Origin: an uncultured bacterium
GTDB lineage: Bacteria > Hydrogenedentota > Hydrogenedentia > Hydrogenedentales > CAILVY01
Assembly: GCA_937951485.1 (NCBI GenBank)
Contig: CALEDJ010000039.1
Span: 1 to 62,987 of the forward strand
Direction of reading: 5' to 3'
Length of the DNA stretch: 62,987 nt
In this document: in pieces, positions 1 to 62,987 of the stretch
Layout: every line of letters begins with the position of its first letter
Position numbering within the stretch: the stretch's first letter is position 1
Made by a program: the position numbers and the translations under genes
Notes under the pieces: generated by a model
What the model was told of the DNA's origin: nothing
Database searches by the model: none
The model's input: only the letters and a program-made list of their open reading frames with translations

Positions 1-210
1 CTTCCAACCACAGCTAGATGAGAATGGCAACATCATCGTGCCGAGTATACCTGAGCGGGGATTCCCTTCCAACCACAGCACATGCTCGGTACGAACCTGT
101 CCGGCGCGAAGTATACCTGAGCGGGGATTCCCTTCCAACCACAGCTCCAGTGTATCCATTCAAGCGCAGTCATATAGTATACCTGAGCGGGGATTCCCTT
201 CCAACCACAG
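1..210. CRISPR. CRISPR array, one end only
   Basis: Three complete repeats of 34 nt lie at 45-78, 111-144 and 177-210, and the last 13 nt of a fourth at 1-13. The repeat starts GTATACCTGAGCGGGGATTC and ends CCTTCCAACCACAG; all copies are identical. The base before each full copy is always A, so the unit may be 35 nt. Spacers at 14-44, 79-110 and 145-176 (31-32 nt) are unrelated to each other. The array continues past the left edge. No cas gene is in the window, so type and transcription direction cannot be assigned. The repeat nearest 210 is not degenerate, and the sequence after it becomes A/T-richer, so it could be leader or trailer. Confidence 0.95.
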
Positions 211-275
211 GCCGACGGGAAACACGAAATTTTGGCATGTTAAATTAGGAACGGGCGTCGGCAATTCATTGCCGG

Positions 276-368
276 GCGCCGCGTTCCATCCTGAAGCGTT
301 TCCCGTGCGCCGAATCCAAAATTCACAAATCCGAAAAAACGCTTCAGGGTGGAACGCGGCGCGTTTTT
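276..368 (+). terminator. long inverted repeat with T-run, terminator-like
   Basis: Arms at 276-301 and 337-362 are 26 bp long with one mismatch, separated by 35 nt, and followed on the plus strand by TTTTT at 364-368. This could end transcription coming from the CRISPR array. On the minus strand it lies just downstream of the gene ending at 379, without an obvious T-run. The long arms could also be a small palindromic repeat element. Confidence 0.55.
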
Positions 369-378
369 GTGTGAACGG

Positions 379-864
379 CTAGAGCGGTTCGCTGTTCTGC
401 GGCGGGAGCGGCATTCGGGAGAGGGCGGCGGTGAGGATTTCGACGATGAGGTCGTTGCGACGTTTGCCTTCGGCGCGGGCGGCGATGCGAACGGCTTCGT
501 AGAGGTCGTTGGGGAGGGCGAGGGTGAGTTTGGTGGTTTCGAAGGGCGGGGTGTCGTCGGGCGGGAGGCTTGCTGCGGACTCCTCATCGCCTTCGAAGAG
601 TTCGGGCTGGCTGGGGATTTCCGGCGGGGGCGGGGGAATCTTTTCCCCCGGGAAGCAGAGGGCCAGGATTTCGTAGTTGCTGTTGCCTTCCTCGATGAGT
701 TCCATGACGCGGGCGCGGCCGCCCATCATGCGCAGGTGGTGCGCAATGCCTGCGGAGGTCACGGCATAGCCGTTGAGGCGGACAAAATCCACCGCGGCAT
801 CGCCTTCCAGCCCCTGGCGCACCGCTTCGATGATGCGCTCGCGTTTGGCGTGCGTTTGTTTCAT
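379..864 (-). CDS. hypothetical protein with ribbon-helix-helix-like C-terminus
   Basis: The product has 161 residues and is not recognised as a named family. The N-terminal part (about 1-70) is helical and charged and might hold a helix-turn-helix. Residues 76-110 are a proline-rich acidic linker. Residues 110-150 (TKLTLALPNDLYEAV, then a second helix after AEGKRRNDL) fit the strand-helix-helix pattern of CopG/Arc-type DNA-binding domains. The start at 864 was chosen because the conserved-looking body begins at MKQTHAKRER and GGGGAAA lies upstream; an in-frame extension to 969 is less convincing. It reads toward the CRISPR array, with a long inverted repeat just past its stop. A DNA-binding role is an inference from the C-terminal pattern only. 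Confidence 0.6.
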   Translation of the reverse strand: MKQTHAKRERIIEAVRQGLEGDAAVDFVRLNGYAVTSAGIAHHLRMMGGRARVMELIEEGNSNYEILALCFPGEKIPPPPPEIPSQPELFEGDEESAASLPPDDTPPFETTKLTLALPNDLYEAVRIAARAEGKRRNDLIVEILTAALSRMPLPPQNSEPL

Positions 865-1143
865 CGCGTTTTTTCCCCGCAGGGAGGCATTTGCGAAACA
901 GGAGTTTTTGACGCCCGCATCCTGGACAATTCCGGATATTTCCCATTTGCATGCGAAGACACAGCCCATTTCTCAAATGCCTGCGCTGCGCACGCCGCTT
1001 ATGATACAATAGAGACGCAATGTCGGTTGGATTATAGATGTTGTAAGAAAACTGCGCAAGCCCTTGGATTGGGCCGGGGCGGGCGCCGGGAGTAATGCTT
1101 CGGAACAGGCATGCGGATCGTTATGCAGGAGCGGAGGGGAAGG

Positions 1144-1178
1144 CCTTTGCCTTAATAAAAGGCGAAGGTCTGTTTTTC
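1144..1178 (+). terminator. rho-independent terminator candidate in an otherwise gene-free stretch
   Basis: CCTTTGCCTT (1144-1153) pairs with AAGGCGAAGG (1159-1168) with one mismatch, followed by TGTTTTTCT. The stretch 865-1320 holds no convincing coding sequence, so this terminator has no upstream plus-strand gene. A -10-like TACAAT at 1005-1010 upstream suggests a possible short RNA of about 160 nt. Confidence 0.5.
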
Positions 1179-1320
1179 TACCGGGAATTGACAGTCATGC
1201 AGTCATGTTCGCTTTGTCTGGGCTACGGCGCAGCGTGCGGCAGGGCGTCGTTGACTCGTTCGGGGACCGGGTGATACTATTGCGCGCCTGAACTGGGGAA
1301 TGACAGGAGGTTCTCAAGCC

Positions 1321-1884
1321 ATGAAAACCACGATTACCGGACGACACATGGAATTGACGGACGCGCTTCGTTCTTATATTGACAATGCGCTGAAAAAAAT
1401 AGAGACGCATTTTGACAAGGTGATTGAGGCGAACGTGGTGCTGGATGTGGAGAAGCACCGGCATATCGCCGAGATCAACCTGCACGCCAACGGGGTGCGC
1501 ATTCACGGGCGCGAGGCGTCGCAGGACATGTATGCGTCGGTGGACGCGGTGATAGCGAAGTTGGAGAAGCAGATACGGAAATACCGGGACCGCATTAATC
1601 GGCATCATCCGCGCAGCGTGAAAGAGATGCAGAGTTATCAGCATGCCATCATATCGCTTGATCAGGACAATGGCCGGGATGAGACGGAAGAGCGGCCCGT
1701 GCTGCACAAGGTGGTGCATCGGGAAAAACTTTCGATGAAACCGATGACGGTGGAAGAAGCCGTCATGCAGTTGGATTTGGTGGATGATCCGTTCCTGGTG
1801 TTTTGCAACGCCGACACATCGCTGGTGAACGTGCTGTACGCGCGGGACGACAACACATACGGATTGATTGAGCCGCAGTTCTGA
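1321..1884 (+). CDS. hpf: ribosome hibernation promoting factor, long form
   Basis: The 187-residue protein is a long-form HPF: an N-terminal S30AE/YfiA domain (about 1-100, beginning MKTTITGRHMELTDALRSYI) and a C-terminal dimerisation domain (about 125-187, with KPMTVEEAVMQLDLVDDPFLVF). Long HPF binds the 30S subunit and drives 100S ribosome dimers in stationary or stressed cells. The start at 1321 has GGAGG ahead of it (acaggaggttctcaagcc); a start at 1300 would add seven residues upstream of the usual N-terminus. It is followed after 38 nt by HPr kinase, a common pairing in which hpf sits in PTS regulatory operons. Confidence 0.96.
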   Translation: MKTTITGRHMELTDALRSYIDNALKKIETHFDKVIEANVVLDVEKHRHIAEINLHANGVRIHGREASQDMYASVDAVIAKLEKQIRKYRDRINRHHPRSVKEMQSYQHAIISLDQDNGRDETEERPVLHKVVHREKLSMKPMTVEEAVMQLDLVDDPFLVFCNADTSLVNVLYARDDNTYGLIEPQF

Positions 1885-1922
1885 GGCGCGCCGCGCAGCA
1901 GGTGCGCGGGCGGAGGGCCGGC

Positions 1923-2891
1923 ATGGATACGCAATCGTTGCCAGTGAACAGGAAGCGGTCCATCGCCGTGGCCCGGTTGCTGGACCGGATGACGCACGAC
2001 CTCGAACTGGAGGTCATCGGCGGTTTCCAGGGGATTGGACGACCGGTGTTCACGGCGGATGTGAACCGCCCCGGACTGGCCCTGAGCGGCTATCTGGAGT
2101 ATTTCGCCAACGACCGCATTCAGATTCTCGGGAATACGGAAATCCATTACATGGAGCGGCTGTCGCCCGCGGTGCTGAACGCGCGACTGACGGCGATGTT
2201 CTCCTTTGAAGTGCCGGCGTTTGTGCTCTCGCGCAACCTGATGCCGCAGAATATTTTCCTGGACACCTGCAATCGGAGCGGCATCCCCGTGTTGCGCTCT
2301 TCGCTCAGCACCGACGAAGTCATCAGCCGCATCATCCTGTTTCTTGCGGAGGAGTTTTCCCCGGAAACCGTTGTGCATGGCACGGCTGTGGACTGCTACG
2401 GCGTGGGCTGCCTGATCATCGGGCATCCGGGTATCGGCAAAAGCGAAACCGCGTTGGAATTGGTGGAACGCGGGCATCGCCTCGTCGTGGATGACGTGGT
2501 CGCGCTCAAACGGCTGCGCGAAGACCACCTCTATGCCGAAACCAATCCCGTGATCGAGCACCACATGGAAATCCGGGGCGTCGGCATCATTGACGTGAAG
2601 GCGATTTTCGGGGTGGGCGGCGTCCGCAACACCAAGCGCATCGGCCTGGTCGTGGAACTGGAGGAATGGCGTCAGGATTCCACCTACGACCGCACCGGGC
2701 TTTCCGAGGAATATGTGGATATTCTTGGCGTCAAGATTCCCTACCTGCGCATTCCCGTGCGACCGGGACGCAATATCGCGATCATCATCGAAGTGGCCGC
2801 GCTTAATCACCGCCTCAAAGAACTGGGCATCAATCCCGCGCATCGCTTGAATGACCGCATCATGCAGTTGACGCGCGAGCGCCCCAATTAG
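1923..2891 (+). CDS. hprK: HPr kinase/phosphorylase
   Basis: The 322-residue product phosphorylates and dephosphorylates HPr on its regulatory serine. A catalytic-type histidine is at 152 (VVHGTAVDCYG). The Walker A motif GHPGIGKS spans 167-174. The HprK signature follows (HMEIRGVGIIDVKAIFGVGG). Length matches the family (about 310-330). The ATG at 1923 is preceded by GGAGGG at suitable spacing; a GTG at 1902 is less likely. The HPr encoded at 5196 has the matching Ser48, so kinase and substrate are in the same region. No enzyme II is present in the window, consistent with a regulatory rather than sugar-importing PTS (inference). Confidence 0.96.
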   Translation: MDTQSLPVNRKRSIAVARLLDRMTHDLELEVIGGFQGIGRPVFTADVNRPGLALSGYLEYFANDRIQILGNTEIHYMERLSPAVLNARLTAMFSFEVPAFVLSRNLMPQNIFLDTCNRSGIPVLRSSLSTDEVISRIILFLAEEFSPETVVHGTAVDCYGVGCLIIGHPGIGKSETALELVERGHRLVVDDVVALKRLREDHLYAETNPVIEHHMEIRGVGIIDVKAIFGVGGVRNTKRIGLVVELEEWRQDSTYDRTGLSEEYVDILGVKIPYLRIPVRPGRNIAIIIEVAALNHRLKELGINPAHRLNDRIMQLTRERPN

Positions 2892-2893
2892 CC

Positions 2894-2943
2894 ATATGGC
2901 AACACCCGCGTGGTTCCGTGGCGGGCGAAACATGCCATATTTC
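2894..2943 (+). terminator. nested hairpin after hprK, possible terminator
   Basis: ATATGGCA (2894-2901) pairs exactly with TGCCATAT (2933-2940), enclosing a CCCGC/GCGGG inner stem, then TTTCTG. The T-run is short, so termination would be weak or partial. Confidence 0.35.
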
Positions 2944-2970
2944 TGCAAGACAGCGTATACTGTGTGTCAC

Positions 2971-2990
2971 CCGGCGGCATATGCCGCCGG
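2971..2990. promoter_or_regulatory. perfect 20-bp palindrome upstream of the GH57 gene
   Basis: CCGGCGGCATATGCCGCCGG is perfectly self-complementary. It lies 33 bp before the GH57 start and just downstream of a -10-like TATACT (2956-2961). Position and symmetry suit an operator or a 5'-UTR hairpin; no regulator can be named. Confidence 0.45.
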
Positions 2991-3023
2991 ATAGCGCGCA
3001 GCACAAAACAGGGGAGCGTGTGA

Positions 3024-5168
3024 ATGAAAAGCATCAATCTCATTTTCGGTTGCCACTCCCACCAGCCGGTCGGCAATTTTGATTTTGTATTTGAAAAGGC
3101 CTATGAGCAGGCCTATCTGCCGTTTATTGAAGTGTTGGACCGTTTCCCGGCGGTTCGGGTGACCCTGCATTTCACAGGCCCCCTCTGGGACTGGTTCGCG
3201 GCGCACCAGCCCAAGTTCCTCAAAAGGGTGCGCGCCCTGGTGCGCGCCGGCCGGGTGGAAATCATGGGCGGGGGCTACTACGAACCGCTTCTGTGCGCTA
3301 TTCCCGAACGCGACGCCATCGCCCAGATTGCGCGGATGAACCAGTTCTGCAAGAAACACTTCGGCGCGGCGCCGCGCGGCATGTGGCTGGCCGAGCGGGT
3401 GTGGGAACCGCAGATGCCTAGGATACTCGCCCGCGCCGGCGTGGAATACACCGCCCTGGATGACACGCATTTCCTGTGTTCCGGCCTGCGCCCGGAAGAA
3501 TTGTTCGGCTACTACATGACCGAGGACGAGGGTCACTGTATCAAGGTCTTTCCCATTCTTGAGCGTCTGCGTTACTTGATCCCCTTTCATCAGGTCGCCG
3601 AGAGCATCGCGTTCCTGCGCGATCACGCCACCGAAGACGGGCTGAGATGCGCCCTTATTCACGACGATGGGGAAAAGTTCGGCATTTGGCCGGGCACCCA
3701 TCACAGCGTGTACGAAGAGGGGTGGTTGGAGGAATTCTTCACGGCATTGACCGAGAATCGGGACTGGTTGCATTCGGTCACCTACGCGGACTATCTGGCC
3801 AAAGCCAAGGCGCTGGGGCGCGTCTATCTCACATGCGCTTCCTACCAGGAGATGATGGCCTGGGTGCTGCCCACCCCCATGCAGCGCCAGTTGCTCCAGG
3901 TTCAGGAAGAATTGAAACGGGACACAGAGAAGGCTGCCCGCTATGGCATATTCATCCGGGGCGGATTCTGGCGCGGATTTCTGGCCAAGTACGAGGAATC
4001 AAACAATATCCAGAAGCGGATGTTGCGTGTCAGCGACCGGCTTGCGCGATTGCGCGTGGCGCATCCCGACGCGCCGGAACTGGACGCGGCGGAAAAACTG
4101 CTGCATGAAGGCCAGTGCAACTGCGCCTACTGGCACGGCGTCTTCGGCGGATTGTATCTGAACCATCTGCGCACGGCGGTATATGAGCGGCTGATTGCCG
4201 CCGACCGGCTGATGGATGAACTGGAACACGGCGAAAAAGCCTGGATCCGATGCGATCGCTGTGATTTTGACGGCGATGGAAACGACGAGGTGGTGCTGGA
4301 AAACGAAAGAATGGCTGTTTTCATCAGCCCGAAGGATGGCGGAACGATCTTCGAACTGGACTACAAGCCCAGGCCGTTCAATTTCGGCAACACGCTCACA
4401 CGCCGCGAAGAGCCGTACCACGATGCGCTTCGCACCGGCAATGTCCAGGTCGGCGAAGTGCAGAGAGGAGACACCAGCATTCATGACCTGGTGCGCGCCA
4501 AGGAGGCCGGGCTGGACCATTATCTGGTCTATGATGCGTACCGCCGCACGTCGTTGCGCGACCATTTCCTCCCCGATGGCGTGAGCACGGAAGACCTCTG
4601 GAATGGTCACCATACCGAACTGGGCGATTGCGCGCAAGGGGCCTATGAGGCCGCGACGACCAGGAAATCGGTGGTGTTGACGCGAAACGGGACGGTTGGC
4701 CTGGAAAATCCGCAAAAAGTGCAGATTCGAAAACACCTGCGCATTGTTCCAGGTGCATCGCGCCTCGAAATTCGGTATGATATCCGTAATGATGACGCGG
4801 TCCCCTTAAATGCCCTTTTCGGGGTGGAATTCGCCGTGAATCTGTTGGCGGGCGCAGCGTTTGACCGCTACTATCGTTCCGATGAACGCGACTTGGGATA
4901 CGCCAGGTTGGGCGAACGCGGCTGCGACGAAGACCTGCGGCATATCGCCCTGCGGGACGACTGGCAACGCCTGGAATACGGGCTTCGCTTCACGCAGCCC
5001 GCGCAAGTGCACCGCTTCGCCATCGAGACGGTGAGCCAATCCGAGGCGGGACAGGAGCGGGTCTACCAGGGCAGCATCGTATTGCCGTGTTGGCGGCTCT
5101 CGCTCGCTCCGGGTAAAACCGGAACACTAATCATGGAATTGGACATTTTGGAACCTGCGGCGCCATGA
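3024..5168 (+). CDS. GH57 4-alpha-glucanotransferase/alpha-amylase
   Basis: This 714-residue cytoplasmic enzyme is a GH57 protein of the 4-alpha-glucanotransferase type, acting on alpha-1,4-glucans. The N-terminal barrel starts with HSHQPVG at 11-17. The catalytic nucleophile is Glu124 in WLAERVWEP and the acid/base is Asp214 in HDDGEKFG, almost the same numbering as the characterised Thermococcus enzyme (Glu123/Asp214). The C-terminal half (about 390-714) matches the DUF1925/DUF1926 beta-rich domains. There is no signal peptide. GGGGAG precedes the start. It sits between hprK and ptsH, which suggests glycogen or maltodextrin metabolism is coupled to PTS signalling (inference). Confidence 0.93.
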   Translation: MKSINLIFGCHSHQPVGNFDFVFEKAYEQAYLPFIEVLDRFPAVRVTLHFTGPLWDWFAAHQPKFLKRVRALVRAGRVEIMGGGYYEPLLCAIPERDAIAQIARMNQFCKKHFGAAPRGMWLAERVWEPQMPRILARAGVEYTALDDTHFLCSGLRPEELFGYYMTEDEGHCIKVFPILERLRYLIPFHQVAESIAFLRDHATEDGLRCALIHDDGEKFGIWPGTHHSVYEEGWLEEFFTALTENRDWLHSVTYADYLAKAKALGRVYLTCASYQEMMAWVLPTPMQRQLLQVQEELKRDTEKAARYGIFIRGGFWRGFLAKYEESNNIQKRMLRVSDRLARLRVAHPDAPELDAAEKLLHEGQCNCAYWHGVFGGLYLNHLRTAVYERLIAADRLMDELEHGEKAWIRCDRCDFDGDGNDEVVLENERMAVFISPKDGGTIFELDYKPRPFNFGNTLTRREEPYHDALRTGNVQVGEVQRGDTSIHDLVRAKEAGLDHYLVYDAYRRTSLRDHFLPDGVSTEDLWNGHHTELGDCAQGAYEAATTRKSVVLTRNGTVGLENPQKVQIRKHLRIVPGASRLEIRYDIRNDDAVPLNALFGVEFAVNLLAGAAFDRYYRSDERDLGYARLGERGCDEDLRHIALRDDWQRLEYGLRFTQPAQVHRFAIETVSQSEAGQERVYQGSIVLPCWRLSLAPGKTGTLIMELDILEPAAP

Positions 5169-5195
5169 AGGCAGCCATGCGAGACGAATAAAATC

Positions 5196-5465
5196 ATGCC
5201 GGAAATCACTCGGGAAGTTGTGGTTGTAAATCCGTTGGGCATCCATGCGCGACCCGCTGCCACGCTGGTGCAGCGCATGCTGGAATTTGACAGTAATGTC
5301 TATATTGCTTTCAACGGAAATCGCGTGAATGCGAAGAGCATCATGGGACTGTTGACACTGGCCGCGATGCGGGGCAGCCGGTTGACGGTCACCTGTTCCG
5401 GAGAGGATGCTGAGGCGGCGATGCAGGCGCTGGAGGAGTTGTTTGCGTCCGGGTTTGGAGAATAG
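5196..5465 (+). CDS. ptsH: phosphocarrier protein HPr
   Basis: The 89-residue protein has the HPr active-site histidine at 17 (NPLGIHARPA), which accepts phosphate from enzyme I. The regulatory serine at 48 (NAKSIMGLL) is the target of HPr kinase. The standard length and both sites indicate a functional carrier and regulator. It lies 27 nt after the GH57 gene and 4 nt before enzyme I, so ptsH and ptsI are clearly co-transcribed. With HprK upstream, phospho-Ser-HPr control of carbon metabolism is likely, although the effector (a CcpA-like protein or another target) is not in this window. Confidence 0.97.
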   Translation: MPEITREVVVVNPLGIHARPAATLVQRMLEFDSNVYIAFNGNRVNAKSIMGLLTLAAMRGSRLTVTCSGEDAEAAMQALEELFASGFGE

Positions 5466-5469
5466 TTTG

Positions 5470-7263
5470 GTGGAAAAGACCATCCGAGGCATAGGGGTGT
5501 CACCGGGCATTGCCATCGGCCGGGCGCTGCTTTTCGATGTCCACCGGGGCGCCGTCCCAAAATTCAAAGTGGATGACCCCGAGGCGGAAATCCAGCGGGT
5601 CACGCGCGCCATTGAAACCGCCCGCGAAGACCTCACCGTCCTCTACAAGCAAACGGCCGCGCAGTTGGGCAAAACCCATGCCGACATCTTCAAAGCGCAC
5701 ATGATGGTGCTGGATGATGTGGCGATCCGGGAAGAACTCGTCCAACGCATCCGCAAAGAACGCTTCAACGCCGAGCACATCCTCGATGAACTCGCGCGCC
5801 AATACGCCAGGGTGCTGGAGGCTTCCAGCGAAGAGCGTTTTCGAGAGCGCACCGCCGACCTGCTCGATGTAGTGGACCGCATTTTGCATCATCTGATGGA
5901 GGCCAAGCGACCCAACCTGAAGGAATTGGCGTATCCCTGCGTGGTTGTGGCCCATGATCTCTCGCCTTCCGACACGGCAACGATGAATCTGGAAAATACG
6001 CTCGGTCTGGCGACGGATGTGGGCAGCGTTACGTCCCATACCGCCATTCTCGCACGCGCCATGGAAGTGCCGGCCGTGGTGGGGCTGAAGGACGCAAGCG
6101 CCGCCATCGAAAACAACACCACGCTGATTGTGGACGGGTCCGAGGGGCTGGTGATTCTGAATCCCTCTTCGGACACGCTGAGACGGTATCGCGAAGCGAA
6201 ACGCGCTTTGGAAAAAAAACGCGCCGCATTGCAGCGTCTGGTGCGCGGGGGGCCTTTTCTTACCCTCGATGAAACCCTCATCGAAACGCATACCAACATC
6301 GAGTTGCCGATAGAAATTGAGCACAGCGTGAAATCCAACGCGGACGGCATCGGCCTTTATCGCACGGAATATCTCTTTCTGAACCGGGATTCCCTCCCCA
6401 GCGAGGAAGAGCAGTATGAGGCTTATGCCGAGGTGGCCAGAGCGCTGGAGCCGCGCCCCGTCACCCTGCGCACCATTGATCTCGGTGGCGACAAATTGTC
6501 CGCGCATCTGCATTTTTCAAAAGAGGAGAATCCCCAGCTGGGGTGGCGCGCGGTGCGTTTCTGTCTCCAGCGCCCCGATATCTTCAAGACGCAACTGCGC
6601 GCCATGCTTCGCGCGTCCGTTCATGGCAATGTGCAAATCATGTTCCCGATGATCAGCGGCGTGGATGAATTGCGCCAGGTGAAAGCCCTGCTATGGGAGG
6701 TGCGCGACGATCTCAAGCGCATGCGCATTCCGTTCCGCCGCGACATCAAGGTGGGGTCCATGATTGAGGTGCCCTCGGCTGTGGCGATTTGCGATCTCCT
6801 TGCAAAAGAATGCGATTTCTTCAGCATAGGCACCAATGACCTCATTCAGTATTCACTGGCGGTGGACCGGGTCAACGAAAAAATCGCGCATTTGTACGAA
6901 CCGGCCCATCCTTCGGTATTGCGCATGGTGCGTTGGGTCGCAAATGCCGCGCGATCGGCGGGGATTCCCTGCGCCATATGCGGGGAAATGGCGGGGGACC
7001 CGCTCTACACCGAAGTGCTGATCGGCCTGGGTGTCATCGCTCTGAGCATGTCGGCCGTGTCGCTGCCGCTGGTCCGGGCCGAAATATTGCATACCCATAT
7101 GAACGAGGCGCAGGCGCTTGCCAGGCGCGTGCTGAAAATGGCCACCGCTGCCGAGGTGAAAACCCTTTTGCGGGAACGCTATGAACGCAAGGGTGCATTG
7201 GAGGCATATCTGGTGGAAGCCGAAAGGCAGGCTACCCCGCCCCGGAAAGATTCCCGTGAGTGA
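5470..7263 (+). CDS. ptsI: PTS enzyme I (PEP-protein phosphotransferase)
   Basis: The product (597 residues) transfers phosphate from PEP to HPr. The N-terminal domain carries the phospho-acceptor His190 in GSVTSHTAILARAMEVPAVVG; E. coli enzyme I uses His189. The C-terminal PEP-binding barrel has GLYRTEYLFL and GTNDLIQYSLAVDRVNEK. There is no GAF domain, so this is not the long nitrogen-PTS form. A GTG at 5470 or TTG at 5467 can serve as start; GGAG lies 6-9 nt upstream within the end of ptsH. The 3' end overlaps dxr by 8 nt. Confidence 0.95.
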   Translation: MEKTIRGIGVSPGIAIGRALLFDVHRGAVPKFKVDDPEAEIQRVTRAIETAREDLTVLYKQTAAQLGKTHADIFKAHMMVLDDVAIREELVQRIRKERFNAEHILDELARQYARVLEASSEERFRERTADLLDVVDRILHHLMEAKRPNLKELAYPCVVVAHDLSPSDTATMNLENTLGLATDVGSVTSHTAILARAMEVPAVVGLKDASAAIENNTTLIVDGSEGLVILNPSSDTLRRYREAKRALEKKRAALQRLVRGGPFLTLDETLIETHTNIELPIEIEHSVKSNADGIGLYRTEYLFLNRDSLPSEEEQYEAYAEVARALEPRPVTLRTIDLGGDKLSAHLHFSKEENPQLGWRAVRFCLQRPDIFKTQLRAMLRASVHGNVQIMFPMISGVDELRQVKALLWEVRDDLKRMRIPFRRDIKVGSMIEVPSAVAICDLLAKECDFFSIGTNDLIQYSLAVDRVNEKIAHLYEPAHPSVLRMVRWVANAARSAGIPCAICGEMAGDPLYTEVLIGLGVIALSMSAVSLPLVRAEILHTHMNEAQALARRVLKMATAAEVKTLLRERYERKGALEAYLVEAERQATPPRKDSRE

Positions 7264-8434
7264 AGGAATTCCCCGGAAAAAAATCGTCGTGCTGGGCGCG
7301 ACAGGCTCAATCGGCCGCAGTGCATTGGAGGTGGTGCGGCGCTGCCCGGATTTGTTTGAGGTGGTGGCGGTCGCCGCGCATTCCAACGTGAATCTCATCG
7401 CTGAGCAAATCGCTGAGTTTCGTCCGCGTTGCGCAGCGATGGGTGACCAATCTGCTGCCGCCAGGCTCAGGGAACGCTGTCCGGAGACCACCGTCTATGC
7501 CGGCCCGGAAGGGCTGGAGACGGTGGCCTCCCTTCCGGTTGATGTGGTGCTGTGCGCCATGGTGGGCGCCGCAGGATTGCGGCCGATGTTCGCTGCGATT
7601 GACGCCGGCAACCGCGTGGCTGTGGCGAACAAAGAGCCGGTCGTCATGGCGGGAAAACTTATCATGGAACGCGCCGCCGCCCGACACGCGGATGTCATAC
7701 CCGTTGATAGTGAACATAACGCCGTTTTCCAGTGCCTGCAAGGCCACAAGCGGGAGGATGTGCGCTGTATTCATCTCACGGCTTCGGGCGGACCCTTTTA
7801 TGGCAGGCCGCGCGAGACCTTGGCGCGCGTCACCCCCGAAGAGGCCACCCGGCACCCCACCTGGGACATGGGAGACAAAGTCAGCGTGGATTCCGCCACG
7901 TTGATGAACAAGGGCCTGGAAATCATCGAGGCGATGTGGCTTTTCGGCCTGCCGGAGGATCGCATTGCAGTGCTTATCCATCCCCAGAGCATCGTGCATG
8001 CGCTGGTGGAATTCAATGACGGTTCCATACTCGCCCAGATGGGCGTCACTGACATGAAATTCCCCATCCTCAGCGCCTTGACATGGCCGGACCGGGTGGC
8101 GTCGCCGCTCGGGCGTCTCGATTTGGCGACGGTCGGCGCGCTGCACTTCGCCTTGCCGGATTTCGACCAGTTTCCATGTCTCGCTTATGCCCGCCGTGCC
8201 GCCGCCGAAGGCGGCACCGCCCCCGCGATTCTCAATGCCGCCAACGAGATTGGCGTGCAGGCATTCTGCAATCACCGCATTACGTTTCTGGATATCAGCG
8301 AAGTGGTTCGGATTACGCGCGATTGCTGCGAAGTCGTGCAGGAATACAGCCTCGAAGATGTAGTGGAAGCCGACCGCGTTGCCCGTGAAAAAGCCGCCCG
8401 GACCGTGGAGCGGCTGGAAAGAAATCTTAAATGA
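7256..8434 (+). CDS. dxr: 1-deoxy-D-xylulose 5-phosphate reductoisomerase
   Basis: This 392-residue enzyme makes methylerythritol 4-phosphate in the non-mevalonate isoprenoid pathway. The NADPH-binding motif GATGSIGRSALE is near the N-terminus. VANKEP and DSEHNAVFQ are the metal and substrate segments, followed by TASGGPF and the MNKGLEIIEA signature. A GTG start at 7256 gives the normal length and follows CGGAAAGA; it overlaps the end of ptsI. It overlaps rseP by 4 nt (ATGA), and a dxr-rseP pair is common across bacteria. Confidence 0.97.
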   Translation: MSEGIPRKKIVVLGATGSIGRSALEVVRRCPDLFEVVAVAAHSNVNLIAEQIAEFRPRCAAMGDQSAAARLRERCPETTVYAGPEGLETVASLPVDVVLCAMVGAAGLRPMFAAIDAGNRVAVANKEPVVMAGKLIMERAAARHADVIPVDSEHNAVFQCLQGHKREDVRCIHLTASGGPFYGRPRETLARVTPEEATRHPTWDMGDKVSVDSATLMNKGLEIIEAMWLFGLPEDRIAVLIHPQSIVHALVEFNDGSILAQMGVTDMKFPILSALTWPDRVASPLGRLDLATVGALHFALPDFDQFPCLAYARRAAAEGGTAPAILNAANEIGVQAFCNHRITFLDISEVVRITRDCCEVVQEYSLEDVVEADRVAREKAARTVERLERNLK

Positions 8435-10134
8435 TAACAAGCACTCTGATATTCCTGATTGTGTTGAGCATCCTCATCTTTTTTCATGAACTCGGCCATT
8501 TCGTCGCCGCCAAGGCGTGCAATATTTATGTGGACAGATTCAGCATCGGCATGCCTCCGCGTCTGTTCGGCGTGAAAGTCGGCGAAACGGACTACTGCCT
8601 CGGCGCGTTGCCGATTGGCGGCTTCGTAAAGATGGCCGGGCAGGAGGATGCGCCGCTGACGGAGGAACAACGAGAAGAAGAATACGGCGGCGTTCCAGAA
8701 GATCGCTGGTTCAACCGGAGGCCCGTGTGGCAGCGATACATTGTTGTCCTGGCGGGGCCGTTCATGAATTTCGTCCTGGCCATCGCCTTGTACAGCGCGA
8801 TGGCCGCAGTGGGCGGCGAAGTGCCGGAATCGGAAATCAGTCCGCGCATCGGCATGGTGGAGGAAGGGTCACCCGCCGCGACGGCCCCGCTCTATCTCGA
8901 AAGACCGGGCGCTTCATGGGATGATTACGACGGTCCGCCCGATGCCATCGGCTGGAAAACCGGAGACCTGCCGCTGGAAATGGATGGACGGCCGCTCACA
9001 AATTTTATGGACCTTGCCTACGCCGCCGCCTTGGGAGGCGGCCGCCGGGAATTTCATGTGCGGTTGGAACGCACCGTTGCCGATGGCTCCGTGAAGCGTT
9101 ACGTTTCGCGCATCACCCCCCGCGTCCTTGGTGATGAGAAGAATCCTCGCTTCGGCGTGGCCCCGTTTGAGACGGCGATTGTCGCGGAATCCACTGAAGG
9201 CCTTCCTGCGGCGGCGGCGGGCCTGCTTCCAGGCGATGAAATTGTGCGGGCAAATGGCGAACCCGTGGACAACAGCACCTTTCGCGCATTGACCGAGAAG
9301 GCTGAACCCGGATCGGTCATTCATCTGGAGGTCCGCCGCAACGGCGAAATCCTGTATTTCGACATTTCTCCCAAAACTGTCGGCCGCATTCGGGGATTAT
9401 CATATGGCGTTTCGAGAAAACTCGCTCCGGATGAGATTGAACAAGCGCCCCCTGAAGTGCTGGCCGTTTCAGCGGAATTGACGGAAAACACCGGCATTCA
9501 ACGCAGAGATGTTATTGTCTCGGTGAATGGCGAACCCGCAACACTGCGGCGCATGCGCGCCCTCGAAATGGAAAATCCCGACGGCGCCTTGACGGTAACA
9601 GTGCGCCGCCCGGCGGTTCTTTTTGGCCTCATCCAGCAGGCGGACATATTGACCCTGGAATTGCCGGTGGATGCCGTGCGCGCCGTCGGGGTGGCCATGC
9701 GCCCCAAAATGGTCTTCCATCGCAGCGCGCCGTCGCAATGGATTCCGGAGGGATTCCGCCAGAGTTACAAGGCGTTGACAATCACCATCTCCACCCTTAA
9801 AGCGCTCATTATGCGCGATGTAAGCGCGACGGAACTGGGCGGCCCGGTCATGATCGCCACGGTCGTCGCGCATGCGGCGGAAGGCGGTCTTTTCTGGCTG
9901 CTCAAACTCACCGCATTCATCAGCATCAACCTTTGCGTATTCAACTTGCTGCCGCTGCCGGTGCTGGACGGCGGCCTGCTCGTGATTCACGGGTACGAAG
10001 CCGTGCGCCGAAAACCGTTGAATCCTGTTTTCCTGGAGCGATTTCAGATGATCGGCCTCCTGTTCATTATCGCCCTGATGCTCTTTGTCACCTACAACGA
10101 CATCGGGCGACTGATCGAGAGCATTACCCCGTAG
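8431..10134 (+). CDS. rseP: RseP-type site-2 intramembrane metalloprotease
   Basis: The 567-residue inner-membrane zinc protease cleaves substrates within the membrane, as in sigma-E type envelope stress signalling. HELGH at 19-23 lies in the first membrane helix; the second metal motif is in NLLPLPVLDGG near 505-515. Three PDZ-like segments lie in between (about 130-200, 232-310 and 325-400), and the middle one is the best preserved. The protein is longer than the usual 430-460 residues because of the extra PDZ-like segment and an insert near 150-165. The start overlaps dxr. Confidence 0.93.
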   Translation: MITSTLIFLIVLSILIFFHELGHFVAAKACNIYVDRFSIGMPPRLFGVKVGETDYCLGALPIGGFVKMAGQEDAPLTEEQREEEYGGVPEDRWFNRRPVWQRYIVVLAGPFMNFVLAIALYSAMAAVGGEVPESEISPRIGMVEEGSPAATAPLYLERPGASWDDYDGPPDAIGWKTGDLPLEMDGRPLTNFMDLAYAAALGGGRREFHVRLERTVADGSVKRYVSRITPRVLGDEKNPRFGVAPFETAIVAESTEGLPAAAAGLLPGDEIVRANGEPVDNSTFRALTEKAEPGSVIHLEVRRNGEILYFDISPKTVGRIRGLSYGVSRKLAPDEIEQAPPEVLAVSAELTENTGIQRRDVIVSVNGEPATLRRMRALEMENPDGALTVTVRRPAVLFGLIQQADILTLELPVDAVRAVGVAMRPKMVFHRSAPSQWIPEGFRQSYKALTITISTLKALIMRDVSATELGGPVMIATVVAHAAEGGLFWLLKLTAFISINLCVFNLLPLPVLDGGLLVIHGYEAVRRKPLNPVFLERFQMIGLLFIIALMLFVTYNDIGRLIESITP

Positions 10135-10146
10135 AGGAAAACACGG

Positions 10147-10242
10147 ATGTTCGTGCCGGCGACAGCACCCAAAGCGAAGAAATTTTTCTTTTTGGGTTTC
10201 TGCTGCGCGTTGCGATACGCCTTCGGAATGGCGATGCTGTAA
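10147..10242 (+). CDS. possible 31-residue small protein
   Basis: A 32-codon frame starts 12 nt after the rseP stop, preceded by AGAGGA at good spacing. The peptide has a basic middle (PKAKK) followed by a hydrophobic end (FFFLGFCCALRYAFGMAML), as in a small membrane peptide. The DNA includes an AAGAAATTTTTCTT segment, so the stretch could equally be a weak transcript end. No homologue is recognised. Confidence 0.25.
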   Translation: MFVPATAPKAKKFFFLGFCCALRYAFGMAML

Positions 10243-10254
10243 GCACTACCTGAT

Positions 10255-11181
10255 ATGACAATGCGTGCGCGGACAGCGATCTGCATTATTGACCCGCCGG
10301 GATTTGTGCGCGCCTTTGATCCGTGTCTCTGGCACGATCCCCAAGGAAGGCTGTGGCTGTTCTCGGCGCAAAGCGTCACCCTTTGGGATGGGCGCGACGG
10401 GGTTTGGGCCATTGTAACCGAGGAATCCGGAAAGGAATCGCCCGCGTGGTCGGAACCGCGCCGCATTTGCGACGGCGTCATGATGAACAAGCCGACGGTA
10501 TTGCGTGACGACGCCCTGCTCCTGCCATCCGCCGTCTGGTCCATGCCATCCGTGAAGCCGGTCGGAGACCAGTATCTCATTGACAACAGCGAAACGACCG
10601 GCTCCTTGGTCATCGCTTCAACGGATGCCGGAAAAACATTCACGCCGCCGGGACGGTCGGATGTTCCGGAACGCCAGTGTGATGAACACATGGTCGTGGA
10701 ACGCCGCGACGGATCGCTCTGGATGGTAGTGCGGACGAAATACGGTCTGGGCGAAAGCGTGTCCCATGACGGCGGCAGGACCTGGAGTCCCGGCGCACCG
10801 GCGGCGACTGTCAAACACCTTGATTCCGCCGCCCGATTCTTCCTGCGCCGGTTGAATTCCGGACGGCTGTTTTTTGTGAAACATGGGCCTCCCTCGAACC
10901 CGGGCCGGTCGCACTTGACCGCTTTTCTCTCCGACGACGACGGCAAGACCTGGCAAGGCGGCCTGCTGATTGACGAACGCAGCGGCGTCCTATATCCCGA
11001 CGCGGTTCAATCGCCGGACGGCGCGATCTGCCTGATCTACGATTACAGCCGCCGCGCCGAGAAAGAGATGCTGATGGCTGTGTTCACCGAAGATGACATG
11101 CCGGCGGGCGCGTGCGTCAGCGATGCTGCCCGGCGCCGCGTGCGCGTTTATAAGACCACGGGAGGTGAAAAACACCCGTGA
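10255..11181 (+). CDS. sialidase-like (BNR repeat) protein
   Basis: This 308-residue protein belongs to the six-bladed sialidase/neuraminidase superfamily. Asp-box motifs are at 122-130 (STDAGKTFT), 170-178 (SHDGGRTWS) and 226-234 (SDDDGKTWQ). There is no signal peptide, and the chain begins close to the first blade, so it is probably cytoplasmic. Members of this group act on varied sugars or have unknown substrates, so sialic acid cannot be assumed. No clear Shine-Dalgarno precedes the ATG at 10255; a second ATG lies at 10261. The 3' end overlaps the epimerase-like gene by 4 nt, so they form one unit. Confidence 0.8.
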   Translation: MTMRARTAICIIDPPGFVRAFDPCLWHDPQGRLWLFSAQSVTLWDGRDGVWAIVTEESGKESPAWSEPRRICDGVMMNKPTVLRDDALLLPSAVWSMPSVKPVGDQYLIDNSETTGSLVIASTDAGKTFTPPGRSDVPERQCDEHMVVERRDGSLWMVVRTKYGLGESVSHDGGRTWSPGAPAATVKHLDSAARFFLRRLNSGRLFFVKHGPPSNPGRSHLTAFLSDDDGKTWQGGLLIDERSGVLYPDAVQSPDGAICLIYDYSRRAEKEMLMAVFTEDDMPAGACVSDAARRRVRVYKTTGGEKHP

Positions 11182-12440
11182 TGCAGAACCCCGAAGATCG
11201 CAAACAAATCGCCCGGATACTGCGACAAGCGGAAACGGCCCTGGCGGAAAACCTGATGCCGTTCTGGGCGAAGAACACGTGGGATGCGGAATACGGAGGA
11301 TTCCTCACCCGGCTGGACAGGCACGGCCGACGCATGGACGACAGCGAGAAGGTCTTGATGATGCAGGTCCGCATGATACACAGCCTTTCTGCGGCCCACC
11401 GCCACGGTCTGCGCGATTGCGGGTATCTGGATTTGGCGCATCAGGGTTTTGACTATCTCATCAACACATTCTGGGATGATGAGAACGGCGGTTTCTATTT
11501 CTCGGTCACGCGCGACGGATGTCACCGATGCACCCGCAAAAACACCGATTTTCACGGCTATGCGATGACGGGCTTGTCGGAATATTACCTGGCGTCAGGG
11601 CGTGCGGAGGCCCTCGCCTGGGCGGATCGCGTCTTCGATGTGCTGCTGACGAAGGCCGCGGACCGTGACATGGGTTTCGTAGAAGATTTCGACAGCGGCG
11701 ACTGGCCAGCCCTCAACGCTGATCAAATGAAACTCGGCGACCAGCGGAACATCAAGACAATAGACATGCACACCAACCTCCTGGAGGGCATGATGTACCT
11801 GGCGAACGCGTCGGGATTGGTCAAACACAAAAATGCCCTGCGCGCCCTGCTTGACCTGATCTGCGACAAAGGCATTCATCCCGCCCACGGATGCACCATT
11901 ACCGCTTTCGACGCCGATTGGTGTCCCGTCGGCGATGCCGGGGGAAGGATGACCACCTCCTATGGACTGAACGTCGAATTGGCGTGGATCATCTGGGATG
12001 CGGCGGCGATATTGCAGGAATCGCGCGAAATCTACCATCAGACCGCTTTGGGGCTGATTGACCACGCGTTGGCATTCGGATTCGATCACGAACGCGGCGG
12101 CCTGGCTGCCTGCGGCCCGCTCACAGGTCATGTGCTGGATGCAACGGACCTTGGGGCAGACCGGCTGTTTAAGTCGTGGTGGGCGCAGGCCGAACTGCTG
12201 AATGCCTTATGCGCGGCCTGTCAGCAGACGCAAGACCGGAAATATTTCGATGCGCTCGTTAAAACCTTTGACTGGGTTTACCGGCGCCAGATTGACCACG
12301 AATGCGGCGACTGGTATCAGGACGTGCACTGGGATACTGGAATCCCCGTGACCACCGACAAAGGCCGCGAATTCAAAACATCGTTCCATGCCGGCCGCGC
12401 CCTGATCCGCACCATCAACGCTTTGCAATCGTTGACGTGA
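11178..12440 (+). CDS. AGE-family (N-acylglucosamine/cellobiose 2-epimerase-like) protein
   Basis: The 420-residue protein has the (alpha/alpha)6-barrel pattern of the N-acylglucosamine 2-epimerase family. Two of the usual active-site histidines are visible: His198 in IDMHTNLLEG and His404 in KTSFHAGRAL. The family segment that normally reads SYGHD-x-E is SYGLNVE here, so Leu264 replaces a catalytic histidine. Activity may therefore differ from the characterised epimerases. GTG at 11178 overlaps the sialidase-like stop; ATG at 11181 is an alternative. Coupling with the sialidase-like gene suggests processing of an amino sugar or oligosaccharide (inference). Confidence 0.8.
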   Translation: MMQNPEDRKQIARILRQAETALAENLMPFWAKNTWDAEYGGFLTRLDRHGRRMDDSEKVLMMQVRMIHSLSAAHRHGLRDCGYLDLAHQGFDYLINTFWDDENGGFYFSVTRDGCHRCTRKNTDFHGYAMTGLSEYYLASGRAEALAWADRVFDVLLTKAADRDMGFVEDFDSGDWPALNADQMKLGDQRNIKTIDMHTNLLEGMMYLANASGLVKHKNALRALLDLICDKGIHPAHGCTITAFDADWCPVGDAGGRMTTSYGLNVELAWIIWDAAAILQESREIYHQTALGLIDHALAFGFDHERGGLAACGPLTGHVLDATDLGADRLFKSWWAQAELLNALCAACQQTQDRKYFDALVKTFDWVYRRQIDHECGDWYQDVHWDTGIPVTTDKGREFKTSFHAGRALIRTINALQSLT

Positions 12441-12574
12441 TGCCTGTCCACCTGAATCATCCGAAAGATGAAGAGACGATTATCCATTCCCTGTCGGAAT
12501 GAATTCGACGACCTTCATTGAAAACACGATGGCGGACAGGGTACGCTTGCCTCGATAGGAGGGATTGCAGCCCC

Positions 12575-13276
12575 ATGCATGCGGAAGACCGAATCATTCA
12601 TTTCTCCGCGGAATTGATCCACCGGCCCATGGAGCACAAAAAGGATGTCCTGAGAAAGTTGTACTTTGACCTTTCGCAGGTGCGGTCTGCCGCTTATGAC
12701 AGCACGGATTTCACCGCGCCGATGCAGAGCCGTTTCTATTCGCGGCGAGGCAAGAAAACACAATCCGTCGCCTTGTTCCTTCCCGACCGTGTGGTTTTGA
12801 TCGAGGAATGGGCGGATATCAGTGTGAGCGAATTTATTGAGCGCGTGCGCGAGGTGGGTGATCGCACAATGACCATTTGCGGCATTGATCGGTTTATGGC
12901 GCACACCGCCACGATCAGGTCCACCTTTGCGCTGAGTTATTACAATGACGCCAGGGCTTTTCTGATGGACCGTGCCTGCGGACAGGGCGGCAAGATCGAA
13001 CCGTTTTTTCAGCGGCCCATCGCCACCGCCGGACTGCGCTTCGTCCTGCCGGAAACGAATGAAGACCCCGGCATTCTGAATGTGCTCATCGAATCCTTCC
13101 GCCACGACACCAAGGAAATTTTCGTTGAAGTCAAGGGCATTTTCGCCAAACACCCCGTCGCCCCCGACGAAATGGACGAAATTGCTCGTAACATCCGTTT
13201 CGTGCGATCCTTTATCACCGAACGCATTTTCCCGTATGTTGACCAATTCGACCAGCCCCGGGATGTGTTTTCATGA
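12575..13276 (+). CDS. conserved-looking hypothetical protein
   Basis: The 233-residue protein is not recognised. It is soluble with no signal peptide, mixes alpha and beta segments, and has no metal or nucleotide motif I can name. The start at 12575 is preceded by AGGAGGG at slightly long spacing; an earlier in-frame ATG at 12518 lacks a ribosome binding site. The 134-nt gap before it contains a short CATTCC/GGAATG hairpin at 12486-12502. It is followed 41 nt later by a glycosyltransferase, possibly in the same transcript. Confidence 0.65.
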   Translation: MHAEDRIIHFSAELIHRPMEHKKDVLRKLYFDLSQVRSAAYDSTDFTAPMQSRFYSRRGKKTQSVALFLPDRVVLIEEWADISVSEFIERVREVGDRTMTICGIDRFMAHTATIRSTFALSYYNDARAFLMDRACGQGGKIEPFFQRPIATAGLRFVLPETNEDPGILNVLIESFRHDTKEIFVEVKGIFAKHPVAPDEMDEIARNIRFVRSFITERIFPYVDQFDQPRDVFS

Positions 13277-13317
13277 ACATCATCTCCGCCGCACTCATCG
13301 TGGGATAGTTCTGTGTC

Positions 13318-14319
13318 ATGGCCGTCCCCGCCGTCTCTGTCATTTTGCCTTTCTTCAACGCCGAGAACACCCTGCGCCCTGCAATCAAATCCGTTCAGCG
13401 GCAACGTTTCCAGGACTGGGAACTGATTGCCTTTGATGACGGCTCCGAGGACGAATCACTGCAAGTTGCGGAAGCCTTGGCTCATAAGGATCCTCGCATC
13501 CGGGTGGCATCTGCGGCGCATCGCGGTATTGTCCCCGCCCTGCGCGACGCCTGCGCCGCTGCAAAGGGCCGCTTTCTGGCGCGGATGGACGCGGATGACG
13601 TCGCTCACCCTGACCGGCTGAGATTGCAAATGGCCGCAATGGAGGCCGAACCGGCCGCTGCGGTGTGCGGGGCGCGCGTGCGTATCGTGGGAGAGGCCAT
13701 AGGGCTGGGACGCCGCCGCTATGAAACATGGATCAACCGTCTCGTCCGGCATGAAGACATGGTACGGGAATTGTTTGTCGAGTGTCCGCTGCCGCATCCA
13801 ACGTTCTTCATGCGGCGCGACGCCTATGAAGAGGCAGGGGGATATCGCGATCAGGACTGGCCGGAAGACTATGACCTGATCATGCGTTTCTGGATGGCCG
13901 GCCGGCGGCTCATCAAAACGCCGGAGATTCTGTTGGACTGGCATGACCGCCCCATGCGGCTTTCCATGAGCAGTCCGCGTTACGCCGAGACCGCTTTCCG
14001 AGCGCTGAAGCGACATTTCCTGTTTGAAACTTACCTGAAAGGAGACATGCGATTCTGCCAGTGGGGTGCGGGCGAAGTGGGCAAGCGCTGGCTTCGGGAC
14101 TGGGGGCCGCGACGTCCGGAATTGGTGGTGGATGTGCATCCCCGGAAAATCGGCCGCAAGATTCATGGATTCCCCATCGTGCCCCCCGAAGCCCTGCCGC
14201 CGCCCGGTGATACGTTTATTCTTGTCGCCGTTGGCGCGCGCGGCGCGCGCGATGAAATCCGAAATTACCTCAACACACGCGGATATAAAGAACTCGAAGA
14301 TTACCTCTTTCTTTCCTGA
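13318..14319 (+). CDS. family 2 glycosyltransferase with C-terminal Rossmann-like domain
   Basis: This protein (333 residues) starts with a GT-A fold glycosyltransferase domain (about 1-215): SVILPFFNAENTL, then the metal- and nucleotide-sugar-binding DADD at 91-94 and PEDYDLIMRFW. Residues 235-333 form a second domain beginning FCQWGAGEVGKRW, which resembles a dinucleotide-fold segment and ends in a helix-rich tail. Such tails occur on some surface-polysaccharide transferases. The acceptor is unknown. No membrane helix is visible. There is no strong ribosome binding site. Confidence 0.85.
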   Translation: MAVPAVSVILPFFNAENTLRPAIKSVQRQRFQDWELIAFDDGSEDESLQVAEALAHKDPRIRVASAAHRGIVPALRDACAAAKGRFLARMDADDVAHPDRLRLQMAAMEAEPAAAVCGARVRIVGEAIGLGRRRYETWINRLVRHEDMVRELFVECPLPHPTFFMRRDAYEEAGGYRDQDWPEDYDLIMRFWMAGRRLIKTPEILLDWHDRPMRLSMSSPRYAETAFRALKRHFLFETYLKGDMRFCQWGAGEVGKRWLRDWGPRRPELVVDVHPRKIGRKIHGFPIVPPEALPPPGDTFILVAVGARGARDEIRNYLNTRGYKELEDYLFLS

Positions 14320-14406
14320 ACCATGGCGAGATACCGGATTTCAGTCCGCAAACTGTAAAGAAAATACAGAAGTCTTCACTGACCTTATCTTCCTCGCGAT
14401 CTTTCC

Positions 14407-14436
14407 TTGACCATGCTCCCGTTGAGATGGCAGAAT
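14407..14436 (+). promoter_or_regulatory. sigma70-like promoter for clpP
   Basis: TTGACC (14407-14412), an 18-nt spacer and CAGAAT (14431-14436) lie 40 nt before the clpP start. The -35 box is strong and the -10 box matches at four of six positions. Confidence 0.4.
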
Positions 14437-14475
14437 AAGCCTTCATTTCTATTGACCAACAAGCGAGGATGTCAT

Positions 14476-15069
14476 ATGCCCATTTACCATGACGAAAACG
14501 GCTGTAACGAGAGAGAGGAAACGCGGCAGGATGCCTATCTCGCCAAATTGCTGAAGGTTCGCACTGTGCTGGTTTCCGGAACGGTGGACCAGGAACTCGC
14601 CGAGCGCGTGATCGCGCATCTGCTGGTCCTGGACGCCGAATCACATGACCCGATTAAGGTGCTGGTCTGTTCCCCAGGGGGACACGTGGATTCGGGCTAT
14701 GCAGTCTTTGACATAATGCGGTTCATTCAGTCTCCGGTGACTACGGTGGGCGTTGGCTGGGTGGCCAGCATTGCCGTGCCCATCCTGTTTGGCGCATCGA
14801 AGGAACGCCGCTTTTGCCTGCCCAACACGCGCTTTCTGATCCACCAGCCCAGCGGCGGCGCGGGCGGCCAGGCTGCGGATATCCGCATTGAAGCGCAGGA
14901 AATTCTGAAGATTCGCGCGCGGATCAATCGGCTGATCGCCGGGGAGACGGGGCAGCCTGAAGAGAAGGTGGCGCGCGACAGCGACCGCAATTTCTGGATG
15001 AACGCGGAAGAAGCATTGGCCTACGGCCTCGTCAGCAAGATCGTTCGCAGCATTCAGGAACTCGGGTAA
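14476..15069 (+). CDS. clpP: ClpP-like protease subunit with Asn in place of catalytic Asp
   Basis: The 197-residue protein is a Clp protease proteolytic subunit. The catalytic Ser98 is in GVGWVASIAV and His123 in RFLIHQPSGG. The third triad position, Asp in E. coli (ERDRF), is Asn172 here (DSDRNFW). Listeria ClpP1 has the same Ser98/His123/Asn172 arrangement. The Ser environment (WVASIAVP rather than QAASMGA) is also divergent. The start at 14476 is supported by GAGG at 14465-14468. No ClpX or ClpA neighbour is present. It may be a second, specialised ClpP isoform (inference). Confidence 0.88.
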   Translation: MPIYHDENGCNEREETRQDAYLAKLLKVRTVLVSGTVDQELAERVIAHLLVLDAESHDPIKVLVCSPGGHVDSGYAVFDIMRFIQSPVTTVGVGWVASIAVPILFGASKERRFCLPNTRFLIHQPSGGAGGQAADIRIEAQEILKIRARINRLIAGETGQPEEKVARDSDRNFWMNAEEALAYGLVSKIVRSIQELG

Positions 15070-15102
15070 ACCACGCATTTTTCGGGCGCAAGGGAGGTTG
15101 CC

Positions 15103-16368
15103 ATGCCACAACTCGTGTTTGACACCAGCAGCGGCTGGGAACTCCGCAAGTACGTGCTGGAAGCCGTCGCCGCGACACCCGTGACCGACATCCATACCCA
15201 CCTCTATGCGCCGCACTTCGGCCCGCTGCTCTTGTGGGGCGTGGATGAACTGCTGACCTATCACTATCTCATCGCGGAATTCTTTCGCGTGTCGGACATG
15301 CCCTGCGAGCGATTCTGGAAATTGAAGAAAACCGCGCAGGCCGAGGCGATATGGCAGGCGCTTTTTGTGGATGCCTCTCCCGTCAGCGAGGCATGCCGGG
15401 GGGTCTTGACTGCGTTCAACAAATTGGGGATTGACGCAGGGAACCGCGACTTGTCCGCCATCCGCGACCAATACGCCAGGTGGAAAACGAATGAATTCGT
15501 GGATCGGGTTTTCGATACGGCCCGCCTGAAATGCGTTGTAATGACCAACGACCCCTTTGACCCGGCGGAGCGGAAGGTCTGGGAAAAGAGAACTCCAGAC
15601 GATACGCGCTTCCAGGCGGCCTTGCGCATTGACCCGCTGCTCAATGCCTGGGAGGAAAGCCATATTCTTCTTGGGAAAATGGGCTACGCGGTGAGCGCCA
15701 CACTCCCCAAGACCACACTTGCCAAAATCAGGCGCTTCCTGTCGGATTGGATCAAGAAAACAAAGGCGCTCTACATGGCGGTATCGCTGCCGCCTGATTT
15801 TGCGTTTCCAGAAAACCCGCCCCGTGCGCGCATCCTTGAGGAATGCGTACTGCCGGTTGCCCGTGAATTCAACATCCCGTTCGCAATGATGATCGGCGTC
15901 AAGCGAAACGTCAACCCCGCAATCCGCCTCGCGGGCGACGGCGTGGACCGCGCCGATGTGGGGGCGGTAGAGCGCATCTGCGCCGCATTTCCACAGAACA
16001 AGTTCATGGTCACCATGCTTTCCCGCGAAAATCAGCACGCTCTGTGCGTGGCCGCACGCAAGTTTCGCAATCTCATGCCCTTTGGGTGCTGGTGGTTTCT
16101 GAACGTTCCCAGTCTCATCCAGGAAATGACCCGGATGCGCCTTGAGTTGTTGGGGCCGACTTTCATTCCGCAGCATTCCGATGCGCGCGTGCTCGACCAG
16201 CTCATCTACAAGTGGGAGCATTCCCGCGCGATCATCGCCGACGTGCTCGTGGACAAGTATGGCGACATGCTCACCGCCGGCTGGCGCGTCGCCGAAAAGG
16301 AAATCCGGCGCGACGTGGAATCCCTGCTCGGCGGCGCCTTCTGGAACTTTCTTGAGCGGAAATTGTAA
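15103..16368 (+). CDS. uxaC: glucuronate isomerase-like metalloenzyme
   Basis: This 421-residue protein matches the uronate isomerase (UxaC) branch of the amidohydrolase superfamily. It has the N-terminal metal-binding DIHTHLY at 29-35 and the late FGCWWFLN segment typical of UxaC. It is shorter than E. coli UxaC (about 470), as expected for a divergent subfamily, so interconversion of glucuronate or galacturonate with the ketose acid is likely but not certain. GGGAGG precedes the start. No uxu or kdg genes are adjacent, so the pathway is not visible here. Confidence 0.75.
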   Translation: MPQLVFDTSSGWELRKYVLEAVAATPVTDIHTHLYAPHFGPLLLWGVDELLTYHYLIAEFFRVSDMPCERFWKLKKTAQAEAIWQALFVDASPVSEACRGVLTAFNKLGIDAGNRDLSAIRDQYARWKTNEFVDRVFDTARLKCVVMTNDPFDPAERKVWEKRTPDDTRFQAALRIDPLLNAWEESHILLGKMGYAVSATLPKTTLAKIRRFLSDWIKKTKALYMAVSLPPDFAFPENPPRARILEECVLPVAREFNIPFAMMIGVKRNVNPAIRLAGDGVDRADVGAVERICAAFPQNKFMVTMLSRENQHALCVAARKFRNLMPFGCWWFLNVPSLIQEMTRMRLELLGPTFIPQHSDARVLDQLIYKWEHSRAIIADVLVDKYGDMLTAGWRVAEKEIRRDVESLLGGAFWNFLERKL

Positions 16369-16425
16369 TTGGGTGTGATCCCCTTTCCCTCAGCGTCGTT
16401 TCCGCTTTGGCGTCCGTCTGCTCCT

Positions 16426-16452
16426 CGACAGGCTAAAGCCTGCACTCCAGAA
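16426..16452. repeat. short dispersed hairpin repeat, copy 1
   Basis: The 27-bp segment contains CAGGCTAAAGCCTG, a 6-bp stem with a two-base loop, followed by a CTCCAGAA end. A second copy with four differences is at 39275-39301. Both lie just downstream of a plus-strand gene. It resembles REP-like elements; no function is shown. Confidence 0.6.
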
Positions 16453-16611
16453 CTTTGCCCGTCCAGCCTGTATGACGCCACGCTTCGCCGATAACGCCGC
16501 CACAGGCACGTGCCGCAATGATTTTATTGGCTTTGTTGCCCGGCCGGGATTATAATCATTTATCAGCCCCGCATGCGGTAAGGGGACATACGAAAAAGGA
16601 GCGGAACACCG

Positions 16612-17112
16612 ATGAAAAAGAAAAGCGGTTCGGGGAGAAAAATGGCCAGGGCAGCCCAGGATGCCGTGGCCAAGAGCGCTGACAAATTGCGGGAACAACT
16701 GGCGCAACGTGCGGATGATGCGCGGGAACAGGCTCGGCGAAGCGCGCTGAAAACCGTCGAAGGGATGATGCAATTGCAGCAGAAAACCTTTGATGGCGCC
16801 TTCAAGTTGCTCTCCCAAGTGCAGAACCATACGGAGAAGACTGTCAAGGACTTCGTTTCCGATTCCCAATGGCTGCCCAAGGAAGGCAAGGCGGTTGTTG
16901 ACGAGTGGCTCAAGACCATCCACAGCGGCCGGGTGCGTTTCCAGCAGACCGTGGACAAGAGTTTCGATCTTGTCATGGCCTACCTGAAACGTGTGCAGGA
17001 AAAGCCGGAACCAGCGGAACCGGCCGCGGCCAAAGCAAAAAGCGCGAAGAAAAAAACGACCAAAAAAACAGGCAAAAAACCGCCCGCCCGGAAAAAGCCG
17101 GCGGCGGGATAG
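16612..17112 (+). CDS. phasin-like protein with basic tail
   Basis: The 166-residue, mostly helical protein resembles phasin-family (granule or surface-associated) proteins: an amphipathic core at about 15-135 with frequent Gln and heptad-like spacing (GMMQLQQKTFDGAFKLL). The tail from 136 onward is Lys/Ala/Pro-rich (KSAKKKTTKKTGKKPP), like histone-H1-type or DNA/polyanion-binding tails. AAGGAG precedes the start. There is no polyhydroxyalkanoate gene in the window, so a role in storage granules is not supported by context. Confidence 0.6.
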   Translation: MKKKSGSGRKMARAAQDAVAKSADKLREQLAQRADDAREQARRSALKTVEGMMQLQQKTFDGAFKLLSQVQNHTEKTVKDFVSDSQWLPKEGKAVVDEWLKTIHSGRVRFQQTVDKSFDLVMAYLKRVQEKPEPAEPAAAKAKSAKKKTTKKTGKKPPARKKPAAG

Positions 17113-17212
17113 GCGCCGAATTGCCTTCGGGAAAGCACCCCTGTTACGATCAGCGAACGGCTCGGCGACTCAGCAAGAGGCGCATAAGACCTTTAAGCAT
17201 GGAGAAACAAGC

Positions 17213-18229
17213 GTGACAATGCACTTACAATGGAAAGCCGTTTTGGGCGTGGGCCTTGCAGCCGCGCTGTTGTCCGGCACCGCCGTGGCGCAATGGACTT
17301 GGACCCCCCAGACCGGGCGTTTCATCAACATCAAATACATGCCCAAGGAAACGCCGGAATTGCAGGTGGAACATGCGCGTTCTCTCATGCTGAAAAACCG
17401 ATACAAGGACGCGCTGCGCGAAACAAACCGCTTCTCGCGCGTCTATGGAGATACGGATTTTGCAGACGAAAATCAGTTCCTGCGCGGGGAAATCCGCATG
17501 CGCCAGGGAAAATATGTGGATGCCGCCAAGGAATTTCAGCGACTGCTCGCGGAGTATCCCGATTCCGATTTGTACAGCGAGGCCATTGCACTCCAATACG
17601 AAATCGGCGACAGCCTTTATCAGAAAGGACTCAAGCGGCAGAACCGATGGTGGATTCCCCTGCGCAAGCGGCCGCTGAAAAGAGCCATCCAGGTCTATTC
17701 CATGGTCATCGAAAATCAACCCTTTACCCTGGAGGCCGCCGAAGCGCAATACAAACTGGGACTGTGTCACTATGCGCGGAAGGAATACCTGGAAGCCGCA
17801 TTTGAATACCGCCGCGTTATCGAAGATTACGGCAATTCGGAGTGGGTGAACGAAGCGTGCCACGGCTTGGCGATGAGTTACTACAAGGCGTCCTATCCTC
17901 CCGACTACGATCAGACGCCCAGCGAACTTGCCGTGCGCGCCATTGACGATTTCCTCGCGAGGTATCCCACAGATGAACGCGTGGGGGATCTGCGGGAGAT
18001 ACGCGGGGAGGTGCGCGAGAAGATCGCCCAACAACGCCTCAAGGTGACCCAATTCCATGTAAAGCGGCGCGAGTTCGACTCCGCCCGCATCTATCATCAA
18101 CTGCTGGTAGACCAATACGCCGACACCAAGGCGTCCGCCCGCGCAGCAGAATGGCTTCAGGAAAACCCCGTCGTGGAGACGGATGCCCGGCGGGAGATTT
18201 CTGATCTGCGTCGGAGAAATATCCCATGA
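17213..18229 (+). CDS. bamD: BamD-like TPR outer membrane assembly protein
   Basis: This exported 338-residue protein has tandem TPR-like units (about 45-330) and matches the BamD/YfiO family that helps assemble outer-membrane beta-barrels. The signal peptide (VLGVGLAAALLSGTAVAQ) ends at an Ala-x-Ala type site and has no lipobox cysteine, so unlike E. coli BamD it does not appear to be a lipoprotein. A GTG at 17213 has GGAG eight bases upstream; ATG at 17219 is the alternative. It overlaps lptE by 4 nt, which supports a shared outer-membrane role. Confidence 0.78.
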   Translation: MTMHLQWKAVLGVGLAAALLSGTAVAQWTWTPQTGRFINIKYMPKETPELQVEHARSLMLKNRYKDALRETNRFSRVYGDTDFADENQFLRGEIRMRQGKYVDAAKEFQRLLAEYPDSDLYSEAIALQYEIGDSLYQKGLKRQNRWWIPLRKRPLKRAIQVYSMVIENQPFTLEAAEAQYKLGLCHYARKEYLEAAFEYRRVIEDYGNSEWVNEACHGLAMSYYKASYPPDYDQTPSELAVRAIDDFLARYPTDERVGDLREIRGEVREKIAQQRLKVTQFHVKRREFDSARIYHQLLVDQYADTKASARAAEWLQENPVVETDARREISDLRRRNIP

Positions 18230-18789
18230 TGCGGACGATCTTGTGGCCGGCGGCGATCTGCGTGGCGTTACTGTGTGGGAGTTGCGGCTACACCACCCGC
18301 AGCACCTTGGACCAGAAGTACCGGACCATCGCCGTTTCCCCGTTCTATGATGTCTCGCGTGAGTATGACCTCCAGGCGCCGCTCACCAACGCACTCGTGC
18401 GCAAGTTCGTCCATGACGGGCGCCTGAAAGTGGTCAGCGAAGACAACGCCGATCTACTGCTCGAGGGAGCCATTCTGGATTATAAACTCCGCGGGATGAC
18501 CTACGACCGCTTTGACCGTATCACCCAGTTTGTCTTGATCATCACGGCGGCGGTGCGGATGACAGACCGGCATACTGGAGAAATTCTCTGGCAGGAACCC
18601 TTGATGGCAGGGGAGACTACTTTCTACACGCGCGCTGCGGGCGAAACCGCGGACCGGCTCAGGGGCAATGCCGAGGTATTCCTGCCCACGGTGCGTTCCT
18701 TCTCCAGCGAAGAGGAAAACCGGGCGGCCTCGGAAGCGCTCGAGCAATTGGCCTCCGATATTTTTTACCGCGCCATCGAACCTTGGTGA
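18226..18789 (+). CDS. lptE: LPS assembly lipoprotein LptE
   Basis: The 187-residue protein has a signal peptide ending in CGSCGYTTRSTL, where the cysteine before GY is the probable lipidated residue; the lipobox is imperfect (Cys at -3). CGY plus the IAVSPF strand and the DADLLLEGAI-type strand are typical of LptE, the plug partner of LptD in lipopolysaccharide insertion. It is followed after 4 nt by holA, the same lptE-holA order known in E. coli, which strengthens the call. It implies the organism has LPS or a similar outer leaflet. Confidence 0.85.
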   Translation: MMRTILWPAAICVALLCGSCGYTTRSTLDQKYRTIAVSPFYDVSREYDLQAPLTNALVRKFVHDGRLKVVSEDNADLLLEGAILDYKLRGMTYDRFDRITQFVLIITAAVRMTDRHTGEILWQEPLMAGETTFYTRAAGETADRLRGNAEVFLPTVRSFSSEEENRAASEALEQLASDIFYRAIEPW

Positions 18790-18793
18790 TTGC

Positions 18794-19813
18794 ATGCACA
18801 TCCTTGAATTTCTGGCGCAAATCGGCAAACATCCCCTGCCCCCGGTCATTCTCTTTGCGCCGGGCAACCCGCCCTTCGGCAGGGAACCATGGGATTCCTT
18901 CCTGGTGGAAGAGGCCGTGGACCGCATCGTCAAAGTGTGTATCCCGGAAGGCATGCACGACCTGGTTTTCACCGTTTTCTACGCCGATGAAACGCCCATC
19001 CCCGCCATTGTGGATGAAGCGCGGACCATGTCGTTGCTGGGAGATCGCCGCTTTATCCTTGTGCGCAACGCCGAGCGCTACGACCGGATGTCAGGCGAAA
19101 AAGGTTCTTTGCTCGAACCCCTCATTGAATACGTCAGGAACCCCTCCGACAGCGCCGTGCTCATGCTGATCGCTTCGCGCGCCGACGCGCGCAAGCGCTT
19201 TTACAAAAGTTTTCGGGAAAAAGGACTGGCTGTGAATTGTCCGCAACTGGACCAGCCCGCGTTGGAGCGATGGGTGCAGGATGCGGTGAAGAGACACCAA
19301 AAAAGCATTGATCAAGACGCCGTGAATGAATTGCTGAAACGCGCGGGCAATTATCTGAGCGATGTGAATAACGCGGTCCAACTGGTGACCACCTATGTAG
19401 GAGCCGCTGCGAGAATACGGCCTGAGGACGTGGTCGCCGCGTGCAGCGATGTGGCCGAGGAATCCGTCTGGGACATGACCGACGCCATTGCGGCCTCTTC
19501 TCCGGAAAAGGCGCTGCGCGCCCTGCGCCAGATCATGGAGTATGGCAAATCACCGGATGAAATCATGGGCACCATCCAGTGGCTTTTCGAGAGCGCCTAC
19601 CGCGTGGCGAACAACACCGCACGCAACATGAAACCCAACGTCCGCAATAAAGTTTCACAATTGGCCCACAAATTCCCTCAAGGGAAACTCAAAGACGCCA
19701 TGCGCGTCATCACCGACACGCATTTTCTGCTTCGGACGACGGGAGTGGATCGCACACTGGCGCTGGAAATCCTCGTGATCAAATTGTCGTATCGCCGATC
19801 CGCGCGCGCTTGA
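18794..19813 (+). CDS. holA: DNA polymerase III delta subunit
   Basis: The 339-residue protein has the length and layout of HolA, the clamp-loader wrench subunit: an N-terminal AAA+-like domain without a Walker A motif (about 1-150), a lid domain around 200-260 with LLKRAGNYLSDVNNAVQLV, and a C-terminal helical collar with KALRALRQIMEYGKSPDEIM. The start at 18794 is five bases past the lptE stop; no good Shine-Dalgarno is visible, suggesting translational coupling. Together with dnaE at 35714 this gives two replisome genes in the window. Confidence 0.88.
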   Translation: MHILEFLAQIGKHPLPPVILFAPGNPPFGREPWDSFLVEEAVDRIVKVCIPEGMHDLVFTVFYADETPIPAIVDEARTMSLLGDRRFILVRNAERYDRMSGEKGSLLEPLIEYVRNPSDSAVLMLIASRADARKRFYKSFREKGLAVNCPQLDQPALERWVQDAVKRHQKSIDQDAVNELLKRAGNYLSDVNNAVQLVTTYVGAAARIRPEDVVAACSDVAEESVWDMTDAIAASSPEKALRALRQIMEYGKSPDEIMGTIQWLFESAYRVANNTARNMKPNVRNKVSQLAHKFPQGKLKDAMRVITDTHFLLRTTGVDRTLALEILVIKLSYRRSARA

Positions 19814-19893
19814 CCTCAGTTACACACCCCGACCGAAGGTCTTCAAATTCTGTTGTAGCCGGTCTCCCGCGCGCGCCACCCCGCGAGGCCATG

Positions 19894-20193
19894 TTACGGT
19901 TCCTGCGGCGGCTTCAGGGAACGAATAGCGTCCAGGTTTTCCCAGTACTGATTCAAAGCGGCGCGGCCTTCCTCGGTGATCGAAAACTCCGTGTGCGGCA
20001 CCCGGCCATTGAAACTCTTCGTCACCTTTACATAGCCGGCTTTCTCCAGTTTGTCCATGTGGGAGGAAAGATTTCCCTTGGTCAAGCCCAGCGCCGTGAG
20101 CAGAAAGTTGAAATCAGACACATCCACCCCGGTAAGGATCGTCAGGATGCGCAACCGCGCCGGCTCATGAATGGTTCGATCCAGATCCGTCAT
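19894..20193 (-). CDS. winged-helix transcriptional regulator
   Basis: This 99-residue protein is a compact winged-helix DNA-binding regulator of the MarR-like/HTH_34 kind. The recognition region is near LGLTKGNLSSHMDKLEKAGY and the wing near TKSFNGRVPHTEFSITEEGR. There is no ligand domain. Its start overlaps the stop of the membrane-protein gene by 4 nt, so the two are co-expressed. In this arrangement the small regulator usually represses its own operon (family knowledge; no operator was identified). Confidence 0.85.
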   Translation of the reverse strand: MTDLDRTIHEPARLRILTILTGVDVSDFNFLLTALGLTKGNLSSHMDKLEKAGYVKVTKSFNGRVPHTEFSITEEGRAALNQYWENLDAIRSLKPPQEP

Positions 20194-20954
20194 GGTGTGT
20201 CATCCTCGGAAGGCGGCGGCGTTTCCGTCTCTCCGGGAAGCCCGCTGCGCGTCACGCGCTGCAACTGCTTCAGCGCAAAACGGCTGTAGATATGGCCGAC
20301 CACTATCGCGGCGAGACCATAACCGAAAACCGGCACCACCATGTTCAGCAACTGCCACTGGCCCGTGAAGGCAATCGGCACACCGGCGACAAGCAATGCC
20401 CCGTGCAATGCGTAGAGCACCGGCCACACCCAGGCCCAGAAACCCAACTGCTGATAGACAATCATGATTGCGAGAAACGGCACCATATAGGCCGCGGAAA
20501 ACGGCTGCATGTACTTCAGTTGGAGATAGTTGAAACTGACCAGAAGCGCTCCCGCAAGGTGGTACACCACCAACCCACCACCCAGCGCCGTCAGCCACCA
20601 CGGCGTCGGGCCGTTATCGCGGTCCCCCAAATACGCCACATAGCCCTCCTCGCCATACAACCACTGCGTGATCTGCCAGATCAGTTCCCCGCCCCAACGG
20701 GACATGGAAAACCATGTGAACGCCAGAATGGCCAACGACATGGCGACGACGGAGATGGTGAAAAGCACCATATTGCCGCCCTTGTACGCCATATTCGTCA
20801 GGCTGGCCGCGATGCCGATACAGACGACCATCGCCACGATGAAGACCCACTGCACCAAGAAGGAGATGGTGCGGCTTTTGGCGTAACGCCGCGCCCACTG
20901 CACGATCAATCGCGGATCGCCCGCCTGCATCTCCTGTCTGTCCCGATCCGTCAT
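20190..20954 (-). CDS. six-helix membrane protein of unknown function
   Basis: The 254-residue protein has six predicted membrane helices, for example FLVQWVFIVAMVVCIGIAA, FTISVVAMSLAILAFTWF and LNMVVPVFGYGLAAIVVG. The N-terminus is charged and cytoplasmic-looking, and the C-terminus is short and acidic (PPPSEDD). No transporter or enzyme motif is visible. GGGGAG lies nine bases before the start at 20954, so that start was chosen over one at 20996. It is translationally coupled to the winged-helix regulator, so it is probably that regulator's target. Confidence 0.75.
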   Translation of the reverse strand: MTDRDRQEMQAGDPRLIVQWARRYAKSRTISFLVQWVFIVAMVVCIGIAASLTNMAYKGGNMVLFTISVVAMSLAILAFTWFSMSRWGGELIWQITQWLYGEEGYVAYLGDRDNGPTPWWLTALGGGLVVYHLAGALLVSFNYLQLKYMQPFSAAYMVPFLAIMIVYQQLGFWAWVWPVLYALHGALLVAGVPIAFTGQWQLLNMVVPVFGYGLAAIVVGHIYSRFALKQLQRVTRSGLPGETETPPPSEDDTP

Positions 20955-21089
20955 GCCGCATTTCTCCCCTGTACGCTTGCTAGGTGGTTGTAACATACGC
21001 TTTGCATTGAATCAACCAGCCCATTTCCGGATGCCTCCATCTTCGATTACGCCCCGCACGGCCTTCGCCTGCATCAACATCGCTGTCGC

Positions 21090-21165
21090 TCTTGCCGCCC
21101 TTGCCATCCCCGCCATCCTCGCCATCCTCCTCGTCCTTCTTGTCCTTGCTGTCTTTCTCTCTATG
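21090..21165. repeat. low-complexity CCTTGCC/CCTCGCCATC stretch
   Basis: Imperfect short direct repeats of the type CTTGCC, CATCCC/CATCCT and TCCTCGTCC occupy the gap between two minus-strand genes. Read on the minus strand they give an Asp/Glu/Lys/Gly-rich peptide, which looks like a simple-repeat artefact rather than a gene. Confidence 0.45.
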
Positions 21166-21222
21166 CAACGCAGACATTATAACACCCGTGAAACGGTTCG
21201 CCGGATTCCCTCCGGGACCATC

Positions 21223-22005
21223 TCAAACCTTGCCGCCAAATTCCTCCGGCCGAAAATAAGATGCCGGATGCTGCCTGTAGGCCCGTCGCATTTCTTCGTA
21301 AAATTCGGGATAATGCCGGAGAAATGCCGCCGGGCGCTCGAAAAACGCTTCGGTCACAATGGAAAAGAATTCGCTGGGATTTTCTGCGCCGTATTCGTCA
21401 AATAAAAGCGGCTTGCGCCGTTCCACCTCCACGCAGTGCCGCTCATAATGCCGCATGAATACATCCGCCCATTGTCGCGCCGCTGCGCGGCTTTCCCATA
21501 TCAGTCCGCCGTGATGGTAGATTTGGTGGGCGAATTCGTGAAAAACAATGTTTCGACCGTTGAACGCCTGCATGTCCCGCTGCACATCGCGCCAGGAAAG
21601 AATCACCGCGCCCACATCCCACGACTCGCCCTCGAAACCATCCGCATCTTCCACCACCACGCCAAGTTCCTCATGCTCCCTTGGATTGACCTGGAACGCG
21701 TCGGGATAGACCAGAATGCTGTGCAGGCCGGGATAACAGGCAGCGTCATCGCCATAACCCAGATTCAGCACACACGCATAAGCGGCGATAACAAGCCGCA
21801 TCGTGTCGGTGACTGCCAAGCCGCCGCAACCTTCAAAGCGCTTTTCCTCCAGGAACACGTGCATGTGCCCCTGCAGCGCGCGCCGCTGTTCCTCCGGCAG
21901 CCGCGCATAATACGGCGCCCGGCGAATCAATTCCGCGGCCCATGTGTCGGGAAAGGGCTGCGCCCGCAACTGCGCCTGCCGACGCTTTCTCAGGAAACCG
22001 AACAT
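21223..22005 (-). CDS. mtfA: MtfA-like zinc peptidase
   Basis: The 260-residue cytoplasmic protein matches the MtfA (M90) family. The zinc motif HEFAHQ is at 156-161 and a downstream Glu in ENPSEFFSIVTEAFFE is the probable third ligand. Family members are aminopeptidases, and in E. coli MtfA binds the Mlc repressor and so affects PTS glucose uptake. The start at 22005 is preceded by AGAGGA; a longer frame to 22047 lacks support. No Mlc homologue is in the window. Confidence 0.9.
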   Translation of the reverse strand: MFGFLRKRRQAQLRAQPFPDTWAAELIRRAPYYARLPEEQRRALQGHMHVFLEEKRFEGCGGLAVTDTMRLVIAAYACVLNLGYGDDAACYPGLHSILVYPDAFQVNPREHEELGVVVEDADGFEGESWDVGAVILSWRDVQRDMQAFNGRNIVFHEFAHQIYHHGGLIWESRAAARQWADVFMRHYERHCVEVERRKPLLFDEYGAENPSEFFSIVTEAFFERPAAFLRHYPEFYEEMRRAYRQHPASYFRPEEFGGKV

Positions 22006-22030
22006 GGCGTTGCGTCCTCTGGAATCAATA

Positions 22031-22061
22031 CTCCCCGGACAGCCCACAGCCGTCCGGGGAG
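22031..22061 (-). terminator. terminator-like hairpin downstream of pseudopilin gene
   Basis: A perfect 10-bp stem (CTCCCCGGAC / GTCCGGGGAG) with an 11-nt loop is followed on the minus strand by TATTGATT. A weaker hairpin (22089-22120, GGTCTG...CAGACC) lies between it and the gene's stop at 22139. Confidence 0.6.
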
Positions 22062-22138
22062 CCTTCCTATGACACGGATACGCTCACAGGTCTGAGAGGT
22101 TTTCAAGAACCTTGCAGACCCTATGGCTCGCGAAGCGC

Positions 22139-23065
22139 CTAAAACGGCAGTTCACCCGTCGTGGCCAGGCTGATGATGGCGGTATATGCCTTGCTGACCG
22201 GCGTTTTGCCGGGATAGCGAATAAACTCACAGTGACCGTCCATGAACAACACGTTGCCGCCGCCGGGAACATGGTTGAAGTCTTTGACGTTCGGGCTGAT
22301 GTTGTCCCACATAATCGGAATTTCGGATTGTGCCTGGGCCGCCGCCGCCGGATTGTTGATGTCGGTTATCATAAACCGCTCGATGCCCTCGCGAAGACGG
22401 TAAACAGTCGCCTGCCGGCCATATAGGCTCTGATAGGGGCCAATGTCCTTGTCGGCCGCGGCGGCAATAATTGGAATGCCTTCCGGCTGGGCCTGATTAA
22501 GGATGGGGTCAATTTGGGCATACAGCAACACCAGTTGCGCTATCAGGCCGGGTTGGAAATCATTAAGGGTAAAGACGCCTTCTTTGTTGGGGTCAACCCC
22601 CTCATTCAGAATATGCCGGTCCAGCAAGGCCCAGCCAAGATACGCGTAGGATAGCGCGTCCACATCGCAGGGCCAAAAGCCCAGAGATGGATTGTTGTTG
22701 ATGTTCCAGCGCCCGTTGGAGAAACTGCTTTTTCCATCGGCGTCGGATGGACAAACCAACGTGGCCAAATCCGTCATGTATTCCGGGTAAACCACGCTGG
22801 CGCGTATCGAAGCATCGAAATTGGCCACGCAGATGGTATTGCTCTGGGCGCCGCGTTCCACCTGCAGGGTTGGGAATTTCTCTCCCTTGGCCTCATTGGC
22901 GTACATCTTCAGCATCAGCCCGACCTGTTTCAGGTTGTTCTGACAGGCGGACCGCCGCGCCGCCTCCCGCGCCCGCGCCAGCGCCGGAAGCAGAATGGCC
23001 GCCAGAATTCCGATAATCGCGATGACCACCAGCAGTTCAATCAATGTAAACCCTTTCATGCGCAT
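22139..23065 (-). CDS. DUF1559-type type II pseudopilin-like protein
   Basis: This 308-residue protein has the prepilin N-methylation signature [20 protein letters not shown] followed by [20 protein letters not shown], the hallmark of the PulG-like DUF1559 proteins numerous in Planctomycetota and related phyla. The C-terminus has the usual H-x-G-x-x-N-x-x-F-x-DGH motif ([14 protein letters not shown]). After cleavage by prepilin peptidase it would be inserted in the inner membrane; its cellular role is poorly understood. The ATG at 23065 has GAGGAG upstream. No secretion-system genes are adjacent. Confidence 0.93.
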
Positions 23066-23104
23066 AACCACTCTCCTCAAAATTGAATGACAAATATCCC
23101 TCTC

Positions 23105-23171
23105 CCGTCATCGGAATGCGGAAACCTATCCGCATGACGGGCAGTGTACCATGTATTCGATGTAATATGAA
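23105..23171 (-). promoter_or_regulatory. promoter and leader hairpin of the pseudopilin gene
   Basis: On the minus strand, TTCATA (23166-23171), a 17-nt spacer and TACACT (23143-23148) form a moderate sigma70-like promoter. Downstream, CCGTCAT (23105-23111) can pair with ATGACGG (23134-23140) in the leader. Confidence 0.4.
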
Positions 23172-23181
23172 ATCCTGGCCC

Positions 23182-23330
23182 CCTCGTTACACCGCTACTG
23201 CGGTGTAAGGCGCCACGGCGACGCCCCCGCGTTGCCGCATGCGACGCCGCGCTTCACGGGAATGCCTCAGTCATTCCCCGGCGCGGAACGCCTCAAGCGT
23301 GCGTTGCACCGCGTAAGCGGTGCAACGAGG
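23182..23330. repeat. two inverted copies of a palindromic TTRCACCGC repeat
   Basis: Palindromes at 23187-23208 and 23304-23325 each have 9-bp arms (TTACACCGC/GCGGTGTAA and TTGCACCGC/GCGGTGCAA) with 4-nt loops. Each is flanked by CCTCG on one side, so the two are in opposite orientation. A third copy is at 46510-46531. The rest of the gap 23066-23512 shows no gene. Confidence 0.7.
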
Positions 23331-23512
23331 AGTATTGACACGGGGGAAGCCTGTTGAGCCAACACGATGACTCCGGGATATAATATGCTTGCCGGTTGTC
23401 TGGGCGGCATCACCGCCTCCCTCGTGCACGCATCCTCCTGAAGTGCGACGCAAAATTGTCTTCACGGGGTTGGATGGGACCAAGGCTTTCATCTCATGGA
23501 TTGACGAGGACC

Positions 23513-25030
23513 ATGCCGCACTGGTTATTGCCGAAAGAACAGTTGGAAGACCGGGAAATTCACCGCGGGCTGAGAATGCTGCACATGGACGCCGTCTTCG
23601 GGCAGATGATGGTGGCGCTGACGATGGGGCCGTTCATGATCGCGTTCGCGGTGCTGCTGGGCGCGCCGAACGTGGTAATCGGTCTTCTGGGGGCTATTGG
23701 GCCGCTCTCCCAAATCATTCAGATACCCGCGATTTTTCTGGTGGAGCGGACTGGCCTGCGCAAGGCGCTGACGGTGGGCACGGCGCTGGTGGCGAGGAGC
23801 GTCTGGATTGTGGTGGCCGGCATTCCGCTATGGGTCCCGGAAGGGCTGCGCATTCCTGCATTCACGGGTTGCCTGATGGTCTATTTCGGATTGAGCGCAA
23901 TCACCAGTTGCGCGTTCGCGTCATGGATACGCGATGTCATTCCCGATCCAGTGATGACGGGGTTCTTCAGCAAACGGATGATGTTCGCGACCGCGGCAGG
24001 CGCATCGGTGAGCCTGCTGGCGGGGATGGGGGTGGACGCCTACCGTGCGGTGTTCGGAAACGCGATGGGGGCGTACAGCATTATTTATGCCTTGGGCGCG
24101 CTGGCGGGGTTCGCGGGGGTCTACGCGCTGGGCGTCATCCCGGAGCCGAAGATGGCGCCGCCCGGCGGCCACGGATTCCGTGCGGTGCTGTCGCGGCCGT
24201 TCAAGGACCACGCTTTCCGCGATCTGACGTTCTTTCTCGGCGCGTGGGCTTTCGCGACCAATTTATCCGGACCCTTCTTCGCCGTGTATATGCTCCGGCG
24301 GATGGAACTGAACATGACGTGGCTGCTGGGCCTGTCGGTGCTGAGTCAGGTCATGAATATCGCATCATTCAGCATCTGGGGCCGTATCGCTGATCGATTC
24401 AACAATAAATCCGTGCTGAGCGTCACCGTTCCGCTTTATTTCTTTTGCCTGCTGCTGTGGCCTCTGATGTCATCATGGGGAATCGAGGCGGCCATGGTGC
24501 TTGTATTGATCTTTCACGTGCTGGCGGGGATTGCGACCGCCGGGGTGGGGCTGGCGGCCAACAATCTGACCTTACTGCGCGCGCCGCGCGGCGAGGCGAC
24601 GCCTTATCTCGCGGTGAGCGCCCTCGTGCAGGGCATCGCGGCGAGCGTCGCCCCGGTACTTGCCGGTCTGGCGGCGGACACTTTCGAGCGGCATGCCATC
24701 AGCATTGATTTCCACTGGCATTACGAAGATATGCAGCAGCCGCTGGACATCATGTTTTCAGCGATACAAATCCACGGCCTTGATTTTATCTTCCTGATTT
24801 CTTTCGTCTTCGGGTTGTACGCCATTCACCGGTTGCTGGCGGTGCACGAGGAGGGCGAGGTGTCGGATGCGGTGGTGCGGCGCGAGTTTTTCCTGGAACT
24901 GGAACGGGTGGCGCGCAAGGTTTCCACAGTCGCCGGGTTGCGCCTTTTTGCAGACGTCGCCTTCAGTCGCATGGCGGGGTATTCCAAGGAGAACAGCAAG
25001 AAACAACGGGACCCGAACGGTTTATCGTGA
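23513..25030 (+). CDS. MFS transporter
   Basis: The 505-residue inner-membrane protein has about 12 helices and the layout of the major facilitator superfamily, with two six-helix halves. A cytoplasmic loop between halves lies near GRIADRFNNKSVLS, a motif-A-like sequence (G-x-x-x-D-R). The substrate is unknown. The start at 23513 has GAGG only 3 nt upstream, so an alternative start is possible; MLHMDAVFGQMM begins at 23576. It converges with the AAC(3)-family gene, overlapping it by 9 nt. Confidence 0.85.
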   Translation: MPHWLLPKEQLEDREIHRGLRMLHMDAVFGQMMVALTMGPFMIAFAVLLGAPNVVIGLLGAIGPLSQIIQIPAIFLVERTGLRKALTVGTALVARSVWIVVAGIPLWVPEGLRIPAFTGCLMVYFGLSAITSCAFASWIRDVIPDPVMTGFFSKRMMFATAAGASVSLLAGMGVDAYRAVFGNAMGAYSIIYALGALAGFAGVYALGVIPEPKMAPPGGHGFRAVLSRPFKDHAFRDLTFFLGAWAFATNLSGPFFAVYMLRRMELNMTWLLGLSVLSQVMNIASFSIWGRIADRFNNKSVLSVTVPLYFFCLLLWPLMSSWGIEAAMVLVLIFHVLAGIATAGVGLAANNLTLLRAPRGEATPYLAVSALVQGIAASVAPVLAGLAADTFERHAISIDFHWHYEDMQQPLDIMFSAIQIHGLDFIFLISFVFGLYAIHRLLAVHEEGEVSDAVVRREFFLELERVARKVSTVAGLRLFADVAFSRMAGYSKENSKKQRDPNGLS

Positions 25031-25843
25031 GGCGCCCGGCGGCGCATCGGCCAGATAACGGCGCGATTCTTCGCAGAGCAACGCCCCGATATCCTTGTGC
25101 AGCAGTTCCAGCGCGAGATCAACAATGGCGCGGATTTTGATGCAGTGGACCCGCGCCGCGCCAACCCGAACCGTGCGCAACAGCCCCGCCTGATCGAAAA
25201 CGCGTCCCATCCGTTGGAAATCGTTGTGATAGGGGCGATACAGGAGGAATTCCAAAGCCTTTGACGGCACGACATGCCCATCCGCGCGAATGACCGAAGA
25301 ACCGCGAAAATGGCGGTAGTAGCGATACGGTACTTGGGTCAGTTCCTCAGCGATGTGCAGCGCGGTGCAGGCATGAAAACCGCAGCCCAGCAACAGGCAC
25401 CAGCAGTCGTGTACATACAACTGGTGCATACTGCTGCCCTCGGCGAAGGGGCGCACGCCGTCGCCCATGAGGTCGTCGGCGCGCGGGCCGATCGCCGCGA
25501 TGGAATGACAGACGTGGTCGCTGCGCAGCGCCTCCGGGCGACGCCGGAACGCCTCCGGCACGGCCCCGTTGTCCGTGGGGTCCTTGCGCACGTTGAAGAC
25601 CACCTGCTCCTGATCGTGGTAAAGATGCCAGGTGAATGTGGGCACGGCGACAGTGCCATTCGGCCCCACGGCGTCCAGCAGCGCATCGCACACCGCCTCG
25701 GCGTTGCCTTCCACCCAGCCGAAGGCGCTCAGCGATGTGTGCGCGAATACGCCGTCACCCGGCCGCACTCCCAAGGACCGCAGCCCCTGCACGATGTCCG
25801 CCCGGTTAACGCGCGCAACACCCGATGTAGGTCTCATTGCCAT
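25022..25843 (-). CDS. AAC(3)-family N-acetyltransferase
   Basis: The 273-residue protein belongs to the aminoglycoside 3-N-acetyltransferase family. It has HTSLSAFGWVEGNAEAVCDA, then TVAVPTFTWH, the GAVPEAFRRRPEALRSDH block and the CTALHIAEEL segment. Many chromosomal members do not confer aminoglycoside resistance and act on unknown amines, so resistance should not be assumed. There is no Shine-Dalgarno before 25843 or the internal ATG at 25837. It overlaps the MFS gene tail to tail. Confidence 0.85.
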   Translation of the reverse strand: MAMRPTSGVARVNRADIVQGLRSLGVRPGDGVFAHTSLSAFGWVEGNAEAVCDALLDAVGPNGTVAVPTFTWHLYHDQEQVVFNVRKDPTDNGAVPEAFRRRPEALRSDHVCHSIAAIGPRADDLMGDGVRPFAEGSSMHQLYVHDCWCLLLGCGFHACTALHIAEELTQVPYRYYRHFRGSSVIRADGHVVPSKALEFLLYRPYHNDFQRMGRVFDQAGLLRTVRVGAARVHCIKIRAIVDLALELLHKDIGALLCEESRRYLADAPPGASR

Positions 25844-25864
25844 ATATGCACAACGATGACTGTT

Positions 25865-27949
25865 CTATTGCCCGACAGCCTCGACAAATACCAACGCCGA
25901 TTGACGCCCTTTGTCGAAAGCGATGCCCAGTCCTTCCTTCCAGAAAACAGCGCCTGAAATCTCCCGCGTTTCGCCGGTATCCACGTCTTCCACACGATAT
26001 ACGGCGTCTGCAAGCAGGCCCTCCAGCCGGACCGGCGGTATGAACGCACCTTTGGCGTTCCAGCGCAGCAGCAGTACAGCCGCCTGGCGGCCTGCCGCGT
26101 CGTAATAGACCACGCCTGCGGCTTTCGCCGCGCGGCTTGGATGCAGCACGTCATAGCGGCAATCGGTTTTCAGGGCATTCAAGCGGCGGTAGTGGGCGGC
26201 TTCGCGCACGATGGTCGCCCGCTGGCGCTCGGTGATTTTCGGCAGGTCGGCTGCCAGTCCCCAAGTGCCGGCCATCGCACTGCGGCAGTAGCGTTTTGTG
26301 AATTCATCATCTCTGGGATCATTGCGGTCCGGGTTATTCGTCCAGCGGTTCACCGTCCACGGCGGCATGAATTCCAACGCGCCGAGCGCCTCGCTCAGGT
26401 TTGAACGCGCATGCGCGGGGCCGGTGCCGCCGCCGTCCCGTATCCACTGATTCTGCGTCATCAAAACAGTGAATTCGTTGATCATGCGTCCGCCGCTCTG
26501 GCAGTTCTCCATGTAAAGGTCGGGGTGAGCCTTGCGCACGGCAAGCAATGCGCCCTGCAACGCGACAACGTTCTTGGCTACGCCATGGCGCGTCCGGGCG
26601 ACAAAGAAATCCTGGTCGTATTTCCACCAGCCCGCGCCGTAGCGGTCGCGCAGCGCCTGCACATGATCAAGCAGGTGGCGCGTAAAGTCCATGCCTGCGT
26701 AGTCCAGCAGATAGCCGTCAATGAATTTCCGGTAGAAGGGCGGCTGCTCCGCCTCCGGCGGCAACGCGTCTGCAGTCGCTCTGATGAATTGCGGACATGA
26801 CCATATGCCCGTCATGATGCCCTTTTCCCGGATGGCCGCCAGGATGCTCTCGAAAGCGCCGGGATCGTATTTGTCCGGGTCGGGTTCCCATTGCCCTACG
26901 GCCGCGTACCAGCCCGCATCCACGATGAACACATCGAACCCAAATGGATCGAGCGCCTCCATCTGCCGCCGCAGAAACGATTCCGTCACGTCGAAACGGG
27001 TTGTGTACCAGTTATTGTATGCAAACGGATACCAGGGGCCGGGGCCGCCATAGAGGACACGTCCCAGCGCCGCCCGCTGCCGCATCCACGCGGCGCGGCA
27101 TTCGCGATCGTTCGTTTCGCGGGTGAAAAAAACCTGCAATACCGGCCCGGTGATGGATTCGCCCGGAAGCAGAGTCAACTGGGTTTCTTCCGGCGGCAAA
27201 AAAATCCGAAAATCCAGTTCCTGACCGTCGTTTCCGGAGTTCAAATGCGCCCGCCATCCGCCGCACCAGGACAACGCGAAATAAATGCGCCCCGCATCCC
27301 CGCCCCAAATCCAATAGGGGTTCACGCCGTCTTCGATTTCGTCGGAACTGTGAAGGCGGCTTCCCAGGGTTATGTCCGACCCATCCAACGATATTTCCAC
27401 GGTTTCAAAAGATAATGATCGCCAATAACGCAGCCATGCTGCTTTTTGAGCATGCCACACGCCGTTCCATGCCGGCAGCCGGGAAACCTCACACGGCGCG
27501 TCGCCAATGTTTTCCAGAAGTATCCACGCGCGGAACAAAGCACCCTCTCGAAACAGTTCCACCATCCATGTCGCCTGCAATCCGCCGTTCATGGCGCACG
27601 AACTTGTCGCGTGGAGGAAATGCGGGTCCTCTTCCACGCGCCACGCCGTGGCCGGCCCACCCGCGGGCAGAAACGCTTCGGGCAACCACGCTTCCCAAGC
27701 GTGGTTATCGGCGGCGTTCGTAAAAACGGTCTCGCCGGTATCGGCCCATAGCGCCGACAAGATGCAGGGAACACCCTCCCGATTCGCGCCAAGATGCAGC
27801 CGGATCGTTCCGTTGTCCAGTTCCGTGTCTGAAGCCATGGCACATGCCCCTGTTATCCACAATACAACCGACAACATACCGTAATGCCTGCCCGCTGTAC
27901 GTAGACCAGGAATTTCTGACTGCATTGCGAAGATGCGCGGTGTCGTCAT
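25865..27949 (-). CDS. secreted GH36-like alpha-galactosidase
   Basis: This 694-residue exported glycosidase belongs to the alpha-galactosidase clan (GH36/GH27-like). A hydrophobic signal segment (GMLSVVLWITGACAMA) follows a long N-region. The beta-sandwich spans about 45-290. The barrel carries FIVDAGWY, the nucleophile Asp445 in WWKYDQDFF, ENCQSGGRM and the probable acid/base Asp505 in WIRDGGG. The start at 27949 overlaps the stop of the upstream GH50-like gene by 4 nt. It is the last gene of a three-gene minus-strand polysaccharide operon. Confidence 0.85.
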   Translation of the reverse strand: MTTPRIFAMQSEIPGLRTAGRHYGMLSVVLWITGACAMASDTELDNGTIRLHLGANREGVPCILSALWADTGETVFTNAADNHAWEAWLPEAFLPAGGPATAWRVEEDPHFLHATSSCAMNGGLQATWMVELFREGALFRAWILLENIGDAPCEVSRLPAWNGVWHAQKAAWLRYWRSLSFETVEISLDGSDITLGSRLHSSDEIEDGVNPYWIWGGDAGRIYFALSWCGGWRAHLNSGNDGQELDFRIFLPPEETQLTLLPGESITGPVLQVFFTRETNDRECRAAWMRQRAALGRVLYGGPGPWYPFAYNNWYTTRFDVTESFLRRQMEALDPFGFDVFIVDAGWYAAVGQWEPDPDKYDPGAFESILAAIREKGIMTGIWSCPQFIRATADALPPEAEQPPFYRKFIDGYLLDYAGMDFTRHLLDHVQALRDRYGAGWWKYDQDFFVARTRHGVAKNVVALQGALLAVRKAHPDLYMENCQSGGRMINEFTVLMTQNQWIRDGGGTGPAHARSNLSEALGALEFMPPWTVNRWTNNPDRNDPRDDEFTKRYCRSAMAGTWGLAADLPKITERQRATIVREAAHYRRLNALKTDCRYDVLHPSRAAKAAGVVYYDAAGRQAAVLLLRWNAKGAFIPPVRLEGLLADAVYRVEDVDTGETREISGAVFWKEGLGIAFDKGRQSALVFVEAVGQ

Positions 27950-30045
27950 TTCATGTTTCCATAACGTTCCACATAGAGGCGTTGGTGCAGTTCCGTGGCG
28001 GCATCGGTCAACTCGGCATACGGCGCGTCCACGACGCTGACAAGTCCAATCGCATAGTTTTCTCCGTCCAGCGTCCGGCCGGTCAATGGCTGATCCATGT
28101 ATTGAAACCAATGACAGCCGACAAAGACGGGATTCGCCGCGACGCTTTCCACGTAACGCACATACTTCCGGGCGCGGTCCTGCTGATCTTCCGACGCCAC
28201 CAGCCCGGTGTGAAACATGCCGCGATCCAACGCGCCGAAGTGGAATTCCCCGATGATGACGGGCTTGCCGTACTCGATCATGCGGTCCTGGGCGATTTCC
28301 GAAGCGTAGGCGTTGATGCTGATTACATCCACGACTTCCGCACAGGCGCGCACGACGTTTCTGGGCGCATACATCGGCGTCAAGCGGCAGCCCAAATACA
28401 ACTGCCCCGGCGCATGCTTGCGCAACGCGGCGGCAACGGTGTCGAAGTAATGCCGGGCGAATCTGTATTCAAAGGCCCCCAGGTCCTCCAGGCTTTGTGA
28501 GGTCAGTTTGACGGGCGCACGGAGTTCATTCCAATCCGTCGCGTTGACGCCCCAGGCGGCGTTGATCATTTCGATAGTTTCGTAGCGCCGTTGTAAATCT
28601 TCGATGAATGCGATGCGTGCGGGCTGGTCCGGCGGGCTGGCCAATACGCCCTGTGGAACGCCGGACCACGACAACTCGTTGTCCACAAAGTAGCCGATGA
28701 CCAGCGGGTTCTCCCGGAATTTTTCCGCCACCGACGCAATGGACGCTTCGGTTTTTTCGACAAAGGACGGGTCAAAGACATCAATCATCTTGCCCCAGTA
28801 GCCGGTGCTGCCCGCCACGACGCGGTCGCTGCGCGACCCTGCGGTCACCACGAACGGGATGCCGCTCTGTTCCAGCACATCCCCGCGCGACCACATCCCG
28901 ATTGTGTTGAAGCCCCATGCTTTCAGGCGATGCGCCGCCCGGTCGCGGAGTGCTTCCTGCCAGGCATCGCCGTAGATGCGTTTGAGATTGGCCGCGTGAA
29001 AATTGAAACAGACGCCGCCACCCCCGATGGCTTCCGCCATGCTGTGGACCGGTTCGTGACGCCCCAGGAACTCGCTGAACGCCTCCCCCGGCTGGGGTAC
29101 CCATTCAAACCAGTCGCCGCGTCCGTCAACAAAGGTGTCGTCGCCTTCACGCACACAGTTCACCCCCAGCGAAAAAAACAGATGGCCGTCGGGCGTCACC
29201 AGCCACCACTTGCCCTTCACCTGCTCCGTGCGGAACCGTCCCGTCGCTTCCAGTTTTGGCCCGTCGGCCCAGCCGCCATAGGCGTCGCGCCCGGACAGAC
29301 CGGGCGCTTCACGCAGCACCGCGTCCTCCCGCGCAGCCATCGCTTTGAGGCACGATTCATCATGCGCCTTGCCCGGCCAGTCCGCGTGTATGTATTGACC
29401 AAACGCATCCACGAAGGGATGCGGCACAAGGCGCGCGCGCGGGCTGTCCGCCGTGAACGCATGGACGCCTTGCAGGCACATCTGGGCATCTTTGCCGGCG
29501 CGGTCCAGGCGCACCGTGATCCGCGCCACGCGCAGCGGGGCGACGTTCGTCGCGGACTCCGGGAAAGCCACCATGCTCAGCGGGCCATAAACCGGAATCC
29601 CGCGCATCCCCCAATACGGTCCAGCGTTGCTGCTGTGGAAGAAAAGGGGGATTCCCTGATGGGATTTGGCGCGCAAGGTGGTTGAAAGCCGGGCGCGCAT
29701 GGATTTTCCGGCCTCATCGAGACTCTCGACAATCAACGTGACCGGCAACGGCGCGTCACCGGGATTCTCCAAGTCAAACGACACGCCGACATAATCCGCC
29801 AGATTCCATGTGTTGGTCGTGGGGGTGATGCTGACATCGGCGGGTTCGCCATCGCGGCGGGGTCGCACCACCAGACATGCTTCAACCTCGCCCCGCGCCC
29901 GCAGAATGCGCGCGCGCGCCTGTTCCTTCTCCACGCGCGCATCCGCATGGCGCGGCGCATATAACAACATATCCGCCGGAGACGAAAGCGAAACGCAAAC
30001 CAACAAGCATATAATGCCCATCACCTTGTTCTTCACTGTACCCAT
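27946..30045 (-). CDS. secreted GH50-like beta-agarase family enzyme
   Basis: The 699-residue protein has an N-terminal signal peptide (MGIICLLVCVSLSSPA), a beta-rich carbohydrate-binding-like region (about 45-200) and a TIM barrel. The general acid/base Glu457 is in IGYFVDNELSW and the nucleophile Glu600 in KPVIIGEFHFGALDRGMF, a motif typical of GH50 beta-agarases and relatives. The true substrate could be a different beta-galactan. AAGGA precedes the start. With the lactonase and GH36-like genes it suggests degradation of galactose-containing polysaccharide in the periplasm or outside (inference). Confidence 0.85.
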   Translation of the reverse strand: MGTVKNKVMGIICLLVCVSLSSPADMLLYAPRHADARVEKEQARARILRARGEVEACLVVRPRRDGEPADVSITPTTNTWNLADYVGVSFDLENPGDAPLPVTLIVESLDEAGKSMRARLSTTLRAKSHQGIPLFFHSSNAGPYWGMRGIPVYGPLSMVAFPESATNVAPLRVARITVRLDRAGKDAQMCLQGVHAFTADSPRARLVPHPFVDAFGQYIHADWPGKAHDESCLKAMAAREDAVLREAPGLSGRDAYGGWADGPKLEATGRFRTEQVKGKWWLVTPDGHLFFSLGVNCVREGDDTFVDGRGDWFEWVPQPGEAFSEFLGRHEPVHSMAEAIGGGGVCFNFHAANLKRIYGDAWQEALRDRAAHRLKAWGFNTIGMWSRGDVLEQSGIPFVVTAGSRSDRVVAGSTGYWGKMIDVFDPSFVEKTEASIASVAEKFRENPLVIGYFVDNELSWSGVPQGVLASPPDQPARIAFIEDLQRRYETIEMINAAWGVNATDWNELRAPVKLTSQSLEDLGAFEYRFARHYFDTVAAALRKHAPGQLYLGCRLTPMYAPRNVVRACAEVVDVISINAYASEIAQDRMIEYGKPVIIGEFHFGALDRGMFHTGLVASEDQQDRARKYVRYVESVAANPVFVGCHWFQYMDQPLTGRTLDGENYAIGLVSVVDAPYAELTDAATELHQRLYVERYGNMK

Positions 30046-30102
30046 TTCTCATTCCTTCCCTGTCGAGACCGTATCTTCCATCCGGCATCCCCAAGGCACT
30101 TT

Positions 30103-31284
30103 TCACCGCCCTTGCTTCACCGGCTTTACAAACAAAACACAGACCGGCGTCGGCACTGCAACTTCCTGCCCCGCTGCTTCAAGCGTGCCGTTGTCCTGAT
30201 CGATCCGAAATACCACGACGTTATTCGTCGCCTGGTTGGCGGCGATCAGAAAACGGCCTGAGGGATCGAGATTGAAATTGCGCGGGGTGCGCCCCCCCGT
30301 CGGAGTCTGGCCAAGCGCGGTGAGGCGGCCGGTTTCCTGGTCAATCGCAAACGCGGCGATGCTGTCATGCCCGCGATTGGAGGCATAAAGGAAACGGCCC
30401 GAGTGATTCACCCGGATTTCTGCGGTGGTGTTCTGTTCCGCGAAATCCTCGGGGAGCGTACCGATGCTCTGAAGGGTATCCAGCCGGCCCATCGTCGCGT
30501 CATAGGAGAAAGCGGTGACCGTATTGTCGAGTTCGTTCACCGTAAAGGCGAAGCGCCCCGTGGGATGAAAGGCGAAATGACGCGGTCCAGCCCCCGGCGC
30601 AAGCGTCGCCGACGGGGGATCGTTCGGTTCCAAGACGCCGCGTTCCGCATCGAAGCGGTAAACGAATATCTTGTCTGCGCCAAGATCCGCGGCGAAGAGA
30701 AAGCGGCCTGCGGCGTCGAAGGTGACGGAATGCGCAAAGGGCCCCTGCTGACGTTGCGGATGGACGCTGGAACCTTCGTGCTGGATATGGCACGCGGCTT
30801 CTCCCAAGCGACCGTCTTCCAGAATGGGCAACACAGCGACGCTTCCCCCGCTGTAATTGGCCACGGCAACATGGCGGCCCGACGGGTCCACGGCGACATG
30901 GCACGGCCCGCGTCCAACGGAGGACTGGGTGTTCAGCAACACAAGGCGGCCATCGCCGGGATTGATGGCAATAGCGCTCACTGCGCCGCCAACCTGGCCA
31001 TCGGCGTCCCGCATCTGCCCCACCGCATACAGCAGCGGCTTCGAGGGATGCAGCGCGAGAAACGACGGGTTCTCCACGGCGCATGCCAGCCCCTTCTTTT
31101 CCAGCAGCCCGCTTTCCGCGTCAAAATGCAGCAGGTAAATCCCCTCACTGTCACCGCCGGTGTAGGTGCCGATATACACCCACCACAAGGAACCAGTCGC
31201 ATCTGTTTCCGGTGCGGCAAAGGCAGCGTGCAATACAAGGCACAGCAATACCCCGGTCACACAGAAACATTGGCTTGTCCGCAT
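30103..31284 (-). CDS. secreted lactonase-type beta-propeller protein
   Basis: The 393-residue protein is a seven-bladed propeller of the 6-phosphogluconolactonase (YbhE/Pgl) family, with repeated blades such as HVAVDPSGRHVAVANYSGGS and HFAFHPTGRFAFTVNELDNT. A signal peptide (CVTGVLLCLVLHAAFA) places it outside the cytoplasm, so it is probably a sugar lactonase rather than the pentose-phosphate enzyme. The start at 31284 follows AAAGGAGAG. It is the first gene of the minus-strand operon with the GH50-like and GH36-like enzymes, and divergent from the aldo/keto reductase. Confidence 0.88.
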   Translation of the reverse strand: MRTSQCFCVTGVLLCLVLHAAFAAPETDATGSLWWVYIGTYTGGDSEGIYLLHFDAESGLLEKKGLACAVENPSFLALHPSKPLLYAVGQMRDADGQVGGAVSAIAINPGDGRLVLLNTQSSVGRGPCHVAVDPSGRHVAVANYSGGSVAVLPILEDGRLGEAACHIQHEGSSVHPQRQQGPFAHSVTFDAAGRFLFAADLGADKIFVYRFDAERGVLEPNDPPSATLAPGAGPRHFAFHPTGRFAFTVNELDNTVTAFSYDATMGRLDTLQSIGTLPEDFAEQNTTAEIRVNHSGRFLYASNRGHDSIAAFAIDQETGRLTALGQTPTGGRTPRNFNLDPSGRFLIAANQATNNVVVFRIDQDNGTLEAAGQEVAVPTPVCVLFVKPVKQGR

Positions 31285-31461
31285 GGCGTCTCTCCTTTCT
31301 TTGCCGATTTTCACAAAACTTTGGAATCCGCGTTGGCAAAAAATTGTTTACCCCAATGGAAATTTCATCATGGCGCGATGTTCTTCACCCTGGGATTGTG
31401 CCATAATACCTCCGGGCGCGTCATATCACCCCGGACAAAGGCCGATACGGAGGAATACGCG

Positions 31462-32418
31462 ATGAAACGACGCACATTTATCGGCGCATTGGCCACATCG
31501 GCCGCCTGGTTTGCCGGCGGCATGCCAAGAGCAGCGGGGGAGAGGACCGGCGCAATCAATGTCCTGCCCAGACGTCCCCTCGGCCGCACAGGATTGACCT
31601 TGCCCGTCATCGGGTTCAGCGGTCTCGTGGCGCGGGACAACACACCGGAAGCGGTGGACCGCGCGGTCGGCGAATCCCTCGACATGGGCATTGATTTCTT
31701 TGATACTGCTGCCTCTTATGGCGATTCGGAGGTCATGCTTGCCCCGGCCTTGCGCCAACACCGCAAGGACATCATCCTCGCGACAAAAACCCGCCTGCGC
31801 ACGCGCGAGGAAGCCGAAGCCGAATTTAATAAATCCTGCGAAATCCTGGGTACAGACTATTTCGACATGTACCTGTTCCACGGCATTCAGCATTTGGACC
31901 GCGACGTGGACCCCGCCTTCGCCGCTGGCGGCGCCATGGAGTTCTTCATCGAGAAAAAGAAGGCCGGCCAAATCCGGTTCTTGGGCTTTTCCGCCCATTC
32001 CACCGAAGCCGCGCTCGCCGCCATGGACCGCTACGACTACGATTTCTTCTATTTCCCGGTCAGTTATGTCTCGTACTATGCAGGAAACTTCGGCCAGGAA
32101 GTGCTGGCAAAAGCCAGGGAAAAAGGCGTCCCATGCATATCGCTCAAGGCCATGGCGCGGCAGCGCTGGCCCGAAAGCGTCCCACGCGAAGACCGCTGCG
32201 CAAAGTGCTGGTACCAGCCCATCGAAGACCCCGTAGAGGCGTCGCTCGCGCTGCGCTGGGCGCTGAGCCAGGATGTCGTGAGCGTACTGCCGCCCGGCGA
32301 TGAAAACCTCTATCGCAAGACCCTCGCCCTCTGCCACAACCTCACGCCCATCACCCCCGAAGAAACAGAACGGCTCAAGACGATGGCGGCGGGTATGAAT
32401 CCGTTGTTTCCACGATGA
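31462..32418 (+). CDS. Tat-exported aldo/keto reductase
   Basis: The 318-residue protein starts MKRRTFIGALATSAAW, a twin-arginine signal, and continues with an aldo/keto reductase barrel: RPLGRTGLTLPVIGF, the catalytic Tyr in DTAASYGDSE, the Lys in ATKTR and the His in LFHGIQH. An NAD(P)H-dependent enzyme exported folded by Tat is typical of planctomycete-like genomes. A CAKCWYQP segment recalls the C-terminal ferredoxin-like motif of some members but is incomplete. GGAGG lies eight bases before the ATG. It is divergent from the lactonase operon. Confidence 0.9.
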   Translation: MKRRTFIGALATSAAWFAGGMPRAAGERTGAINVLPRRPLGRTGLTLPVIGFSGLVARDNTPEAVDRAVGESLDMGIDFFDTAASYGDSEVMLAPALRQHRKDIILATKTRLRTREEAEAEFNKSCEILGTDYFDMYLFHGIQHLDRDVDPAFAAGGAMEFFIEKKKAGQIRFLGFSAHSTEAALAAMDRYDYDFFYFPVSYVSYYAGNFGQEVLAKAREKGVPCISLKAMARQRWPESVPREDRCAKCWYQPIEDPVEASLALRWALSQDVVSVLPPGDENLYRKTLALCHNLTPITPEETERLKTMAAGMNPLFPR

Positions 32419-32523
32419 CGGAATGCTGCATACAAACGCAATCAGCCGGCCAGTTCACTTCAATGCATGTACTTTAAATGTGGTCTCCATAAGGATTGGC
32501 GCTGATGTGGAGTGCGCCGTCTG

Positions 32524-32581
32524 TTCGGCGTTTTGGCTGGGTTTTCCAAAGCACTTCGCTCTGTTCAGCCAAAGCGCCGAA
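32524..32581. repeat. 16-bp inverted repeat next to the IS remnant
   Basis: TTCGGCGTTTTGGCTG (32524-32539) pairs with CAGCCAAAGCGCCGAA (32566-32581) with one mismatch, 26-nt loop. It abuts the left terminal repeat of the IS256-type element. No T-run follows. The remainder of 32419-32523 shows nothing recognisable. Confidence 0.5.
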
Positions 32582-32587
32582 GGTTAT

Positions 32588-33483
32588 GCTTCACAAGTTC
32601 TGCAAAAAGAGGGCATGACGATCTCGGAAATTTGCTCACAACAAATCAATAAGGTGCCAGCACCATGCCTGGAAAGCAGAATATCACGAAGTCGTTGAAG
32701 AGGAGTCTTATCCGTACCTGGTGCTGGATGCGCGTTACGAGAAGGTGCGTGAAGACGGCGTGATTCGCAGCCGCGCCGTTCTGGTGGCGATCGGCATCAA
32801 CGCGGACGGCCGTCGCTGCGTTTTGGGGGTCGATCTGGCCAACCGGGAAAGCCGCAACAGTTGGCGGGACTTCCTGATTCGGCTTGAAGAACGCGGGTTG
32901 CGGGACGTAGAGTTCATTGTCAGCGACGACCACGAAGGGCTTAAGAAGGCCATCGGTGAAACATTTGCGCAAGCGGTCTGGCAGCGCTGCTACGTGCATT
33001 TCCTGCGGAACGCGCTCGATTATCTTCCGCGAAAAGCGGACGACGACTGCATGACGGATCTGCGCTGGATTTACGAGCGGCGCACCCCTGAGGAAGCCCG
33101 GCGCGATCTCGCGGCCTGGCTACGGAAATGGCAGGCACGGTACTCCAAACTCTGTGAATGGGCTGAATCCAATATTGAGGAAACCTTTGCCTTCTATCGG
33201 CTGCCGCAGCAGCATCACTGACACATGAAGTCCACGAACATGCTGGAGCGGGTCAACGAGGAGATCAAACGACGGACCCACGTCGTGCGCATCTTCCCCA
33301 ACGAGGCCGGTTGCCTGAGGCTGATACGAGCCTTGGCCATCGAGATACATGAAGATTGAATTGAGGCCACACGGTACCTCAATATGGACATTCCGGAGGA
33401 ACATGAGAAGATGATGAGATTTAATCGCCCGGACGCCGCATGAACTGGAGGGGCACCATGGCCTCTTTTGCAGAACGTGACGC
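32588..33483 (+). mobile_element. internally deleted IS256-family element
   Basis: Terminal inverted repeats are visible at both ends: 32588-32614 (core GTTCTGCAAAAAGAGG) and 33460-33483 (core CCTCTTTTGCAGAACGTGA). The span of about 0.9 kb is shorter than a complete IS256-type element (about 1.3 kb), because the 5' half of the transposase is missing. No target duplication is obvious at the flanks. The element is not autonomous. Confidence 0.75.
32682..33443 (+). pseudogene. IS256-family transposase, truncated with two in-frame TGA codons
   Basis: The C-terminal half of a Mutator/IS256-type DDE transposase is readable: YLVLDARYEKVRE, VVSDDHEG-like IVSDDHEGLKKAI, WQRCYVHFLRNALDYLPRKA, then RLPQQHH. 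The frame is interrupted by TGA at 33219-33221, continues HMKSTNMLERVNEEIKRRTH, is interrupted again by TGA at 33357-33359 where relatives have Trp (EIHEDW), and continues IEATRYLNMDIPEEHEK to a final stop at 33443. The N-terminal part, including the first catalytic region, is absent. This is a decaying gene, not a recoded one, because TGA is used as a normal stop throughout the window. Confidence 0.88.
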
Positions 33484-33523
33484 ACGCAACTAATATAGGT
33501 CCCCAAGCGCCCCCATACTTCTT

Positions 33524-33689
33524 CCCCTCACCCCACCCCTCTCCCGCAGGGAGAGGGAGCAACAGCCTGCAATTCGACCATGCGCTACCCCCTCACCGCA
33601 CCCCTCTCCCGCAGGGAGAGGGAGCAACAGCGTTCCTCACGTTTCGCCATATACACCCTCTCCCGCTGGGAGAGGGGTGGGGTGAGGGG
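33524..33689. repeat. CCCTCTCCC-type repeat cassette with 22-bp inverted ends
   Basis: The left end 33524-33545 is the exact reverse complement of the right end 33668-33689. Two direct copies of a CTCTCCCGCAGGGAGAGGG hairpin followed by AGCAACAG lie inside, near 33537-33565 and 33602-33630. The same 22-mer starts the array at 62736. The rest of 33690-33909 shows no gene. Confidence 0.75.
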
Positions 33690-33909
33690 GAACAAAACAG
33701 GCCCCCCTGGTACAGAGATCAATGATGTCTCAGAGATTCCCGCGGAGAGGTCTGCATATGGAACAATCCCGCCGCATTATCATGATCATGATTCAACAGG
33801 TTTTTCAAGGATTCTGGGCATGGTCTTTCATTTGCTTAACAACCGATTCTGGAAAACAATGAGTCCCGATAAAATGTCGCATCTCTCCCGGGGCCGCGGA
33901 TACCAGCCA

Positions 33910-34812
33910 TCAGGTGGGCGATTCGATCCGGGCTACAAGGTCTTTGCGGACGGGATAGACCCGGCGACCATACTCGATATAGTAATACGGGTCTTGATCG
34001 GTCACCCGGTCGGCGGGCTGGGTCAGGCCGCTCTTGAAATGCACCGTGTATCGCTGGGACTGCGCCGGTGTGGGACGCACGGGCGACGGCGCGTGGTAAC
34101 TCAGGTGACTGAGTTCGCCAGTGATGATCCGCGACCCGCCGCTCTTGAACCGGCGCGTATGCGCCAGTACATTGCGCACATATGCCTGGGTTTCCGCATA
34201 GGGGGGAATGCCATTGTGTTGCTTCACCGCGCCGGGGCCGGCGTTGTAGGCGGCGAGCGCGAGCCGCGTGTCCCCCTTGAACAGTTCCAGCATTTTCGCG
34301 AGATATTGTGTGCCTCCGGCGATGTTCTGCGCCGGATCGAAAATGCTTGTCACGCCCATCTCGGCGGCGGTGCCGGGCATCAACTGCATCAATCCGCACG
34401 CGCCCTTGCTTGATACCGCCGCCACGTTGAAATTGCTCTCCACCTTGATGACCGCATACACCAGGTCTTCTTCCACGCCGTAATGGGTCGCGTAGCGCCG
34501 AATGAGTTCGCGAATGCTGGCGCTCGAGTAATCCGTCACCGCCTTATTGCGATACTGCTGCGGCACTTCGATGGGCTGGTACTTGATGTCCACTTCGACA
34601 AAGCGCCGGTCGTGGCGATACTTGTCCGGACGGTTGGTGAAGGTGACGCTGCCCTCGCGATCCATGAACTGATGCAGTGAACGCGACTGCGCTGTCTTGG
34701 GCTTCGCCGCCACGGTTGTCTTGTCGGCAGGCTCCGCATGAAGGCCCGGCATCACGCCGCACAGCAGCGCAACCAGTATGGCAAGATCCAACATTATCTG
34801 GCGGATGTGCAT
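33910..34812 (-). CDS. lytic murein transglycosylase (SLT domain)
   Basis: This exported 300-residue protein has a signal peptide (ILVALLCGVMPGLHA), a short DUF4124-like region (DREGSVTFTNRPDKY) and a soluble lytic transglycosylase domain. The catalytic Glu125 is in VIKVESNFN, followed by GLMQLMPGTA and ALAAYNAGPGAVKQHNGIPP. It cleaves peptidoglycan glycan strands, forming 1,6-anhydro ends. The start at 34812 follows GGGAG at short spacing; upstream in-frame starts would push the signal peptide inward. A strong promoter lies at 34883-34911. Confidence 0.93.
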   Translation of the reverse strand: MHIRQIMLDLAILVALLCGVMPGLHAEPADKTTVAAKPKTAQSRSLHQFMDREGSVTFTNRPDKYRHDRRFVEVDIKYQPIEVPQQYRNKAVTDYSSASIRELIRRYATHYGVEEDLVYAVIKVESNFNVAAVSSKGACGLMQLMPGTAAEMGVTSIFDPAQNIAGGTQYLAKMLELFKGDTRLALAAYNAGPGAVKQHNGIPPYAETQAYVRNVLAHTRRFKSGGSRIITGELSHLSYHAPSPVRPTPAQSQRYTVHFKSGLTQPADRVTDQDPYYYIEYGRRVYPVRKDLVARIESPT

Positions 34813-34882
34813 GATCTCCCACAGTCCGGGACAACAACGTTTCTGTGCGGCCGACAGGCCATTGCTCCGCTCTGTTGTCAAT

Positions 34883-34911
34883 AGTATACCCAAGTTTTAG
34901 ATCTCTGGCAA
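34883..34911 (-). promoter_or_regulatory. sigma70-like promoter of the transglycosylase gene
   Basis: On the minus strand, TTGCCA (34906-34911), a 17-nt spacer and TATACT (34883-34888) make a good promoter about 70 bp before the start. The rest of 34813-35241 shows no gene; a TATACT at 35152-35157 on the plus strand lacks a matching -35. Confidence 0.65.
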
Positions 34912-35241
34912 TGTTTTTGTCCCCTGGATTTGCTTGGAAAAATGGCCAATTCAATTCGGATTTCTGTTTTTACGGTATTCGCGGATATCTTCGCTTGCCC
35001 CAGAGCGTGCTCCGGTGCTAAGCATCGCGCAACGTAAATGCGTATACAAGATTGGGCAGCGGATTTGAGTTCAGCATCGGCGATTACCTATGCGACGCAC
35101 TTGTTGGTCCGGTTGAATTGAGGCATCGCCGTATCAAATGTCAATATATTGTATACTCATTCGCGTTGAGCGGTACTGAGGTGTGCATATTCTTCCCGGC
35201 TCTGTAGTGTGGCAGCCTGTATAACGTGAAACGAAGATCCG

Positions 35242-35712
35242 ATGCAACCTCTTGAAACAGTAATCGTGCGCCGATTGGCGGCATCACGCACGACATTGGC
35301 CGTGGCGGAATCATGCTCCGGCGGTTTGATTGCACACCGCATCACCAATGTGCCGGGCGCCTCGGCGGTTTTCCTGGGCGGAGTGGTGGCATACTCTAAT
35401 GCGGCGAAGATGACGGTGTTGGGGGTGGGGGAGGAGACCCTGCTTCGGGACGGCGCGGTCAGCGAGGCGACCGCACAGGCGATGGCGGAGGGCGCGCGAG
35501 GGCTTTTCCAAAGTGATTATGCGCTTGCGGCAACGGGCATTGCAGGTCCGGGCGGCGGCACCGCGGAGAAGTCGGTCGGCCTGGTCTATATTGCGGTGTC
35601 ACGCGCGGATGAAACGCGCGTGCAGCGATGTTGTTTTTCCGGCGATCGCGAAAACATCAAGCGGCGGACCGCAGAAACGGCATTAAACATGTTACTGGAG
35701 TGGCTGAGGTGA
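35242..35712 (+). CDS. pncC: nicotinamide-nucleotide amidase (CinA C-terminal type)
   Basis: The 156-residue protein is a stand-alone CinA C-terminal domain, which deamidates NMN to NaMN in pyridine nucleotide salvage. Motifs: VAESCSGGLIAHRIT, FLGGVVAYSNAAK and ATGIAGPGGGTAEKSVGLVYIA. The N-terminal MoCF-like domain of full CinA is absent. It ends one base before dnaE, so the two are probably translated from one message. No strong Shine-Dalgarno is visible. Confidence 0.93.
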   Translation: MQPLETVIVRRLAASRTTLAVAESCSGGLIAHRITNVPGASAVFLGGVVAYSNAAKMTVLGVGEETLLRDGAVSEATAQAMAEGARGLFQSDYALAATGIAGPGGGTAEKSVGLVYIAVSRADETRVQRCCFSGDRENIKRRTAETALNMLLEWLR

Positions 35713-35713
35713 A

Positions 35714-38700
35714 ATGAGTTTTGATTTCGTTCATCTGCATGTGCATTCGGATTACAGCATCCTCGACGGCCTGAACACGCTGCCGCAATTGCTCGACCGC
35801 TGCGAGAAACTGGGAATGGACGCGTGCGCCCTGACCGACCATGGAAACCTCTTCGGGGCCGTGGAGTTCTACAAGACGGCGAAAGGGCGCGGCATCAAGC
35901 CCATCATCGGATCGGAACTGTATGTGGCGCCCGTGCATCGCGCCGAAAAAAGCCCCAACGCGGCGGGCGCGCCGTATCATCACATGCTGCTGCTCTGTGA
36001 AAACGAAACGGGCTATCATAACCTCTGCCGCCTGAGCACCTTCGGCTATCTTGAAGGGTTCTATCACCGGCCCCGCGTGGATGATGAATTGCTGGCCAAA
36101 TACCACGAAGGACTTATCGCCACGAGCGGCTGCGTGGGAGGACGCATCCCGCAGGCCATCCTGAACGAAAACCTCGACGCCGCGCACGCACACGTCAGAA
36201 AGTACATGGAGATTTTCGGGAAAGACAATTTTCTGATAGAGGTCATGGACCATGGATTGCCGGAAGAACGGCGTGTCAATCCCGTGTTGATGGAGATGGC
36301 GAAGCAGTACGGCCTGACACTGGTGGCGACCAATGATGCCCATTACCTCGACCGCGAGGATTTTGAGGCGCATGAGGTTCTGCTGTGCGCCCAGACACAA
36401 ACCACCATGGAAGACCCCAACCGCTTCCGCTTCCAGAATGATGAGTTCTACTTTCGCTCCCCACAGGAAATGGAACGCCTCTTCGCCTCGTGTCCGGAAG
36501 CGCTCCGCAACACGCGAAGCGTCGCGGATCGTTGCAACGCAAAGATTCCTCTCAACCAGAGCCTGATCCCGAAATTCGTGCCGCCGGACGGTCGCTCGAA
36601 GGAGGAGTTCCTCCATGATCTGGTGATGCAAGGACTGCCACGGCGATATGGGACGCCCGTGCCTTCAGACATTCTCGAACGGGCCCGCTTCGAGTTGCAG
36701 GTCATCGAAGAAATGAAATTTGTGGATTATTTCCTTGTGGTGTGGGATTTAATTCGCTATGCGCGGGACGCCGGGATTCCCGTGGGTCCCGGACGCGGTT
36801 CCGGGGCCGGCAGCATTGTGGCATACGCCCTGCACATCACCAACATTGATCCCATTCGCTATAACCTGCTCTTTGAACGTTTCCTGAATCCCGCCCGCAT
36901 TTCCATGCCCGACTTCGACATTGATTTCTGTTTCAACCGCCGCGATGAAATGATTAAATATGCCCGGGACCGCTACGGCGCGGACAATGTCAGCCAGATC
37001 ATCACCTTTGGCCGCATGCTTGCCCGCCAGGTGATCCGCAATGTGGGGCGCGTGCTCGCCATGCCCTATGGCGAAGTGGACCGCATCGCCAAACTCATTC
37101 CCGAAGAACTCAAAATCACCCTGAAAAGCGCCCTGGAAAAAGAACCGGACCTCCGGCGCATGATCGCCGAAGACCCGCAAGTCGCCCGGCTCTGGCGACT
37201 GGCGGAGCGCCTCGAAGGCACCATAAACAACTGCGGCACCCACGCGGCCGGCGTGGTGATCTGCGACCAGCCCCTGACCGACCATATCGCCCTCTTCAAA
37301 GCGCCCAACTCCGACACCGTATGTACGCAGGTGGAGATGAAGGGGGTCGAAGACATCGGCCTGCTGAAGATGGACTTTCTGGGGCTGCGCACGCTCACGG
37401 TGGTGCATGAGGCCGCGCGGCTGGTCAAACAGCATCGCGGGATTTCCATAGACATTGACAACCTGGAACCCAATGACGAAGCCACCTACGAACTGCTCCG
37501 GTCCGGCCAGACCACCGGTGTTTTCCAGTTGGAAAGCCCCGGGATGCGTGATCTCGCCAAGCGTATCGGCCTGCAAAGCCTGGAGGAAATATGCGCGCTC
37601 GTGGCGCTCTACCGCCCCGGCCCAATGCAGTTTATTGACACTTATGTCGAAAACAAGTACCACCCCGAACGTATCCGTTATGACCATCCCAAATTGGAGC
37701 CTATCCTGAAAGAAACCTACGGCATCGCCCTGTATCAGGAGCAGGTCATGCAGATCGTGCAGGCGCTCGCGGGGTTCTCATTGGGGGAAGCCGACATTCT
37801 CCGCCGCGCCATGGGCAAGAAGAAGGCCGACCTCATGGCGGAGCAGCGGGGCCAGTTTGTCGAAGGCTGCCTGAAAAACGGCATCCCCGCCAAACTCGCC
37901 TCTGAACTCTTCGATAAGATTGAGACTTTCGCCGGATACGGCTTCAATAAATCCCACAGCATGGCCTATGCGTTCGTAGCCTACCAGACCGCATATCTCA
38001 AAGCGCATTACCCGGTCGAATTCATGTGCGCCTTGCTCACCAGCGAATTCGACAATCTGAACAAGGTCGCGGTCTATGTCGAGGAATGTCGCCGGCTGAA
38101 TATTGATGTACTGCCACCGGACGTAAACAAGAGTTTCACGGGGTTTTCCGTGGAAGGCAATGCCATACGCTTCGGATTGAGCGCAATCAAAAACGTGGGG
38201 GTGGGACCTAGCGACGCCGTCGTCAAGGAACGCGAGGCTCGTGGTCCGTTCAAGGATGTCTTCGATTTCTGCCGCCGCCTGGAATCGCGCACCGCGAACA
38301 AGCGGTTCCTGGAAAGCCTGAACAAAGCGGGCGGCTTCGCCAGCACGGGATGGAACCGGCGTCAGGTCGAGGCCGTGATCGAAAGCGCTCTGTGCGAAGC
38401 GCAGATCGCCCAACGCGATCGCGATTCGGGGCAGACCTCGCTCTTCGAACTGACCGGCATGGAAAGCGTCACCGAAACCATCCACGTCAAGCCGGACCTC
38501 CCCGAATGGCCTGAATACGAACTATTGCAAACCGAAAAAGAAATGCTCGGCCTGTACGTCACCAACCATCCGCTCCAGCGCCACGCCGATACCCTGCGCC
38601 GCTTCAGCACCCTCGACATGAACGCTCTGCCCTACCTGCCGGAGGGGCTGGAAGTTTCCTTCGGCGGCATCATCACACAACTGAAGACCCACATCTCCGG

Positions 38701-39238
38701 CAGGGGGAAAATGGCTTTTCTCATGCTGGAATCGCTTGAAAGCCGCTGCGAGGTGACAATATTCAGCGACTTGTATGAACAAAAAGCCGGTTTGCTCATG
38801 CAAGACGAAATCATCATGGTTCGCGCCCGTGTCAGTGTGAGAAACAGCACCCCCAGCCTTGTGGCGCTGGATGTGTTTCCCATCGCCGACGCCGAAAAAT
38901 TCCTGTGCTCCGCCCTGCATGTCCGGGTGCCCGGCGACCGACTCAAGGACGGATTCGCGCAACGACTCGCTGAACTGCTGGGAGCGCATCGCGGTTCGTG
39001 CGACGTCTATCTGCACTGCGCAACATCGGAATTTGAGGAAGTGATTATCCACGCAACCAGCGCCTGCCGCGTCGCGCCCAGCCGCGCCCTTCGCGCCGCC
39101 ATCGAAGCGCTGACAGGCGAAAACACGGTGTGGTGCTCCGCAGGCATGGGACTCCCCAGCCACGCCCAGCCCAGGATCAGCGTTCCAGAACAGCCGCGCT
39201 GGAAGCGCCCTAAATTGGAACCCGAAGAAGACGATTGA
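35714..39238 (+). CDS. dnaE: DNA polymerase III alpha subunit
   Basis: The 1174-residue replicative polymerase has an N-terminal PHP domain (FVHLHVHSDYSILDG, ALTDHGNLFGAVEFY), the C-family polymerase core with GRGSGAGSIVAYAL and catalytic aspartates Asp400 and Asp402 in MPDFDIDF, the thumb/fingers with FAGYGFNKSHSMAYA, a helix-hairpin-helix and an OB-fold domain (about 975-1060). Size matches DnaE1 (about 1160). The start is one base after the pncC stop. It is the main chromosomal replicase; no second polymerase is in the window. Confidence 0.98.
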   Translation: MSFDFVHLHVHSDYSILDGLNTLPQLLDRCEKLGMDACALTDHGNLFGAVEFYKTAKGRGIKPIIGSELYVAPVHRAEKSPNAAGAPYHHMLLLCENETGYHNLCRLSTFGYLEGFYHRPRVDDELLAKYHEGLIATSGCVGGRIPQAILNENLDAAHAHVRKYMEIFGKDNFLIEVMDHGLPEERRVNPVLMEMAKQYGLTLVATNDAHYLDREDFEAHEVLLCAQTQTTMEDPNRFRFQNDEFYFRSPQEMERLFASCPEALRNTRSVADRCNAKIPLNQSLIPKFVPPDGRSKEEFLHDLVMQGLPRRYGTPVPSDILERARFELQVIEEMKFVDYFLVVWDLIRYARDAGIPVGPGRGSGAGSIVAYALHITNIDPIRYNLLFERFLNPARISMPDFDIDFCFNRRDEMIKYARDRYGADNVSQIITFGRMLARQVIRNVGRVLAMPYGEVDRIAKLIPEELKITLKSALEKEPDLRRMIAEDPQVARLWRLAERLEGTINNCGTHAAGVVICDQPLTDHIALFKAPNSDTVCTQVEMKGVEDIGLLKMDFLGLRTLTVVHEAARLVKQHRGISIDIDNLEPNDEATYELLRSGQTTGVFQLESPGMRDLAKRIGLQSLEEICALVALYRPGPMQFIDTYVENKYHPERIRYDHPKLEPILKETYGIALYQEQVMQIVQALAGFSLGEADILRRAMGKKKADLMAEQRGQFVEGCLKNGIPAKLASELFDKIETFAGYGFNKSHSMAYAFVAYQTAYLKAHYPVEFMCALLTSEFDNLNKVAVYVEECRRLNIDVLPPDVNKSFTGFSVEGNAIRFGLSAIKNVGVGPSDAVVKEREARGPFKDVFDFCRRLESRTANKRFLESLNKAGGFASTGWNRRQVEAVIESALCEAQIAQRDRDSGQTSLFELTGMESVTETIHVKPDLPEWPEYELLQTEKEMLGLYVTNHPLQRHADTLRRFSTLDMNALPYLPEGLEVSFGGIITQLKTHISGRGKMAFLMLESLESRCEVTIFSDLYEQKAGLLMQDEIIMVRARVSVRNSTPSLVALDVFPIADAEKFLCSALHVRVPGDRLKDGFAQRLAELLGAHRGSCDVYLHCATSEFEEVIIHATSACRVAPSRALRAAIEALTGENTVWCSAGMGLPSHAQPRISVPEQPRWKRPKLEPEEDD

Positions 39239-39274
39239 ATCTTCTCGCGGCATGACCGTTTCGGCTTCATTTTC

Positions 39275-39301
39275 CGACAGACTGAAGCCTGTGCTCCAGA
39301 A
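39275..39301. repeat. short dispersed hairpin repeat, copy 2
   Basis: This is the second copy of the 27-bp element at 16426-16452, with four differences, centred on CAGACTGAAGCCTG. It lies 37 bp after the dnaE stop. Confidence 0.6.
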
Positions 39302-39376
39302 AACTGCGCAGCGCATTTGCATTGCCCGAACGTCGCGGCGTAGGCTGTGCAGGCAACAGCAAAAAGGAACCCCCCG

Positions 39377-40432
39377 ATGAAAGCCCCCATTGGCGTCGGC
39401 GTGTTAAGTTTCGCCCACGGTCACGTCGGCCTGTACGCGGAAGTGATGAAACATTTCGACGATGTCCGGCTTGTTGCCGCTTACGACGATGACCCCACGC
39501 GCGGACAGGCCGTGTGCGCCGCCACGGGCATGCGCTACACGCCGCATGTCGAGGATGTGCTGGACAACCCCGACGTGCAGGCGGTGATGATCGGCAGCGA
39601 AACGAGCCGCCACGAGGAGTTGACGGTGGCGGCGGCGCACGCGGGAAAACACATTCTCCTGCAAAAACCGATGGCCTTCACCCTCGATGCCTGCGACCGT
39701 ATCATCGCCGCCGTGGAAAAGGCCGGCATCCATTTTTCAATGGCTTTTCAAATGCGCCATGACCCCGCCAACATGCGCATCCGCGAGATTGTCCAATCCG
39801 GAATCCTGGGCGACATCGCCATAATTCGACGGCGGCACTGCATCGGCGTGCTGCTCATGGATGCATTCATCAACGGCCCCACCCACTGGCACCTTGAAGC
39901 GGACAAGAACAAGGGCATGTTCATGGATGATGCAGTGCACGCCGCCGACTGGTTTCACTGGATTTTCGGAAAGCCGACCAGCGTGCTGGCCGAGATCGAC
40001 AATGTCATCACCAGTATCGCCCCCGATGACTGCGGCGTGGCGATCTACCGTTTCAGCAAAGGAGAGATGGGGATCCTGCTTAACAGTTCCGTGGTGTTGG
40101 CGGCAGAGAACACAACGGAGATTTACGGACGCAACGGATGTCTGATCCAGAACTACGGCGACGGGCCATCCTGTGCGCTGCCGCGCCCGCCCGACAGCCC
40201 CGCCATCAAGGTCTTTCGCCACGGGACCGCCGGTTGGGAACCGCAGGATGTGCCCGTGCCGCCCGGCGGACAGGCCGACCGCATCCGGAACGTGCCCCGG
40301 CCGTGGGTGGACAGTCTCATTCACGAGACCCCCCCGCACGCCACCGCGCAGGACGGGCGTGTTGCGACGGAAATGATCCTCGGCGCCTACCAGTCGTCAG
40401 AAACAGGACGGCGCGTGAAGTTCCCCCTCTGA
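39377..40432 (+). CDS. Gfo/Idh/MocA-family oxidoreductase
   Basis: The 351-residue protein has an N-terminal Rossmann fold (VGVLSFAHGHVGLYAEV) and a C-terminal substrate domain (from about 125) typical of Gfo/Idh/MocA NAD(P)-dependent sugar or inositol dehydrogenases. The usual E-K-P active-site triplet reads Q96-K97-P98 (ILLQKPMAF), keeping the catalytic Lys. MFMDDAVHAADWFHWIFG supplies the second conserved Asp/His region. The start at 39377 has AAAGGA upstream. It is not clearly in an operon, so its sugar substrate is unknown. Confidence 0.9.
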   Translation: MKAPIGVGVLSFAHGHVGLYAEVMKHFDDVRLVAAYDDDPTRGQAVCAATGMRYTPHVEDVLDNPDVQAVMIGSETSRHEELTVAAAHAGKHILLQKPMAFTLDACDRIIAAVEKAGIHFSMAFQMRHDPANMRIREIVQSGILGDIAIIRRRHCIGVLLMDAFINGPTHWHLEADKNKGMFMDDAVHAADWFHWIFGKPTSVLAEIDNVITSIAPDDCGVAIYRFSKGEMGILLNSSVVLAAENTTEIYGRNGCLIQNYGDGPSCALPRPPDSPAIKVFRHGTAGWEPQDVPVPPGGQADRIRNVPRPWVDSLIHETPPHATAQDGRVATEMILGAYQSSETGRRVKFPL

Positions 40433-40450
40433 TTCGCACCGGATACTGAA

Positions 40451-40489
40451 AACAACATGCTTTCAGTACGTTGTTCACGCTTCAGCGTG
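40451..40489 (+). terminator. tandem small hairpins after the oxidoreductase gene
   Basis: AACAAC (40451-40456) pairs with GTTGTT (40470-40475), directly followed by CACGC-TTCA-GCGTG (40476-40489). There is no T-run, so termination is uncertain. Confidence 0.3.
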
Positions 40490-40690
40490 CGGGGGTCGAG
40501 CGCAGCCTTGTGAGTCCTTGCGTCCATAAAAGCCCATTGCAAAGGATCAACAGTCGCAAGAGTCTTGCAACGGGCTGCCGGCATAATGAAGCATGAACGA
40601 CATACTGCACCGAACCCGCGGTGTAACTTTTTTCGACGGATCGGCAATACACGATGATTGTTCTTCGCGCTGTCGCGCCCACCCTGCCGT

Positions 40691-42049
40691 TCACTTTTTC
40701 CGCTCTGCCAGCGGCACATAATGCCGCATCTCGGCGACGCTCTTGTAGGCGGGACGGATGATTTTCCCGGCGTTGGCGAGTTCCTCGATGCGATGCGCGC
40801 TCCAGCCGGCGATACGGGCCATGGCGAACAGGGGCGTGAACAGTTCGGTCGGAATGTCCAGCAGGCGATACAGAAATCCTGAATAGAAATCAATGTTGGC
40901 GCTGACGCCCTTGTACATCTTGCGGACATGACCGATCACTTCCGGAGCGAGTTTCGCCACTTTTTCGTAGAGACGCATTTCATCCATCAGCCCTTTTTCC
41001 GCGGCCAGCCTTTCCACATGGTCCTGGAGAATCAGCGCGCGGGGGTCCGAGACGGAATAGACGGCATGACCGATGCCATAGATGAGGCCGGAGCGATCAA
41101 AGGCCTCTTTGTTCAACAGTTTGAGAAGATAATCTTCGATCTGGCGGTCATCTTCCCAGTCCTTCACATTTTTCTTCAGGTCCTCGAACATCTGTACGAC
41201 CTTGATGTTGGCGCCGCCGTGGCGCGGCCCTTTGAGCGAACCCATGGCCGCGGCGATGGCGGAATAGGTGTCGGTACCACTTGAGGTGACCACATGGACC
41301 GTGAATGAAGAGTTGTTGCCGCCGCCATGTTCGGCGTGCAGCACCAGCGCCAGGTCCAGCAATTGCGCTTCCAGCGGGGTGTACTGGCTGTCATGGCGCA
41401 ACATGTGCAGGAAATTGGCCGCGGTGGGCAATTCCGGATTTGGGCTGTGAATGACCAGACTTTTGTTGCCGTACTGATACGAATATGCCTGATAACTGTA
41501 CGCCGCCAGGAGGGGGAAAGTGGCAATCAGCACAATGCACTGGCGCAATACATTTTCGATACTGATGTCATCGGCGCATTCATCGCCGACATACAACGCC
41601 AATACATTCTGCGCCATGGCGTTCATGACGTCGCGGCTGGCCAGTTTGAGGATGGCGTCATGGACAAAATTTTCCGGCAGCGCCCGGTTGGTTGCCAGCA
41701 GACGCTGGAAACGCGCCAGTTCCCCGCTGTCCGGCAGTTCGCCGAACAGCAGGAGATAGCATGTCTCCTCGAAGCCTTCGCGTCCTTCGGCAAGAAACCC
41801 TTGGACAATTTCATTGATGTCAATGCCCCGGTAGATGAGGCGCCCCGGACCCGGCACCGTCGAATCACCCACCTGTGTCTGGGCCTGCACCTCGCCGATC
41901 TGGGTCAACCCGGCGAGCACCCCCTTGCCGGAAATGTCCCGCAATCCCCGCTTGACGTCATATTTCGCATACAACGAGGAATCAACCAGACTGCTCGATA
42001 CTGCCATGTCACACAGTCGTTTCAGCCACTCTTTGTCGTTCTGTGTCAT
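40691..42049 (-). CDS. gltA: citrate synthase
   Basis: The 452-residue protein condenses oxaloacetate and acetyl-CoA. Catalytic residues are His277 (SLKGPRHGGAN), His328 (YGIGHAVY) and Asp387 (SANIDFYSG), equivalent to E. coli His264/His305/Asp362. The type is the longer bacterial form with an N-terminal extension (about 1-60). The start at 42049 has CTGGAG eight bases upstream. It is divergent from the zinc-ribbon membrane protein. Whether it feeds a full TCA cycle cannot be told from the window. Confidence 0.93.
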   Translation of the reverse strand: MTQNDKEWLKRLCDMAVSSSLVDSSLYAKYDVKRGLRDISGKGVLAGLTQIGEVQAQTQVGDSTVPGPGRLIYRGIDINEIVQGFLAEGREGFEETCYLLLFGELPDSGELARFQRLLATNRALPENFVHDAILKLASRDVMNAMAQNVLALYVGDECADDISIENVLRQCIVLIATFPLLAAYSYQAYSYQYGNKSLVIHSPNPELPTAANFLHMLRHDSQYTPLEAQLLDLALVLHAEHGGGNNSSFTVHVVTSSGTDTYSAIAAAMGSLKGPRHGGANIKVVQMFEDLKKNVKDWEDDRQIEDYLLKLLNKEAFDRSGLIYGIGHAVYSVSDPRALILQDHVERLAAEKGLMDEMRLYEKVAKLAPEVIGHVRKMYKGVSANIDFYSGFLYRLLDIPTELFTPLFAMARIAGWSAHRIEELANAGKIIRPAYKSVAEMRHYVPLAERKK

Positions 42050-42256
42050 GTTCAGTCTCCAGGGTTGTTGTCTGCACTGTTTTGTCTTCGGTGCCTCCAG
42101 ATGAATTTGGACCCGATTGCCCATTATGCCTGATTCCTGATGTCCAGGCAATTCCCCGATGCGTTCACCGCCGCGCGGCTATGCGCCTGTCGCAGAAACG
42201 GACATCGCTTCCGCCCGTTTTGTCGCGCCGCTTCTCTGAGTCTCCTTACTGAAGGA

Positions 42257-42284
42257 ATGGTATTATTGCCAGTGGGAATACCAT
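42257..42284 (+). promoter_or_regulatory. 8-bp inverted repeat just before a ribosome binding site
   Basis: ATGGTATT (42257-42264) and AATACCAT (42277-42284) are perfectly complementary with a 12-nt loop. The element abuts the AAGGAG of the downstream gene, so it could act as an operator or a translation-controlling stem. Confidence 0.4.
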
Positions 42285-42301
42285 GAAGGAGCAACGCGCT
42301 G

Positions 42302-43312
42302 ATGGAACGCGTGGTGTATTGCGGATGCGGCGGGCGCATGCGCGCCCCGGAATCTGCATTGGGCATGCAGGGTGTCTGTGTGCGATGCGGAAACACCATC
42401 GTTGTAGGCGAACAGAACAGTTTTCCTCTGCTCGACATGCCGCATCCGCTGCCGCCCCTGGCGGACATCAAAACGATGCCCCGGGCTGCGCCCGCGCACC
42501 GGGATGCGCGCCATACGCCGGATTCAGGGATATCTCCGTCGGCCTATGCGGCTCCCGCTGCGAAGTCGTATGCCTGTGCGCGATGTGGCAGAACATTTCG
42601 CGGCGCATGGGACCGCAACAGAAGCGCCGAGGGCGAGATATGCCATATCTGCGCGCGACGGCTTGACACCCAGGCGCCGCCGCCGCAACCGGCTCAGACG
42701 CCACCGCATCCTCTGCGCGATTTCGCCCATCCGCAGGACCGGCATGTGGGCGCGCCACAAGTGATAAAGCGTGGATTTGTTGGGCGGATGCTCGAACCGC
42801 TGCGCCCTGTGTGGGAGGACTGGCGCATCGGCGGCGCCGCGTTGGCGGGGGTCGCCGTTATGGGTATTCTGCTGGCGGACCGCTTTCCCGTAGCGGAATA
42901 TATCGCCGAACTCTTCGCGGCCCCCGCGGACCTGGATTCCGCCGCAATTGCCCCGTGGGTCTACTGGTTGGCCCTTGCGTTGGTGCTGTTGCGTCCGGTC
43001 GTGCAACATTTCATCATGTTGTACATGCTGCTTGCATGGTGCGACGCGCTGCCGAACGACACCTTTGCGAAGAATCTGATCGCCCTGGGTGCGGTAGCCG
43101 TCCTATTGGCGTTGATAGGTTGGTGTGCAATGATGCTGCCAATTCTTGGCTTTATCCTGGCCGTGGTGTTACAGGTCTATTTCGTGGTTCATCTGTATGA
43201 CTTGAACCTGGAACAGGCCATGCGCATGTTCCCCTGCTGGTTCCTCGCCTGGCTGTTTTCGAGAACCGGATTTGCGCTCTTGATGGGCGTGGCCGCGGCC
43301 CTGGTGATTTGA
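42302..43312 (+). CDS. zinc-ribbon membrane protein
   Basis: The 336-residue protein has two N-terminal zinc-ribbon motifs (YCGCGG...GVCVRCGN and ACARCGRTF...EICHICARR), a proline-rich linker, then four membrane helices (about 175-336: ALAGVAVMGILLA, WVYWLALALVLL, LIALGAVAVLLALIGW and LGFILAVVLQVYFVV). The layout resembles Yip1-like or zinc-ribbon-plus-membrane proteins of unknown function. AAGGAG precedes the start. No motif shows an enzymatic role. Confidence 0.75.
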   Translation: MERVVYCGCGGRMRAPESALGMQGVCVRCGNTIVVGEQNSFPLLDMPHPLPPLADIKTMPRAAPAHRDARHTPDSGISPSAYAAPAAKSYACARCGRTFRGAWDRNRSAEGEICHICARRLDTQAPPPQPAQTPPHPLRDFAHPQDRHVGAPQVIKRGFVGRMLEPLRPVWEDWRIGGAALAGVAVMGILLADRFPVAEYIAELFAAPADLDSAAIAPWVYWLALALVLLRPVVQHFIMLYMLLAWCDALPNDTFAKNLIALGAVAVLLALIGWCAMMLPILGFILAVVLQVYFVVHLYDLNLEQAMRMFPCWFLAWLFSRTGFALLMGVAAALVI

Positions 43313-43322
43313 GCAGATGCCC

Positions 43323-44177
43323 TCAGCCCTTCACCGCGCCGAGTTGGATGCCCTGCACGAGGTATTTCTGCATCACCAGGAACAGGATGATCAACGGCAG
43401 GATGTTCATCACCGACGCAGCCATGATCAGGTTGGTCTGCCGCCCGTATATGGTGTCGAAGTAGAGCATGCCGACGGGCAGGGTTCGCAGGTGTTCGCTC
43501 TTGATCAGCACCAGCGGCCAGAAGAAACTCCCGTAATTCCCCATGAACGTGAAAATGGACAGAACGATCAAGCCCGGACGCGACAGCGGCAGAATGATGT
43601 CCCAGAAAATTCGCCAGTGCGATGCGCCGTCAATCGTGGCTGCTTCGTCGAGCGAGGGGGGGATGGTCATCATGAATTGGCGCAGGAGAAAGGTGCCGAA
43701 GGCGGTGAATGACGCCGGGACGATAAGACCCATGTAAGAATCGAGCAGGTGCAGTTTCACCATGAGCGCGTAGTTGGGGATCATGGTCACCACGCCCGGC
43801 ACCATCATGGTGCCCAGGTACAGTTTGAAGACGTGGTCGCGCCCCGGCCAGCGCATGCGCGAAAAGGCGTAGGCCGCGAACGCGCTGGTCAGGCACGAGA
43901 GGAAAGTCACCCACGCCGCCACGAACACGCTGTTGAAATAGTAGCGCTTGAATGAGATGTCCTTGTGGTTGAGCACTTCCGCGTAATTGTCGAAGCGCCA
44001 CTCCGTCGGAATGGGGTTGATCGCCTGCACCTCGCCAAGCGGCTTGAGACTGGTCAACAGCATCCACAGGAACGGCGCCAACGTGGTGAGCGCGAAGGCG
44101 GCCAGGACGACGTGGGTGAATATGCGCCCCGCGCCGACGCGCCGTCGTCCGCTTTTCTTGCGCTCAGTAGTTGACAT
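43323..44177 (-). CDS. carbohydrate ABC transporter permease (MalG type)
   Basis: This 284-residue inner-membrane protein has six helices and the ATPase-coupling EAA loop EAATIDGASHWRIFWDIILP typical of MalG/LacG-type sugar permeases. It is the second of two permeases; its start overlaps the MalF-type gene by 14 nt. No ATPase or solute-binding protein is encoded nearby, so the importer must use a shared ATPase (MsmK/MalK-like) and a binding protein from elsewhere (inference). The neighbouring DUF2961 gene suggests an oligosaccharide substrate. Confidence 0.93.
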   Translation of the reverse strand: MSTTERKKSGRRRVGAGRIFTHVVLAAFALTTLAPFLWMLLTSLKPLGEVQAINPIPTEWRFDNYAEVLNHKDISFKRYYFNSVFVAAWVTFLSCLTSAFAAYAFSRMRWPGRDHVFKLYLGTMMVPGVVTMIPNYALMVKLHLLDSYMGLIVPASFTAFGTFLLRQFMMTIPPSLDEAATIDGASHWRIFWDIILPLSRPGLIVLSIFTFMGNYGSFFWPLVLIKSEHLRTLPVGMLYFDTIYGRQTNLIMAASVMNILPLIILFLVMQKYLVQGIQLGAVKG

Positions 44178-45126
44178 AACGGCTCCCGAAACGCCAATTT
44201 ACCAGCGTAATGGCGAACACGATGGCGAAAAGCACCCACGCCACCGCCGACGCGTAACCCATCTGAAATTCCTCGAAGGCCTTGATGTAGATGTAATACG
44301 AGAGCGTGGTGGTGGTCCGGGCCGGTCCGCCCAGGGTCATCACCCGCGCCTGCTCGAAGCCGCCCTGCAAGCCGCCGATGAAACTCATGATCACGATAAA
44401 GAAGGTCGTGGGCGCCAGTTGCGGCCAGGTGACATGCCGGAATTTCGCCCATGTCCCTGCCCCATCCATTTCCGCCGCCTCATACAATTCCTGCGGAATA
44501 TTCGAGATACCCGCGAGATAGAGCAGCATGTTCGCCCCGCCAATCGTGGTCCAGATGCCCATGATGATGATGGCGTCGCGCGCGCCGAGACCAAATTGCG
44601 ACCACTCGATGCCGACATACTCGACCGCCAGCCCCAACAGGTTCCTGGTGGAGGCGAGCCATTGCGGCGGCTGCAAATCTGCATGCGGGCGAATCAAATC
44701 CAGCGCATGATCCAGCACCACATTGATGGGACCAAAGGACGGATTGTACAGCGCCTTCCATAGAATGAGCAGCGCCACGCCCGCGGTGAAACTCGGCAGG
44801 TAGAACAACGTGCGGTACGCCACCACGCCGCGAATTTTCCGGCTGAGCGCCACTGCCAGCAGAAGTGATCCTGCAATCGAAACCGGCATGCCCAGCATCA
44901 GGTAAACCGTGTTGATGAAATAAAGCCAGAATTCCTGAGAAGAGAACAATTTCGCGAAGTTTTCCAACCCCACCCAGCGCAGGGGAACCGTGCGCATCAG
45001 GTTCCAGTTCGTGAAGGATGCGCCCAGCGAGAAAAGCACCGGACCAAGCATGAACACGCCAAAGCCCAGAAAATTGGGCAACAGAAAGAGCATCGCGATG
45101 ATGGTGGTGGATTGCCCTTTCCTCAT
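44164..45126 (-). CDS. carbohydrate ABC transporter permease (MalF type)
   Basis: The 320-residue inner-membrane protein has six helices beginning IIAMLFLLPNFLGFGVFML and the EAA loop EAAEMDGAGTWAKFRHVTWP. It is the partner of the MalG-type permease immediately downstream. AGGAGG lies close to the start. It lies 35 nt after the DUF2961 gene in the same direction, so all three probably form one operon for uptake and processing of a saccharide. Confidence 0.93.
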   Translation of the reverse strand: MRKGQSTTIIAMLFLLPNFLGFGVFMLGPVLFSLGASFTNWNLMRTVPLRWVGLENFAKLFSSQEFWLYFINTVYLMLGMPVSIAGSLLLAVALSRKIRGVVAYRTLFYLPSFTAGVALLILWKALYNPSFGPINVVLDHALDLIRPHADLQPPQWLASTRNLLGLAVEYVGIEWSQFGLGARDAIIIMGIWTTIGGANMLLYLAGISNIPQELYEAAEMDGAGTWAKFRHVTWPQLAPTTFFIVIMSFIGGLQGGFEQARVMTLGGPARTTTTLSYYIYIKAFEEFQMGYASAVAWVLFAIVFAITLVNWRFGSRYVNY

Positions 45127-45161
45127 GGTCCTCCTAACCTGGGCGGGGTTATCCGGCCCGT

Positions 45162-46370
45162 TTATTCCAAAAGCGCCTCAGTGCGCGCTGTAACCGGGGC
45201 TATCGGCGGCAGATTGTTTTCCGGACGGTCCATGTAGAAAAACGCCACGGCGCAAACGTCATCGCGGCGGTAAAAGTTGGTCCAGGCGTCAGGCAAGGAT
45301 TTATCGGTGCGCACATCCGGAATCGGGTCCATTTCCAGCAGTTTTACGAATTGTTTGCTGTCATGGATGGTCACCGGCTGGATTTCCACGCCTTTCTGCA
45401 GCAGTTGCGCCACTTCCTTTTTGCCTGTGCCGCCCATCTGCTGAAGGGTCACGCGCAAATCCTGGTGAAAATAGATTGGATCAGGGACATGATACCGATA
45501 GAACGCATAACGCCGTTTTGCGTCATCCACGAGCAGCGATCCCTGATAACGGCCCGCGAATTCCCCCTGGCCATAAGCGGTGCCCACGTAATCTTCCGTG
45601 CCCGTGCCGACGATGGTCGGGAAATCCGTATCCCCATCCACGTACATTTTCACTTCCCCTTCGCCCCACCAGCCCCGATTGTCCGGATGGCCCAGGATGC
45701 CGATGTGCGCGCCCAGAAAACGCCCTCTGCCCTCCACACGCGGCAGTATCTCAAAATCCCTGCCCAGTTCCGTCCAGCGTTCGCGCCGCCACGATGCGTG
45801 AAAATACAGCATGTTGGCCCCGTGATTATCCTGAAGCGTGTAATTGATATCGTAAAACAGTTGGTCCAGATCGCGGCTGGATTCGTTGGTGAAGGTCACC
45901 CTCGCCGCGCGCCGGAAAGGCATAGGCACATAACTGTTGAACGAGCGTCCTTCGGGGTTGGCAAAAAGTTCGCTTTCAAACGCGACCATCTTCCCATGAA
46001 TCGCGCCAAAGAAATCGCCGAAGGGAACCTCGACCGCCGGTTTCTCCGCCCCGTCCCAATAGCAGCGCAACACATAGGATCGCAATGGCTGCGGCCCGCG
46101 CGTGCTCAGCGTGAACCACATCCGGTGGATGACACCGCCCCCCTGCACGTCCATCAGCACCTTTGTCTCCCCGGCCTTCACCGAATCAAACGCGGCCCCT
46201 TTGCCGCCTTTGTTCGCCATCCCGCCCTTGCCCTTTTCGCCGAGCGGATTCTCGAAACTCGCCCAACGCGATTCCACCCCCTCCGGCATCTCGAACAGAG
46301 CGGTCGCCGTCGCGGCGGCGCCGGGAAGGACAATGGCGCCCAATACGAAACACGGTATCGTCCATCGCAT
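45162..46370 (-). CDS. secreted DUF2961 (GH172-type) protein
   Basis: The 402-residue protein has a signal peptide (TIPCFVLGAIVLPGAAATA) and the DUF2961 jelly-roll fold now classed as GH172, whose characterised members act on fructan anhydrides or alpha-arabinofuranosides. Motifs: GGVIHRMWFTL, PFGDFFGAIHG, FNSYVPMPF and GTGTEDYVGTAYGQGEFAG, with the Glu and Asp-rich active-site region around TGTEDY. AAAGGG lies ten bases before the start at 46370. It is the first gene of the operon with the two ABC permeases. Confidence 0.88.
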   Translation of the reverse strand: MRWTIPCFVLGAIVLPGAAATATALFEMPEGVESRWASFENPLGEKGKGGMANKGGKGAAFDSVKAGETKVLMDVQGGGVIHRMWFTLSTRGPQPLRSYVLRCYWDGAEKPAVEVPFGDFFGAIHGKMVAFESELFANPEGRSFNSYVPMPFRRAARVTFTNESSRDLDQLFYDINYTLQDNHGANMLYFHASWRRERWTELGRDFEILPRVEGRGRFLGAHIGILGHPDNRGWWGEGEVKMYVDGDTDFPTIVGTGTEDYVGTAYGQGEFAGRYQGSLLVDDAKRRYAFYRYHVPDPIYFHQDLRVTLQQMGGTGKKEVAQLLQKGVEIQPVTIHDSKQFVKLLEMDPIPDVRTDKSLPDAWTNFYRRDDVCAVAFFYMDRPENNLPPIAPVTARTEALLE

Positions 46371-46409
46371 CGCTGTAGCCCTTTCATCGCATGTGCTGTC
46401 TGCAAAAAT

Positions 46410-46439
46410 CTTATACTCTGCCACGCCGCCACGCTGCAA
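46410..46439 (-). promoter_or_regulatory. sigma70-like promoter of the DUF2961-permease operon
   Basis: On the minus strand, TTGCAG (46434-46439), 18-nt spacer, TATAAG (46410-46415), 40 bp before the start. Confidence 0.5.
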
Positions 46440-46509
46440 CCCGGTGAAAAAGCAAGGATACCAGGGACATCAGCAAGGGCAACAAGGACAACATCCTCGT
46501 CCTCCCTCG

Positions 46510-46531
46510 TCACACCGCTCCAGCGGTGTAA
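46510..46531. repeat. third copy of the palindromic TTRCACCGC repeat
   Basis: TCACACCGC and GCGGTGTAA arms with a 4-nt loop and the same CCTCG flank as the copies at 23187 and 23304. Upstream (46470-46500) is a low-complexity GGACA/AAGGAC stretch. Confidence 0.65.
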
Positions 46532-46604
46532 CGCAAAGACATGGGGACTCCGCGACCAAAAAAGATTTCAGACGGACCACCCGCGTTCCCAGTCGAGACA
46601 TCTG

Positions 46605-47765
46605 CTAATCTGTTTTGACGGTCTCTGCGGGGGAATGCTCCTGAACAGCATCGCGGAGGATGACGGTGAAGGTGGTTCCCTTGTCGGGTTCGCTTTCGAC
46701 CTGAATGTCGCCGTTGTACATTACGGTCAATTTCTTGAGAATCGAGAGGCCGAGTCCGCTGCCGAGAATGTCCTTGGTCCTGGCGTTCTTGATGCGCACG
46801 AATTCCTGGAAGAGTTTGGCACAATCCGCTTTGCTCATGCCGATGCCGGTGTCCGCCACGCGGATGACCGCCGTTGCGTCCCGGCGTTCGACGGTTACGT
46901 CCACACGACCGTTGTCCCGGTTGTATTTGATGGCGTTGGACACAAGGTTGTTGAGCACAATGTCCATTTCGGAGCGGTCGCCCCATAACGGCACGGGACC
47001 ATCAGCATGCAATTGCAGCGTAATATTGCGCGCGTTTGCTTCCGGGGCAAAGGTGTCGAGCGCATGTCGCGCGACTTCGGCCAAATCCAGGTTCGCGATT
47101 TCCCGTTTGCGTTCGCCCGACTCGATGCGTGTGAGGTCGAGCAGATCGGCGATCATTTTGCGCATGTATTCCGTGCGCGTAAGACAGCGGTCCACCATCG
47201 GTATGACCACCTTCGGATCATATCCGACACTGCCGTCCTTCAGCACCTGAAGATATCCCTCGATGGCGTTGAGAGGCGCCTTGAGTTCGTGGGCGAGCAC
47301 GGAAATGAACTGGAACCGAACCTTGCGCTTTTCCGCCGCCAGTTCCCGCGCGTGCCGCGCCACAACGAGATGTTCCGCCGCCTTGCGGACGGTATTCTTG
47401 AGGTCGGCGGGGGTGAACGGCTTGGGCAGGAAATCATATGCGCCCTGCTTGGTGGCGCGCACCGCCGTCTCAATCGAGGCGTAGGCAGTAATCATGATGG
47501 TGAGCATATCCAGGTTCATCTCCGAGATAATGTCGAGCGCTTCGATCCCACTCATCCCCGGAAGTTTGTTGTCCAACAATAAAATATGTTGCGGTGTTTC
47601 CCGGATGATCTCCAATGCCTGCTCCGCGCTTTCCGCCTCGGTCGTCTCGAAATGAATCTCCTTGTCAAAATTCGGCACCTGAACAATAAAACCACGCAGC
47701 ACCCGCGCCACCCCCGTCCGGATCCCAAGTTCATCGTCCACCACAAGCACTTTCATCAATTCCAC
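46605..47765 (-). CDS. receiver domain-histidine kinase protein
   Basis: The 386-residue soluble protein has an N-terminal receiver domain (acidic pocket Asp10/Asp11, phospho-acceptor Asp65 in LLLDNKLPG, Lys115 in LPKPF), then a HisKA dimerisation domain with the phospho-His at 159 (SVLAHELKAPLNAIEG) and an HATPase domain (NNLVSNAIKYNRDNG, DTGIGM, GSGLGLSIL). The receiver leads the kinase, so it can both receive and send phosphate. There is no membrane segment and no DNA-binding domain. A GTG start at 47765 has AAAGGAG eight bases upstream. It lies 40 nt after the Fe-S sensor kinase, in the same operon. Confidence 0.9.
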   Translation of the reverse strand: MELMKVLVVDDELGIRTGVARVLRGFIVQVPNFDKEIHFETTEAESAEQALEIIRETPQHILLLDNKLPGMSGIEALDIISEMNLDMLTIMITAYASIETAVRATKQGAYDFLPKPFTPADLKNTVRKAAEHLVVARHARELAAEKRKVRFQFISVLAHELKAPLNAIEGYLQVLKDGSVGYDPKVVIPMVDRCLTRTEYMRKMIADLLDLTRIESGERKREIANLDLAEVARHALDTFAPEANARNITLQLHADGPVPLWGDRSEMDIVLNNLVSNAIKYNRDNGRVDVTVERRDATAVIRVADTGIGMSKADCAKLFQEFVRIKNARTKDILGSGLGLSILKKLTVMYNGDIQVESEPDKGTTFTVILRDAVQEHSPAETVKTD

Positions 47766-47805
47766 AACAATCTCCTTTCCGATGCGGCAATATCCCCCCG
47801 CCCGG

Positions 47806-49860
47806 TTATTCTATCATTTCCGGAAAATCCTGATTTCCCGAAGATCGCGACAATGTTTCCTGCGGCGCCCCATGGCGCGGCAGCGTCACCGTGAAAGTGC
47901 TTCCCGTGGGACCGCTGCCGGGGTCGGCATTGGATTCCACGGTGATGTTCCCCCGATGCATCTTGACAATGCCGTGGGATACAGCCAAGCCCATCCCGGT
48001 CCCTTTTTCCCCTGCCTTGGTAGTGAAAAACGGTTCGAATATCTTTGAAAAATGCTCCTTGGGGATGCCGGTGCCGGTGTCGCGCACCGAAACACGAATC
48101 TCGTCCGGATCGCCCCACAAGCGGATAACCAGTTCGCCGCCCTGAGGCATGGCCTGGAGGGCGTTGCTGACCAGGTTGTTCAGGACCTGTGTGATCTGAT
48201 CGCGGTCAACGGACGCCAGCGGGTCGTCCAATTCATTTATAAAACGGACCGTCACGCCGTTTGGAACGGGAATCAAACGGAGCGCGCCTTCCGTGAGTTG
48301 CGCAATATCCGTTTCCTGCAAGGTGAGCCTGTTCTGCCGGGCGAAATGCAGCAGGCCGGCCACGATCTTTTTGCATCGGTCAGCCTGCGCCGCAATCAAT
48401 GAGAGGTCCTCTCTGATGGGTCCGTCGTGCGCATGTTCTTCCAGGAGCATATGTGCGTACATCAGCACCACGCCGAGAGGATTGTTCAATTCGTGTGCGA
48501 TGCCCGCCGCCAACTGACCCATGCTCGCCAGTTTTTCCGCCTGCACAAGAATCTGCTGCGTATGCGCCAGTTTTTCCTTCGAGACTGCCAGGTTTTGCAC
48601 CGTCTGCCGCAACCGCTCAATGGTATAGGGGAGACACATCTCGTTTTCCGCCAAGCCCTGGTAAATTGCCACGGCATGTTCACGGCAGGTCGCATAGCCG
48701 CACGCGCCGCAATTCAATTCGTCCTCGGCGCTGTATTTGCCCATGCGCTCCAGGATCGCCGCCAGTTCATGAAAAGACGGCTCCGGCGTGCGCCGGTCTT
48801 CAGGCGAAAATCTGCGCGACAGGTCCAATCCTTCAAACAGGGGCTGCTGCCGACGCAGTTGTTCAGGGTCAATGGAGGCGAGGCGCGTTCGCACGTACCG
48901 CCCGATGCGGGTCTTGCGGCGATAGAGGGGGCCTTTGTCACCGATTCCCGGACCCATCACGCACCCCTCGCAGGCCATCACCTCCAGCAGGCGCGCATGC
49001 CAGAAACCTGAATAAAACTCCTTGACCGCCTCCACGAAGCGGGTCCGTCCATCCGCCACCACGATTTCATCCGTCGCCAGGTTTTCCGGTATTCCCGCCG
49101 ACTGCAACAAGCCCCGACTTACGGGGAACAGGCGTCCCCGGCCCGCCAGCGGTGGATCAAATTCCGACCATGTCACCCTTTCCGGCGACAGACCGCCCTT
49201 GTGCAACATGCGACGCAATTCCTGAAAGGTCAGCACCGCATCTACGTCATAGGAAAACCGGTCAGCCTTTGCCTCGCCTTTCTTGGCAATACACGGGCCG
49301 ACGAACACAACCGGCGTTTCCGATCCATACAGTACTTTCAGGGCGCGGGATGCGGCGACCATCGGAGACACTATCGGCGCCAGCGCATCCACCAATTCGG
49401 GATAATAGCGCTCCACGTAGGTCACTACCGCCGGACAGGTCGTGGCTATGTATTGCTTGTCGCCCGCTTTGCCCAACAAACCCTTGTAGGCTTCGGCCAC
49501 CAGGTCCGCACCCGCAGCGACCTCAACAACATATCGGAATCCCAGTGCGCGCAACGCGCCTACCAGCGCACGATGATCCCAGTCGTCAAATTCCGCCGGA
49601 AAACTCGGCGCGACGATCGCCGCCGCGTCGCCGCCACAAAGCAGCATCTCCACCTCCGCAATCGAATCATAAACCTGTTTCGCCTGCTGCCCACAGACCC
49701 GCACGCAGTTTCCGCACCCGATGCAGCGTTCAGTAATCACCTCCGCCTGTCCGTCAACGATACGTATCGCCTTGGCTGGACATTCCCGGACACAGGTGTA
49801 ACACACGCGGCACCGCTCCTTGATGGTCCGCACCAGCGGAATGTCCGCTGACTCGCGCAT
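47806..49860 (-). CDS. hydrogenase-like Fe-S sensor histidine kinase
   Basis: This 684-residue protein combines redox and signalling modules. Two [4Fe-4S] ferredoxin motifs lie at Cys17/20/23/27 and Cys46/49/52/56. An [FeFe]-hydrogenase-like domain follows with three H-cluster motifs: ATTCPA (Cys142), GPCIAKKGE (Cys190) and MACEGCVMGPG (Cys297/Cys300). A further Fe-S motif is CGACGYATC (Cys384/387/392, with Cys409). The kinase has phospho-His456 (GIAHELNNP) and an HATPase domain (NNLVSNALQAM, DTGTGIP, GTGMGL). The proton-shuttle Cys of catalytic [FeFe] enzymes (CCP) is Thr here (TCP), as expected for a sensor. The start at 49860 is supported by AAAGGAGG. It sits divergently from the [NiFe] hydrogenase operon. 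Confidence 0.88.
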   Translation of the reverse strand: MRESADIPLVRTIKERCRVCYTCVRECPAKAIRIVDGQAEVITERCIGCGNCVRVCGQQAKQVYDSIAEVEMLLCGGDAAAIVAPSFPAEFDDWDHRALVGALRALGFRYVVEVAAGADLVAEAYKGLLGKAGDKQYIATTCPAVVTYVERYYPELVDALAPIVSPMVAASRALKVLYGSETPVVFVGPCIAKKGEAKADRFSYDVDAVLTFQELRRMLHKGGLSPERVTWSEFDPPLAGRGRLFPVSRGLLQSAGIPENLATDEIVVADGRTRFVEAVKEFYSGFWHARLLEVMACEGCVMGPGIGDKGPLYRRKTRIGRYVRTRLASIDPEQLRRQQPLFEGLDLSRRFSPEDRRTPEPSFHELAAILERMGKYSAEDELNCGACGYATCREHAVAIYQGLAENEMCLPYTIERLRQTVQNLAVSKEKLAHTQQILVQAEKLASMGQLAAGIAHELNNPLGVVLMYAHMLLEEHAHDGPIREDLSLIAAQADRCKKIVAGLLHFARQNRLTLQETDIAQLTEGALRLIPVPNGVTVRFINELDDPLASVDRDQITQVLNNLVSNALQAMPQGGELVIRLWGDPDEIRVSVRDTGTGIPKEHFSKIFEPFFTTKAGEKGTGMGLAVSHGIVKMHRGNITVESNADPGSGPTGSTFTVTLPRHGAPQETLSRSSGNQDFPEMIE

Positions 49861-50197
49861 CCGTCCTCCTTTGGTCGCGCAGCCCCGCAACATCAGGAAA
49901 CGTGGAGACGCTTCTGTCTCACAACGCCTGGCGATTTGTGCGACATCCGTATTCTAACCGGAAAAGCCGCGGATTGCACGAACGATGCGGGGGAGATTCT
50001 ACGAGAATATCAGTCAAGATTTTCAGCGCTGCGCACACCTGCCTCTTTTTTTTTGCGATACGCGCAACTTCATGGGAGCACGCTTCTTCTGAAAAGAAGT
50101 CGCGTTCGAGCATTCTGGTTTGCACATATTTTACCGTGATTTTTCTGGAAAAAAGAGAGAATCAAGATATACCTAACGGTAAATACAAATAATAGAT

Positions 50198-50238
50198 TTG
50201 GAAGGAACTGATTGTTATGCATACTGAACATTTGTTCA
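50198..50238 (+). promoter_or_regulatory. possible promoter and operator of the hydrogenase operon
   Basis: TTGGAA (50198-50203), a 16-nt spacer and CATACT (50220-50225) form a weak sigma70-like promoter. Directly overlapping its 3' edge is TGAACATTTGTTCA (50225-50238), a perfect 6+6 palindrome with a 2-nt centre, placed where a repressor or activator could bind. The rest of 49861-50534 has no gene; TTTACCGT (50130-50137) and ACGGTAAA (50176-50183) form another dyad. Confidence 0.35.
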
Positions 50239-50534
50239 TAATGTGGATTGAAAACCGCGCTGTTACGTTCTATAACGATCGGTAAGTTCGCCCCAAAGTA
50301 GCGCCCGGATCTCGTAGCGCGCAGCGCTGCAAGCGCGGTCGGTACATGGCATGGACGCAGTCCATCGTCACTGGTGAACATAGTGGCAGTAGAATGCGAT
50401 TCAGGAATTTGGGAAGCCTCAATGCGTCCGCGGGCAAACAGGCAACCGGCAGCGCGCAACCGGTGTTGCACGATTGCAGGACTTGTCGGCAAGGACGCAA
50501 AGGCGTTTCCCGCAACGGTGGAGGCAAGGAAGGC

Positions 50535-52313
50535 ATGGCAGAGGACATGAGAAGTTTGGTGAACCAGACGGTGGAGCGGTTTGGCAAAGACCGGCACCGC
50601 CTGATGGATATTGCGAGGGCGCTCCATGCCAGGTTGGGGTATCTGTCCGAGGAAACCATCGGCCACACTGCCCAGGCGCTTGGCATTCATCGGGTGGAAG
50701 TCCGCGACATGGTCAGTTTCTACTCGTTCTTTTCGCGTAAGAAACAGGGCAAGACGGTGATCCACCTGTGCAATGCGGTGGTGGAGCGCATGAAGGGCGC
50801 AGACGCAGTGGGTCGGGCCTTTGAACGGGAACTCGGCATTCATTTTGGCGAAACCACGCCGGACGATGCCATCACGTTGCATCACACGGCCTGTATCGGC
50901 CTGTCCGACCAAGCGCCCAGCGCACTCATCAACGGCATCCCGTTTACAAATCTCAAGCCGGAAGATGTGCCGGGTATTGTCAAGGCCATACGTGAAGGCG
51001 AAGACATGTTGAACATGCCCCAGGCGGAGGTGGACTCGAATGTGCGCCGTCCGGGCGAAGTGATTTTTGCGCCCATGGAGCGCGGCGCCGCGATTCGCAA
51101 AGCCATCAACATGACTCCGGAATCGGTCATCAATGAGATCAACAAGGGGCGCCTGCGCGGGCGCGGCGGCGCGGGATTTCCCACCGCGATGAAGTGGGAT
51201 TTCTGCCGCAAGGCAAAGGGGAACGCGCATTATCTTGTCTGCAACGCGGACGAGGGTGAGCCGGGCACTTTCAAGGACCGGGCCATTTTACAGGAATGCC
51301 CTGACCTGGTGTTTGAGGGCATGACCGTTGCCGGCTACGCCATCGGCGCGCGTGAAGGCATCATGTATCTCCGAGGGGAATACGAATATCTGCTGCCATC
51401 GCTGGAACGGGTGCTCGCCAAGCGCCGCCATTTGGGGTTGCTTGGAGAGAATATCTGCGGCTGTGAAGGTTTCTCCTTCAATATCCGCATTCAGATGGGC
51501 GCAGGCGCATATGTCTGCGGCGAGGAATCAGCGTTGCTGGAATCCGCCGAAGGCAAGCGCGGCGCACCGCGCGACCGGCCCCCCTTCCCCGTGCAGAAAG
51601 GATACAAGGGCGAACCGACATCGGTGAACAACGTCGAAACCCTGTGCTGCGCGGCCCGCATTCTGGACCGGGGCGGCGAATGGTTCGCCTCGATGGGATC
51701 CCGCGACTCCACGGGTACGAAACTGTTGAGTGTCTCGGGCGACTGCGAGCATCCAGGCGTCTATGAATTGCCGTATGGCATCACGGTAAAGAAACTCATC
51801 GACATGGTGGGCGCATCCGACGCTCAGGCGGTGCAGGTGGGCGGCCCTTCGGGACGCTGCCTTGCCCCGAAGGATTTTGGACGCAGCATCTCCTTTGAAG
51901 ACGTCCCCACCGGCGGTTCGGTGATTATCATCGGACCGGAACGCGACCTGCTGGAATGTGTGCGCCAGTTCACGGAATTCTTCGTGGAGGAATCCTGCGG
52001 CTGGTGCGTGCCATGCCGTTCCGGAACCACCATTCTGCTGAAAACGCTCGAAAAGGTCATGGAAGGGCGGGGCAGCCGATCGGACTTGGCCAATCTCGAA
52101 AAACTCGGCAAGACGGTCAAAACAATGAGCCGTTGCGGACTGGGCCAGACCGCAGCAAATCCAATCCTGACCACGATCAACGGCTTCCCTGATCTATATG
52201 AAGCACGAATCAAGCACGAAGAATATACTCCCGCGTTTGATTTCAAGAAGGCGTTGGAAGTGGGTTGCGAAGCCGCGGGCAGAAATCTTGAACTGGAAGG
52301 GATTCACGTATGA
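50535..52313 (+). CDS. hoxF: NAD-linked hydrogenase diaphorase subunit HoxF (NuoE-NuoF fusion)
   Basis: The 592-residue flavoprotein joins a NuoE-like thioredoxin-fold domain (about 1-145) to a NuoF-like domain. FMN and NAD(H) segments are GRGGAGFPTAMKW (210-221) and CNADEGEPGTFKDRAIL (236-252); the [4Fe-4S] ligands are Cys488/491/494 and Cys534. In the NuoE part only two of four [2Fe-2S] ligands remain: Cys79 and Cys120, with Glu84 and Ser124 where Cys is expected. That cluster is therefore probably absent. It transfers electrons between the hydrogenase and NAD(P). The start at 50535 follows AAGGAAGG. It overlaps hoxU by 4 nt. Confidence 0.92.
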   Translation: MAEDMRSLVNQTVERFGKDRHRLMDIARALHARLGYLSEETIGHTAQALGIHRVEVRDMVSFYSFFSRKKQGKTVIHLCNAVVERMKGADAVGRAFERELGIHFGETTPDDAITLHHTACIGLSDQAPSALINGIPFTNLKPEDVPGIVKAIREGEDMLNMPQAEVDSNVRRPGEVIFAPMERGAAIRKAINMTPESVINEINKGRLRGRGGAGFPTAMKWDFCRKAKGNAHYLVCNADEGEPGTFKDRAILQECPDLVFEGMTVAGYAIGAREGIMYLRGEYEYLLPSLERVLAKRRHLGLLGENICGCEGFSFNIRIQMGAGAYVCGEESALLESAEGKRGAPRDRPPFPVQKGYKGEPTSVNNVETLCCAARILDRGGEWFASMGSRDSTGTKLLSVSGDCEHPGVYELPYGITVKKLIDMVGASDAQAVQVGGPSGRCLAPKDFGRSISFEDVPTGGSVIIIGPERDLLECVRQFTEFFVEESCGWCVPCRSGTTILLKTLEKVMEGRGSRSDLANLEKLGKTVKTMSRCGLGQTAANPILTTINGFPDLYEARIKHEEYTPAFDFKKALEVGCEAAGRNLELEGIHV

Positions 52314-53026
52314 GTAAGGATGCGGTGACTTTCACCATTGACGGCGTGGAAGTGAAAGCAAAGCCGGACCAGACGATCATGGAGGCGGCCGATGCCGCCG
52401 GCATTTACATTCCCAGGCTTTGCTATCACAAGGACCTTTTGCCCGGCGGTCACTGTCGGGTCTGCACGGTGCGCGTAAACGGACGCCCCGCGAACGCATG
52501 CACCTTCCCGGTCAACTCGGGCATCGTCGTCGAGAACGATACCGAGGAACTCAAAGCGCTGCGGCGCGACATCATCGAGATGCTCTTCGTCGAGGGCAAT
52601 CACTACTGTCCTTCCTGCGAAGCGAGCGGAAAATGCGAGTTGCAGGCCATGGCATACCGGCTTGAACTGCTGACCCCGCAGATGCCTTATGCCTGGCCGA
52701 AACGCGAACTCGACGCCACGCATCCCGATGTCTATCTGGACCGCGACCGCTGCATTCTATGCGGCCGCTGCGTGCGCGCTTCCGTGCAACTTGACGGCAA
52801 GCGTGTCTTCGGATTTGAAAACCGCGGCGCACAGAAACGGATTGCCGTGGACAGCGCAACGGGCATGGGCGACACCGACTTGTCCGCCAAAGATCGGGCC
52901 GCAAGCATATGCCCTACGGGCTGTCTCACCATCAAACGCCAGGGATATCTCACGCCCGTGGGCAAACGCCCCTATGACAAGGTTCCCATCGGTTCCGATA
53001 TTGAAAAGAAACAGGCCGCGGGTTGA
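52310..53026 (+). CDS. hoxU: hydrogenase diaphorase subunit HoxU
   Basis: The 238-residue iron-sulfur protein matches HoxU / the N-terminal part of NuoG. Ligands visible: [2Fe-2S] Cys38, Cys49, Cys52, Cys64; His-Cys3 [4Fe-4S] His98, Cys100, Cys103, Cys109; another [4Fe-4S] Cys148/151/154 with Cys201 or Cys205. It links HoxF to the hydrogenase dimer. It overlaps hoxF by 4 nt and precedes hoxY by 29 nt. Confidence 0.93.
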   Translation: MSKDAVTFTIDGVEVKAKPDQTIMEAADAAGIYIPRLCYHKDLLPGGHCRVCTVRVNGRPANACTFPVNSGIVVENDTEELKALRRDIIEMLFVEGNHYCPSCEASGKCELQAMAYRLELLTPQMPYAWPKRELDATHPDVYLDRDRCILCGRCVRASVQLDGKRVFGFENRGAQKRIAVDSATGMGDTDLSAKDRAASICPTGCLTIKRQGYLTPVGKRPYDKVPIGSDIEKKQAAG

Positions 53027-53055
53027 CGGCGAAGCGCTAAGAGAGGGTTGACACA

Positions 53056-53595
53056 ATGACAAAACCATTAGTCGCGACCGGACACTTCACGGGATGCTTC
53101 GGATGTCATATGTCTTTGCTCGACATTGACGAACGCATCCTGGACCTGGTCCAACTGGTCGAATTTGACAAATCCCCCATCAACGATATCAAAACCTTCA
53201 ACCGGCCCGTGGATATCGGTATTATTGAGGGGGGCGTCAGCAATTCGGAAAACGTGGAATTCCTGCGGGAATTCCGCAAGTACTGCAAAATTCTCGTGGC
53301 CATCGGTTCCTGCGCGCTGACCGGCGGCGTCCCCGCCATGCGCAACACCGTCCCCCTCAAGGAATGCCTGCAGGAAGCGTACCTGGACGGACCAACGATC
53401 GTGAATGGGGTCATCCCCAACGATCCCGAACTGCCCATCCTGCTGGACCGCGTCTATCCCTGCCATGAAGTCGTCAAGATAGACTACTTTTTGCCGGGGT
53501 GCCCGCCGTCCGGCGATACCCTGTTCAACGCGATTGTCGCCCTGCTCAAGGGCGACGCGCTGGCCCTGCCGTATGAACTCGTCAAATACGACTGA
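53056..53595 (+). CDS. hoxY: [NiFe] hydrogenase small subunit HoxY
   Basis: The 179-residue protein is a short, signal-less small subunit of a group 3 cytoplasmic [NiFe] hydrogenase. Proximal-cluster motifs are TGCFGCHMS (Cys14/Cys17), IGSCALTGGVPAMR and FLPGCPPSGD. The lack of the extra C-terminal ferredoxin-type cluster region fits HoxY, which carries a single [4Fe-4S]. It lies between hoxU and hoxH. Confidence 0.95.
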   Translation: MTKPLVATGHFTGCFGCHMSLLDIDERILDLVQLVEFDKSPINDIKTFNRPVDIGIIEGGVSNSENVEFLREFRKYCKILVAIGSCALTGGVPAMRNTVPLKECLQEAYLDGPTIVNGVIPNDPELPILLDRVYPCHEVVKIDYFLPGCPPSGDTLFNAIVALLKGDALALPYELVKYD

Positions 53596-53612
53596 TAGGA
53601 GGTGAACACACC

Positions 53613-55061
53613 ATGGCGAAAACGGCGACACAAGGCAAACGAAAAATCACCATCAATCCCGTCACGCGCGTCGAAGGCCACGGAAAAGTGACGCTTCACC
53701 TCGACGATGCGGGCCATATCGAACAGGCCCGATTCCACATCATCGAGTTCCGAGGCTTCGAGCGTTTCGTGCAGGGGCGTTTCTACTGGGAGGCCCCGAC
53801 AATCGTGCAGCGCCTGTGCGGCATCTGTCCGGTGAGCCACCATCTCGCCGCGTCCAAGGCGATGGATGTCATCGTCGGCGCGGACAAGATCACGCCCACC
53901 GCCGAAAAAATGCGGCGGCTCATGCACTATGGACAGACCTTCCAGTCGCATGCGATGCACTTCTATCACCTGTGCTCCCCCGACTTGCTCTTCGGGTTCG
54001 ACGCGCCGGTCGAAAAGCGGAACGTTATCGCGGTCATCGAAGCGGCCCCCGAAACGGCGACCCATGCGGTCCTCATGCGCAAATATGGTCAGGAAATCAT
54101 CAAGGCCACCTGCGGCAAAAAGGTTCACGGCACCGGCTCCATTCCCGGCGGCATGAACAAGAATCTCAGCATCGAAGAACGCGATGTGTTCCTCAAGGAC
54201 ATTGATACGATGCTGGAATGGTCCGTAGAAGCGCTCAATCTCTGCAAGAAAATTACCTTGGAGAAGAAGGATTTTCTGCTGGCTTTCGGGGCCTTCGATT
54301 CCAACCACGTCGGCATCGTCCGGGAGGATGGCTGCCTGGACCTCTATGACGGCAAACTGCGCGCGAAGGCCGCTGACGGCGCGATCATCTTCGATCAGGT
54401 CGCCCCGGCGGATTACCTCGACTACATCGCCGAGGAGGTGCGCCCGTGGAGTTACATGAAGTTCCCCTTTATCCGCTCACTGGGCAAAGAGAAGGGCTGG
54501 TACCGCGTCGGTCCGCTTGCGCGCATTAACATCTGCGACTACATTGATACGCCCATCGCCGAGAAGGAACGTCAGGAGTTCATGGCCTTGGGCGGCGGCA
54601 AACCGATCAATGCGAGCATGGCCTATCACTGGGCGCGGATGATCGAGTTGGTGCATTCCGCGGAGAAAATCAAGGAACTGCTCAACGACTCTGATCTGCA
54701 GGGTGACAAACTGGTCACTTCCGGCAAGCGCCGCAATCGTGGCGTCGCATGGATTGAAGCGCCGCGCGGCACCCTTTTCCACCACTACGAAGTGAACGAC
54801 CGGGACCAGATTACGCTCGCTAATCTAATCGTCTCCACCACGAACAACAACGAGGCCATGAATCGTGTCGTACAAGTGGTTGCGAAACAGTACCTTGAAG
54901 GCAAGGAGATTACGGAAGGGCTGCTCAACCACATCGAGGTGGGCATCCGCGCCTACGATCCCTGCCTCAGTTGCGCCACCCATGCGCTCGGCCAGATGCG
55001 CCTGCACGTGCAATTGGTAGGCGCGGACGGCGCGGTGCTGGATGAGAAATATCGCGGGTGA
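53613..55061 (+). CDS. hoxH: [NiFe] hydrogenase large subunit HoxH
   Basis: The 482-residue catalytic subunit carries the nickel-iron ligands: Cys69/Cys72 in RLCGICPVSHHLA and Cys451/Cys454 in DPCLSCATH. A 25-residue tail follows His457 (starting ALGQMRL), the substrate of the maturation endopeptidase encoded next. It uses or makes H2 coupled to NAD(P) through HoxFU. AGGAGG lies before the ATG. Hyp maturation genes needed for the NiFe(CN)2CO centre are not in the window and must be elsewhere. Confidence 0.96.
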   Translation: MAKTATQGKRKITINPVTRVEGHGKVTLHLDDAGHIEQARFHIIEFRGFERFVQGRFYWEAPTIVQRLCGICPVSHHLAASKAMDVIVGADKITPTAEKMRRLMHYGQTFQSHAMHFYHLCSPDLLFGFDAPVEKRNVIAVIEAAPETATHAVLMRKYGQEIIKATCGKKVHGTGSIPGGMNKNLSIEERDVFLKDIDTMLEWSVEALNLCKKITLEKKDFLLAFGAFDSNHVGIVREDGCLDLYDGKLRAKAADGAIIFDQVAPADYLDYIAEEVRPWSYMKFPFIRSLGKEKGWYRVGPLARINICDYIDTPIAEKERQEFMALGGGKPINASMAYHWARMIELVHSAEKIKELLNDSDLQGDKLVTSGKRRNRGVAWIEAPRGTLFHHYEVNDRDQITLANLIVSTTNNNEAMNRVVQVVAKQYLEGKEITEGLLNHIEVGIRAYDPCLSCATHALGQMRLHVQLVGADGAVLDEKYRG

Positions 55062-55066
55062 TCGCA

Positions 55067-55900
55067 ATGCCGGGCAAGGGCGTTCTGGTGATAGGCTATG
55101 GGAATCCGGGACGCCGTGACGACGGCTTGGGGCCGGTTTTCGCCGAGGAATTGGAGACGTTGCGCCTGCCCGGTGTTGACAGCGACGCGACCTATCAGTT
55201 GAATATCGAAGACGGCGCGGCAATTGCCGCATACCCGAGGGTGGTCTTCGCCGATGCCAGTGTGGACGCAGCGGAACCCTTCGAGTGGCGACGCATCGCC
55301 GCGGCCTCGGAAATCGCGTTCAGCAGCCACGCAATGTCGCCTGAAGCGGTTCTGGCGGTCTGTGAAGAACATTTCCACAGCCGTCCGGAAGCGTGGGTGC
55401 TGGCGATTCGTGGATATGACTTTGAATTCGCCGAAGGCCTTTCGCCCCAGGCGCGTAAAAACTGCAACGAGGCGCTGGACTTTATCCAGGCGCTGATACG
55501 CTTTTGGAGGGAAGAGACCATGGAATCCAAGAAAAAGACCATTCTCGCCATTGACGACGATCCGGATATCCGGGCGGCCCTGCGCGTGGTGCTGGAGGCG
55601 GCCGGCTTCTCCGTGGGCGAGGCGGCCAACGGCGAAGAAGGACTGGAAGTGGCCAACCGCATCAAGCCCGACGCGGTCATCTGCGACCTCATGATGGAGA
55701 CCGTTGACTCCGGAAGCACGGTGGCCCTGAAACTCAGGGAATCCGGCTACAGCGGCCCCATCTACATGCTCAGCAGCGCCGGCGACGCTGTGCAGTACAA
55801 TCTGGATGCCCGCGCCCTCGGCCTTTCGGGCATTTTTCAGAAACCCATTGAACCGAAGACCCTCGTGAAAACGCTCAAGGCCGAATTGTTGGGCGAATAA
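55067..55900 (+). CDS. hoxW: hydrogenase maturation protease fused to a CheY-like receiver
   Basis: The frame encodes 277 residues. Residues 1-150 are a hydrogenase maturation endopeptidase (HycI/HoxW family) with metal-site residues Asp19 (GNPGRRDDGLG), Asp63 (VFADASVD) and His88 (SSHAMSP). Residues 152-277 are a receiver domain: acidic pocket Asp163-Asp165, phospho-acceptor Asp207 (VICDLMME) and Lys259 (FQKPIEP). No stop separates them. A GGAGGG precedes an in-frame ATG at 55520, so a free receiver may also be made. ATG at 55067 follows GGTGA; GTG at 55058 overlaps the hoxH stop. It follows hoxH directly and completes the hox operon. Confidence 0.92.
   Translation: MPGKGVLVIGYGNPGRRDDGLGPVFAEELETLRLPGVDSDATYQLNIEDGAAIAAYPRVVFADASVDAAEPFEWRRIAAASEIAFSSHAMSPEAVLAVCEEHFHSRPEAWVLAIRGYDFEFAEGLSPQARKNCNEALDFIQALIRFWREETMESKKKTILAIDDDPDIRAALRVVLEAAGFSVGEAANGEEGLEVANRIKPDAVICDLMMETVDSGSTVALKLRESGYSGPIYMLSSAGDAVQYNLDARALGLSGIFQKPIEPKTLVKTLKAELLGE
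55506..55522 (+). promoter_or_regulatory. internal ribosome binding site inside the protease-receiver frame
   Basis: GGAGGGAAGAGACCATG places a strong Shine-Dalgarno nine bases before an in-frame ATG exactly at the domain junction (Met152). It would allow separate translation of the receiver. Confidence 0.6.
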
Positions 55901-56078
55901 CCGCAAGCGAATCTGTTGTCTGAACGCCGGAACATTGCACGCGGCGACACTGTCGGGTGTAATGATCCGGCTTTTTATTGTATTGTACATATTGCATAGA
56001 ATGGAAGATAAAACCAGAGATACGTGCGGAAAAAACCGCGTTGTATCAGATAGAAACAATTCCGGCATCAATATCCAG

Positions 56079-56097
56079 CGCTGAAAGGGTTTCAGCG
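56079..56097. promoter_or_regulatory. perfect 8-bp hairpin between hox operon and hydG
   Basis: CGCTGAAAGGGTTTCAGCG has 8-bp arms and a 3-nt loop. No T-run follows on either strand, so it may be an operator dyad rather than a terminator. The gap 55901-56307 otherwise contains only a promoter-like site. Confidence 0.45.
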
Positions 56098-56139
56098 ATC
56101 AAAAATACCCATATCGCAAATACCTGAACCAGATTTCTA

Positions 56140-56169
56140 TTGATTTTCGCAGCACTTGGAGTGTAAAAT
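56140..56169 (+). promoter_or_regulatory. sigma70-like promoter of hydG
   Basis: TTGATT (56140-56145), 18-nt spacer, TAAAAT (56164-56169), about 140 bp before the hydG start. Confidence 0.4.
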
Positions 56170-56307
56170 TGAAAGGAAACAGGTAAAACAGGAATTTATC
56201 AGATCACAGCCGCGTTTATTTAATCAGGCGCTTTGGTGCTGCATAAGTCCTGATTTGGCACCTTGGAATCCTTCATAAACGAAATTCCCCTTGGAAAGAA
56301 GGCAGAT

Positions 56308-57708
56308 ATGTTGGACACAACAAGCAGTACGATTATTGATTCGGACCGCATTCATGAAGTTCTGGCGCATCGCGCCGCCCCAGACGCGGCACATGTGCGC
56401 GAAGTGTATGACAAGGCGCTTGCACTGAAAGGCCTGGACGAAAATGATGTGGCCCTGCTGGCATCGGTGACTGATCCGGAATTGCTCGAAGAATTGTTCC
56501 ACACGGCGCGGCAGGCGAAGGAAGAGATTTACGGGCGTCGTCTGGTGCTCTTCGCCCCATTGTATGTGTCCAATCTCTGCGGCAATGAATGCAGTTATTG
56601 TGCATTCCGGGTAAGCAACAAGGCGCTGAAACGACGCGCCCTGCGCCAGGAGGAAGTTGCGCGGGAAACGCGGATTCTCATCGAACAGGGACACAAGCGG
56701 GTCCTGCTGGTGGCCGGAGAGGCCTATCCCCAGGAGGGCTTTTCCTACATTCTCAAATGCATCGAGACGATTTACGGTGTTAAGGATGAGAAAGGTGAAG
56801 TCAGGCGGATCAATGTCAATGTGGCCCCATTGACCGTCGAGGAATTCAAGGAACTCAAAGCCGCGAAAATAGGCACCTACCAGTTGTTCCAGGAAACCTA
56901 TCATCGGCCCACCTACGAGCAGGTCCATCTGGCAGGGAAAAAACGTGACTACGATTGGCGCGTCACCGCCGTAGACCGCGCCATGCAGGGCGGCATTGAC
57001 GATGTCGGCGTGGGAGTGTTGTTCGGCCTTTACGACTGGCGTTTCGAGGTGCTTGCGCTCATGCAGCATATTGCCCATCTGGAAGCGCAGTTCGGGGTGG
57101 GTTGCCACACCATCAGCGTGCCGCGCATCGAACCGGCCTTCGGCGCACCGGTTTCCGAACGGCCGCCCTACCCGGTAAGCGACACCGATTTCAAAAAGGT
57201 CGTCGCCATCCTCCGGCTGGCGGTCCCCTACACCGGCATCATCATGTCCACCCGCGAAACCCCGGAAATGCGCCGGGAAACCTTTGCGCTGGGCGTCTCG
57301 CAGATTTCAGCGGGCAGCCGTACCAATCCCGGCGGCTACAACGAAGACGGCGAACAATTCGACGGCAGCCAATTTTCGCTCGGCGATCATCGCAGTCTGG
57401 ACGAGGTGATTCGGGACATCGCCGAACTGGGTTACATTCCATCCTTTTGCACCGGCTGCTACCGGCTGGGGCGCACCGGTGAAGATTTCATGGATCTGGC
57501 CAAACCCGGCCTGATCAAAAATTTTTGCGAGGTGAACGCCCTCAGCACCTTCGTCGAATACCTGGTCAATTACGCTTCGCCGCGAACAAAGAAAGCCGGA
57601 GAACGGTGTATTGCACAGATTCTGGATGCGATGCCTTCTGCTCGACGCAAACGCGCGGAATCACTGATGGACCGCGTGCGCGCCGGTGAAAAAGACGTCT
57701 ATGTTTGA
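56308..57708 (+). CDS. hydG: [FeFe] hydrogenase maturase HydG (tyrosine lyase)
   Basis: The 466-residue radical-SAM enzyme splits tyrosine to supply the CO and CN ligands of the H-cluster. The radical-SAM cluster ligands are Cys91, Cys95 and Cys98 (CGNECSYC, the HydG CX3CX2C form). The C-terminal auxiliary cluster motif CX2CX22C is Cys381, Cys384 and Cys407 (FCTGCYRLGRTGEDF ... KNFC), which separates HydG from ThiH and HydE. The start at 56308 follows AGAAGG. It is separated from the other hyd genes by a repeat cassette and has its own promoter-like site. Confidence 0.97.
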   Translation: MLDTTSSTIIDSDRIHEVLAHRAAPDAAHVREVYDKALALKGLDENDVALLASVTDPELLEELFHTARQAKEEIYGRRLVLFAPLYVSNLCGNECSYCAFRVSNKALKRRALRQEEVARETRILIEQGHKRVLLVAGEAYPQEGFSYILKCIETIYGVKDEKGEVRRINVNVAPLTVEEFKELKAAKIGTYQLFQETYHRPTYEQVHLAGKKRDYDWRVTAVDRAMQGGIDDVGVGVLFGLYDWRFEVLALMQHIAHLEAQFGVGCHTISVPRIEPAFGAPVSERPPYPVSDTDFKKVVAILRLAVPYTGIIMSTRETPEMRRETFALGVSQISAGSRTNPGGYNEDGEQFDGSQFSLGDHRSLDEVIRDIAELGYIPSFCTGCYRLGRTGEDFMDLAKPGLIKNFCEVNALSTFVEYLVNYASPRTKKAGERCIAQILDAMPSARRKRAESLMDRVRAGEKDVYV

Positions 57709-57825
57709 CACAGTCCGCCTTCTGAGATGCGGGATTCGGAATCTTTCATTTCAAATTTTATATATCAAATTTCGCAACATTATGGCGCAATGGCATAAAT
57801 CGAAGGGGCGCACCATATGGCCTTT

Positions 57826-58250
57826 TACATCCCCCGGCGCTTCGCGCCACCTCCTTCCAAGGGGGACATCCGCCGGCGCTTCGCGCCACCCCCTTCAAAG
57901 GGGGACATCCGCCGGCGCTTCGCGCCACCCCCTTCAAAGGGGGACATCCGCCGGCGCTTCGCGCCACCCCCTAAGGGGGATTCATAGATGCGCCGGGTGA
58001 ATGTATATTCTATCACGACCTTCGTGCCCTCCCTTCAAAAAGGGATTCATAGAGAAACTTCTGATAATGAGTTATTCATGAGCAAAAAGTCTCTGACATG
58101 GGCCTGCAAGTCATTTGTGAGCATTGTGGTTAATTCCCCCTTTGCAGGGGATGCTGACGGCAATATCATGCAGGACCGCGAAGAGTCACCTGTGAGCATT
58201 GTGGTTAATTCCCCCTTTGAAGGGGGTGGCGCGAAGCGCCGGGGGATGTA
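57826..58250. repeat. repeat cassette with tandem 39-bp units and 26-bp inverted ends
   Basis: The left end 57826-57851 is the exact reverse complement of 58225-58250. Inside are about 3.75 tandem copies of a 39-bp unit (57834-57872, 57873-57911, 57912-57950, partial to 57981), each with a GGCGC-TTC-GCGCC hairpin and a CCCCCTT/AAGGGGG stem. A separate 29-bp direct repeat (TGTGAGCATTGTGGTTAATT...) is at 58116-58144 and 58191-58219. There is no convincing gene in 57709-58418. Confidence 0.8.
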
Positions 58251-58350
58251 GAAAGAACACAACATTCCCCCATGCACGCCACTGCGCTAAAATGTAACCA
58301 GATTTCAAATTTCAAATGGAAAAGATGCAAGGTGTGGTTGTTTTTTCGCA

Positions 58351-58379
58351 TTGCATGCGGAACTGCCCGGGTGTATAAA
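58351..58379 (+). promoter_or_regulatory. sigma70-like promoter of the TM1266-aspA-hydF-hydE operon
   Basis: TTGCAT (58351-58356), exactly 17-nt spacer, TATAAA (58374-58379), 39 bp before the first start. ATGCAA upstream (58325-58330) forms a dyad with the -35 TTGCAT. Confidence 0.6.
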
Positions 58380-58418
58380 CAATTGGGAATCGGTCATTAA
58401 CCGGAAGGAGCGGGAACA

Positions 58419-58682
58419 GTGAAGAAGAAACATGTAATTCTCGGCGTACACATTCAGGACCGGGCCAAAGATGCCGTCAAGGTGCAGAAAGTGCTCTCGG
58501 AAAACGGCTGTATCATCAAGACGCGCCTGGGGCTGCACGAAATCAGCGAGGATTTCTGCGCGATGGGCGGCGTGGTGCTGCTGGAACTGGTCGGCGATGA
58601 CAAGGCTTGCAACGCTCTGCAGAAATCATTGACGGGCATGAGTGGCATAGAGGTCAAGAAAATGGTGTTTACGCACCGATAA
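58419..58682 (+). CDS. TM1266-type putative iron-only hydrogenase system regulator
   Basis: The 87-residue ACT/NikR-C-like protein matches the TM1266 family, found almost only beside HydE/HydF/HydG genes. Typical features are the N-terminal VILGVHIQDR strand and ENGCIIKTRLGLHE, ending in a KKMVFTHR strand. It is thought to regulate the hydrogenase system, but has no DNA-binding motif of its own. A GTG start follows AAGGAG. It opens the operon with aspA, hydF and hydE. Confidence 0.9.
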   Translation: MKKKHVILGVHIQDRAKDAVKVQKVLSENGCIIKTRLGLHEISEDFCAMGGVVLLELVGDDKACNALQKSLTGMSGIEVKKMVFTHR

Positions 58683-58691
58683 CAACTCTCC

Positions 58692-60113
58692 ATGGCAGAA
58701 AAACGGTTGCGGATAGAGGGTGATCTTCTCGGCCAACGGGAAGTGGATGGGGACGCCATGCATGGCATCCACACGGTCCGCGCGTTGGTAAATTTTTCCC
58801 TTGCAGGGCGTCCGGCGCACCCGGAATTGACCCGCGCCTACGGCGCGGTGAAATTCGCCTGCGCGCGCGTCAATCGGGAATTGGGCGCCTGGACAAAGGA
58901 CCCGGCGAAAGCGGATGCGATTAGCCGTGCTTGCGAGGAAATGGCCCAAGGCCTTTGGGACGACGCCATATGCGTGGATGCGCTGCAGGGCGGTGCCGGC
59001 ACCAGCACCAACATGAACGTGAACGAAGTCATCGCCAATCGCGCCCTTGAAATTCTCGGTCTGCCGCATGGCGCCTATGAGCGCGTGTCGCCGACCGATG
59101 ATATCAACCTGCACCAATCCACGAACGACACCTATCCCACCGCGCTTAAATTGGCGGCCATCCGCCTCCTGCATCGCCTGGAACGCCGCGTGGTCATGCT
59201 GCAAGAGGCCTTTCAGGAAAAAGAGAAAGAGTTTGCGCATGTGGTCAAGGTGGGGAGGACCCAGTATCAGGATGCCGTGCTCACCACCCTTGGTCGGGAG
59301 ATGGGTGCCTATGCCGAGGCTTTCGGCCGCGACCGCTGGCGAATTTACAAGTGCGAGGAGCGCCTGCGCGTGGTCAATCTCGGGGGTACGGCCATCGGCA
59401 CTGGCATCGCCGCGCCGCGCGGCTATATTTTTCGGGCGGTCGAAGTGCTGCGCGAGATCACCGGCATCGGTTTCGCCCGCGCGGAAAACCTCGTGGACGC
59501 CACCCAGAACTGCGATGTCTTCGTTGAAGTTTCAGGCATTCTCAAAGCATGTGCCACGTCATTAATCAAGGTGTGCACCGACCTGCGCCTGATGTCGTCC
59601 GGTCCGGAAGCGGGGTTGGGGGAAATCCGCCTGCCCCCGATGCAGGCGGGGTCATCCATCATGCCGGGCAAAGTCAATCCCGTAATCCCGGAAGCGGCAA
59701 TCCAAGCGGCCCTCCTCGTCATGGGTTATGATCAGGCCCTTTGCACGGCCTGCGCCATGGGCAGCCTGGAATTGAATCCATTTCTACCCCTGGTCGCCGA
59801 ATGCCTCTTGAACAGTTGCACATTGCTTGAACGCGCCTGCGAAACGCTGGCAACCCGTTGCGTGGCAGGCATCGAGGCCGACGAAGCGCGTTGCCGCGCC
59901 CATGTGGAAGGCTCCACTGCGGTTGCCACCGCCCTGATCCCCGCCATCGGGTACGAACACGCCTGTGAGGTGGCTCGCCGCGCCAAGGAAACTGGACAAA
60001 GCATCCGGGAAATCGTGGTTGCCGAGCGTATTCTGGACGAAAGCGCGTATAATGACCTTATTGCGCCCGAAGCGGTATGCCGCCTCGGCATGCCGGGATT
60101 GCCCCTGCGCTGA
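58692..60113 (+). CDS. aspA: aspartate ammonia-lyase
   Basis: This 473-residue member of the fumarase/aspartase superfamily converts aspartate to fumarate and ammonia. Motifs: GAGTSTNMNVNEV (101-113), the HQSTNDTYPTALKLA block and the signature GSSIMPGKVNP (320-330) with the catalytic serine in the flexible loop. Overall it looks like AspA rather than FumC, although the two are hard to separate by eye. It lies between the TM1266-type gene and hydF, an arrangement also seen in other hydrogenase maturation clusters; ammonia supply for the azadithiolate bridge is a possible role (inference). Confidence 0.9.
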   Translation: MAEKRLRIEGDLLGQREVDGDAMHGIHTVRALVNFSLAGRPAHPELTRAYGAVKFACARVNRELGAWTKDPAKADAISRACEEMAQGLWDDAICVDALQGGAGTSTNMNVNEVIANRALEILGLPHGAYERVSPTDDINLHQSTNDTYPTALKLAAIRLLHRLERRVVMLQEAFQEKEKEFAHVVKVGRTQYQDAVLTTLGREMGAYAEAFGRDRWRIYKCEERLRVVNLGGTAIGTGIAAPRGYIFRAVEVLREITGIGFARAENLVDATQNCDVFVEVSGILKACATSLIKVCTDLRLMSSGPEAGLGEIRLPPMQAGSSIMPGKVNPVIPEAAIQAALLVMGYDQALCTACAMGSLELNPFLPLVAECLLNSCTLLERACETLATRCVAGIEADEARCRAHVEGSTAVATALIPAIGYEHACEVARRAKETGQSIREIVVAERILDESAYNDLIAPEAVCRLGMPGLPLR

Positions 60114-60125
60114 GGAAATAATGCA

Positions 60126-61430
60126 ATGCAATCCACGCCAAAATCCATGCGACTGCACATCGGCCTCTTCGGGCGGCGTAATGCCGGAAAATCCAGTCTG
60201 CTGAACGCGATTACCCGGCAGCAGGTTTCCATTGTCTCCGATTTTGCGGGCACCACCACTGACCCGGTAGAAAAACCCATGGAACTGTTGCCGTTGGGAC
60301 CGGTGCTGTTCATTGACACTGCGGGCATTGATGACATGGGTGCACTGGGTGAACTCCGCATCAAGAAAACCAGGCAGGTTTTCGACCGCACAGATTTGGG
60401 CGTGCTTGTGGCCGAAGCCGGAACCTGGGGCGCTTTTGAAGAGGAGATTCTGCGCGCCCTGAGCGAACGCAATGCCCCGGCGATTGTGGTGTTCAACAAA
60501 ACAGATGTAGCGCGACCGCCGGACGCCGTCATTGAAATGCTCAACACACAAAAAGTCCGTTGGGTGCAGACCGTCGCTTCCGAAGGGCGGGGCATCCAAG
60601 AGTTTCGACAAGCGCTTCTGGACGCCGCTCCAGAGGATTTTGTCAACAATCCGGCCATTCTAGGCGACTTGGTCGGCCCCGGGGAAATGGCCGTCCTGGT
60701 CGTGCCGATTGACAAGGAAGCGCCCAAGGGGCGTCTCATTCTGCCCCAAGTCCAGTCCATCCGCGATTTATTGGATTCCGACGCTTTTTGTATGGTTGTG
60801 AAAGAACGCGAACTGCGCTGCGCCTTGGACCGGTTGAAAACCCCGCCAAAACTGGTAGTCACGGATTCACAAGCCTTTCTGAAAGTGGCGGCAGATGTGC
60901 CGGATGATATTCCTTTAACAAGTTTTTCAATACTTTTTGCCCGTTTTCGTGGAGACTTGACCACGCAAGTGATAGGTACTATGGCCATTGACCGGCTCCG
61001 TGCAGGCGATCGGATTCTGATTGCCGAATCGTGTAGCCATCACCCCATTTCTGACGACATTGGCCGGGTCAAGATTCCCCGCTGGCTGACGCAATATGTC
61101 GGCGGAAAACTCCATTTTGACCATGTCCAGGGACATGATTTCCCTGAAAATCTCCAGGAATACAAACTGGTAATTCATTGCGGGGCTTGCATGACCAATC
61201 GGCGGGCCATGCTGAGCCGCATCCTGCATTGCAAGCAGGCAGGCGTGCCAGTCAGCAACTATGGGTTGACCATCGCCTACAGCCTTGGCATATTCGAGCG
61301 CGCCTTGCAGCCATTCCCCGCCGCCTTGGAAGCCTATCACGCGGAGAAAACACGACTGGCTGGCCGACCGGGCGGAATGCCGCCCGAATCGAATTCGGGC
61401 GCGTCCGATTATGTGTGCATCCGGTCCTGA
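60126..61430 (+). CDS. hydF: [FeFe] hydrogenase maturation GTPase HydF
   Basis: The 434-residue scaffold protein assembles the 2Fe subcluster and hands it to apo-hydrogenase. The N-terminal GTPase has a P-loop GRRNAGKSS (16-24), DTAGIDD and NKTD. The C-terminal cluster ligands are Cys303-x-His305 (SCSHHP) and His351-Cys352-x2-Cys355 (IHCGACM), as in known HydF. GAGG lies ten bases before the ATG at 60126. It is followed after 17 nt by hydE. Confidence 0.97.
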   Translation: MQSTPKSMRLHIGLFGRRNAGKSSLLNAITRQQVSIVSDFAGTTTDPVEKPMELLPLGPVLFIDTAGIDDMGALGELRIKKTRQVFDRTDLGVLVAEAGTWGAFEEEILRALSERNAPAIVVFNKTDVARPPDAVIEMLNTQKVRWVQTVASEGRGIQEFRQALLDAAPEDFVNNPAILGDLVGPGEMAVLVVPIDKEAPKGRLILPQVQSIRDLLDSDAFCMVVKERELRCALDRLKTPPKLVVTDSQAFLKVAADVPDDIPLTSFSILFARFRGDLTTQVIGTMAIDRLRAGDRILIAESCSHHPISDDIGRVKIPRWLTQYVGGKLHFDHVQGHDFPENLQEYKLVIHCGACMTNRRAMLSRILHCKQAGVPVSNYGLTIAYSLGIFERALQPFPAALEAYHAEKTRLAGRPGGMPPESNSGASDYVCIRS

Positions 61431-61447
61431 TCAAGGGAGTGCGTCGT

Positions 61448-62506
61448 ATGCATTTGAGTAAAGAGGAAATTCTCTATTGGCTCAAAGAGGATGACACAGG
61501 CCGTCTGGAGGCCCTGTACGAGGAAGCCGACCGGGTTCGCCGGGAAAATGTGGGGGATGCGGTACACCTGCGCGGGCTGATTGAAATATCAAATATCTGC
61601 TCGCGGGAATGCGGCTATTGCGGTTTACGTGCTGACAATCAGGGCGTGGAACGTTACCGCATGTCGCAGGAGGAAATCCTGCAATGCGCGCGGCAAGCCG
61701 TGGACTACGGCTACGGCACCGTCGTAATGCAGTCCGGTGAGGACTACGGCATCACGCGTGAATGGATGTCAGACCTGATCCGCGCCATCAAAACCGAGAC
61801 CCCGCTGGCGGTCACACTCAGCCTGGGGGAGCGGCCCGATGAGGACCTTGTTGCATGGCGCGAAGCAGGCGCAGACCGGTATCTCTTGCGGTTTGAGACC
61901 TCCGACCCCCAATTGTATTGCATCATCCATCCTGCGCCCAAAGGACGGCCCGGCCGGGACCGCATCGCCATGCTGCGGAGGCTTCGAGAACTTGGCTACG
62001 AAGTCGGCAGCGGTGTCATGGTGGGCATCCCCGGACAGACCTACGCCTCGCTCGCGCATGATATTGCATTGTTTCAGGAATTGGACCTCGACATGGTCGG
62101 CGTCGGCCCCTATATCGCCCATCCCTCAACGCCGTTAGGGTCCCGCGCAGTACTCCCCCTTGCGCCCGAGGGCGAACAAGCGCCCAACTCAGAGGAAATG
62201 ACTTACAAGGTGGTGGCGCTCACGCGCCTCGCCTGTCCCCAGGCAAACATCCCCAGCACCACGGCCCTCGCCACGCTCAATCTCGCCCAAGGGCGCGAAC
62301 TCGGCCTGCAACGGGGCGCAAACATCGTCATGCCCAACCTGACGCCGCCGCAGTACCGCGTTTTGTATGAGATATACCCGGCGAAGGCGTGTATCCAGGA
62401 AGACGCCGTTGCATGTCACACCTGCATGAAAGCGCGCATTCGGTCTATTGGCCGCACCGTGGGCGTGGGATCCGGCGGACGAAAGAGACATGCGGAGAAT
62501 ACCTGA
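61448..62506 (+). CDS. hydE: [FeFe] hydrogenase maturase HydE
   Basis: The 352-residue radical-SAM enzyme acts on the HydG product during H-cluster 2Fe assembly. The cluster ligands are Cys51, Cys55 and Cys58 (CSRECGYC), followed by VVMQSGEDYGITREW and GVGPYIAHPSTPLG typical of HydE. C-terminal cysteines (CHTC region) may hold the optional second cluster. The start at 61448 follows AAGGGAG; an upstream frame overlapping hydF is a shadow. It is the last gene of the maturation operon. Confidence 0.96.
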   Translation: MHLSKEEILYWLKEDDTGRLEALYEEADRVRRENVGDAVHLRGLIEISNICSRECGYCGLRADNQGVERYRMSQEEILQCARQAVDYGYGTVVMQSGEDYGITREWMSDLIRAIKTETPLAVTLSLGERPDEDLVAWREAGADRYLLRFETSDPQLYCIIHPAPKGRPGRDRIAMLRRLRELGYEVGSGVMVGIPGQTYASLAHDIALFQELDLDMVGVGPYIAHPSTPLGSRAVLPLAPEGEQAPNSEEMTYKVVALTRLACPQANIPSTTALATLNLAQGRELGLQRGANIVMPNLTPPQYRVLYEIYPAKACIQEDAVACHTCMKARIRSIGRTVGVGSGGRKRHAENT

Positions 62507-62735
62507 AACGGCTGTCAGCGGGGCGGACAAAGCGGACCATCAGAACAGGGAACAACAAGTCGGAAAGACAACGATGCCAATAAAGCCCCGGCAAACAACG
62601 GGATTGCCGGAAAAAAACGCGCTGAATCAACCAACAATTTCCACGTCGTCCATCACGTCCACCTTGTTCATAGAATATCAGTGCTGTCCAAAATATTCTT
62701 CGCGTTGAGAATAGCCTTCGATCAGATTGGCCTTC

Positions 62736-62987
62736 CCCCTCACCCCACCCCTCTCCCGGAGGGAGAGGGAGCGACAGCATTACGCAGGTTGCGCGGTAAA
62801 CACCCTCTCCCGCTGGTAGAGGGCGCAACAGCATTCCTCAGGTTGTGCGGTAAACACCCTCTCCCGGAGGGAGAGGGAGCGACAGCATTGCGCAGGTTGC
62901 GCGGTAAACACCCTCTCCCGGAGGGAGAGGGTGCGACAGCATTGCTCAGGTTGTGCGGTAAACACCCTCTCCCGCTGGTAGAGGGCG
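62736..62987. repeat. 54-bp tandem repeat array running off the right edge
   Basis: After the same 22-mer as at 33524, a unit of 54 bp recurs at about 62747, 62801, 62855, 62909 and 62963, each with a CCCTCTCCC-type hairpin and a GCGACAGCATT...CAGGTTG...CGGTAAA linker. The linkers are conserved, unlike CRISPR spacers. The unit is a multiple of three, so the minus strand stays open, but nothing suggests a real protein. 62507-62735 has no gene. Confidence 0.8.

Follow-up and report, generated by a model that had tools for sequence, protein, structure and literature searches.

A group C1-type sensory [FeFe] hydrogenase-histidine kinase encoded beside a [NiFe] Hox operon in Hydrogenedentota

The window analyzed here (the whole 62,987-nucleotide stretch of DNA, from a genome assembly of 4.55 Mb) encodes a protein that we identify, from its domain content, as a cytosolic histidine kinase with a fused sensory [FeFe] hydrogenase of the group C1 type, divergent from a [NiFe] hydrogenase (Hox) operon (Table 1). 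We consider it fairly probable that this kinase reports H2 or redox state and signals first to a co-encoded receiver-HisKA-HATPase protein (REC-HK), and that the sensory module moved from an [FeFe] hydrogenase operon to the Hox operon. This reading draws on 16 Fe-S cysteines conserved in 83 kinases, the fold of the hydrogenase-like domain (H-domain), [FeFe] linkage in 65 of 80 relatives, the REC-HK pairing, a clade of Hox-linked kinases, and co-occurrence with HydF or HydA. Weighing against it are a deletion in motif P3 of all 83 sequences (83/83) and several close kinase relatives unlinked to any hydrogenase.

TABLE 1 Features of the window considered in the text
Feature	Position	Strand	Remarks
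REC-HisKA-HATPase protein (REC-HK)	46605..47765	-	Pfam; downstream of kinase
Group C1-type sensor kinase	47806..49893	-	2x[4Fe-4S] ferredoxin, H-domain, FeS motif, HisKA, HATPase_c
H-domain (Fe_hyd_lg_C)	48949..49623	-	P1 TTCPA, P2 GPCIAKKGE, P3 EVMACEGCVMGPG
Intergenic region, kinase versus hoxEF, divergent	49861..50537	.	No clear shared operator
HoxE-HoxF fusion (NuoE+NuoF-like)	50346..52313	+	Probable start near 50538
HoxU	52310..53026	+	Profile matches
HoxY, [NiFe] small subunit	53056..53595	+	Profile matches
HoxH, [NiFe] large subunit	53613..55061	+	Closest to 5xf9
Hydrogenase maturation protease domain of fused ORF	55058..55519	+	TIGR00072
Receiver domain (Response_reg), in frame with protease	55520..55900	+	Internal ATG at residue 155, GGAGG before it
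HydG, H-cluster maturase	56263..57708	+	TIGR03955, 522 bits
Aspartate ammonia-lyase-like (AspA)	58692..60113	+	Own sequence reading; homologues in 21 related loci
HydF, H-cluster maturase GTPase	60126..61430	+	TIGR03918, 565 bits
HydE, H-cluster maturase	61445..62506	+	TIGR03956, 325 bits, residues 90-431; C-terminal part of ORF 61178-62506

Pfam profiles place in the kinase, from N to C terminus, a Fer4 pair, Fe_hyd_lg_C (PF02906, 163.8 bits), an FeS domain (PF04060), HisKA, and HATPase_c. The protein is 684 aa long from its second methionine (MRESADIP; probable start at 49860) and 695 aa from the first ATG. It combines an H-domain bearing cluster-ligating cysteines with HisKA and HATPase_c in the same chain, and its assignment to group C1 follows this architecture and the C1/C3 split in the available text of PMC11406978, rather than placement by the HydDB classifier. 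The Pfam scan found no PAS domain after the FeS motif of the kinase, which sets it apart from the C3/PAS proteins (HydS, BfuT), and PAS-type relatives formed a separate outgroup to the C1 kinases in a quick tree. The four-cysteine FeS motif is spaced Cx2Cx4Cx16C, as reported for group C/D sensory hydrogenases (PMC8163306). Across 83 aligned C1 kinases (that of the window, two paralogues from the source genome, and 80 loci, one sequence being truncated across ferredoxin 1), all 16 Fe-S cysteines (eight ferredoxin, four H-domain, four FeS) are kept wherever covered, and the phospho-acceptor H467 is present in every sequence covering that site. An AlphaFold model of the sensor region has an [FeFe]-hydrogenase fold (mean pLDDT 89.2), and the 50 Foldseek matches listed are all to [FeFe] hydrogenases or, in hydrogen-dependent CO2 reductase, to the HydA2 subunit. 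Cysteine conservation and modeled fold together argue that the Fe-S motifs are not a chance resemblance; along with the Pfam matches, they confirm the initial annotation of a histidine kinase with two ferredoxin motifs, H-cluster-like motifs, and a third Fe-S motif.

REC-HK, which had likewise been correctly recognized as a receiver-HisKA protein in the kinase's operon, is probably co-transcribed with the kinase. The two genes adjoin in 72 of the 83 loci, with the receiver Asp65 and His159 of REC-HK conserved in 72/72, and a single receiver lies close to the kinase in 58 loci. No other partner adjoins the C1 kinase as consistently as REC-HK.

A scan of our genome collection returned 490 relatives of the kinase, 80 of which were kept. 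[FeFe] (Bfu/HydA) genes lie beside the kinase in 65 of these 80, spanning Planctomycetota, Hydrogenedentota, Fidelibacterota, Latescibacterota, Acidobacteriota, Myxococcota, and others, with the recurring order Rex-BfuC-BfuB-HydA-kinase-REC-REC/HK-HydE-HydG-AspA-HydF (with genes missing or rearranged at individual loci, or truncation at the end of a contig). The source genome carries its own [FeFe]-operon C1 kinase (contig C34, L008), in whose operon a further single receiver (L008 13471-13863), 43% identical to the Hox-protease receiver, is encoded downstream of REC-HK. A Hox operon adjoins the kinase only in the window and in two of the 80 relatives; the layout of kinase, REC-HK, divergent Hox operon, and protease-receiver is repeated exactly in a second genome (L015, identical to L118) and across a contig break in a third (L014, identical to L116, together with L117). 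Co-occurrence of the kinase with Hox and a protease-receiver, for which the initial annotation suggested a search, extends to these two genomes; the remaining relatives are mostly [FeFe]-linked. The broader suggestion of a kinase with an [FeFe]-hydrogenase-derived module in a hydrogenase-linked family holds at 67 of the 80 other loci (65 [FeFe], two [NiFe] Hox). At the other 13, neither hydrogenase type is nearby, some of these being short contigs. Six Hydrogenedentota kinases (L033, L043, L050, L071, L110, and L113, the last two from other genomes) have long flanks of unrelated genes, an arrangement that the initial annotation had named as refuting its phosphorelay, and their genomes encode [FeFe] maturases or HydA elsewhere. 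An orphan kinase in the source genome (L009) also has long flanks of unrelated genes and neither hydrogenase type nearby.

In the kinase phylogeny, which is a quick tree only, the three kinases beside Hox group together in a single clade (SH-aLRT 97), nested within a 16-member Hydrogenedentota clade (98) of mostly unlinked kinases, in a tree whose members are mostly [FeFe]-linked. Based on tree and gene order, the simplest reading is that kinase and REC-HK departed together from an [FeFe] operon and came to lie beside Hox at a later stage. In a near relative, L099 1-3061 encodes a 1020-aa group C protein in which an H-domain is combined with PAS-like regions and a kinase domain.

Among solved structures, the NAD-reducing hydrogenase 5xf9 is the best relative of the window's HoxH (564 bits), with HydL second, and HoxH/HoxY accompanied by a HoxEFU diaphorase indicates a group 3d [NiFe] hydrogenase. 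Assignment of HoxH to group 3c (MvhA-like), as suggested by NCBIfam, was rejected because 5xf9 is the best solved relative. In the Pfam scan, by which the HoxEF ORF was compared with the HydB-type subunit of bifurcating NiFe-HydABCSL and its extra B3-B5 clusters, this ORF had no Fer4 match, in agreement with the available text of PMC11406978 on group 3d in Hydrogenedentota. Downstream of the protease-receiver ORF, HydE, HydF, and HydG each score over their curated cut-offs, in the order hydG-aspA-hydF-hydE, the AspA-like gene being a recurrent member of the HydEFG block. A conserved operator was sought in the divergent region, where an inverted repeat from L118 was matched only partly in the window (49861-50537). 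In L118 itself (7852-8194), the repeat ACCGTTCG-N9-CGAACGGT surrounds a TATAAT-like box between the divergent kinase and hoxE. The earlier statement that the window encodes no DNA-binding output domain stands for the ORFs scanned (part of those in the window), with the exception of a Mutator-family transposase fragment at 32.7 kb (32721-33221). The source genome also has a second [NiFe] cluster (contig C18, L127 6197-15914), with NuoE/NuoF/NuoG-like and HoxY/HoxH-like genes, the latter at 34-37%, which adjoins a membrane histidine kinase of the same family as the kinase found after the Hox receiver in other genomes.

The maturation protease that ends the Hox operon (71.6 bits to TIGR00072 versus a cut-off of 47.45) and the receiver form one ORF (55058-55900, +) on the opposite strand from the kinase, as the initial annotation had described. 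Protease residues D21/D22, D66, and H91, which we take to be the metal-site ligands, are invariant in five fused proteins, and the receiver retains the phospho-acceptor D, plus S/T and K. A literature search of limited scope found no earlier report of a protease-receiver fusion. Among 68 Hydrogenedentota genomes surveyed, 18 have this Hox type, and in nearly all of these a receiver follows the protease, either as one ORF (G000, G001, G002, G045, G050, G064, G065, and G066, with one intervening stop in G036) or as a separate adjoining gene with a short gap or overlap (G027-G030, G035, G039-G041, and G067). Five genomes with the protease-linked receiver have no C1 kinase (G035, G036, G041, G045, and G065), a diverged Hox operon in Planctomycetota (L126) has the same protease-receiver ending, and at least eight genomes encode a membrane histidine kinase no more than about 1 kb away from the Hox receiver. 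Because it is found in Hox genomes without a C1 kinase, often beside a membrane kinase, the receiver is read as an old part of the Hox operon that predates the pairing with the C1 kinase.

The survey yielded no specific support for the idea that phosphate passes from the C1 kinase to this maturation-linked receiver, which occurs without the kinase in the five genomes and L126, and which in several relatives is followed by a membrane histidine kinase instead. Such a relay is possible, and the receiver is a candidate second output of the kinase. Nearly an even chance can be given to the alternative that the receiver has no link to the C1 kinase, being a part of Hox phosphorylated by another kinase, so that the two modules are merely neighbors. 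The distribution among Hox genomes and the nearby membrane kinases both favor this alternative, whereas the window and L118 have no adjacent membrane kinase, the C1 kinase being the nearest, and [FeFe] operons place a single receiver near the C1 kinase in the 58 loci noted above.

We lean somewhat against a further possibility, that the fusion mainly represents a lost stop between two cistrons and that what functions is a separate receiver made from an internal start. Every fused ORF whose junction could be read (7/7) has an ATG in frame where the receiver begins, with GGAGG or AAGGAG ~6-9 nt before it, and protease and receiver are separate genes in the other genomes listed. However, the fused frame is open in eight genomes from several genera, and a continuous helix is predicted over the junction, albeit with low inter-domain confidence (pTM 0.52). 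Given the internal ATG and ribosome-binding-like site, a free receiver may also be produced from the fused ORF.

The capacity of the sensor to hold an H-cluster is put in question by motif P3. In the window kinase, this motif (EVMACEGCVMGPG) is one residue shorter than the catalytic P3, and all 83 C1 proteins have C-x-G-C in place of C-x-x-G-C. The deletion is absent from the catalytic, C3, and other PAS-type group C proteins compared, the PAS-type comparison comprising C3/PAS loci from the same phylum, Hydrogenedentota, and published descriptions of TmHydS. It may prevent the normal [2Fe]-bridging cysteine, and since P3 is altered in all 83 proteins, H2 sensing and plain Fe-S redox sensing both remain readings. 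The window kinase also has Thr for the proton-relay cysteine (CpI C299) and Gly for Met353 (CpI numbering by motif). According to the available text of PMC11406978, H-cluster motifs could "hardly" be found in Hydrogenedentota C1 proteins, and their ability to sense H2 was left undecided. In addition, the source genome encodes a 548-aa protein (contig C29, L012 8254-9900) that has HATPase, two ferredoxin motifs, an FeS motif, and a degenerate H-domain without the P2 Lys; it resembles a relative of the sensor that has decayed or been repurposed, and indicates that the scaffold can decay. These features could be explained if the C1 module had lost the [2Fe] subsite and become a plain Fe-S redox (or O2) sensor kinase on a hydrogenase scaffold, an explanation that we take seriously and yet consider rather doubtful. 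All 83 proteins retain the P2 Lys along with the four H-domain cysteines, the APS motif is kept in those compared, and changes at the C299 and M353 positions are also known from TmHydS/TamHydS-type sensors that carry H-clusters (PMC10055695, PMC8163306).

The close tracking of HydF and HydA by C1 kinases likewise argues against loss of the [2Fe] subsite. HydF was detected in 22/23 Phycisphaerae genomes with a C1 kinase versus 27/175 others (P = 1e-14), and in 25/30 versus 7/38 for Hydrogenedentota (P = 1e-7), P values that are only a guide as the genomes are not independent. Among the 18 Hox genomes, HydF or HydA is present in each of the 13 that carry a C1 kinase, versus HydF in 0/5 of those without (HydG occurs in one, G065). 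From this distribution, the C1 kinase appears to follow the [FeFe] machinery and not Hox. An H-cluster in C1 is therefore possible, and the pattern is compatible with a HydEFG-made cofactor in the kinase, although the co-occurrence is confounded: an operon shared with HydA would yield the same pattern. All seven C1 genomes lacking HydF (five Hydrogenedentota, Phycisphaerae G228, and Desulfobacteraceae G080) have catalytic HydA, and two have HydE over the cut-off. Absence of HydF was thus dropped as evidence against an H-cluster, since assembly loss is the likelier cause, which makes the maturase-absence test uninformative. A literature search found no biochemistry or other experiment on group C1.

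In the reading we favor, of a C1 kinase signaling first to REC-HK, the H-domain would be charged by the neighboring HydEFG or, failing a [2Fe] unit, would rely on its [4Fe-4S] clusters only. The H-domain would report H2 or the redox state of ferredoxin via the FeS hinge to HisKA, and phosphate would then go first to the receiver of REC-HK (the pairing is observed, the transfer predicted), with the older Hox-protease receiver as a putative second target. Tree and gene order suggest that the module arose inside bifurcating [FeFe] operons and, in this lineage, shifted beside hoxEFUYH, which makes an [FeFe]-type sensor the neighbor of a [NiFe] enzyme. It seems improbable that this sensor controls the [NiFe] hydrogenase post-translationally, with phosphorylation of the protease-receiver switching C-terminal processing of HoxH; if true, one hydrogenase class would sense H2 and gate the maturation of another.

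Group C1 has been catalogued as putative H2 sensors, and the survey provides these with conserved partners (REC-HK in 72/83 loci, a single receiver in 58), while the P3 deletion poses a sharp sequence question for the group. Moreover, with a phosphate receiver by the maturation protease at the end of Hox operons, control of hydrogenase maturation by phosphorylation can be tested directly.

In the available text of its description, HydDB lists group C1 as "histidine kinase-linked (putative)" [FeFe] hydrogenases (PMC5037454), and that of PMC11406978 reports 53 in Hydrogenedentota, often adjoining group A3 (Bfu) hydrogenases. The window kinase resembles these in its H-domain with HATPase/histidine kinase and in its phylum, but its neighbor is a Hox operon of the [NiFe] type, unlike that of the C1 proteins reported there; as far as the available text of both accounts goes, neither describes a REC-HK partner, a shortened P3, or a clade of Hox-linked kinases. 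With TmHydS, TamHydS, and R. albus HydS (groups C and D), it shares 2x[4Fe-4S], the H-domain, Cx2Cx4Cx16C, and altered C299 and M353 positions. Those proteins have a PAS domain (group C) or no fused signaling domain (group D), and no fused kinase, whereas the window kinase is fused; the C3 and other PAS-type relatives compared also have a full-length P3, in contrast to its shortened one. As in HoxBC-HoxJ (group 2b), a hydrogenase-derived sensor would control a histidine kinase beside hydrogenase genes (PMC5707799), a likeness in mode of action. The HoxBC-HoxJ sensor, however, is a [NiFe] protein in a separate complex, non-homologous to C1, and its output, HoxA, is a transcriptional activator. 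The Hox operon itself matches group 3d HoxEFUYH with a HoxW-type protease in subunit set and sequence (HoxH at 564 bits to 5xf9), but ends in a receiver domain, either fused or adjacent to the protease. The C1 kinase is of a known kind, here in a new, [NiFe] Hox setting.

Follow-up and report, generated by a model that had tools for sequence, protein, structure and literature searches.

A histidine kinase with an [FeFe]-hydrogenase-like sensor half and a contracted third cysteine motif, encoded beside a [NiFe] hydrogenase operon in an uncultured Hydrogenedentota bacterium

The locus described here raises the question of whether a hydrogenase domain that is altered in all three of its cluster-binding motifs, and that is joined to a histidine kinase, still holds an H-cluster, and what signal such a protein might read. 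The gene lies in a contig (CALEDJ010000039.1) of an uncultured Hydrogenedentota bacterium, of which the whole stretch analysed, 62,987 nucleotides in length, is referred to as the window; the genome containing it is 4.5 Mb in size and 94% complete. The open reading frame, P0001, occupies positions 47806-49893 on the minus strand and encodes 695 amino acids, with a second ATG at 49860 (M12) that coincides with the starts of its paralogues and is likely to be the true start. Pfam matches describe an N-terminal 2x[4Fe-4S] ferredoxin (residues 23-70; C28/31/34/38 and C57/60/63/67), an H-domain (Fe_hyd_lg_C, residues 91-315, E=7.5e-48), a small FeS domain with the motif Cx2Cx4Cx16C (residues 393-422; C395/398/403/420), a HisKA domain (residues 458-520, with H467) and a HATPase_c domain (residues 563-673), while a PAS domain returned no Pfam match. 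The kinase motifs are intact, and the full set of 16 cysteines to be expected of four clusters is present.

A sequence-only reading of this gene had drawn attention to three departures from catalytic enzymes, each of which was borne out: a first motif in which the shuttle cysteine is replaced by threonine (A150-T-T152-C153-P-A), a second motif that lacks its preceding methionine (G199-P-C201-I-A-K204-K), and a third motif (E304-V-M306-A-C308-E-G-C311) in which the last two H-cluster cysteines are spaced C-x2-C. On the basis of motif alignment, we take the motif residues of P0001 to be the counterparts of CpI P231, S232, C300, C355, K358, C499 and C503; the position names C299, M353 and M497 follow published usage (PMC8163306, PMC10055695).

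When P0001 was compared with 80 homologues from related loci (n=81), the cysteines at the H-cluster ligand places (C153, C201, C308 and C311) were found in all 81 sequences, as were A95, P96, P177, G199 and K204, the N-terminal ferredoxin cysteines, and C395, C398, C403 and C420 of the small FeS domain. S97 was kept in 80 (the sole exception being a change to threonine), H467 was likewise kept in 80 (with one gap), and the HisKA histidine and HATPase motifs were retained in every intact family member. Conservation of this strictness indicates that the motifs of P0001 are not the product of chance. Elsewhere the family varies: the shuttle position is threonine in 45 sequences, serine in 26, alanine in 6 and other residues in 4; the residue preceding C308 is cysteine in 44 of the 81 (giving LCCxGC) and alanine in 34; and the methionine at the CpI M497 position, retained in P0001 as M306, is leucine in the other 80.

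The three changes had all been read alike as sensor-like, but the first two are standard for group C. Glycine in place of M353 is also found in TmHydS (PMC8163306) and in aligned group B sequences, and, with non-cysteine shuttle positions likewise seen in group C, both substitutions are ordinary for sensory enzymes. The third change is special to the kinase clade, in which a C-x-G-C motif is carried by 80 of 81 members, L116 alone having C-x3-C. The longer spacing is found in the three group A enzymes of the window genome and in further aligned group A and group B enzymes, as well as in R. albus HydS (CNGSC), in Acetoanaerobium and Monoglobus homologues, in Hydrogenedentota PAS-type sensors and in C1 proteins. 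The contracted loop is the sole change that calls a normal bridging cysteine and di-iron site into question. No report of a contracted third motif was found in the open-access literature, a result that is not proof of absence. The loop has been conserved across a wide range of bacteria, under metagenome-assembled genome labels that include Hydrogenedentota, Planctomycetota, Armatimonadota, Latescibacterota, Acidobacteriota, Myxococcota, Marinimicrobia, Lentisphaerota, Eisenbacteria, Fermentibacterota and others; in a survey of Planctomycetota at a strict threshold, 8 of 393 genomes (their completeness not given) contained a match. We know of no characterised H-cluster protein that has the C-x2-C form.

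A phylogeny had been proposed as a check on the sensor-like reading, and a maximum-likelihood tree that included groups A, B and C was calculated. It used the columns of the ferredoxin, H and FeS domains other than those of the third motif, and L116 was not among its rows. All 33 C-x2-C rows formed one clade (support 99/93) outside group A, and all 32 rows beyond it (groups A, B, C1, PAS-type C3 and R. albus HydS) were C-x3-C, such that a single change of state is needed; the junction of the kinase clade with the PAS-type and HydS clade received support of only 90/67. This topology gives a history in which the contraction would have arisen once and then spread over many phyla, with at least one reversal probably having occurred within the kinase clade, given the C-x3-C motif of L116. 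Assignment of P0001 to group A or to group B1 was ruled out both by the tree and by NCBIfam scores (TIGR02512, 103 bits against a cut-off of 406; TIGR04105, 177 bits against a cut-off of 450).

The predicted structure shows the sensor half to have a modelled [FeFe]-hydrogenase fold. An AlphaFold2 model built from 63 alignment rows has a mean pLDDT of 86, with values mostly of 91-98 in the H-domain and a poorly predicted helix leading into HisKA; it superimposes on holo-CpI (4xdc) with a Z of 39.4 and an rmsd of 2.8 A over 349 residues at 24% identity, and its kinase part matches ZraS. The hydrogenase structures among the matches listed are all non-sensory enzymes.

Judged by its domain make-up, the protein is the histidine-kinase form of the group C3 'sensory' [FeFe]-hydrogenases, as represented in PMC11406978 by BfuT, from a Caldithrix-type cluster, which comes from the same phylum and has the same combination of H-domain and histidine kinase. 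Kinases of the BfuT type are known; the departure from canonical [FeFe]-hydrogenases, which have C-x3-C, is the C-x2-C loop, a feature that goes unmentioned in the available part of that paper. R. albus HydS and T. maritima TmHydS (group C, M2f) resemble P0001 in their two N-terminal [4Fe-4S] clusters, H-domain and Cx2Cx4Cx16C motif (as defined in PMC8163306), and in the alteration of the C299 and M353 positions. TmHydS, described as retaining its H-cluster ligands, differs in that a PAS domain takes the place of the kinase (PMC10055695), and R. albus HydS in its non-kinase C-terminus, its C-x3-C spacing and the cysteine pair kept in its first motif. The Hydrogenedentota PAS-type group C3 sensors (L161, L163, L169 and others), which form the neighbouring clade of the tree, share the same FeS domain, but their third motif is C-x3-C and they lack a kinase. 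TamHydS (group D, M2e), compared by description, shares the Cx2Cx4Cx16C tail and a non-cysteine shuttle position but stands alone, lacking a kinase (PMC8163306). Since TmHydS and TamHydS, both experimentally studied and altered at C299, M353 and M497, turn over slowly (PMC10055695, PMC8163306), and since P0001 falls outside group A and is joined to an intact HisKA-HATPase unit, the present analysis agrees with the earlier suggestion of a sensor-like module that is not made for fast turnover.

The customary setting of the gene was established from the loci of relatives. Where upstream sequence sufficed, a group A HydA was the gene directly before the sensor (49 of 65 loci); a REC-HK gene lies downstream in 65 of 70 loci with enough flank, and a maturase follows in 28 of 48, the common order being Rex-HydC-HydB-HydA-sensor-REC-(REC-HK)-HydE-HydG-AspA-HydF. 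HydG was found in 45 of 50 genomes outside the Hydrogenedentota that carry the sensor. Within the phylum, four sensor-bearing genomes (G002, G027, G039 and G040), described as near-complete or medium and including two of one genus that are 96% complete (G039 and G040), gave no match to HydE, HydF or HydG. The same four also carry a group A HydA, with P2 and P3 motifs intact in the three that were checked (G002, G039 and G040), and the absence of maturases therefore does not separate an H-cluster from a bare [4Fe-4S] cluster; either one gene cluster is missing from the sequence or the maturases have diverged.

Taken with the motif conservation, these observations lead us to regard P0001 as probably a cytoplasmic histidine kinase that senses H2 (or H2/redox state) by means of an adapted H-cluster, a judgement drawn from sequence that stands somewhat above even, and one in keeping with the H-clusters held by sensory group C and D enzymes (PMC10055695, PMC8163306). 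A redox sensor of hydrogenase descent, in which the contracted motif holds a four-cysteine [4Fe-4S] cubane with no [2Fe] subsite and the kinase reads ferredoxin or the cellular redox state along a chain of [4Fe-4S] clusters, is unlikely by comparison but is the most substantial of the alternatives. It draws on the fact that C-x2-C is a common [4Fe-4S] spacing, here unique to the kinase clade and, in the alignments, absent from every other H-domain compared, including that of R. albus HydS; on the extra cysteine adjoining C308 in more than half of the family, which suggests changed ligation; and on the four genomes with no maturase match. The retained pocket residues could, moreover, reflect shared ancestry, and H2 sensing is unproven even in TmHydS and TamHydS. 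Against this, the A-P pair, the lysine and other pocket residues are invariant over many phyla even though they can be lost: a C1-like ATPase-ferredoxin-H-domain protein of the same genome (L020, 6254-7900), which follows a DRTGG-like open reading frame, retains C-x3-C although both A-P-S and the lysine of the second motif are gone, which indicates that the fold does not simply depend on these residues. The usual operon partners of the sensor, furthermore, are an [FeFe] hydrogenase and HydEFG, and missing sequence is the simpler reading of maturase-free genomes that carry a group A HydA.

The complete [FeFe]-hydrogenase fold and electron-transfer clusters would also be compatible with a slow but real catalytic hydrogenase in which the kinase domain is incidental or degenerate, much as TmHydS and TamHydS keep low activity (PMC10055695, PMC8163306). 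The conservation of kinase motifs in intact members, the REC-HK gene that nearly always lies downstream of the sensor, and the loss of the proton-shuttle cysteine make that account improbable. That the protein is a functionless, degenerate remnant, as its altered motifs relative to group A might suggest, is scarcely credible, being contradicted by metal-ligand and kinase positions that are strictly conserved in 81 sequences and by the presence in one genome of three intact paralogues whose sensor halves are 59-63% identical.

Under the favoured H2-sensing interpretation, HydE, HydF and HydG, encoded 6-13 kb away, would insert the [2Fe] unit of an H-cluster held by C153, C201, C308 and C311, and the shorter C-x2-C loop would shift the bridging cysteine and so tune or slow the site. 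Binding or oxidation of H2 would then alter the state of the cluster, a change that, by way of the C-terminal Cx2Cx4Cx16C domain, may reach the helix leading to the HisKA dimer, from which phosphate would pass to the REC-HK partner and to receiver domains that include one fused to a [NiFe] protease; the presumed outcome is an adjustment of the expression or maturation of the adjoining hydrogenases. The protein works like a soluble histidine kinase under the control of H2 or redox state, with nearby receivers that lack DNA-binding domains.

Those receivers and hydrogenases are encoded on either side of the sensor. Directly downstream (46605-47765, minus strand) is a REC-HisKA-HATPase hybrid that, by Pfam, has no DNA-binding output domain. 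Divergent to the sensor, on the plus strand, is a [NiFe] operon that consists of a fused HoxE/HoxF-like (HydC+HydB-like) NADH subunit (50346-52313) without the C-terminal 2x[4Fe-4S] present in the same genome's FeFe HydB, a HoxU-like subunit (52310-53026), a VhuG-like small subunit (53056-53595) and a VhuA-like large subunit (53613-55061). After it comes a gene in which a hydrogenase maturation protease is joined to a response-regulator receiver domain (55058-55900; TIGR00072 at residues 10-146 and Response_reg at 162-273), a fusion that may tie [NiFe] maturation to the sensor's phosphorelay. There follow, on the same strand, the radical SAM maturase HydG (56263-57708; TIGR03955, 522 bits), aspartate ammonia-lyase (AspA, 58692-60113), the maturation GTPase HydF (60126-61430; TIGR03918, 565 bits) and the radical SAM maturase HydE (61178-62506; TIGR03956, 325 bits), the last given as a mechanical open reading frame whose true start probably lies beyond the end of HydF. 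Scanning the divergent intergenic region between sensor and [NiFe] operon for promoters and terminators yielded nothing above chance.

The window sensor, then, is not beside a group A [FeFe]-hydrogenase. Its counterpart at L053 is likewise divergent to a [NiFe] operon, and L052 has a HoxEF-like neighbour at 74%. According to PMC11406978, nearly all C3 genes in this phylum adjoin A3 hydrogenases, and [FeFe] and [NiFe] hydrogenases rarely occur in one genome, a pattern to which both the window genome and its locus are exceptions. The usual setting of BfuT in that account, beside group A3 HydABC, differs from that of P0001 and fits instead its C34 paralogue, which adjoins a group A [FeFe]-hydrogenase within the Rex-HydCBA-sensor-REC portion of the common order. 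For the C45 paralogue none of the searched partner genes was found within its 15 kb. The third of the sensor-kinase paralogues (L019, 6167-8182) is solitary, with no receiver or hydrogenase neighbours.

Group C and D enzymes have been named H2 sensors mainly by analogy. Since in the kinase clade only a short helix separates the H-domain from the histidine kinase fused to it, both ligand and output become measurable in one soluble protein, and its loop, as a natural and widely conserved variant, can tell whether a di-iron site requires C-x3-C. Tentatively, and with distinctly less confidence than attaches to the sensing role itself, one ancient one-residue deletion may have made a hydrogenase active site into one devoted to signalling (an H-cluster whose bridging geometry is altered and which binds H2 but barely turns it over, or else a hydrogenase fold reduced to a [4Fe-4S] redox sensor), of which one copy in this lineage may have been re-wired from [FeFe] to [NiFe] control.

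Several further features of these loci were recorded. The [NiFe] hydrogenase of the window (50346-55061) combines group 3c-like catalytic subunits (VhuG/VhuA-like) with 3d-like HoxE/F/U partners, its HoxE and HoxF being fused and lacking those C-terminal clusters that are linked to bifurcation. A similar union of [NiFe] small and large subunits with HoxE/F/U-like partners is known from Acetomicrobium mobile (NiFe-HydABCSL; PMC8880783), where the operon also includes a gene called HisK; by comparison, the window HoxF-like subunit is without the extra C-terminal clusters. The protease-receiver fusion is in frame in two genomes, that of the window and that of L053 (4315-5229), at 68% identity, and AspA recurs within the HydE/G/F clusters of relatives in many phyla. 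Finally, the group A HydA proteins of L017 (6540-8264), L016 (7334-9238) and L018 (7008-8774), together with those of L136, L137, L139 and L148, carry the sequence TSCSPGW, in which the shuttle cysteine is retained and the position of the cubane-ligand cysteine is occupied by serine.
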